Shown here: in pieces, positions 1 through 32,143 of the stretch
How the letters are laid out: the number at the start of each line of letters is the position of its first letter
How positions within the stretch are numbered: position 1 is the stretch's first letter
Assembly: GCA_027622555.1 (NCBI GenBank)
Contig: JAQBYJ010000067.1
Span: 1 to 32,143, forward strand
Origin: Verrucomicrobiota bacterium
GTDB lineage: Bacteria > Verrucomicrobiota > Verrucomicrobiia > Opitutales > UBA2995
Length of the DNA: 32,143 nucleotides
Direction: 5' to 3'
Notes under the pieces: generated by a model
Databases searched by the model: none
Seen by the model: the letters and a program-made list of their open reading frames with translations, nothing else
Told to the model about the DNA's origin: nothing
Position numbers and translations under genes: made by a program

Positions 1-52
1 AAAAACAAATCGCTGGTCAGGTCGTTTTTTTACGCCCCAAGTGTAGCCTATG

Positions 53-1801
53 CTAAGGACTAGTCAGTAAGGTTAGTTCCCAGCCTTTGATTTGAGCCTC
101 CTCAACAAGAATTCCATCCATTTTCCCACCGAATCGAAACCAGTTGGAAAAACTTTCCACGTTGCTCAACAAATCTATCAGATCAAAAGATCCTAGAGCC
201 GCCAACACACGATCATGACCGTCATAATTTACATAGTCCCTCTGTTCTGCCAGAGGAGCATCACAAATGACAGTGATTGAATCAGGCGCTTTTGCAAAAT
301 CGAACGCTGTTGAAACCGAATGATGCTCATAGCCTTTCCGCCACCCCACAAGAGTCAGATGCCCCGGGAAAATGGTTATCTCCTTTTCTTCAAATTGCTC
401 AGGGGCGAGCTTCCCGGGAATACTAACCCAAGTCTCTCCATCGGATATTAAAAGAATCTTCACCGGGACCTGTTGATTCTTAAGATTTTGTTCGAGTATA
501 AAAAACGACTCATCGAAGTTTTCCCGATCCTGGAAAATTTTCTTTGCTTCAGCCAAAACATCTTTTGCGTGAGAAAACTGACTGGCATTCAAGTGATGAC
601 GAAGAAGCTCCTTATATTGGTTTATCTCCATTTGCTTCACTAAACTGGTCAATGCGTCCTCCCAACCACGCCGAGCTTCCTGGTGAACAGGATCCACATT
701 AAGGATTTGGCGATAGGTCTTGATAACCCCGGTCCACTGACCGAGTTCGGAAAGGATTTTCGCTTTATCCAAAAGACGAATCGTTTCTTCACCGCGTAAA
801 GCATTACGGGTCCGGCTGATCCTTTCTTTAAGTCCAGGAGCATTGGGGTCTTTGGAATAAGCCTCAATATATAAGGAAAGGCTTTCTTTAAATTCCCGTT
901 TTGTGTAGTGCTGGTCTGCCCGGGAGATGATAGGGTTTTCGCTATCATCCAAATCATTTAATGTGTCTTCCGGGATGGTTAAGCTTGGTTTGACCTGCGT
1001 ATACTCCTGAGAGGTTACAACCACAATTTCGTCTTCCAGGGCTTCGACTAATTCTGTTTTCGCCAATTCACTCTGGATTAAATCAAGTCCACGATTTGCA
1101 TCAATCGAATCGGGATAAGCGGCAAGCACTTCATCATACAACTCCAGCGCAGCAGCCGTGTCTCCTGATTGAAAAAGAAAATGTGCGTCTTGCAATTTTA
1201 TGTCGACGATTTCGGCCGCTTGAGCTTTCACGAGATTGAGAATATCAACAGCCTTGGCAAAAGATTGAATCGCCGAAATCCAATCCTTATCTTCTAACGC
1301 GTTGTAGCCAAAGTTTGCGATTTCAATCGCTTCGAGGTAGGTGCCCTCCACAAGAACAATTTCATGAGTGATCGACTCGGAAACCTCGCTGTAACGGGCT
1401 TCAATTTCGTAGGCCTTTTCAGATCCAAGCCCACCGTCATCAATGAGCGGGCCAAGTCCATTTATCACACGCTCAAACGCATAGAAAGACGGTGCCCAGT
1501 TTTCCTCACCCCAGTGAGCTTCACCAAGAAGAAGCAGCTGTTCAAGGTTGTCTCTCTCTTCAATTGAAAGTACGTCGATTTCTACGAGATCTATGGCAAA
1601 CCGATTAAACGCCTGATGCGCCTTTTCGCGTGAGGTTCCTACAGACTCGGGTGTGACTTCCTGGCGATTGGTCGACTCAAGGTAGACCGGTTGATTTGGG
1701 CCTGCATAGCTAACCTCATCTACGGTACGCAAAATCCAGAACGCACCGGCGATCAGGATAATAAAGAAGAGTGCTGGAAAGATTAGGTGCCCAAATTTCA
1801 T
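53..1801 (-). CDS. Membrane-anchored TPR-repeat protein
   Basis: This 582-residue protein begins with a short N-region and one hydrophobic segment (about residues 5-24) without a clear cleavage site, so it is probably a single-pass protein facing the periplasm. Helical tetratricopeptide-like repeats follow in blocks (about 90-250 and 295-400), with typical alternation of small and aromatic residues (for example ALELYDEVLAAYPDSIDANRG). The last ~130 residues are not TPR-like: they contain a beta-rich piece (VKILLISDGETWVSIPGK, then EITIFPGHLTLVGWRKGYE) that resembles a PEGA-type surface domain. TPR proteins are protein-interaction scaffolds; the partner is unknown. The gene is divergent from the small gene at 1958 and shares a 156-bp intergenic region with it. 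TPR assignment is firm, the PEGA-like reading is tentative, and no enzymatic role is supported. Confidence 0.75.
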   Translation of the reverse strand: MKFGHLIFPALFFIILIAGAFWILRTVDEVSYAGPNQPVYLESTNRQEVTPESVGTSREKAHQAFNRFAIDLVEIDVLSIEERDNLEQLLLLGEAHWGEENWAPSFYAFERVINGLGPLIDDGGLGSEKAYEIEARYSEVSESITHEIVLVEGTYLEAIEIANFGYNALEDKDWISAIQSFAKAVDILNLVKAQAAEIVDIKLQDAHFLFQSGDTAAALELYDEVLAAYPDSIDANRGLDLIQSELAKTELVEALEDEIVVVTSQEYTQVKPSLTIPEDTLNDLDDSENPIISRADQHYTKREFKESLSLYIEAYSKDPNAPGLKERISRTRNALRGEETIRLLDKAKILSELGQWTGVIKTYRQILNVDPVHQEARRGWEDALTSLVKQMEINQYKELLRHHLNASQFSHAKDVLAEAKKIFQDRENFDESFFILEQNLKNQQVPVKILLISDGETWVSIPGKLAPEQFEEKEITIFPGHLTLVGWRKGYEHHSVSTAFDFAKAPDSITVICDAPLAEQRDYVNYDGHDRVLAALGSFDLIDLLSNVESFSNWFRFGGKMDGILVEEAQIKGWELTLLTSP

Positions 1802-1957
1802 TGAGATCCGAGGTCTAAGGTTGGTTTAGGATGGGGGTAGTATGGAAATAAAGTCCGACTGTGCGACATCTAAATGCACTCGAATATGAGACAAACAGGC
1901 GTTGCCTTACAGCCCACATCAAATTGATATCTTCAGTAACTTAAGCTTCCCCCCAAT
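1802..1957. promoter_or_regulatory. Divergent intergenic region
   Basis: This 156-bp segment separates the start of the minus-strand TPR gene from the start of the plus-strand small gene, so promoters for both should lie here. It is AT-rich in its right half. I could not pick a convincing -35/-10 pair or a palindromic operator by eye. Confidence 0.35.
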
Positions 1958-2389
1958 ATGGATCCCATCAAACAACTCGCAAAAACCAGGTCCAATGAGC
2001 TGAATCAACCAGAAGCGTTGTGGCTCGTTGCTATCGGGAAAGCCGGGAGTTTAATGAAAAAAAACGCCATCAGTCTTGATGAAATAAAACGACTAACGTC
2101 GGCCTCGCATTCTCCGAATCAGCTCCGAATTATATTGGATTATTTGGGGAAACAGACCGGTGATGCAACGGAGTTATTTGAAAGAGTAGATGGATCGACG
2201 TATTCTATTATGGACTGGTTGGAGGCGATTGAATGTTTCCACGATTGGATAAGCAGCCATGGTCAATCCACCTCATTGAAGACACTCCTGGGCTATATCG
2301 AATGCTGTACAGAAGCGACACCCAATGAGCCATCGCTCAAAAATACAGTGACAGAAATGCTAAGGCAGTACGGTTTCGAAGGAGAATAG
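1958..2389 (+). CDS. Small hypothetical protein, 143 aa
   Basis: The 143-residue product has no signal peptide or membrane segment and is predicted to be a soluble, mostly helical cytoplasmic protein. Nothing in it matches a family I recognise. Visible features are an N-terminal helical stretch (LAKTRSNELNQPEALWLVAIG), a lysine-rich turn, and two cysteines together (ECC) near residue 116. The coding character is plausible: it is a clean ORF with normal codon use, on the opposite strand to its neighbours, and no competing frame is open. It ends in TAG and is followed by non-coding sequence with a REP-like hairpin. Function unknown. Confidence 0.55.
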   Translation: MDPIKQLAKTRSNELNQPEALWLVAIGKAGSLMKKNAISLDEIKRLTSASHSPNQLRIILDYLGKQTGDATELFERVDGSTYSIMDWLEAIECFHDWISSHGQSTSLKTLLGYIECCTEATPNEPSLKNTVTEMLRQYGFEGE

Positions 2390-2731
2390 AAACTCGATCT
2401 CCGATTCTTTCCGCGGGGAGGTCCGAGGTATTTTTGCCTCTTTTTGTTCAGACTCATCTGAAGCGGACCGCTCGGCGTCCATCCCTACCTTCTGATACGT
2501 GGTTAACAAACTACTAAGAAAAATGTTTTAACTACGAAAAGCGCAGAATTACACAAAAAACTTGAAAGCAGGTCCCCTTTAAAAAGTATAAGCTAACTAC
2601 GAATGATTTTGTTTTTTTCTTCAGTGAAAATCAGTGCCATAAGCCGTGCCTTGTCGTAGCCTTGGCGAAGACTGGTGGTTAAAGCCTGTACCTTTTCCTT
2701 TTGAGAAATAATTTGAACAGGAGCAACTGTG
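2390..2731. other. Non-coding gap between small gene and IS110 transposase
   Basis: No credible gene is seen. The segment holds one REP-like hairpin (2465-2489), AT-rich sequence, and a degenerate stretch around 2638-2690 (CGTAGCCTTGGCGAAGAC) that looks like a decayed repeat. The part next to the transposase stop probably belongs to the IS110 element. A 9-bp sequence AACAGGAGC (2716-2724) recurs inverted at 3759-3767 on the other side of the transposase gene, a possible subterminal repeat. Nine bases can match by chance over this distance. Confidence 0.4.
2465..2489 (-). repeat. Single REP-like hairpin (GTAGGGATGG head)
   Basis: Read on the minus strand, this starts GGTAGGGATGGACGCC and continues into a GC-rich arm ending GCGGTCC. 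The same head, with a slightly different stem, forms the right half of the repeat pair at 17018-17098. GTAG followed by an imperfect palindrome is the known layout of REP sequences spread by RAYT (Y1) transposases. Confidence 0.55.
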
Positions 2732-4202
<1,471 letters not shown>

Positions 4203-4505
4203 GACCGTGATTTGGAATTAAAACCTTATGCGGTTTCCTTCAGAAGCTTCTTGCCGAAAGTTCTCAACTCAAGAGTCTCGGATCGAGCGGTCCCGGCAAT
4301 TAAGTAGTCGGCAAAGTCTGCTCTCCCTTTTCGATACAGCTTTATAATAGCGCACAAGCGACCCGGATCATCAAAACTGAATGCGGAATCCTCCAAGAGT
4401 TGCTCGAGGACTTGGGCCCATGCTTTCCGATCAAATCCATAGACAGCTTCGAGGGCCCATGAAGTTTCCATCAAGACCAGATCGAGAATTCTTATCGACC
4501 GCTCT
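4203..4505 (-). repeat. Left copy of 303-bp direct repeat (vapC fragment)
   Basis: This segment matches 6085-6387 base for base apart from scattered substitutions, with a constant offset of 1882 and no indel that I could see. It covers the last ~85 codons of vapC plus 23 bp downstream. The identity stops abruptly on both sides. The two copies flank the AbiE pair in the same orientation. Confidence 0.88.
4226..4474 (-). pseudogene. Truncated PIN-domain (VapC-like) fragment
   Basis: The 82 residues match the C-terminal two thirds of the full PIN protein encoded at 6108-6488, beginning at METSW. The first ~45 residues are missing, including the first catalytic aspartate (D5 in the full copy). 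The last acidic residue is also changed: TFDKK in the full copy is TFGKK here. Both losses make nuclease activity very unlikely. It is not preceded by an antitoxin gene but by the 3' end of abiEii. A translation start would need TTG or the internal ATG. It is best read as a remnant of the duplication that now flanks the AbiE pair. Confidence 0.85.
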
Positions 4506-5313
4506 CCTTCTTTTTCAGTAGCGGAAGAAGGACAGATTCGGAAACAAGGGCAGCGTCCTGTTTGCGCTCAAGAAAAGGGGATACGTCATGAAGTGCCTGC
4601 TTCCAGTCGATGGTCTGAAGTTTTTTGGCGATCAAACTTCGCCAGTTATCCGGGGTCGCTTCTGAGCCTTCCCAGTTAGTCTGACGGAGGGCGTTGTTCA
4701 GTTGCATGAGATTGGGCTCCGGCCAATCAGGATCAGAAAGATACCAGGCAAGATCGTAGAGATCGCGGCCCTTGGTAAATTTGCGCGAAAGGATAGCGTG
4801 CAACTTCCCGGCCAGAAGCGATGGTCTGTCGTAATGGTGCAGATTGAGCATGATAAATCGCCGCACCAGGCGCGTTTCTGTAAGGGCTCCTGCTGGGGGC
4901 CGGGTGTCCATTTCCACCTTGATCATGAACACTTCGTTAGAATGTGGGGATAGTCCTAATTCATAAAGCAATCCTCGAAATTTCACTAGCGCCGCAGCCA
5001 CAGTACTACCTGCGCGAGTTCGGATCTCCACGTCGTAGGCTTCCGCCAGCAGATCTACGCGAACAGAATCCATGTGTTTTTCAAATCGCGCTTCTCCATC
5101 AGGTGGCGCGAGGGAAAAGTCGAGATCCTCGGAATACCGCGGAAGGCTGTAAAGAAACCGTAGGGCCGTACCGCCGACAAAAGCCCAATTGGTAAAGGCG
5201 CCGCTGTCCTGCAGAGCCAGGAGAATCCGGGCCTGCAGGTACTCTCGCGTCCGGCTCCGGCGGCGAAAATCGTCCGGCTCATCGCGGAGCAAGTCTAGAA
5301 GCAAAGGCTTCAT
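4492..5313 (-). CDS. abiEii: AbiEii-type nucleotidyltransferase toxin
   Basis: This 273-residue protein carries the DUF1814/AbiEii nucleotidyltransferase core: VGGTALRFLYSLPRYSEDLDFSL at about 46-68, with the GG-T motif (47-49) and the D63-x-D65 metal-binding pair. It also has the conserved helical segment KFTKGRDLYDLAWYLS (about 175-190). In the known type IV AbiE systems the enzyme acts as a bacteriostatic toxin and can abort phage infection; some relatives modify tRNA acceptor ends. The gene starts 1 bp after the stop of abiEi, the usual operon order. Its last codons and TAA stop lie inside the 303-bp vapC-derived repeat (junction at 4505), so the C-terminal end (KESGR) may have been created or trimmed by that event. 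Confidence 0.9.
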   Translation of the reverse strand: MKPLLLDLLRDEPDDFRRRSRTREYLQARILLALQDSGAFTNWAFVGGTALRFLYSLPRYSEDLDFSLAPPDGEARFEKHMDSVRVDLLAEAYDVEIRTRAGSTVAAALVKFRGLLYELGLSPHSNEVFMIKVEMDTRPPAGALTETRLVRRFIMLNLHHYDRPSLLAGKLHAILSRKFTKGRDLYDLAWYLSDPDWPEPNLMQLNNALRQTNWEGSEATPDNWRSLIAKKLQTIDWKQALHDVSPFLERKQDAALVSESVLLPLLKKKESGR

Positions 5314-5314
5314 A

Positions 5315-5938
5315 TTAGCGGTCCTCCTCCCATAGTTGAACGACCAGCCGAATAGCCCTTTTAACTTTGTTTGATCCTAGCTTCTCAACGACGGCGTCGA
5401 GCGCCTCGCGATCAAAGCCATCCGGTTCATGGAGCCGAAGTTCTCGCAGGTAATCCCAATTGTCGCTGTGCGGTGTCAGATAGAGAAGGTCAACCAGCGC
5501 TTTGGCAGGACTTGCAATCAAGACCTGCTGGTCGGGAGCAATTTCCATTTCTTCGAAACCAAAAAAGCGGCCCGTTGAAATATGGCGAAACTGAAAACGA
5601 CCGATGGGCGTATCGCATTCTTCGGGCCTTCCCGTGGTCACACTGGTGGCGACGGGAACGTATTCCGGAATCATCCCATAATGAGCTAAAGCGGATTGCA
5701 GGCTGATATACGACGCCTTTTTCAGAGCGTTTGCGACTGCGAAGGGATGTGCGGCTGATGAGACGTAAGGCCTCTGGAGTAAGTAGACGCCCCGTCGCAG
5801 CTGCAGGATGCGTTTACTCTTCACCCACCGATCCAGCTGACGACGGACATGAGCTGGTTGTCCATACCCGGATAAGATCTGCCCCGTTCTGAACAAGCCA
5901 TTTTTTGGGACGCGATCCGCCAATTCCCCGATTTTCAT
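5315..5938 (-). CDS. abiEi: AbiEi-type antitoxin / transcriptional repressor
   Basis: The 207-residue product begins with a winged-helix region (about 10-55: FRTGQILSGYGQPAHVRRQLDRWVKSKRILQLRRGVYLL). A C-terminal AbiEi domain follows, with SYISLQSALAHYGMIPEYVP (about 95-115) and PAKALVDLLYLTP (about 143-155). AbiEi proteins neutralise AbiEii and repress their own promoter by binding inverted repeats. The start ATG is followed within one operon by abiEii (1-bp gap). The upstream sequence 5940-6000 is AT-rich and should hold the promoter; TAGACATAATTGTCTA (5946-5961) is a perfect palindrome there and is a good candidate AbiEi operator. Confidence 0.88.
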   Translation of the reverse strand: MKIGELADRVPKNGLFRTGQILSGYGQPAHVRRQLDRWVKSKRILQLRRGVYLLQRPYVSSAAHPFAVANALKKASYISLQSALAHYGMIPEYVPVATSVTTGRPEECDTPIGRFQFRHISTGRFFGFEEMEIAPDQQVLIASPAKALVDLLYLTPHSDNWDYLRELRLHEPDGFDREALDAVVEKLGSNKVKRAIRLVVQLWEEDR

Positions 5939-5945
5939 TTCGTTA

Positions 5946-5961
5946 AATAGACATAATTGTC
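5946..5961. promoter_or_regulatory. Palindromic operator candidate upstream of abiEi
   Basis: TAGACATAATTGTCTA lies 8 bp upstream of the abiEi start. TAGACA pairs with TGTCTA, and the inner TAAT/ATTA-like bases make the whole 16-mer nearly or fully symmetric. AbiEi family proteins autoregulate by binding inverted repeats at their promoter, so this is the natural binding site to propose. The link is inference. Confidence 0.5.
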
Positions 5962-6084
5962 TATAAAATGCAATACAAAGTTATTCAATGTAATCTCCCA
6001 TTTTCTGCCAGCGCGCCAACCGACGATTGGGAAGTAGGAGCAAAAAGATAAAAATGAACGAGCTGATTCTGCTCACCGCTCGGC

Positions 6085-6387
6085 GACCGTGATTTGGAAT
6101 TAAAACCTTATGCGTTTTCCTTCAGAAGCTTCTTGTCGAAAGTTCTCAACTCAAGAGCCTCGGATCGAGCGGTCCCGGCAATCAAATAGTCGGCAAAGTC
6201 TGCCTTCCCCTTTCGATACAGCTTGATCATTGCGCGCAAGCGACCCGGATCATCAAAACTGAATGCGGAATCCTCCAAGAGTTGTTCGAGAACTTGGGCC
6301 CATGCTTTCCGGTCAAATCCATAGACAGCTTCGAGGACCCATGAAGTTTCCATCAGGACCAGATCGAGAATTCTTATCGACCGCTCT
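6085..6387 (-). repeat. Right copy of 303-bp direct repeat (within vapC)
   Basis: This is the partner of 4203-4505, in direct orientation. Here it forms the 3' part of an intact vapC gene, which makes this copy the likely source or the original target. Recombination between the copies would delete 1882 bp, that is, the whole AbiE pair, and leave one vapC. Confidence 0.88.
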
Positions 6388-6488
6388 TCTTTGCTTTCAT
6401 TTGCCAATTCGGAAGCAACGATGCCGCATTGTTCTTCATCGTCCTGGACGATGTGGCGGACCAGGTAATTGGTATCGAAAGCGATCAT
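6108..6488 (-). CDS. vapC: PIN-domain ribonuclease toxin (VapC-like)
   Basis: The 126-residue protein is a complete PIN domain. Its acidic active-site positions are D5 (AFDTNYLV), E47 (METSW), D97/D100 (ADFADYLI) and D118 (TFDKKL). PIN toxins of VapBC systems cut RNA, often tRNA or rRNA, using a metal held by these residues. The gene overlaps the upstream vapB by 4 bp (ATGA), the classic arrangement for translational coupling of antitoxin and toxin. Most of the gene is part of the 303-bp direct repeat, and a truncated copy lies on the other side of the AbiE genes. Start choice is supported by the overlap and by the complete first motif. Confidence 0.92.
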   Translation of the reverse strand: MIAFDTNYLVRHIVQDDEEQCGIVASELANESKEERSIRILDLVLMETSWVLEAVYGFDRKAWAQVLEQLLEDSAFSFDDPGRLRAMIKLYRKGKADFADYLIAGTARSEALELRTFDKKLLKENA

Positions 6489-6763
6489 TTCCCGGAAAGA
6501 AGAGATCCGTGTTTGCGGCTTATGGCTTGCCGGATTCCTTGATCCATTTCTTCGGTGGTGACCGCTTTTTGCTTCCTTTTAAGGAACGGTTTGCCGCAAC
6601 CCGCCGAAGAACCCGGAGCCCGCTTTTTGCGTATGGATATCCGGTCTGGCCTTTCCAGCGTAAACTCGAGCCGGTCACCACTCCGTATGGCAAGCTTTAT
6701 TCGAAGCTGCTTCGGTAGGGTTATTTGGCCCTTGGAAGTGACTTTTGCCTGTAAAGTTGTCAT
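6485..6763 (-). CDS. vapB: AbrB/SpoVT-type antitoxin (VapB-like)
   Basis: The 92-residue protein begins with a typical swapped-hairpin AbrB fold: LQAKVTSKGQITLPKQLR (about 4-21), then a strand with LAIRSGDRLEFTLE. This DNA-binding half is followed by a basic, flexible tail (about 45-92: KRKQKAVTTEEMDQGIRQ) of the kind that wraps and blocks a PIN toxin. The vapC start overlaps its stop by 4 bp. It should repress the shared promoter in 6764-6800 together with VapC. The tail is slightly longer than in the smallest VapB proteins. Confidence 0.9.
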   Translation of the reverse strand: MTTLQAKVTSKGQITLPKQLRIKLAIRSGDRLEFTLERPDRISIRKKRAPGSSAGCGKPFLKRKQKAVTTEEMDQGIRQAISRKHGSLLSGK

Positions 6764-6890
6764 TCCTTACAAAACGCACGCTTTTGTAGAAAATCAATTT
6801 AAATCGTATTGTTTTACAATTTACTGCCGAGCAGAATTTTTAAGGGAGGAACAACTTCGACACCGTCTAATGCGGGAGGACGAAAGGGGA

Positions 6891-7979
6891 TTAAATGTTA
6901 AGGTAGTAGCGTGTGTGCTTAAGCATTCCCGTCTTGGTGAGCGCACCTTTGTTTACCAGATCGGAGAGATCTCTTGTTGCGGTGGCTCGCGAGGTTCTTG
7001 TGATCGAGATATAGTTTTCCGCGCTAAGACCCCCTGTGAACCCGCTAGGCCCTTCTTTAAAAAGGCGAGCGATGACTTTGGCTTGCCGGGCATTCAATTG
7101 ATCGCTCAGTCGGTCGTAAAGCTTCGCTTTGGCGATCGCGAACTCGACGAGGTTTATAGTCGCCTTTTGGGCCTCCAGGACGGTGTTTGCGAAATAGATA
7201 AGCCAGCTTGTAATTTCGTTTGTTCGGTTGATGCCTTGAAGGGCTTCGTAGTAGGCCTTCTTATTGCCTTCAATGGTTTTGGCCAAAGCGATAAGCGTTG
7301 GCTGGCCCAACTTTTCAGACATGGCCTTTTCTGAAATAGCCCTTCCAATACGGCCATTACCGTCTTCAAAGGGGTGAATGGAAACGAAATAGGCATGGGC
7401 GATGCCGGCACGTGTTAAGACCGGGATAGCGTCTTTTGACTGTTGATACCACTTGACGAATACATCCATTTCCCAGGTAACGTATGCGGAGGGGGGAGCC
7501 TCGAAATGAACCTTGGGAGCATGAATAGTTCCCGAGACCACTTGCATGGGCTCAGGATTACTCCGGTAGCGCCCAATTTCTTTGATGTCCTTGCGGGCAT
7601 TCAGAAGCATGCGGTGCCAATCGTGAAGGGTGGTGTGGTCAAGAGTCGTGTCGAAATTTTCATACAAATCGACCATCATTTCAGCAACGCCCTGTTCGGC
7701 AGGCGGGATCTTTTTCCCGTCTGCCTGGAGTCCAAATTGTTTACGTATGGAGGATTGCAGGCTCTCGCGGTCCAGAAACTCACCTTCGATTTCCGAAGTT
7801 TTCAAAGCTTCATCGCTGATTAGATCAATGGTGATGGTTTTCCGCTCGTTGCTGCCGAGATGCTTGAATGCGCCAAGCAGCGTGCCAGATTCCCTTAGAA
7901 ACCTGTTTTCCAGCTCCGTTAAAGCCACGGCATCATAGCTGAAATTTGGCCAGTCTTCGCGTTGCCAGTTCCATGTCAT
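6891..7979 (-). CDS. Class II Fic protein with DUF4172 domain (AMP transferase)
   Basis: The 362-residue protein has an N-terminal DUF4172 region (TWNWQREDWPNFSYD onward), a central Fic core and a C-terminal winged-helix region (about 310-360). The Fic signature HPFEDGNGRIGR is complete at 202-213, so nucleotide transfer (usually AMP from ATP to a hydroxyl side chain) should be possible. The sequence TSEIEG at 61-66 fits the inhibitory motif (S/T)xxxE(G/N); its position before the Fic core defines class II, in which E65 blocks ATP binding within the same chain. No separate FicA-like antitoxin is visible. The tail resembles a DNA-binding domain (ISITRTSRATATRDLSDLVNKGAL), so the protein may regulate its own promoter. 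It is the last gene of the minus-strand defence-type region. Confidence 0.92.
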   Translation of the reverse strand: MTWNWQREDWPNFSYDAVALTELENRFLRESGTLLGAFKHLGSNERKTITIDLISDEALKTSEIEGEFLDRESLQSSIRKQFGLQADGKKIPPAEQGVAEMMVDLYENFDTTLDHTTLHDWHRMLLNARKDIKEIGRYRSNPEPMQVVSGTIHAPKVHFEAPPSAYVTWEMDVFVKWYQQSKDAIPVLTRAGIAHAYFVSIHPFEDGNGRIGRAISEKAMSEKLGQPTLIALAKTIEGNKKAYYEALQGINRTNEITSWLIYFANTVLEAQKATINLVEFAIAKAKLYDRLSDQLNARQAKVIARLFKEGPSGFTGGLSAENYISITRTSRATATRDLSDLVNKGALTKTGMLKHTRYYLNI

Positions 7980-7997
7980 GAGTTAAAGTGGGGTTAT

Positions 7998-8053
7998 TAT
8001 AGCTCATATAAACGGCTAAAAGTGAGCTATAGCAAGTCTTTTTATAACTCATC
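7998..8053. promoter_or_regulatory. Operator candidate upstream of fic: three TATAGCTCA half-sites
   Basis: TATAGCTCA (7998-8006) and its exact reverse complement TGAGCTATA (8023-8031) form an inverted repeat with a 16-bp spacer. A third related copy, TATAACTCA, follows at about 8045-8053. The cluster begins 19 bp upstream of the fic start codon. The spacing and repetition suggest binding of a dimeric regulator, possibly the Fic protein through its C-terminal winged helix. Confidence 0.5.
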
Positions 8054-8148
8054 GGATTCTAATGGGCGCGCATGGGAAGGAAGCCCAGTTCCGGGAGAAA
8101 ACGCGAACCTCGCGGGCAGCGTATCACATAAAAGTCGTTTTTCTAAAA

Positions 8149-8178
8149 ATCAATTGTCAAATGTCATTGACAATTGAT
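8149..8178. promoter_or_regulatory. 11-bp inverted repeat upstream of TonB receptor gene
   Basis: ATCAATTGTCA (8149-8159) and TGACAATTGAT (8168-8178) are exact reverse complements with an 8-bp spacer. The right arm contains TTGACA (8167-8172), a consensus -35 hexamer, so a protein bound here would cover a promoter. I see no good -10 at the ideal distance. The site lies about 160 bp upstream of the TonB-dependent receptor start, and no other gene lies between, so it probably controls that gene. Confidence 0.5.
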
Positions 8179-8339
8179 ATACACATATGTCTTTGTCATT
8201 TGTTACTTGATATTATGAACAACAAAAACAGTCCCAAGGTTAGCCGTCCGAAAACATTTGGAAGCAGCCACGGGGAATGTGTTCTTGCTTATAAAAATTC
8301 AACACAAACCTAATTAACAACACTCAATCCGATCACCCT

Positions 8340-10967
8340 ATGAAGACAGTATTTCGATGCTCCAAACGAGCTTTGTTTGGATTACTGACCGTGGCATTGC
8401 CGCTCGCCCTGGTGGCGCAAGAAGATAGCGAAGACGTTTACGAACTCAGTCCTTTTACCATTGATGAAGAGGAGAACGTAGGCTACCTCGCTATTTCTAC
8501 GCTTGCGGGAACAAGGCTGAATACCCCATTGCGGGATGTTGGAGCTGCTATTTCCGTTCTTACCGAAGAATTGTTTGAGGATACGGGTGCGGTCGATGCC
8601 TCTACCATTCTTTCCTATGCCACAAGCTCTGAGGTTGGAGGCGTGCAAGGTAACTTTGCTGGTAGTTCCGTTAACTCAGCACGAGCGGATTTCACCAACC
8701 AGAGAATTGAACCCCAAAGCAACCAACGTGTCCGCGGACTGGCGTCCGCCTCTTTAACCAGAAACTTTTTTCTGACGGACATTCCTTTCGACACCTACAA
8801 TTCTACGCGAGTCACTATAAACCGGGGACCGAACTCATTGCTGTTTGGCATCGGGAGTCCCGGGGGTGTTATCAACAATGGTATTCAAGGGGCAATGCTG
8901 GGTAGCAACTTCGGTGAATTCAGCATTCGTGTTGGAGAAAATAGCAGTCATCGTGAGTCTTTTGACTATAATCAGGAACTTATTGATGGGCGTCTGTCAG
9001 TAAGGCTCTCGGGATTGTACGACGACACTCAATACCAGCAACGACCGGCATTCGAAATCGATAAACGAATCTCGGTCGCTCTTCAGGCAGTTTTATTCAA
9101 AAATGAAAACTCTGACATTTTGGGTCAGATGACCTTGCGAGGTAACTTCGAATCGGGGTCCATTCATGGGACTCCGCCGATTGTAATTCCGCCGAGTGAT
9201 GGAGGCTTGTCGGATTGGTTTAATCCTCCGGATTCTTCACTTCCTAACTACACGGGTCTCTCCTTGCCGGGTTGGGTGACAGATGGCAGTTTTATACGAA
9301 AAATTACCCTCGATGACCGCAATGTCTACTTCAATAGAAATAATGTGCCGGGGAGCGTTATTGAACCTGGATTTGTGCAAAATTTTATTGTTTTTAGGGA
9401 GCCGGACTCCCAAGAAACAGGCATGGGTTTGGCGGACTCCAGCATTGATGGGATGATGTTCAACATGAAGTTTAACCTTGCAAAAACTGGACCCAATGTT
9501 GGGAGACCTCAATTCGATATGTTCAGAACAGCCAGCTTTAACTCTGGCAATTTTACTCCCGGATTTGCCGTGCCATCGATTCAGGACAGGAATGTTTTCG
9601 ATAATGAAAACAACTTGATCACCGGTAAAACGAATTCGATATCTCATGACTTTGACGCTACCAACCTGGTTCTGGAGCAGTTGTTTTTAAATGGAGAGGC
9701 AGGTGTCGAATTTGCCTATGATAAGCAGCACTATGACAGGTGGTGGCAACTTCCCTTCAGTCAAGGTATGAACGGCGGAGGCACCGGTAATTATGACGTC
9801 GCCATTGATATCAGTGAATATCTTGGAAACGGTGAGCCCAATCCGAATCTGGGGAGGCCCTATATCCTTGATGCCCCCTATGGTGCCTACAATACTAGTC
9901 AAACAGACCGTGAGGCCTATCGTGCGACCGGCTTTTACTCGATCGATTTCGCCGAAAAGACCGACAATCTGGGTTGGCTCGGTAAGCATATTTTCACCGC
10001 ACTTTACAATAAACAAACCATTGATGATTTGAGTAGAAATTACGGGAGTTCTTGGGTAAATGATAGAACGGATGTACGGACCAATCACGAGAATGCCGGA
10101 ATCAATACTTTTTTCACGAATGTCATCGCTATCGCCTATGTAGGGGACTCGCAATTGGGTGCGCAATCCTACTCCGATATTCGAATAGCTGATCACATTT
10201 CAGTTCCCGTATCCAAAGATGGCGATACGCACAAGATAACTTTCTACGACAGAGCAACCGGACTTGTTCAAACCAGCGATAGTTTCAGTGTCCGGCAAAC
10301 CTTGAATGGTGGAAACATCGAACGGCAAGAAGTCGAATCTGAAGTTTTCAGTTGGCAAAGTTATTTTTTAGGCGGGCATTTGGTGGGGCTTGCAGGTTGG
10401 AGAACCGATAAATCGACCATTTTCGAGCGGGCAGGTAATGTTCGCTTGCCCAGCGGCATATGGGATGAGGGTAATCTCGTTCTAAAAGATGATCCCTCGT
10501 TTGAAACGAGCGGCGACACTTTCACTTGGAGCGTAGTAGGTCACCTTCCTTTCGAATTACCCGGCGGTACAGATCTGAGTGTTCATTATGGAGAATCAGA
10601 AAATTTTGAGCCGGTTGGAGTTCAACGGAACAGCTTTGGTGAGGTTTTGCCTCCTCCCAGTGGAATAACCAAAGAGTATGGATTTACTGTAGGAATGTTA
10701 GACGACAAACTTTCCATGCGGTTTAATTGGTTCGAAACGGATAGTGCGGGAGCTAATGCGAATATGCCGCGTATAAACCTCGTCAGTACTCATGGAGCTT
10801 CTTTATTTAGTCGATTTATTAACGCAGTTAATAGTGGGATGACACTTGATGAAGTTCTCGAGTTCTCCGGTGGTCCTGAAGCCGTTGGTACGTATAGCTC
10901 TTTGCAAGAACTATTTGACGATTTAAACTTGTTATTCCCCGTTGCTTGCTTCGGGGTCGGTGACTGA
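8340..10967 (+). pseudogene. TonB-dependent receptor, 3' end lost at IS200 element
   Basis: The 875 residues begin with a signal peptide (about 1-26, ending LALVAQ), then the Opitutae-type entry YELSPFTID and a plug domain (about 48-185) with TLAGTRLNTPLRDVGAAI, NRGPNSLLFG and GSPGGVINN. Beta-barrel sequence follows to about residue 865. Such receptors import oligosaccharides or siderophores across the outer membrane with TonB energy. The reading frame runs into the left hairpin of an IS200-type element: the last residues (PVACFGVGD) are encoded by hairpin sequence, and the C-terminal barrel strands and terminal aromatic residue that outer-membrane assembly normally needs are absent. The missing 3' part is not found beyond the element. 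The product is therefore probably non-functional. It has its own upstream region with a palindrome at 8149-8178. Confidence 0.85.
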
Positions 10968-11495
10968 AGGGAAAGTTTGAAAACCGCAGGTTTTCATGAA
11001 AAGAGTGTTTTGTGGATTCGACGAAACGAGTGAACAAAGCGAGTCATTGCGCCTGGCAGATTCATTATCATTTGGTGATGCCCGTAAAATATCGCAAGGC
11101 CTTGATTGATGAACGAGTGGAACGCGTTATGAAGGAGACAGCCGAGGGCATAGGGGAACGCTATGAAATCGAAATGGAGGCATTGGGTATGGATAAAGAT
11201 CACGTGCATTTGTTATGCGGTGCTCATCCGAAGATAGCACCGGGAAGTATAGTGAGAAAATTTAAAAGTATCTTGGCTCGGGAATTGTTTGGAAGAGAGA
11301 AGTGGTTAAAGCAGGAACTGTGGGGAGGCAGCTTTTGGAGTTCAGGTTATTACGTTGGGACGGTGGGCGAAAAAGGGAATTGGACTTCGGTTGAGACCTA
11401 CGTTTTGGAACAAGGCAAACCGAAAGAGGAATTGCGTCAGCTAAGATTATGGTAAGAATGTTTCTGTTTCAGATACCCCGATGCTTGCTTCGGGG
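10937..11495 (+). mobile_element. IS200/IS605-type element with matching end hairpins
   Basis: A Y1 transposase gene lies between two nearly identical 20-nt hairpins in direct orientation: CCCCGTTGCTTGCTTCGGGG (10937-10956) and CCCCGATGCTTGCTTCGGGG (11476-11495). One base differs. Hairpins at both ends, no inverted terminal repeats and no target duplication are expected for IS200-type elements. A further small hairpin, GAAAACC/GGTTTTC, lies at 10979-10995. The true tips may extend a little past the hairpins. Both neighbouring genes are cut at this element. Confidence 0.75.
11012..11455 (+). CDS. tnpA: IS200-like Y1 (HUH) transposase TnpA
   Basis: The 147-residue protein is a complete IS200/IS605 TnpA. 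The metal-binding HUH pair is H64 and H66 (DHVHLL). The catalytic tyrosine is Y130 with the helping Q134 (TYVLEQ). The family's WQIHYHLVMPVKYRK, FWSSGYYVGTVG and KFKSILARELF segments are all present. The enzyme cuts and joins single-stranded DNA at hairpins by a 5'-phosphotyrosine intermediate, usually during replication. The start is GTG at 11012, because the nearby ATG at 10996 is in another frame. It sits alone between two end hairpins with no TnpB. Nothing suggests inactivation. Confidence 0.9.
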   Translation: MDSTKRVNKASHCAWQIHYHLVMPVKYRKALIDERVERVMKETAEGIGERYEIEMEALGMDKDHVHLLCGAHPKIAPGSIVRKFKSILARELFGREKWLKQELWGGSFWSSGYYVGTVGEKGNWTSVETYVLEQGKPKEELRQLRLW

Positions 11496-11773
11496 AGTTT
11501 CATTGCCACCGACCAATCGCCATCGTTATCCTTGAAACGAACCACAAGTTTATGCCATCCGTCGTCAAGAGCGGCCAGGGTACCGGCTGGAATATCAAAG
11601 CTGATATCAATAGGTGATTCATTCGGCGCTGGCACAGAAATAGCCGTTCCATTTCCGGGTCCTGGGTCGGAATTGAAATAATATTCAGCCTGTTCGATAA
11701 CCGGCTGTGCCGTTGCTAACCCGGCAAAACTGATGAGTGCCAAAAGACACGATAAGCTAGAGTGCGTTTTCAT
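11447..11773 (-). pseudogene. Exported small beta-rich protein, C-terminus cut by IS200 element
   Basis: The 108 residues start with a good signal peptide (MKTHSSLSCLLALISFAGLA, cleavage near ATAQ). They continue as a beta-rich domain (VIEQAEYYFNSDPGPGNGTA, then DDGWHKLVVRFKDNDGDWSVA) of a type common in exported Bacteroidota and Verrucomicrobiota proteins. The last ~17 residues (from LPEASIGV) are encoded by the right-end hairpin and tail of the IS200 element, so the natural C-terminus is lost. It lies 30 bp downstream of the beta-helix gene on the same strand and was probably in one operon with it. Function unknown. Confidence 0.65.
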
Positions 11774-11803
11774 GAGCCGTTATAAGTTACAGATAAACGC
11801 GCA

Positions 11804-12766
11804 TTACTCGGGGAAGGCTTCCGCTTCTACTTCAATCGTTACAGCCGTGAGTCCGGTGGCAGTTCCCGGTGCATTGAAGCGAGTCATTCGGGGGATGCCA
11901 GGAAGGCCTGAAAGCATATACGGATCCGAACCGCCAAAGGCTCCGATGTCAGCTCCGCCGAATCCGGCTCCTATTGCCGGGCTACCTTCCTTCAGTTGGT
12001 AATACCCGTCAGAGGATCCTGATGCCATTAAGACTGTGCCGACCAATTCGCCATTGATATTGCCGTTCCCTGCGGGAAGAAAGCTTCCGCCTATATTCAG
12101 GCAAAAAGTGAAGGAAGGATCAGCATCCCAACTGGCCCCCACGGTTGTTAGGAAGATTGTATTTGTAAAACTGGTATTGGAGGCTGCTCCGCTGATTCCT
12201 CCGGTGACAACGCAGTTCGTAGCGGAAGAATTACCTGCATATAACCGAATGTCCCTGAATACACTGTTAGAAATGGAACTGGTCGCGGCATGCATCGAGA
12301 TATCAGTTGTTCCGAAGGATCGAGTCACAGTTACGGGACCGTTAAAAGTCCAGTTATGTCCGTTATTGAAACACTTATCGATAACAAGTCCGGTGACATC
12401 ATCTTCTGACTCCAAATAGCCGTAGGTCCCTGTAACCGTAGAACCGGAGCTATTTCCATTCGTACTGTCGTTTTTGAATCGCAGGTGAATAAATGAGACA
12501 TGGGTATTTAATCCAGGTATGGCATTGGCTGCATGGAAATAACCCACCCCCACAAAGTGGAGCTGCTTTTATACGTGTAAATCGCCATAAAAATTTGGAG
12601 AACCTGCGATCAGGATGGTATCTCCTGTATTTGCGGCATTGATCGCAGCCTGAACTCCCGTAAACATGGCTACGGAGCCTGCGTTGTTATCCACGGTCAG
12701 CACAGCCGCCGGAATTTGAGGTAATAGCACAAGAAGAGGGGAGATCAGGAAAAGAAATTTATTCAT
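11804..12766 (-). pseudogene. Exported parallel beta-helix protein with in-frame TAA
   Basis: Two ORF pieces (12766-12569 and 12553-11804) lie in the same reading frame and are separated only by TAA at 12571-12569 and a few codons. Read through, they give about 320 residues: a signal peptide (MNKFLFLISPLLVLLPQIPA), a typical beta-helix entry (FTGVQAAINAANTGDTILIAG), then parallel beta-helix repeats rich in N, S, T and G, and a C-terminal SPAIGAGFGGADIGAFGG. Such proteins are often surface-bound or polysaccharide-associated; no catalytic residues can be assigned. The stop falls right after GDLHV, and the next codons (KQLHF) continue the helix pattern, so a single-base nonsense change is the simplest reading. 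GTG at 12553 could restart translation but would lack export. Confidence 0.75.
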
Positions 12767-13062
12767 TGGTTATATGTGTGTAGGTCAAAAGCCACCAGAC
12801 GAAGAGCACGTAGGAAGCTAAATGCAGTTAAGATAAGATTTGTTAAAATCTTTCACAAGTTCATAAGTTGTCAGCTTCCTCTATTTTAAGTTACCAATTT
12901 CCAGAATATTGTATTAATGGAAACCACTAGAGGTATTTAATTGTGAGGATGCAGGCTATCAAGTTTCAATGGTATGGGACGGGTGTAACTATAAGTGCGG
13001 GGAGTATCCGGCCTTTTGGTCGAGCGAACGGCTCAATCCAATTTTCCTTGAATCCGAGATGG

Positions 13063-13138
13063 GTAGGGCAACTGCGTCCTCGCAGTGCCGTGTGTTTCCT
13101 GGACGTTCGGCGGCGGTGCGGGGACGCACCCGCCCTAC
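13063..13138. repeat. REP-like inverted pair (GTAGGGC heads)
   Basis: GTAGGGC at 13063-13069 faces GCCCTAC at 13132-13138. Each head is followed by a GC-rich imperfect hairpin (left: ACTGCGTCCTCGCAGT; right half contains GGTGCGGGGACGCACC). This gives the layout of a BIME, two REP units back to back. The stem sequences differ from those of the other pairs in the window. Confidence 0.6.
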
Positions 13139-13202
13139 CTGTTTGTCTGTGGGAAACCGGAAATCAATTGCATTTATATCGTGACTCCCCGCACTTCAGG
13201 CA

Positions 13203-13454
13203 ATGGGCAAACAAACCGGAGTCGATATCTTGACCTCTGGAATCAGTCGAAGAGCTGAGGACCAGGATTGGCAAACGCTTATACGTCTGGTTCGGGATCA
13301 GCGGTTGAGCTATGACTTCTATCTGCTCAACAACATCGGCCATGGAAACCCCATCGTGCTTAAGCGGGAAACGCTGGCCAAAGTGGATGCTGAAAAGGCA
13401 AATGAAACTCTCAACGTTCAAATCAGTGAGTTACTTCAAACCAAGGAAAAGTAA
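13203..13454 (+). pseudogene. Possible C-terminal gene remnant, 83 codons
   Basis: The frame is open from a stop codon at 13182 to the TAA at 13454, with an ATG at 13203. The translation (ending in EKANETLNVQISELLQTKEK) has a normal composition and reads like the C-terminus of a larger soluble protein: a charged helix, YDFYLLNNIGHGNPIVLKRETL, then an amphipathic tail. There is no signal peptide although its neighbours are exported. I do not recognise the family. The repeat pair directly upstream suggests the 5' part was lost there. It could also be a genuine short gene. Confidence 0.35.
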
Positions 13455-13548
13455 TGGCTTTCTATTTTATAACAGTCTAATTCTATTTTGAAATCAATCT
13501 GGTAATCAGAGTGTTGCTGGCTATGCCGAAACTCTAAACTCAATCATC

Positions 13549-14301
13549 ATGAAATATCCTATTCTTCCCCTATGTGTTTTCTTCTTACTCCTCGGATTAT
13601 CCCTCTCAGCCAACCACCACGAACTGGAACCTGGCTTCAAGGCTCTGTTCAATGGCAAGGATTTGTCCGGCTGGGACGGATTGAGCCAATTCTGGCGAGT
13701 CGAGAATGGTGCTATCGTGGGTCAGACTACTGAGGATAACAAAGCGCCTCACAATACCTTTCTGATATACCGGGGTGGTTCATTCGGGAATTTCGAAATG
13801 CGATTCCAGTATAAGGTGGATGGCCAGAACTCGGGTATGCAATACCGATCCTAAGATGTCGGCGACCATGTCATGAAGGGACTGCAGGCCGATTTTGAAC
13901 CTCGCTGGCATCTGGATAAGAATGATTCAAGTAAACCACCCAGAGACCGTTTCACTGGAATGTTTTTTGAGGAAAAGCACAGGATGTTCATGGGCCAACG
14001 CGGCGAAGTGGTCATCGTGCGTAACAATCCGGAAAATACAAAAAAGCCGCGGATCGAAAAGATAGGCTCTGTCGGTGATCCCGATGAACTGGAAAAAGCC
14101 ATCAAGCGCGATGACTGGAATGACTACACCATCATCGCCAACGGGAACCAGTTCATCCACATGGTGAATGGAGTCGTCCTGAGTATTGGAATCGATGAGG
14201 ATGAGGAGAACTTTAAAGCCTCCGGGTTGATTGGGCTACAATTGCATGCGGGTATACCAATCAAAATCCAGGTGAAGAATGTTCGTATTCGGGAGTTGTA
14301 G
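13549..14301 (+). pseudogene. DUF1080 (3-keto-disaccharide hydrolase type) protein with in-frame TAA
   Basis: Two pieces, 13549-13854 and 13873-14301, are in the same frame, separated by TAA at 13852-13854 and the codons DVGDHV. Read through, they give 250 residues: signal peptide (MKYPILPLCVFFLLLGLSLS), then a complete concanavalin-like DUF1080 domain with FKALFNGKDLSGWDG, WRVENGAIVG, FEMRFQYKV, NSGMQYRS-stop-DVGDH, MKGLQADF, DWNDYTIIANG and GLIGLQLHAGIPIKIQVKNVRIREL. Family members cleave 3-keto-glycosides or bind carbohydrate in the periplasm. The interrupted codon sits where relatives usually have a lysine or similar (SKD), so AAA to TAA is a likely change. Everything else in the domain looks intact, so the mutation may be recent. 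Confidence 0.85.
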
Positions 14302-14337
14302 GTATTACATTCATTCACCAGCCCCACCATTTTAGGA

Positions 14338-16890
14338 ATGAAACGCATGGTTAAAAACATACGCAGGTTATTTGTAGGAGCGAGCTTGCTCGCGAATCAG
14401 TGGACTACGGGATCGCGAGCAAGCTCGCTCCTACATTTTAAATCATCCATCGCGGTATGCGCGCTTTTAGTTTTAGCCAGCCTGGTCCAAGCATCGGACC
14501 GGGATCTGGTCCAGGTTCCTCCTGCGCAGATTGGACTGTCTGAAGATGCCCTCATTGAAATTACCAAATATCTGCAAAGCCAGGTGGATGATGGGGTTGT
14601 TACCGCAGCGGTTGGCATGGTAGCCAGGCATGGGCAGATTGGCTACTTTGAATCTGTTGGAGAGTGCGACACCGGCTCACTGTTTCGCCTTGCCTCCATG
14701 ACGAAGGCGGTGACCTCGGTGGCTGTTATGCAGCTTGTGGAAGAAGGATCGATAAAACTGAAGGATCCTGTTTCGCTTTACTTTCCGAGTTTTGCTTCGC
14801 TCAAAGTACTTGGTGAAGATGGAGTCACGCTCACAGATGTAGCGGCGGAGCCTACGATTCATCATCTACTGACTCATACATCAGGGATCGGTTATGGTTG
14901 GTTTGGAATCCCGCAGGATGCGTTTTATCAAAAAGCAGGGGTGCACGATCTGCTGGTTCCCAATATAGATACTCTGGAAGAGCACACGGATAAACTCTCC
15001 CAATTGCCTCTGGCCTTCCAACCTGGAGAGCAATGGATGTATGGACAGTCCATCGATGTGCTGGGTCGCGTCATCGAGGTCGTGTCAGGCTTAACTCTGC
15101 AGCAATACTTTCACGAACGTATATTCAGACCCTTAAAAATGGAGAATACGCGTTTCTACGTGAATGAGGTGCAGCAGAAACGGTTAGTCCCCCTTTATTC
15201 ACCCGATGAGAATGGAGGATTGGTCAAAGTCGGTAGTGAAATCTTATCAGCTGGTTCTATCAATTATTCAGCTGACTTATCCAACGAAGGCCAGGGCAAG
15301 TTATACGCCGGCGGAAGCGGGTTGGTTGGTTCGACCTTGGACTATATGCGTTTTCTGCAGATGCTTTTAAATAAAGGCAGTCTGGAAGGTGTGAAGATTT
15401 TAGATGAATCAACAGTCGACTTGATGACGCAAAATCACATCGGAGAGTTAAGCGTTCCCTTCCCGGGTCATGGGGACGGCTTTGGTTATGGATTTGGGGT
15501 ATTGACCGAGCGAGGCAAGGCTGACGATTTGGCTTCTGTCGGCACCTATTCCTGGGGAGGGATCTTTAACACGTATTATTGGGTGGATCCGCAGGAAGAA
15601 TTGATCGGCCTGGTAATGACGCAAATATTTCCGAACGCCCATGTAACGATCAGGGAGGATTTCAAGAAACGTGTTTATGGGGCCATCGATGACTCTGGAT
15701 TTGTGCGTCGTTATTGGTACGAACAAGGCGAAGAACATGGTAATCCTTATTTTAACCGGAGACAACTGCGTGTAAATAGCGCCGGAATAGGTGTCCATCC
15801 ACGCCATGCCACAAGAACCGAAACGCAATCCAGTGGAGCGATGCGGATTCTAATCGAAGAAGATCTGCGATCTATCGACGGAGCCAATCTATATTGCGAA
15901 ATCTGGGGAGGTCATCCAGGAACCAGTCATAAACGCGTATCCATTAATGGGAGACAAAAGATTTCGATACCGGAGAATGGAACTGCCTATGATAACTGCA
16001 CGCACCTTTATCCTACGTTCAATTTAGCACCGACCGATTTGGTGAATGGTTACAATACCTTGCAGTTTGCTTGCGATAAGCCCGGGTTGGAGTGGGGGCA
16101 TTTTATAGTCGAAAATGCAGCTTTGGACGTTCGTTTATCCAGGGATCACCCCGACCTCCAGTCTAGAGGTTTAGGGAGTTTTGAGGCGACGGTGTCGGCC
16201 AACACTCAGGGCGAGACCATCCTTTTTGAAATAGAAAGCAATCAATTGGAAGCGGTTTCCGAAGTCGTGTATCAAGCTCGCTACTACGGCTACGATGAAA
16301 ATGGCAATGGTTTCGAAACGGATTGGCATGGCATGACAAAGGAGCGGAAACCATACGGTATGCTTGGGGCAGGTCGTGGTAAAACGCACCGGCTTGAATG
16401 GGATTTATCAATGCTTCCAGCACAGACACAGATAGAAGTTAAAGCGACGGTTTCATTTCAAGATCATCCTAATCTACATTTCCAGGCGGCCAAGGTAGGT
16501 GGCCTCGAGGTTGCGCCACGAGAGAATGTCGAAGTTTCCTTGTTTAGCTCTAAAGATTTACCGAACCCATTCTGGTCCAGGGTCAATCGTAAGAAGGCGT
16601 GTACCATAAATATCGACATTGATCCCTCGGACATCGAACAAGCTGATCTCCATGTGATTTCTTGGACGGGAGGTGCCGGGGAGGTAAAAGAATACTTTCA
16701 GCTAAACGGTCATTTTATTCCTGTGGCGGAAGGCTCCGGGCACGAGGTTGAATACTCTGTGACTTCCATTGATCCTTCCTGGCTGAAAAAAGGGGAGAAC
16801 CGGTTCGAGTTGGTGAGCGATACTGAACACCATGGTATCGAGATCCTATTACCCGGTCCTGCTTTGATGATTCGCAGCCGAAACCGGTAA
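14338..16890 (+). CDS. Exported serine beta-lactamase-family hydrolase with C-terminal extension
   Basis: The 850-residue protein has a beta-lactamase class C/DD-peptidase-like domain at about 60-430. The S-x-x-K motif is S120-M-T-K123, and the second-motif tyrosine is Y235 (MYGQS, where class C enzymes have YxN). HGDGFGYGFG (about 380) occupies the place of the third motif. These enzymes act as esterases or peptidases; resistance to antibiotics is not implied. Residues about 480-850 form additional beta-rich domains without a family I can name. The N-terminus is odd: a REP inverted pair (14373-14435) is translated as about 21 residues between MKRMVKNIRRL and the hydrophobic core SSIAVCALLVLASLVQA. 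No start codon lies between the repeat and that core, so the upstream ATG is needed. It opens a tight plus-strand run; the next start is 12 bp after its stop. Confidence 0.87.
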   Translation: MKRMVKNIRRLFVGASLLANQWTTGSRASSLLHFKSSIAVCALLVLASLVQASDRDLVQVPPAQIGLSEDALIEITKYLQSQVDDGVVTAAVGMVARHGQIGYFESVGECDTGSLFRLASMTKAVTSVAVMQLVEEGSIKLKDPVSLYFPSFASLKVLGEDGVTLTDVAAEPTIHHLLTHTSGIGYGWFGIPQDAFYQKAGVHDLLVPNIDTLEEHTDKLSQLPLAFQPGEQWMYGQSIDVLGRVIEVVSGLTLQQYFHERIFRPLKMENTRFYVNEVQQKRLVPLYSPDENGGLVKVGSEILSAGSINYSADLSNEGQGKLYAGGSGLVGSTLDYMRFLQMLLNKGSLEGVKILDESTVDLMTQNHIGELSVPFPGHGDGFGYGFGVLTERGKADDLASVGTYSWGGIFNTYYWVDPQEELIGLVMTQIFPNAHVTIREDFKKRVYGAIDDSGFVRRYWYEQGEEHGNPYFNRRQLRVNSAGIGVHPRHATRTETQSSGAMRILIEEDLRSIDGANLYCEIWGGHPGTSHKRVSINGRQKISIPENGTAYDNCTHLYPTFNLAPTDLVNGYNTLQFACDKPGLEWGHFIVENAALDVRLSRDHPDLQSRGLGSFEATVSANTQGETILFEIESNQLEAVSEVVYQARYYGYDENGNGFETDWHGMTKERKPYGMLGAGRGKTHRLEWDLSMLPAQTQIEVKATVSFQDHPNLHFQAAKVGGLEVAPRENVEVSLFSSKDLPNPFWSRVNRKKACTINIDIDPSDIEQADLHVISWTGGAGEVKEYFQLNGHFIPVAEGSGHEVEYSVTSIDPSWLKKGENRFELVSDTEHHGIEILLPGPALMIRSRNR
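14373..14435. repeat. REP inverted pair inside a signal-peptide coding region
   Basis: A 23-bp sequence beginning TGTAGGAGCGAGCTTGCT (14373-14395) returns as its perfect reverse complement at 14413-14435, with 17 bp between. Each half is itself a hairpin (GCGAGC/GCTCGC). The head and stem closely resemble well-known REP sequences of Pseudomonas. The 63 bp are a multiple of three and contain no stop in the hydrolase frame. Confidence 0.85.
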
Positions 16891-16901
16891 TCGCACATTG
16901 A

Positions 16902-19220
16902 ATGGTTAAAGTCCTTTATATCAGTTTTTATGACTTCATTAAAAGGCATGGTATCCTGCGGTTCTTACTTTCAACACGGCACTGCAGGGATGCAGTTGCC
17001 CTAGCTATAGGATCCGAATGGGTAGGGACGCCTCGCCGAGGTGTCCGAGGATTCTGTCGCCACTATTGCGGACGGCCCGGCGGTCCATCCCTACCCATTG
17101 AAGCTGTAACTGCCGGGCAAGTGCGTCTACCCTTGGTCGCTGCAATTATCAAATATTTGGGATCCGCCACCACGTATTTAATGGGTGCTCTCAGTATCCT
17201 GTTTTCAGGCCCGTCAGCATTATTGGCGGAAGCCACTCTGTTGGAGGGTTTTGAAGAGACTGTCGTTGTCGAAAATATCAATGCTGGCACCGCTATATCG
17301 ATCCTTCCCGACGGTCGCGTGATCTACGCTGAGCAAACCGGTTACCTGCGAATGGTGATTGATGAGCAATTACTGCCGGAACCGGTGCTAGATATTTCTG
17401 AGAAGTTGGATACGTATTGGGAGCGTGGATTAATTGGCGTTACCTACGATCCGGATTTTCCACTCTCTCCTTACCTCTATCTCGTTTATGTAGCCAAGGA
17501 GCCCTACACTCATCATGTAGTTAGTCGGTTTACTTTAGATGGGAATCGAGTGGACCCGGCAAGCGAGCGCATTCTTCTCAAAGGAGATGATCAGTCCAGG
17601 ATTGCGGGGCGTGTTCCGGCGGGTCACCAGGGGGGACCCATCCGTTTTGGACCGGACGGGAAATTGTATATTGCGAACGGCGAACACCTCAACGGAGAAG
17701 CATCTCAATCATTAACAACGATTCAGGGGAAAATACTCCGAATCAATCCCGATGGTTCCATCCCTAAGGACAATCCCTTTTATCGGCAAACCTACGGAAA
17801 ATACCGCTCCATTTACGCCATCGGAATTCGCAATCCCTGGGGCATGGATTTTATGCCGGGGACAACTCGTCTGTTTGAGTCGGATGTAGGCCAATCAACT
17901 TACGAGGAAATCAATGAGATCTTTTCGGGGCACAACTATGGATGGCCCAAGGCTGAAGGACCTTCAGCGCAAGGTGAATACACCAATCCGGTTTACCATT
18001 ATCCGACAACCGTAGGTCGCTGTATTGCGGGTGGAGTCTTTTATCCTCAAGCGGGCAACTTTCCAGAGCCATGGAAAGGAAAGTTCTTCTTCGTCGATTG
18101 GGCTTCTAACTGGGTGAAAGCGATTGATGTGAATGATCCAGGTGAGGTCTTGGATTTTGCAAGCGACCTGAATAAACCGGTTTGGAATGAAGTGCATCCG
18201 GACGGATCGATGTGGGTGATGAATCGCGGAACCATCTGGCGTGACGCGAACAAGTTTCAAGAGGACTCCGGTAGCTTGGTGGTATTTCGCTACACTGGCG
18301 AGAGTACTCAGAAACCGCCCGAACTTTACGCTGAAAGATTATCTGATCTTGGCATTTTCACTGATCTATCGAAACAAACGGTGCAGGATGGTTTTGTGGA
18401 GGCCAAAATGAATGCTCCTCCCTGGCTGCCCGGTTTGAAGGTTAGGACCTATTTCAAGCTGCCAGAAGGTAAGCGTATTCAACTTTCGTTCGGCGATGAG
18501 TGGATTATGCCTGAGCGGACGGTTATTGTGCAGCACTACTCAACCGTAGGCGGCTTGCCACACGAAACGCATGTATTTCGAGCCTTGCCTGACTTGAAGT
18601 TTCAAGCGGTTGCCTATCGCTGGAACAAGGAGGCTAATGAGAGTGTTGTAGTAAAGCGTGGGGAGATTGTTTCGCTCCCGGATGATTCGGGTATTCAATA
18701 CTTTTCTCCAGGCCCGGAAAGAAGTTTAAATCCTCAGCAGTCATTTTTGGGCTTTCTTCCAAAGATTAATATGCGGCAATTCAATACTGGCACCCAAATC
18801 AGCGATTGGAGTTCGATGGGGCTGCTGGATATTCGTTTTCGAGAGAAGGATATTTCGCGACTTGAACGATTGGCCTCTATAGAGGATCCCGAAGCAAGTC
18901 TCGAATTGAGAGCCCGCAGCTATTTGGATGTGAATTGTGCCAGCTGCCATCAACCGGGTGGACCTTCCAGGGGTAATTTCGATGCAAGGTTCATAACCGC
19001 GTTAGCGGATCAAAATATTATTCATGGAGAGTTGATGGCCGGCGATCTGGGAATTGAAGGAGCCAAGGTGGTTGTGCCAGGAGATCCCGATCGATCCATT
19101 TTGTTGCAAAGAATGACACACAAAGGTCCATTTAAAATGCCGCCGGTTTCTGTCCATAATGTGGAGTCACCCGCAATAGAAGTCATTGAAGCTTGGATAC
19201 GTGGGTTGGAAGATAATTGA
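16902..19220 (+). CDS. PQQ-type sugar dehydrogenase fused to cytochrome c
   Basis: The main domain (about residues 110-440) is a six-bladed propeller of the soluble aldose sugar dehydrogenase/YliI type: GTAISILPDGRVIYAEQTG, LIGVTYDPDFP, HQGGPIRFGPDGKLYIANGE, GKILRINPDGSIPKDNPF, IYAIGIRNPWGMDF and NYGWP. A beta-rich linker follows (about 480-640). A single cytochrome c domain then carries C679-A-S-C-H683 for heme and M746 (KMPP) as likely sixth ligand. Together they would oxidise a sugar or alcohol with PQQ and pass electrons to heme in the periplasm. The first ~70 codons of the longest frame run through a REP pair (17018-17098). GTG at 17121 or ATG at 17181 gives a better start, with the hydrophobic segment MGALSILFSGPSALLAEA acting as signal. 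The following gene begins at or within a few bases of the stop. Confidence 0.88.
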   Translation: MVKVLYISFYDFIKRHGILRFLLSTRHCRDAVALAIGSEWVGTPRRGVRGFCRHYCGRPGGPSLPIEAVTAGQVRLPLVAAIIKYLGSATTYLMGALSILFSGPSALLAEATLLEGFEETVVVENINAGTAISILPDGRVIYAEQTGYLRMVIDEQLLPEPVLDISEKLDTYWERGLIGVTYDPDFPLSPYLYLVYVAKEPYTHHVVSRFTLDGNRVDPASERILLKGDDQSRIAGRVPAGHQGGPIRFGPDGKLYIANGEHLNGEASQSLTTIQGKILRINPDGSIPKDNPFYRQTYGKYRSIYAIGIRNPWGMDFMPGTTRLFESDVGQSTYEEINEIFSGHNYGWPKAEGPSAQGEYTNPVYHYPTTVGRCIAGGVFYPQAGNFPEPWKGKFFFVDWASNWVKAIDVNDPGEVLDFASDLNKPVWNEVHPDGSMWVMNRGTIWRDANKFQEDSGSLVVFRYTGESTQKPPELYAERLSDLGIFTDLSKQTVQDGFVEAKMNAPPWLPGLKVRTYFKLPEGKRIQLSFGDEWIMPERTVIVQHYSTVGGLPHETHVFRALPDLKFQAVAYRWNKEANESVVVKRGEIVSLPDDSGIQYFSPGPERSLNPQQSFLGFLPKINMRQFNTGTQISDWSSMGLLDIRFREKDISRLERLASIEDPEASLELRARSYLDVNCASCHQPGGPSRGNFDARFITALADQNIIHGELMAGDLGIEGAKVVVPGDPDRSILLQRMTHKGPFKMPPVSVHNVESPAIEVIEAWIRGLEDN
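17018..17098. repeat. REP-like inverted pair (GTAGGGA heads)
   Basis: ATGGGTAGGGA (17018-17028) faces its exact complement TCCCTACCCAT (17088-17098). The left unit continues into CGCCTCGCCGAGGTGTCCG and the right unit, on the minus strand, into TGGACCGCCGGGCCGTCCG, so the two stems differ while the heads match. It lies in the 5' part of the sugar dehydrogenase ORF, probably upstream of the real start. Confidence 0.75.
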
Positions 19221-20212
19221 CGATGAATTCTCAAAGTAATTGTAGGAGGGGCTTTATGCCCCGATCGCTCGAAAGGCTACCAAAAAATCGCGGGATAAAC
19301 CCGCTCCTACAGTTTAGGAACTATAAGGTAGGAGTGAGGTTGTTATTTGTCACCAGACGGCTCGAAGATGTATATAAAGCTAAGGCAAGACGCCTGTGCT
19401 ACTTTATGCTGACTATTATTCTATTCGGATGCTCTCAGGAAAATAGTTCACCGTTCGTTATTCTCACCGACGGCATCGATGAAACTGCGGGCAATGTTCC
19501 ATGTTACATTATTACTACCCCAATAGCCACCTACTACCTTGAAAAGGAAGGTGGGGGACTTTCCAGCATGCTCGACGTCGAAGGAGTCGATTGGATAGGG
19601 TTTCATAAGGATCTAGGGACAGAGTCGAAGGGTGAATACCGTGGATTTCCCAACGCCATCCATAAACAGGATGGAAGTTATTTTCATGCTCGAAACGCAG
19701 GCACGGATCCATCCACTTCAACGATCACGATTCAAGAGCCCAATCGCATTCAAATCGTATTTACCTCTGAGAATGGACAATGGGAAGGTGTGTGGGATTT
19801 TTCACCGACGCACTGTGACTTTACCATGAATCGGGTGAGTCCCGGTCGGCAGTACTGGATTTTGTATGAAGGCGTTCCGGGAGGGAAGTTGGATAAGACG
19901 GACTTCTGGTATTCTTCGAAGGACGAAGTAGCTCATTCGATCGATGAAAAGCAGAACGATGATTTACCTGGCCCTGAATGGATAGCGTTTGGGGATGTCA
20001 CTTCGCCTCGAATGATAGTCCTGGTTAATCATTTGGACGATGTATTTCCTGACCGTTATTACAATATGCGGGATGAAATGACGGTATTTGGATTTGGTAG
20101 AGCCGGAGGTGAAAAATATTTGGATAGTCCACTCTCTTTCACTATTTGTTTCGTAGAGAGTACAGACTATCCGGTAGTTAAGGACTCTGTATTCACTCAA
20201 CTAAATCGATGA
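19217..20212 (+). CDS. Unknown lipoprotein, probable
   Basis: The longest frame (331 residues, TTG at 19217; ATG at 19223) has a lipobox at 69-72 (LFGC, with C72 the likely lipidated residue) after the hydrophobic YFMLTIILFG. The mature part (about 260 residues) is beta-rich, with several aromatic-rich strands: CYIITTPIATYYLEKEGGGLSSM, DWIGFHKD, FDFSP-like WEGVWDFSP, and GRQYWILYEGVPGG. I do not recognise the family. The stretch before the lipobox is built mostly of a REP pair (19241-19311) and a further repeat unit (19383-19402), so the original start has probably been displaced and is uncertain. The stop overlaps the next gene by 4 bp (ATGA), so the two are probably co-translated. Its place after the sugar dehydrogenase suggests a carbohydrate-related role, by context only. 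Confidence 0.65.
   Translation: MTMNSQSNCRRGFMPRSLERLPKNRGINPLLQFRNYKVGVRLLFVTRRLEDVYKAKARRLCYFMLTIILFGCSQENSSPFVILTDGIDETAGNVPCYIITTPIATYYLEKEGGGLSSMLDVEGVDWIGFHKDLGTESKGEYRGFPNAIHKQDGSYFHARNAGTDPSTSTITIQEPNRIQIVFTSENGQWEGVWDFSPTHCDFTMNRVSPGRQYWILYEGVPGGKLDKTDFWYSSKDEVAHSIDEKQNDDLPGPEWIAFGDVTSPRMIVLVNHLDDVFPDRYYNMRDEMTVFGFGRAGGEKYLDSPLSFTICFVESTDYPVVKDSVFTQLNR
19241..19311. repeat. REP inverted pair with TTTAT loops
   Basis: The left unit reads TGTAGGAG-GGGC-TTTAT-GCCCC-GATCG. The right unit, read on the minus strand, is TGTAGGAG-CGGG-TTTAT-CCCG-CGAT. Head and loop are the same while the stem differs on both sides in a pairing-preserving way. The unit pair recurs, with the heads turned inward, at 27496-27558. 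Confidence 0.85.
19383..19402 (-). repeat. REP-like unit (GTAGCACAGGCG head)
   Basis: Read on the minus strand: GTAGCACAGGCGTCTTGCCT. AGGC and GCCT can pair around the centre. It starts with the GTAG tetranucleotide like the other repeats but has its own stem. It lies within the doubtful 5' part of the lipoprotein ORF. Confidence 0.45.
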
Positions 20213-21258
20213 TCCACGGTTCCAATTTTAGAAAAGGTTGGGTATTGGCGTTCTTATTGACTTTCAATTCTTTTACTTTCGGACAATCACTTGATATAGA
20301 TGTGTGGTATGGTTCGGAGCAAAGCTTCGGACATCTGGGCGGTCATCCCCAGCGATGGGTAAACCTCTTGGGTCATGTATCACCGGGGGAAGAAATAGAG
20401 TCGCTTCACTTCTCGTTAAATGGGTCCGAACTTAGGGAGCTTTCTTTTCGTGAAGATTATAAACGCATCGCTCGCACCGGGGATTTCAATGTGGAGTTGC
20501 TTTGTTCGGAACTAAAATCCGGGAAAAACCTCCTTCACATTGTTGCCAAACACCAAAGCCAGGAATTGGTAACCGCCGATGTCACGGTTATCAATTATGT
20601 AGAAGGACCTGGCTGGGCGCTTCCCTATGAGATTCATTGGAGCGATGTAGAGGACATTCAGGATGTTGCGCAAATCGTCGACGGTAAATGGATTCTGACC
20701 GGAGCTGGAGTTCGAACAACAGATCGATACTATGATCGGGTGTTAGCATTTGGTGATGAACGTTGGGTTAACTACGAGGTTCAAACAACTGTGACGATTC
20801 ACGCGCTCACGCCTCCGAAATCCGGTCCAAACAAAACCAATGTCTCACACGCCGCGATTGCAACCAGGTGGCCGGGACACGATCCGGATGGAAACCAACC
20901 TACTGTAAAATGGCATCCACTAGGAGCGACTGCTGAATTCAGATTGGGTAGTGATCTCAGCCAATGCAGATGGCGAATTTTCGATGGCCAACAACATTTA
21001 CGCGTTGAGTCGGATCGTCGCCGACAAATTCAGTTTGAGAAACCGTACCATATGAAACACCGCGTGGAAACCCTGTCCAATGGGCACAGCCGCTTTCAAG
21101 TAAAACTATGGGCTGTAGGTGAAGAAGAGCCTGAGAACGCGGATTTAGAGCGGTGGGAAGAAAATGATGACGTTCAGGCAGGAAGTGTTCTGCTGCTTGC
21201 CCATTTTTCCGATGTCACCTTTGGAGATATACGGGTGATTCCAATAGATGCCAGATAA
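20209..21258 (+). CDS. Exported protein of unknown function, beta-sandwich-like
   Basis: The 349-residue product has a clear signal peptide (HGSNFRKGWVLAFLLTFNSF, cleavage near TFGQ). Residues about 28-130 look like an immunoglobulin/fibronectin-type domain with paired strands (HFSLNGSELRELSF, FNVELLCSELKSGKNLLHIVA). Residues about 135-345 resemble a concanavalin/DUF1080-like sandwich: WILTGAGVRTTDRYYDRVLAFGD, WVNYEVQTTVTIHAL, HAAIATRWPGHDPDG and a final VLLLAHFSDVTFGDIRVIPID. I cannot name the family or a catalytic residue. The gene overlaps the preceding lipoprotein gene by ATGA, a strong sign that the two act together, possibly in binding or processing a polysaccharide. About 128 bp separate it from the first sulfatase. 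Confidence 0.75.
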   Translation: MIHGSNFRKGWVLAFLLTFNSFTFGQSLDIDVWYGSEQSFGHLGGHPQRWVNLLGHVSPGEEIESLHFSLNGSELRELSFREDYKRIARTGDFNVELLCSELKSGKNLLHIVAKHQSQELVTADVTVINYVEGPGWALPYEIHWSDVEDIQDVAQIVDGKWILTGAGVRTTDRYYDRVLAFGDERWVNYEVQTTVTIHALTPPKSGPNKTNVSHAAIATRWPGHDPDGNQPTVKWHPLGATAEFRLGSDLSQCRWRIFDGQQHLRVESDRRRQIQFEKPYHMKHRVETLSNGHSRFQVKLWAVGEEEPENADLERWEENDDVQAGSVLLLAHFSDVTFGDIRVIPIDAR

Positions 21259-21385
21259 AGGATTTTTGAAAAGTACAGGTTGTTTTCTGAAAGCTTGGTG
21301 AATACAATCCTTGATCAGAGCTTTCTGCTATTGATCTGTTCTCAATACCTGATGATGCTCCCTTTTTTTAATCTATCCAACTTAC

Positions 21386-22873
21386 ATGCCTAAGAAATTC
21401 CTACAACCCCTCCACATTTCTGTGTTCATTGCTTTATTTTTTGGAGCGAGCCTCTCCGTAGCCAAAGACAAACCCAACATCCTGTTTATTTTCGCGGATG
21501 ATCACAGCTATGAAACGGTGCATGCCCATGGTTGCGAAGACATCCATACGCCCCATCTTGATACTCTGGCTGAATCGGGAGTTAGCTTTTACAACGCCTA
21601 TAATATGGGCGGTTGGAACGGAGCCATCTGTGTGGCTTCACGAACTATGATGCAAACGGGTCGATTTATCTGGAGGGCTCACCAAGTTGATAGCAAAGAG
21701 AAATTGCAGCAATTGGCCGAAAAGGGCCAAACCTGGCCTCAATTAATGGAGGCTGCGGGTTACGAGACCTACATGACCGGCAAATGGCACGTGAAGATTC
21801 CATCAGCCGATCTGTATCAAAACGCGATTCACGAAAGACCTGGAATGCCGAATCAGACACCTGAAGGCTACCTTCGGCCCATTGAAGGAGAACTGGATAA
21901 ATGGTCACCCTACGATCAGTCCTTTGAAGGATTTTGGCAAGGCGGCAAACATTGGAGCGAAGTGGTTGCCGATGATGCAGAACTGTTTTTGGACAAGGCA
22001 GCGGATAGTGAAAAACCCTTCTTCATGTTTTTAGCCTTCAATGCGCCTCACGATCCCCGTCAGGCACCCAAGCGTTTTGTGGATCTGTATCCTCAGGAGG
22101 AGATGGAAGTGCCAATCAATTATTTGCGTGAGTACCCCCACATGAAGGAAATGGGGATGTTGAGTTGGCGTAATTCTGATGGTAAAATTTCCATTTTACG
22201 AGATGAGAACCTGGCACCCATGCCGAGAACGGAATACTCCATTCGTGTGAACCGCCAGGAATACTATGCGATCATTTCACATATGGACGAGCAGATCGGA
22301 CGTATTATCGCCAAACTCAAGGAGACGGGGAAAATGGACAATACCTACATTTTTTTCTCAGCCGACCACGGCTTGTCCTGTGGAAATCACGGATTGCTAG
22401 GTAAACAGAACATGTATGAACACAGCGTGAAGGTCCCGTTTATGGTTGTTGGTCCGGACGTTCCAAAAGGCGAAGGCAGGGACGGATTTGTGCATGTGCA
22501 GGATGTCATGGCTACGGCGCTCGATTTGGGTGGCATTGAAAAGCCAGACTACGTCGAGTTCAGCAGCGTCATGCCCTTGATCAAAGACAGGAAGCAGGAG
22601 AGTCACTTAAAAGATACCCTTTATTTTGCGTATGAGATGGAGTTTCAACGTATGGTCAGAGTAGGGGATTACAAATTGGTTCTTTATCCTCAAGGACATG
22701 TGCTTCGCCTATTCAATGTGAAGAAAGATCCTGCCGAGATGCATGATCTGGTTGGGGACCCGGCCCAGTGGCCCCGAATTAAGAAAATGTTTCAAATTCT
22801 TCTTAAGTTGCAGGATGAAATGGAAGATGGTCTGGACCTGAAACCTTACTACCCGCAATTGGTCTCCAAGTAA
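21386..22873 (+). CDS. Exported S1-family sulfatase
   Basis: The 495-residue protein has a signal peptide (about 1-26, ending SLSVAK) and a full type I sulfatase fold. The N-terminal metal site is NILFIFADDHSYET. The formylglycine site is C82-V-A-S-R86 in AICVASRTMMQTGR. Substrate- and metal-binding pieces follow: YMTGKWHVK, FNAPHDPRQAP and IFFSADHGLSCGNHGLLGKQNMYEHSVKVPF. C82 must be oxidised to formylglycine by a maturase (FGE or anSME) that is not encoded in this window. The enzyme would cut a sulfate ester, most likely on a sulfated glycan in the periplasm or outside. The SulfAtlas subfamily cannot be fixed by eye. It starts a cluster of catabolic genes. Confidence 0.93.
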   Translation: MPKKFLQPLHISVFIALFFGASLSVAKDKPNILFIFADDHSYETVHAHGCEDIHTPHLDTLAESGVSFYNAYNMGGWNGAICVASRTMMQTGRFIWRAHQVDSKEKLQQLAEKGQTWPQLMEAAGYETYMTGKWHVKIPSADLYQNAIHERPGMPNQTPEGYLRPIEGELDKWSPYDQSFEGFWQGGKHWSEVVADDAELFLDKAADSEKPFFMFLAFNAPHDPRQAPKRFVDLYPQEEMEVPINYLREYPHMKEMGMLSWRNSDGKISILRDENLAPMPRTEYSIRVNRQEYYAIISHMDEQIGRIIAKLKETGKMDNTYIFFSADHGLSCGNHGLLGKQNMYEHSVKVPFMVVGPDVPKGEGRDGFVHVQDVMATALDLGGIEKPDYVEFSSVMPLIKDRKQESHLKDTLYFAYEMEFQRMVRVGDYKLVLYPQGHVLRLFNVKKDPAEMHDLVGDPAQWPRIKKMFQILLKLQDEMEDGLDLKPYYPQLVSK

Positions 22874-23006
22874 TCATTTAACTGCTTTGCAATCGCCCAA
22901 TCTTTCATGAAGGATAATGGTGGCATAGGAACCAAAAATCAGTTTAGTTATCCATTAATTTATTTTTCTTCAAAGTCCCAGCGGCTTCGAATTCAACCCA
23001 ATCAAA

Positions 23007-24359
23007 ATGATGAACACCCCAATAAATAGACGTAATTTCGTAAAAACAACCGCTGCTGCTGGAGCTGGTCTCCTCATCATGCCAAGCGGCTCACTCTTTG
23101 GGCAAAGCGCGGCGAGCAATAAACTGAACATCGCCCTGATCGGCGCTTATGGTCGAGCCACTGCCCACTACAATGTGCTAAAAACACAGAACGTAGTGGC
23201 TATTTGCGATGTGCATGACGACTACATGGCTATTGGTGCAAAGGAATTCCCCAAGGCCACACGCTACAAAGATTGGCGCAAAGCCCTTGACCAAAAGGAC
23301 GTTGATGCAGTCGTAATTTGCACACCCGATCATCTTCATGGTCACATCTCATCCTGGGCTTTGAACCGCGACTACCATGTCTATTGCGAAAAACCGCTTG
23401 GTAATTCTGTCCATGAGGCGCGCTACAATCGACTGAAGTGGCTTGAAAAGAAAGACAAGTTGGCCACTCAAGTGGGAACCCAAAGACATGCGATCGATAA
23501 TTTCGCCCGCGTAAGGGAGCTCATTCGTGATGGGGTAATCGGTGAATTGAAAGATGTACATGCCTGGGGCAATCGTGAGCTACGTGAACCTGGTTATCCG
23601 AAGAAAGAGGGCAAACCACCGGCAGGCCTTGATTGGGATCTCTGGCTTGGGCCGTCACCCTGGCATGATTATAATCCCCGCTATTACCAGAATCTTCCGG
23701 AAAAACCCGGCTCGAATTGCCTGAACTGGAATATGTTTTGGGACTTTGGCAGTGGCCAGATTGGTGACATGGGCGCTCATACCATGGATCTGGTTTGGAA
23801 CGCTCTGGATGCAGACTTACCTACTTCCGCTGAGGCCAAAGGTGAGGCCTTCAATCCCGAGGTAGTCCCGGTTGATATGCATTCATGGTTTATGATTCCG
23901 GCAAATGATTGGCGTGGAGAAGTTCGTGTCAATTGGTGGCAGGGGGCTATGAAGCCAAAGATGCCCAACAAATTTATCGATGTGACCAAGATTGGTCACG
24001 GTGGTATGTTCGTCGGTTCTGAAGGTGCCCTGGTTTGCGATTTCACCACGCGTGCCGTTTTACCTTACGGGAAAAATGCCAACATGACTTACTATCAACC
24101 GCGTCCGAAAAAGAAACTCGTTCCTCCATCCATTGGATTTCAAGAGGAATGGATCAATGCGGCGAAAACCGACATGAAGACCTCCTGTGATTTTGACTAT
24201 AATGGCAAAATGATGGAAATGATGTTCCTGGGTCTGGTTGCTTACAAAGCTGGTAAAAAAGTTCAGTATGATGGCAAAAAAGGCAAAATCGTCGGCAACC
24301 CGGAAGCTGGCAAGATGCTCAAGAAACATTACCGTGAAGGCTGGCCATTAAACGGCTGA
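23007..24359 (+). CDS. Tat-exported Gfo/Idh/MocA-family oxidoreductase
   Basis: The 450-residue protein starts with a twin-arginine signal, NRRNFVKTTAAAGAGLLIMP, so it is folded with cofactor in the cytoplasm and exported. The Rossmann domain follows: KLNIALIGAYGRATAHYNVL (about 39-58), then AICDVHD, VICTPDHLHG and the family's C-E128-K129-P130 motif in YCEKPLGNSV, where the lysine is catalytic. The C-terminal alpha/beta domain has WDFGSGQIGDMGAHTMDLVWNALD, with the usual D/H pair. Such enzymes oxidise or reduce sugars and derivatives with a tightly bound NAD(P). Exported members supply 3-keto-sugars to DUF1080 hydrolases in Bacteroides. Two adjacent ATG codons open the gene; both give the same signal. 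Confidence 0.92.
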   Translation: MMNTPINRRNFVKTTAAAGAGLLIMPSGSLFGQSAASNKLNIALIGAYGRATAHYNVLKTQNVVAICDVHDDYMAIGAKEFPKATRYKDWRKALDQKDVDAVVICTPDHLHGHISSWALNRDYHVYCEKPLGNSVHEARYNRLKWLEKKDKLATQVGTQRHAIDNFARVRELIRDGVIGELKDVHAWGNRELREPGYPKKEGKPPAGLDWDLWLGPSPWHDYNPRYYQNLPEKPGSNCLNWNMFWDFGSGQIGDMGAHTMDLVWNALDADLPTSAEAKGEAFNPEVVPVDMHSWFMIPANDWRGEVRVNWWQGAMKPKMPNKFIDVTKIGHGGMFVGSEGALVCDFTTRAVLPYGKNANMTYYQPRPKKKLVPPSIGFQEEWINAAKTDMKTSCDFDYNGKMMEMMFLGLVAYKAGKKVQYDGKKGKIVGNPEAGKMLKKHYREGWPLNG

Positions 24360-24380
24360 TTTAAATCCTTTGGTTTAATT

Positions 24381-24471
24381 TGTAGGAGCTGCTTCAGCTG
24401 CGATTCCCTGGGAACGCCAAGCCCCAGCTTGGCATCTAATAATTAAGATCGCAGCTGAAGCAGCTCCTACA
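24381..24471. repeat. Composite REP element: 24-bp inverted pair with a third hairpin inside
   Basis: A 24-bp sequence starting TGTAGGAGCTGCTTCAGC (24381-24404) returns as its perfect reverse complement at 24448-24471. Each half is a hairpin (AGCTG/CAGCT). Between them lies a separate hairpin, GCCAAGC-CCCA-GCTTGGC (24416-24433), preceded by GGAAC. A related but interrupted copy of that central unit is at 31581-31638. The element fills most of the gap between the oxidoreductase and the second sulfatase and could end transcription. Confidence 0.85.
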
Positions 24472-24508
24472 TTTTTGAAGTTTAAATTCACCACTTTTCC
24501 CTTGTTTT

Positions 24509-25942
24509 ATGCTCCGCAAACTTTCCCTTGTTTATATTGTTCTTCAGTTGCTAGCGTTTAAGGCTAGCGCCACTAGTCAACCCAACATCCTTATAATGAT
24601 CGGGGATGACTGCACTTACTTGGACTTGCCTATATTTGGAGGGGAAACTGCAAGGACTCCGCATATTGATAAACTCGCTTCAGAGGGGATCATTTTTAAT
24701 CGGGCATTCCTCTCCATGGCGATGTGCAATCCTTGTCGCACAGAGTTATATACCGGTTTGTATCCTGTTAGCAACGGATCCGCATGGAATCACTCCGCTG
24801 CGCGAAATGGACTGAAGAGCATGGTTCACCATCTAGGTGATCTTGGCTACCGGGTTGGTATTAGCGGTAAGGTGCATGTCGGGCCTGACGAAGTATTTCC
24901 ATTCGAAAAGGTCAGGGGCTTGCAAGGAGGCAATTCGAGAGAATCCGAGGGCATCGACACCGATGCCTTAACTGCCTACATGAAGCAGGATCCGTCACAA
25001 CCTTTTTGCCTGGTGTTGGGTTTTTCTTCGCCGCATGCGCCGTGGACTGTGGAGGCACCTGAGCACTTGGCTTCGAATAAAATTCAGTTGCCACCGAATA
25101 TTGCGAATACAGAGGAAACGCGTACTGCCTTTTCACTGTACCTGTCAGAAATTGAGGAACTAGACCGGGGGGTGGGACTGAGTCTGCAAGCTCTCCAGGC
25201 GTCAGGCCAGGCGGCGAATACACTGGTGCTGTTTACCAGTGAGCAGGGTTCAATGTTTCCCGGTGGGAAATGGACCAACTGGAATTCCGGTGTCCATACG
25301 GCCATGGTAGTTCGTTGGCCGGAGGTTGCAGCAAAGGGGACGCGAACGGACGCCTTGATTCAGTATGCGGATGTGGTACCGACTCTCGTCGAGGCTGCTG
25401 GGGGCGACTGGCAGTCGCTTGAATTTGACGGGTCCAGTTTTCTTCCGGTCATCAGGGGTGAAGAGAATGAACACCGCGCCTTTGCCTACTGTATGCACAA
25501 CAATATACCCGAAGGACCTCCATACCCCATTCGTGCAGTTACCAACGGGACTTATTTATACATTCGGAATCTCAGGCCGGATCTCCTGTTTATAGAAAAA
25601 CACATCATGGGGCGGCATCGCTTTCATGACTTCTGGCCTAGCTGGTTGGCGGAATCCGGGCCATGGAACAATCCGGATCGCGAAATGAACCGACAGAGTG
25701 TCGACTTGGTCCATCGATATTTGAGACGTCCGGTTGAGGAATTTTATAAAGTATCCGACGACCTTTACTCTATGAATAATCTTGCTGATGATCCCGACTA
25801 TTATTCAGTGAAGGATGTCCTGTCTGCGGAGCTGGATACGTGGATGCAATCTGAAGGAGATCCTGGAGCTTTAATTGATAATGAGGACGACTGGCGTGCC
25901 TCTCTAGAAGGAAAGCACTTCCAGCCTATAACTATACGATGA
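24509..25942 (+). CDS. Exported S1-family sulfatase with CNPCR active site
   Basis: The 477-residue protein has a short signal peptide (MLRKLSLVYIVLQLLAFKAS) and the sulfatase core: NILIMIGDDCTYLD (metal site), C73-N-P-C-R77 in MAMCNPCRTELYTGLYP (formylglycine site), VGISGKVHVGP, FSSPHAPW and VLFTSEQGSMFPGGKWTNWNSGVHTAMVVRWP. The active-site motif fits C-x-P-x-R, so aerobic FGE could still mature it, but the usual serine is a second cysteine. The last metal region reads SEQGS instead of the common SDNG/ADHG. The gene overlaps the permease gene by 4 bp (ATGA at 25939-25942), suggesting coupled translation. Confidence 0.9.
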   Translation: MLRKLSLVYIVLQLLAFKASATSQPNILIMIGDDCTYLDLPIFGGETARTPHIDKLASEGIIFNRAFLSMAMCNPCRTELYTGLYPVSNGSAWNHSAARNGLKSMVHHLGDLGYRVGISGKVHVGPDEVFPFEKVRGLQGGNSRESEGIDTDALTAYMKQDPSQPFCLVLGFSSPHAPWTVEAPEHLASNKIQLPPNIANTEETRTAFSLYLSEIEELDRGVGLSLQALQASGQAANTLVLFTSEQGSMFPGGKWTNWNSGVHTAMVVRWPEVAAKGTRTDALIQYADVVPTLVEAAGGDWQSLEFDGSSFLPVIRGEENEHRAFAYCMHNNIPEGPPYPIRAVTNGTYLYIRNLRPDLLFIEKHIMGRHRFHDFWPSWLAESGPWNNPDREMNRQSVDLVHRYLRRPVEEFYKVSDDLYSMNNLADDPDYYSVKDVLSAELDTWMQSEGDPGALIDNEDDWRASLEGKHFQPITIR

Positions 25943-27435
25943 GCCAATCTGAGACTGTTATTCGCGAAGCACCAAAAAAATTGGGTGGTATATTAAAAGA
26001 GCTTGGACCGGGCCTTATCATAGCAGGGTCTGTCGTTGGATCTGGTGAATTGATCGCTACAACAGTCGCGGGAGCCGAAGCGGGATTCTACCTGCTCTGG
26101 GTTATTTTGATCGGCTGCTTTATAAAAGTATTCGTCCAACTGGAAATTGGGAAATTTACCATTCTTACAGGTAAAACTACCTTGAGTAGTCTAGGTCAGC
26201 TTAAAGGCTGGAAGCCTTTCGGGCTTCATTGGATAGCCTGGTTTGCCATGTTGGTATTCCTTGGCTCCATCGGTCAAATGGGCGGAGTTGTCGGAGGAGT
26301 AGGGCAGGCTCTCACTTTGTCGGTTCCAATCACCGAAAAAGGGAAAGCTTATAACGAGGCGTCTGATGCCTCGGTCAAAGCGCAACTCGCCGAAGTTGAA
26401 GGTATCAAAGTATCGGGTACCGCAATTGATCCAGGTGATATGCCTGATAGTGGACCTGATACTTATATCTGGGCGTTTATTATTTCAATTGGAACAGCTG
26501 TCATTTTATACCTTGGCAAATATCGGTTTATTGAAAAAGCCGTAACGATTTTTGTAGTGGGATTCACCATTATGTCCGTGGTCAACGTGCTTATGTTACA
26601 AGGTGCTGGAAGTTGGGCGATCTCCTGGTCCGAATTTACCCAAGGATTGAAATTTCAAATACCGCCTAAAGTGGAAGGAATCTATCCACTGGCCACGGCT
26701 TTGGCTGCGTTTGGTATTATCGGCATGGCTGCCGGTGAATTGATTTTCTATCCTTATTGGTGCCTCGAAAAAGGGTATGCCAAGTTTGTTGGGCCGAGGG
26801 AAGACGGTTCATCTTGGGAAATTAGAGCTCATGGGTGGATACGTGTCATGAAATGGGATGCCTGGTGCTCGATGGTCATATACACCATTTCCACAGTCGC
26901 TTTCTATCTCCTTGGTGCAGCTGTTTTGGGAAGAGCTGGGTTACATCCAGAAGGCATGGATATGATCCGTACTCTTTCGGCTATGTATGAGCCCGTATTT
27001 GGAGAATGGGCGGTGGGTCTATTTTTGATTGGAGCGGTTATGGTCCTTTACTCCACTTTTTTCGTTAATAACGCCAGTAGCGCTTATGTGTGGTCTGACG
27101 CGGTGTTTCAAATCCGAGGAGGCAGCAAGAGTGGCAAGAATCGCTATTCTTTGCATAAGTTTTTCTGCGTGGCACTGCCTTTGGTGTCTTTTGTGCTCTT
27201 TTACTTCATCCCCAAGCCCAAGGCCTGGATCATTTTTGCGGGCATGATGCAGACGCTCATGCTACCGCTGCTTGGTTATGCCGCCATTCGTTTTCGTTTT
27301 GATGTTGGGAGTAGATCTTTCCGAATCCGTAAGTTTGGAGATATAATGATATTCGTATCAGCTTTTGGCTTGTGCGTTGCAGGCGGTTGGTTGTTGTTGA
27401 CTTTGTTGTTCCCTGAGATTCGTGAATTGGGCTGA
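25939..27435 (+). CDS. Nramp-fold permease, probably not a metal transporter
   Basis: The 498-residue protein has about 11 membrane helices and the fold layout of the Nramp (SLC11) family: LGPGLIIAGSVVGSGELIATTV for helix 1 and ATALAAFGIIGMAAGELIFYPYW for helix 6. True Nramp metal carriers need DPGN in helix 1 and MPH-type residues in helix 6. Here the corresponding places carry GSGEL and AAGEL, so the metal ligands are missing and the two helices repeat each other. A non-membrane insert lies at about 130-170. Annotation pipelines would call it a divalent metal transporter. Its translational coupling to a sulfatase suggests a different substrate, for example a sugar or acid released from the glycan. 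That is inference. Confidence 0.85.
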   Translation: MSQSETVIREAPKKLGGILKELGPGLIIAGSVVGSGELIATTVAGAEAGFYLLWVILIGCFIKVFVQLEIGKFTILTGKTTLSSLGQLKGWKPFGLHWIAWFAMLVFLGSIGQMGGVVGGVGQALTLSVPITEKGKAYNEASDASVKAQLAEVEGIKVSGTAIDPGDMPDSGPDTYIWAFIISIGTAVILYLGKYRFIEKAVTIFVVGFTIMSVVNVLMLQGAGSWAISWSEFTQGLKFQIPPKVEGIYPLATALAAFGIIGMAAGELIFYPYWCLEKGYAKFVGPREDGSSWEIRAHGWIRVMKWDAWCSMVIYTISTVAFYLLGAAVLGRAGLHPEGMDMIRTLSAMYEPVFGEWAVGLFLIGAVMVLYSTFFVNNASSAYVWSDAVFQIRGGSKSGKNRYSLHKFFCVALPLVSFVLFYFIPKPKAWIIFAGMMQTLMLPLLGYAAIRFRFDVGSRSFRIRKFGDIMIFVSAFGLCVAGGWLLLTLLFPEIRELG

Positions 27436-27495
27436 GTAAAACGATGCTTACTTCTGCTGTTACTTTCTATCTACCATCGAAATACTCTAAGAGCA

Positions 27496-27558
27496 ATCGC
27501 GGGATAAACCCGCTCCTACAGCATAAATAAAACTGTAGGAGGGGCTTTATTTCCCGAT
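27496..27558. repeat. REP pair with inward heads, just before a sulfatase start
   Basis: The units are the same two as in the pair at 19241-19311 but in the opposite arrangement: ATCGCGGG-TAAAC head-in (27496-27520), then TGTAGGAGGGGCTTTATT (27534-27558). The second unit has a decayed stem (GGGGC against TTCCC). It ends 10 bp before the ATG of the sulfatase, where it could affect ribosome access. Confidence 0.8.
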
Positions 27559-27567
27559 CCTCGAACT

Positions 27568-29142
27568 ATGTCCAATCCCATGACAAGATACCTATTCAAA
27601 ATCGTAATCCCGATCTCTTTGCTGCTTTTGTCCGCCTGCACTTCTCAGGCTGAAAACGAAAAGCCCAACATCATCTTCTTTTTCACGGATGATCAGGCCT
27701 ACGACACTTTGGGTTCCTATGGGAATCCCGATGTCAAAACTCACAACATCGACAAGCTTGGCAGTCAGGGCGTAATCTTTGATCGTCACTATGATACAAC
27801 AGCCATTTGCATGGCCAGTCGGGCCAACGTGATGACTGGTTTGTATGAGTACAAGTCTGGCACGAACTTCATGCATGGTCCCATGTCTAATGCCATTTGG
27901 AATCAGTCATTTCCCAAGCTGCTGAAGCAAGCCGGTTATCGAACTGGGTTTGGAGGGAAATTCGGTTTTCCTGTTGTTTCTGATCCAACTAAAGGAGGAA
28001 ACGAAAACAAATGGGAAAATATTCCCGATGAGGATTTTGACTTTTGGGTGGGTGGCCTGGGACAAACATCCTACGACACTGCGAAGAACGAATATCTCGC
28101 ACGTTTTGCCGAGAAGTATCCGCACAGTTCAAGAGCTTATGGAGCAGCGGGACAGGAGTTCATCAAGGATTCTGTAAAGGACGGCCAACCCTTTAGCCTA
28201 AGCATTTTCTTTAAAGCTCCTCATAAGCCAGCTCAACCCGATCCATTCTTTGATGATGTGTATCGAAAAACCGTATTTAGAAAGCTCCCCAATTACGGCA
28301 GAGAGGCCGGTGAACATCTGGCCCACCAGAGTCGGATGGGAAGGCAGTTCGGCCGATTTACTGTATGGAATTACGACACGGATGCAGGTTACCAAAAAGA
28401 ACTAAGGCTCTATAACCAGCAAATCTACGGTGTGGATTATGCCATCGGTATGATCGTGGAAGAACTGGAACGTCAGGGTATTTCCGACAACACCGTTATC
28501 ATCTTTACTTCGGACAATGGGTTCTTCAACGGGTCGCATGGTATGGGAAGCAAGGTATTACCCTACGAAGAAGGTGCCCGGGTTCCGCTTATCATTTACG
28601 ATCCACGATCCAAATCCGCAGGCAAGGGTCGCCGGGTCTCAGCTGTTACGGGCAACGTGGATATGGCCGCAACCATTTTGGATCTGGCAGGAGTTGTTGC
28701 TCCCAGGAACATAGACGGCAAGAGTTTGCTTCCGATCATTCAAAATAAGGTTTCATCGGTTCGAGAGGCGTTACCTGTTTTCAATGTGTGGGGAACTCAG
28801 GGAACAACCTGCATGACCATTGTGACCGAAACCCATAAATACATTTACTGGCCATACGGTGATGAATTTGAACCAGGTGAGGAATTATTTGATCTCAAGA
28901 ACGATCCCTACGAATTGAAAAATGTGATTAGCGATAAGGCTCAGGCAAAAACATTGAAAGCAATGCGTACTGAGTATCGGAACCAATTGACTCGATGGAA
29001 AGACCAAGCGGTCCCGTACAATAACTACCAACAGTTTGGTACCATTTTAGACCCCTCGGTTCCCTGGTCTGATAAAAAGGATCTCTTTCCCAAAGGCTTC
29101 TCTTCAGGCATGCGCTACTATACGGAAGAAATAGCGAACTAA
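27568..29142 (+). CDS. Lipoprotein S1-family sulfatase
   Basis: The 524-residue protein has a lipoprotein signal: YLFKIVIPISLLLLSAC, with LSAC as lipobox and the cysteine near residue 24. The mature enzyme would be anchored to a membrane, possibly outward. The sulfatase core follows: NIIFFFTDDQAYDTLGSYG, C81-M-A-S-R85 (formylglycine site), GGKFGFPV, FFKAPHKP and IIFTSDNGFFNGSHGMGSKVLPYEEGARVPL. The SDNG and G-S-H pieces are the usual metal and sulfate ligands. The tail contains LFDLKNDPYELKNV, typical of S1 sulfatases. The two ATG codons near the start (27568 and 27580) both leave a working signal. A REP element ends 10 bp upstream. Confidence 0.93.
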   Translation: MSNPMTRYLFKIVIPISLLLLSACTSQAENEKPNIIFFFTDDQAYDTLGSYGNPDVKTHNIDKLGSQGVIFDRHYDTTAICMASRANVMTGLYEYKSGTNFMHGPMSNAIWNQSFPKLLKQAGYRTGFGGKFGFPVVSDPTKGGNENKWENIPDEDFDFWVGGLGQTSYDTAKNEYLARFAEKYPHSSRAYGAAGQEFIKDSVKDGQPFSLSIFFKAPHKPAQPDPFFDDVYRKTVFRKLPNYGREAGEHLAHQSRMGRQFGRFTVWNYDTDAGYQKELRLYNQQIYGVDYAIGMIVEELERQGISDNTVIIFTSDNGFFNGSHGMGSKVLPYEEGARVPLIIYDPRSKSAGKGRRVSAVTGNVDMAATILDLAGVVAPRNIDGKSLLPIIQNKVSSVREALPVFNVWGTQGTTCMTIVTETHKYIYWPYGDEFEPGEELFDLKNDPYELKNVISDKAQAKTLKAMRTEYRNQLTRWKDQAVPYNNYQQFGTILDPSVPWSDKKDLFPKGFSSGMRYYTEEIAN

Positions 29143-29263
29143 ACATCAAAGATATTCAAAGCATTTGAAAGTTACCATAAGGTCACTGCAGTCGAAATAG
29201 CTAAATTACTGGCGATAAGTGCTAATGGTCTATTTGTAAATTTATGGTAGAGTTGCCCAATAA

Positions 29264-30673
29264 ATGAGCGGCGTTACAGATTTACCTATCTTACTAAAAC
29301 ATATTCCAATTCTGGATACTGGCTTTGTTCCAGCCGCCAAATGGAATAGGGCCTATGACCATCAGATCAAACAACTCGGTGAATCTGAAAGGTTCACTCT
29401 GGCTCTAAAACGAACGGATGGAACGGTATCGGTGTTTAGGACAAAGATTCTTCCTCACTCCAGGGATTTGAAGGCGTTAAACCTGAAATACATCGAACGC
29501 ATTCTAAAATTTCTTCTCTGGCAGAAAGGCGGATATAATGTTTATGTTGCTGGAGATCGTGCGCTGTCCGAAGAACTAAAACGAATCTATTGTCCTGGAG
29601 GACAACGGGGATTTGACCATCAATTTATGGGGGAAAAAGTTTACGGAGTTCCGTTTGAACTCATCCACACCACAGAAGACGAACTGCCCGAAGAAAAAGA
29701 GAATGATGTTACCTTGGGTAGAAATCTGGATGGGTGTCGTATCGGATTTGATCTCGGAGGTAGTGATCGTAAATGCGCAGCGCTTATAGATGGGAAATTG
29801 GTGTTTTCCGAAGAAGTTAAATGGGACCCTTACTTTGAAAAGGACCCGGCTTTTCACATTGCTGGAATTCAGGATTCATTGAAACGCGCAGCGGCTAAAC
29901 TTCCTCGTGTAGATGCAATCGGAGGAAGTGCGGCCGGTGTTTATGTTAACAACGAAGTTCGTGTAGGTTCGATATTCAGAGGTGTCTCTCCAGTCAATTT
30001 TGAGGCTCATGTGCGTCGACTATTCTTTGACCTAAAGGAACGATGGGGAAACATACCTTTTGAGGTAGTTAACGATGGTGAAGTTACCGCCTTGGCTGGC
30101 GCGATGTCTCTAAACGACAACGGTGTTCTGGGAATCTCCATGGGGACGAGTCAGGCAGGAGGTTATGTGGATCCAGGTGGTCATATTAAACCCTGGTTAA
30201 ACGAATTGGCGTTTGCGCCGATCGACTACAGCAAGAATGCGCATTGCGACGAATGGTCAGGTGATATTGGGGTAGGGGCACAATACTTTTCTCAACAAGC
30301 AGTCGCTCGTTTACTTCCTCACGCAGGCTTTGTGGTTGATGATGGCATGCCATTCCCTGAGCGGCTAGAAATGCTACAGGAGCACATGAAAGATGGCGAT
30401 GAAAACGCCGCTTTTGTCTATGACACAATCGGAACCTATTTTGGTTATTCTATCGCCCACTATGCCGACATGTATGACTACCACAATTTACTCATCCTGG
30501 GGCGAGTCACATCTGGTGAAGGCGGTGAGGTGATTATTAAAAAAGGTCAGCAAGTCTTAGCCGATGAATTCCCCGAACTTGCAGAAAGAATCAAGTTGCA
30601 TACGCCCGATGAACACGACAAACGACACGGTCAAGCCGTAGCAGCTGCAAGTTTGCCCGTTATTGAAAAATAA
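29264..30673 (+). CDS. ROK-family protein, kinase-like, with N-terminal extension
   Basis: The 469-residue protein has an actin-like ATPase core starting late. Phosphate-1 motif IGFDLGGSDRKCAALIDG lies at about 160-177, IGGSAAGVYVNNE is near 222-234, and VNDGEVTALAGAMSL (about 270-284) is followed by GISMGTSQAGGYVD. These match ROK sugar kinases such as glucokinase, but the G-T-G metal/phosphate signatures are altered (GGSDRK in place of GGTK). The N-terminal ~158 residues have no helix-turn-helix that I can see and are not part of a usual ROK protein, so it is not a NagC-type repressor. It could phosphorylate the sugar released by the upstream genes. No signal peptide, so cytoplasmic. It overlaps the following reading frame by 11 bp. 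Confidence 0.82.
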   Translation: MSGVTDLPILLKHIPILDTGFVPAAKWNRAYDHQIKQLGESERFTLALKRTDGTVSVFRTKILPHSRDLKALNLKYIERILKFLLWQKGGYNVYVAGDRALSEELKRIYCPGGQRGFDHQFMGEKVYGVPFELIHTTEDELPEEKENDVTLGRNLDGCRIGFDLGGSDRKCAALIDGKLVFSEEVKWDPYFEKDPAFHIAGIQDSLKRAAAKLPRVDAIGGSAAGVYVNNEVRVGSIFRGVSPVNFEAHVRRLFFDLKERWGNIPFEVVNDGEVTALAGAMSLNDNGVLGISMGTSQAGGYVDPGGHIKPWLNELAFAPIDYSKNAHCDEWSGDIGVGAQYFSQQAVARLLPHAGFVVDDGMPFPERLEMLQEHMKDGDENAAFVYDTIGTYFGYSIAHYADMYDYHNLLILGRVTSGEGGEVIIKKGQQVLADEFPELAERIKLHTPDEHDKRHGQAVAAASLPVIEK

Positions 30674-31505
30674 TTTGTTTGGTAGCAAAATTTTCAAAGC
30701 GGCCAAAGAAAAGATGGTCTTTGTGGAAATTTGTAAGGATCGTCTACCTACTGTGAAACTCATTCTTTTCTTAATCGCATGGTTGGTTTCTGTTTCAACG
30801 AATGCTCAGGAAACTTCGGAAACCACGAACAGGCCCAATAGTAATAACATGTCTGATTCTGAGTTTCTCAAGCTGGCTCCTGAAGGCGTGACCGTATTTC
30901 CTGACCTTGCCTATCGGGAAGGAAATGAAGCCTGGAAGCTCGATTTGGCAATGCCAACAGACCGCGGAAAGAACGCTTTCCCGGTTATTGTCTATATTCA
31001 TGGCGGAGGATGGACCCAAGGAGACAAACGCGGACAAGGCATCGAATCCATTCTTGGGTACGCGACTAAAGGATTTGTTTCTGTTTCTCTTAACGCTCAT
31101 CTTGCCCTGTTATTAGCTATCTGTCCGCCATCAGCTGGCATGGAAGGAGACGGACCTTACCAGGAGTATTCCAGTATGGTGCAGTCAGCCCATTGCAGCT
31201 CGACACCTACCAAGCCTCGTTTCGGTAGGGGAAAGGGTGCGGGAAAGGATGTCACCAAAATGCATGCCATGAGTTATGTCAGTGCCGAGGTGCCTCCACT
31301 TTCCTTCATTCATGGAACAGCAGACACGATTAAGGCTCCCGTCGACCACTTGGATGAGTTTGTCCAAGCCCTGAGAGAGGCTGGCACCAAAGAACTGACT
31401 TACAAACGTTACGACGATGGCACAGGTCATGGAGCATATGTGGCGCATTTGGAAGAATCTCGCCGTTCCCGTGAAGAGTTCTTTGTAAGGGTGTTGATGA
31501 AATAG
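30663..31505 (+). pseudogene. Alpha/beta hydrolase lacking its nucleophile elbow
   Basis: The reading frame is open over 280 codons, but the likely start is GTG at 30753, which gives a signal peptide (MKLILFLIAWLVSVSTNAQ). The esterase/lipase features present are FPVIVYIHGGGWTQGDKRG (oxyanion hole), PLSFIHGTADT (acid residue region) and GTGHGAYVAHLEE (catalytic histidine). The stretch that should hold the strand-turn-helix with G-x-S-x-G is missing: VSVSLN runs straight into AHLALLLAICPPSAG, where relatives have some 50 residues ending in GHSAGGHLALMLA. The catalytic serine is therefore absent. A second irregular piece (SMVQSAHCSSTPTKPRFGRGKG) suggests further small frame or sequence changes. 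Probably an inactive remnant, formed by an in-frame deletion. Confidence 0.75.
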
Positions 31506-31580
31506 TGTGGTTGTTTAATGTTAACTCAGATTTTAGCTGTGTATTTGCAGGAGCAATTTAATCGAGACTCGTAGGGAAAG

Positions 31581-31638
31581 AGCCAAACTGGGGCTTCCGC
31601 CTTCTTCAAATACGGCGAGACGCGGTGGCGTTCCCAGG
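31581..31638 (-). repeat. Interrupted copy of the GGAACGCCA repeat unit
   Basis: Read on the minus strand it begins CTGGGAACGCCA and ends AGCCCCAGTTTGGC. These two ends match the contiguous unit at 24411-24433, but here about 30 bp lie between them, including TCTCGCC and GGCGGA. It looks like one repeat inserted into another. Confidence 0.45.
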
Positions 31639-31997
31639 TAAGTCGCTAATAAATCAACTCCTGGCTGTTATGGAGAAAGAAGTTTAACCGCAGATTACGC
31701 AGATTTACACAGCTACGATCTGGAAAGTTCGAACAGAAAAATCAATGCTTATCAGTGAAATCAGTGGGTTAAAAAAAGAAAAGAAAGAACCTACAACAGT
31801 GCTAAAAGAACTCGACCAACGCATCCAAAGGTTTTTAATCTGACCTTCGAACTTCGCGGTTCCAATGATAACCCCAATGAACAAAAAACCACAACCAGAC
31901 AGTCGTCTAAATGCGATGAGTCTCCCCAAAACTGCTAACGTCATTGCCTCGCATTAGACACTTACACGTTATGTCGCCTACGACTATAAAGTGGTCT

Positions 31998-32121
31998 AAA
32001 AATGAAATCCTTCTCCAACAGTTAAAGGATCGTAGATCATCGTAGCATGATCTATGTCCAAAAATGAAATCCTTCTCCAACAGTTAAAGGATCGTAGATC
32101 ATCGTAGCATGATCTATGTCC
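31998..32121 (+). repeat. Two tandem copies of a 62-bp unit with a hairpin
   Basis: Positions 31998-32059 and 32060-32121 appear identical. Each contains GTAGATCAT-CGTAGC-ATGATCTATG, a stem of about nine pairs with one G-T pair. The hairpin head GTAG matches the other repeats in the window. Perfect identity points to a recent duplication, by slippage or by a transposase acting on the hairpin. Confidence 0.85.
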
Positions 32122-32143
32122 TTTGTTGAACAAGTCCGAGGAG

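Follow-up and report, generated by a model that had tools for sequence, protein, structure and literature searches.

A REP pair in frame at the signal-peptide junction of an exported hydrolase, and the recurrence of such pairs in exported proteins of one genus

The window analysed here is a 32,143-nt stretch from the draft assembly of a bacterium of the Verrucomicrobiota. It contains a gene for a serine hydrolase, in which the PF00144 domain (Pfam) covers residues 77-434, and near the 5' end of this gene lies a pair of inverted REP sequences (REPIN). The main features are listed in the table. The reading frame is open across the pair: MKRMVKNIRRLF[VGASLLANQWTTGSRASSLLH]FKSSIAVCALLVLASLVQASD. 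A reading made from the sequence only had described a pair of 63 bp, in frame and stop-free, placed between the basic N-region of a signal peptide and its hydrophobic core, and all of this was found again in the ORF. The hydropathy maximum of the signal is located 4 residues after the repeat. No in-frame ATG, GTG, or TTG occurs between the pair and the core, as had also been claimed, and the first one after the pair is 49 codons on, within the mature part. The claimed N-region, MKRMVKNIRRL, is basic and 5' of the pair, but its first codon is probably not the start. AGGA at 14334-14337 directly abuts ATG 14338 and is 9 nt from ATG 14347, so the latter is the likelier start of the hydrolase. Removal of the repeat would give RRLFFK in the N-region (14362-14442), which is near the twin-arginine motif RRxFLK and would be split by the repeat; this may be chance.

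Features of the hydrolase locus and of the five-species sulfatase
Feature	Position or locus	Strand	Remarks
Host gene, exported serine hydrolase (PF00144 family), 850 aa	14338..16890	+	ORF; Pfam E 1.4e-57
Likely original N-region MVKNIRRLF, start ATG 14347	14347..14373	+	AGGA 14334-14337, spacing 9
REP pair (REPIN), TGTAG...CTACA	14373..14435	.	63 bp; translation VGASLLANQWTTGSRASSLLH; perfect inverted repeat
Left REP arm, TGTAGGAGCGAGCTTGCTCGCGA	14373..14395	+	23 nt
AGGAG and in-frame TTG in left arm, possible rival start	14376..14388	+	in the frame of ATG 14338; probability of being unpaired 0.00
Spacer between REP arms	14396..14412	.	17 nt
Right REP arm, inverted	14413..14435	-	23/23 complementary to left arm
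Hydrophobic core IAVCALLVLA of signal peptide	14449..14478	+	translation
Signal-peptidase site VQA|SD, likely	14485..14493	+	AxA-like motif
Five-species sulfatase loci with 72-bp REPIN	L228-L231, L251

The pair has the form of GTAG-class REPs, a short imperfect palindrome with a GTAG foot (TGTAGGAGC GAGC TT GCTC GCGA), and its two inverted arms are 100% complementary. The genome (6.0 Mb, 238 contigs) contains 71 pairs of the pattern GTAGGAG-N34-64-CTCCTAC, compared to 0 for the reversed control pattern, and the predicted RNA fold at the site is 6 SD below that of shuffled sequences; a chance origin of the pair is therefore excluded. Many sister REP classes have a different stem. The exact arm sequence of the window's pair was absent from the other loci fetched, and an Rfam search of the window gave no match. 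Three other REP pairs in the window (19242-19310, 24381-24471, and 27495-27559) are outside signal peptides. The second and third end shortly 5' of sulfatase starts at 24509 and 27568, and the third is in tail-to-tail orientation.

Upstream of the hydrolase, a DUF1080-like gene (13549-14301) is interrupted at 13852-13854 by an in-frame TAA; the corresponding position in three orthologues is occupied by different sense codons. This TAA could be a nonsense mutation, a case of recoding, or an assembly error, and it raises the possibility of a decaying operon or of errors in the assembly. An ORF for a Y1 (IS200-like) transposase (11051-11413), the best hit of the genome, is flanked at 10934 and 11473 by two hairpin-like copies of 23 nt that resemble each other, and the region 10934-11495 looks like an IS200-type element. 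The window also contains a 300-nt direct repeat (4198-4497 and 6080-6379; 94% identical, 1882 nt apart) and, close to the contig end, a 62-nt tandem duplication (31994-32117; 98% identical).

Comparison with orthologues indicates that the 63-bp REPIN is an insertion in the hydrolase gene. The only full-length syntenic orthologue in the genus (L010) is 3' of the same DUF1080-like gene. A repeat-free orthologous signal had been set as the test of insertion, and L010 provides it: its signal peptide is ordinary, 26 aa long (MRRFTLRSLIVFTGLCFGPWWLSAKA), and lacks the repeat. Counted from ATG 14347, the window's signal minus the insert is 28 aa long. L010 is the nearest orthologue, and at 66% identity in the shared part (pN 0.23, pS 0.85) it is too diverged for a base-level reading of the empty site. 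A more distant orthologue (L069) is also without the repeat, and in L070 a lone REP lies 5' of the gene, in the gap.

About 120 distinct REPINs of the genus (119 analysed) were fetched with their flanks and scanned for open frames. Thirteen of the 119, a census of pairs with exact GTAGGAG ends that takes in a subset of the pairs per genome and misses diverged copies such as the G001 insert in L228, are in frame near the starts of exported proteins, at codons 6-13 after the first start. The hosts are the window's hydrolase, nine sulfatase-like proteins (recognised by a PNI...DD motif downstream of the signal), two cytochrome-like proteins (with CxxCH), and one other large exported protein. Examples are a lipoprotein-type sulfatase, MNWRRF[CRSILVRAPFACVDLKVANKFAPT]ILAVATTLAFISGC, and the signals MKKYIHTFLCA[VGGALRPDPFVRLQSNRGINPLLQ]FSAVFSCLLALVTQSIAADSRPN and MVTLRNSLRF[VGAALAAIRKPLIWVAAKAAPT]LIIIFSLHLSSFC. 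In 11 of the 13, 0-2 residues separate the repeat from the start of the hydrophobic core; the other two (L202 and L161) have further REP-like sequence between the repeat and the hydrophobic stretch. The first 10 codons after the repeat are free of ATG, GTG, and TTG in all except L181, L196, and L209 (10/13). No convincing case within a mature domain was found among the 119 REPINs. In another genus of the order, one sampled locus (L271) has a REPIN in frame within an apparent ATP-dependent helicase gene, resembling what is reported in Opitutus.

The insert lengths in signal peptides fit frame preservation. REPIN length is 1 mod 3 in 10/13 signal-peptide cases compared to 31/106 others (Fisher p=0.0012), and with the flanking T and A such a REPIN amounts to 63 or 72 bp. 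After allowing for the lengths that leave the frame open, the bias has p=0.0095 (0.018 minus one orthologous case). Peptides from open REPIN frames are in general basic (mean charge +2.3), which would suit an N-region. Selection on charge was considered and rejected: the REP peptides in signal peptides are no more basic than those of other open REPIN frames (+2.6 vs. +2.3, p=0.52), so the charge belongs to the repeats in general.

Filled and empty sites were found for several other host genes. One sulfatase (L135) has a 72-bp in-frame insert at the same position in 5/5 species with a full orthologue (G000, G001, G002, G003, and G005). Its orthologues in the sister genus have no recognisable REP and an unusually long signal, and in a distant genus the signal is short. 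Two of the sister-genus orthologues (L278 and L279) have very long signals, one with a segment like a decayed REP peptide (SPRGLNPILPLL). For a second sulfatase (L175), the insert is absent in four species, and the segments flanking the repeat, when joined, match the signals of the repeat-free orthologues. The insert of L181 is common to one other species and absent in three, and that of L128 is common to one species and absent in one. Four further loci (L235, L241, L232, and L242) are insert-free homologues of a host gene other than the hydrolase. The pattern in L135, L175, L181, and L128 indicates that inserts come and go while the genes persist.

We consider it probable that a REPIN inserted at the junction of N-region and core in the hydrolase signal, that it is translated, and that the protein is exported with its mature enzyme unchanged, as one case of an event recurrent in the genus. 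The sequence-only reading had seen here a mobile repeat that turned into protein sequence at a tolerant site, and L010, the 12 additional in-frame cases, and the filled and empty sites support this. A GTAG-class REPIN would have landed between the basic N-region and the hydrophobic core, adding 63 bp and 21 residues in frame. Ribosomes starting at ATG 14347 (or 14338) would melt the hairpin and translate the repeat. The extra residues would lengthen an N-region that is still basic, leaving the core and the cleavage site untouched, and the insert would be removed along with the signal peptide, so that its effect on the mature enzyme is presumably neutral.

The choice of site may reflect both target preference and survival. 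The outward flanks of REPINs are A (93%) and then T-rich at positions 3-4 (58% each), and REPINs may insert beside T-rich DNA, of which the hydrophobic core would be the first stretch in an exported gene. Within genes, only signal peptides may offer T-rich sites and also tolerate about 20-25 extra residues, and inserts elsewhere in genes would be lost. Mobilisation would be by a RAYT (TnpA-REP) transposase. The genome has 21 Y1_Tnp hits, two of them at loci with REPs on both sides (L090 and L093), indicating that likely mobilising genes are present. None of the Y1_Tnp loci was matched to the exact stem of the hydrolase pair.

The sulfatase with the insert in five species bears on whether such inserts have a function. 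Its insert has pS 0.30, compared to 0.69 and 0.77 in the flanks and 0.82 in the mature part, with pN/pS 0.71, indicating weak amino-acid constraint. One arm pair has a compensatory A-T to G-C change (in G001), and the left REP class differs between species. In our view, the low pS and the class switch point to gene conversion between REPs or to repeated insertion at one site; the hairpin of this insert may also be under selection. Simulated neutral drift leaves the insert stop-free with a probability of 0.25, so that a stop-free frame by itself does not argue for selection. Spacer similarity does not decide whether the insert descended vertically, since the orthologous REPINs show about the same similarity as other members of the class. 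A bolder proposal, to which we give little credence, is that REPINs of the genus land systematically in signal peptides and that some inserts are kept for function, with the early-codon hairpin or the longer basic N-region tuning how sulfatases and other secreted enzymes are translated and exported. It is somewhat less likely that the REPIN as such is kept by selection, either because an mRNA hairpin at about codon 10 slows early elongation or because a longer N-region tunes targeting. The low pS and the compensatory change would agree with such selection, but the weak amino-acid constraint, the class switching, and the lack of the insert from many genes in sister species argue against it. Better-kept hairpins in genes were also looked for and rejected, with arm pairing of 18.7 of 21 in signal cases and 18.3 elsewhere (p=0.79).

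Another unlikely course of events is that the REPIN fell just 5' of, or on, the original start and that an upstream ATG was captured later, in which case the present N-region would be former untranslated DNA. The L010 gene starts 29 codons before the conserved VQV, not far from the count of 25 codons after the repeat in the window, and it opens one base past the upstream stop codon, with MRRFTLRSLIVFTGLCFGPWWLSAKAPYFVQVNPAQIGLS; both points are consistent with a captured ATG. On the other hand, MVKNIRRLF has the make-up typical of a basic N-region and an AGGA at good spacing, the repeat-free signal is close in length to that of L010, and the L175 segments on either side of the repeat together match repeat-free signals.

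A start at TTG 14386, with the repeat bringing its own ribosome-binding site and start and being only partly translated, is very improbable. The AGGAG of the left arm (14376-14380) sits 5 nt before this in-frame TTG (14386-14388), but both are wholly base-paired in the 23-bp stem of the predicted RNA fold, and no start is found within the repeat in the clear signal cases L128 and L135 (eight frames checked). The claim that the repeat must be translated accordingly holds in that no start follows the pair before the core, and is softened by the TTG, since translation could begin there. Least likely of all is that the hydrolase gene is inactivated or unexported and the open frame through the repeat accidental: by chance, a frame through a REPIN is open in about one case in three, and the upstream gene has an in-frame stop, but the 850-aa frame is intact, pN is well below pS relative to L010, and in-frame recurrence and cross-species retention speak against accident.

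The preferred reading, a translated REPIN at the signal junction, means that secreted enzymes offer a direct test of how far signal peptides tolerate mobile DNA and of whether new bacterial protein arises from REPs. The ESPR of autotransporters is an extended signal peptide with a long N-region before a normal core. The genus inserts share this layout, but the ESPR is a conserved protein motif and the insert is a DNA repeat. Rickettsia palindromic elements (RPEs) are, to our knowledge, not confined to signal peptides. They are likewise palindromic mobile repeats found in frame in many unrelated proteins, and they differ in sequence class. RPEs are the classical parallel of translated repeats (Di Nocera et al., 2013; PMC3733652).

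REPINs (PMC3116915) and the RAYT/TnpA-REP system (PMC8266576) share with the elements described here two inverted REPs, a short spacer, dispersed copies, and REP-flanked Y1 genes, but those REPINs are typically extragenic, and RAYT action on the REP class of the hydrolase pair is putative. The closest likeness is to GTAG-tagged REP dimers within ORFs, which add 20-30 residues in frame and are richest in Opitutus terrae, of the same phylum (Verrucomicrobia) (Di Nocera et al., 2013; PMC3733652). Those intragenic elements have variable ORF positions, many in DNA-repair and RNA genes, and signal peptides are not mentioned in the main text of that paper (PMC3733652). In our literature searches, neither REPINs in signal peptides nor a signal-peptide hot spot turned up. 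N-terminal REPs in ORFs were judged mostly extragenic and set aside as start-codon misannotation (PMC3733652), whereas the genus inserts lie at the junction of N-region and hydrophobic core, and most are followed by no usable start. GTAG REP dimers that are translated were thus already known, and what is new here is a defined signal-peptide hot spot with comparative evidence.
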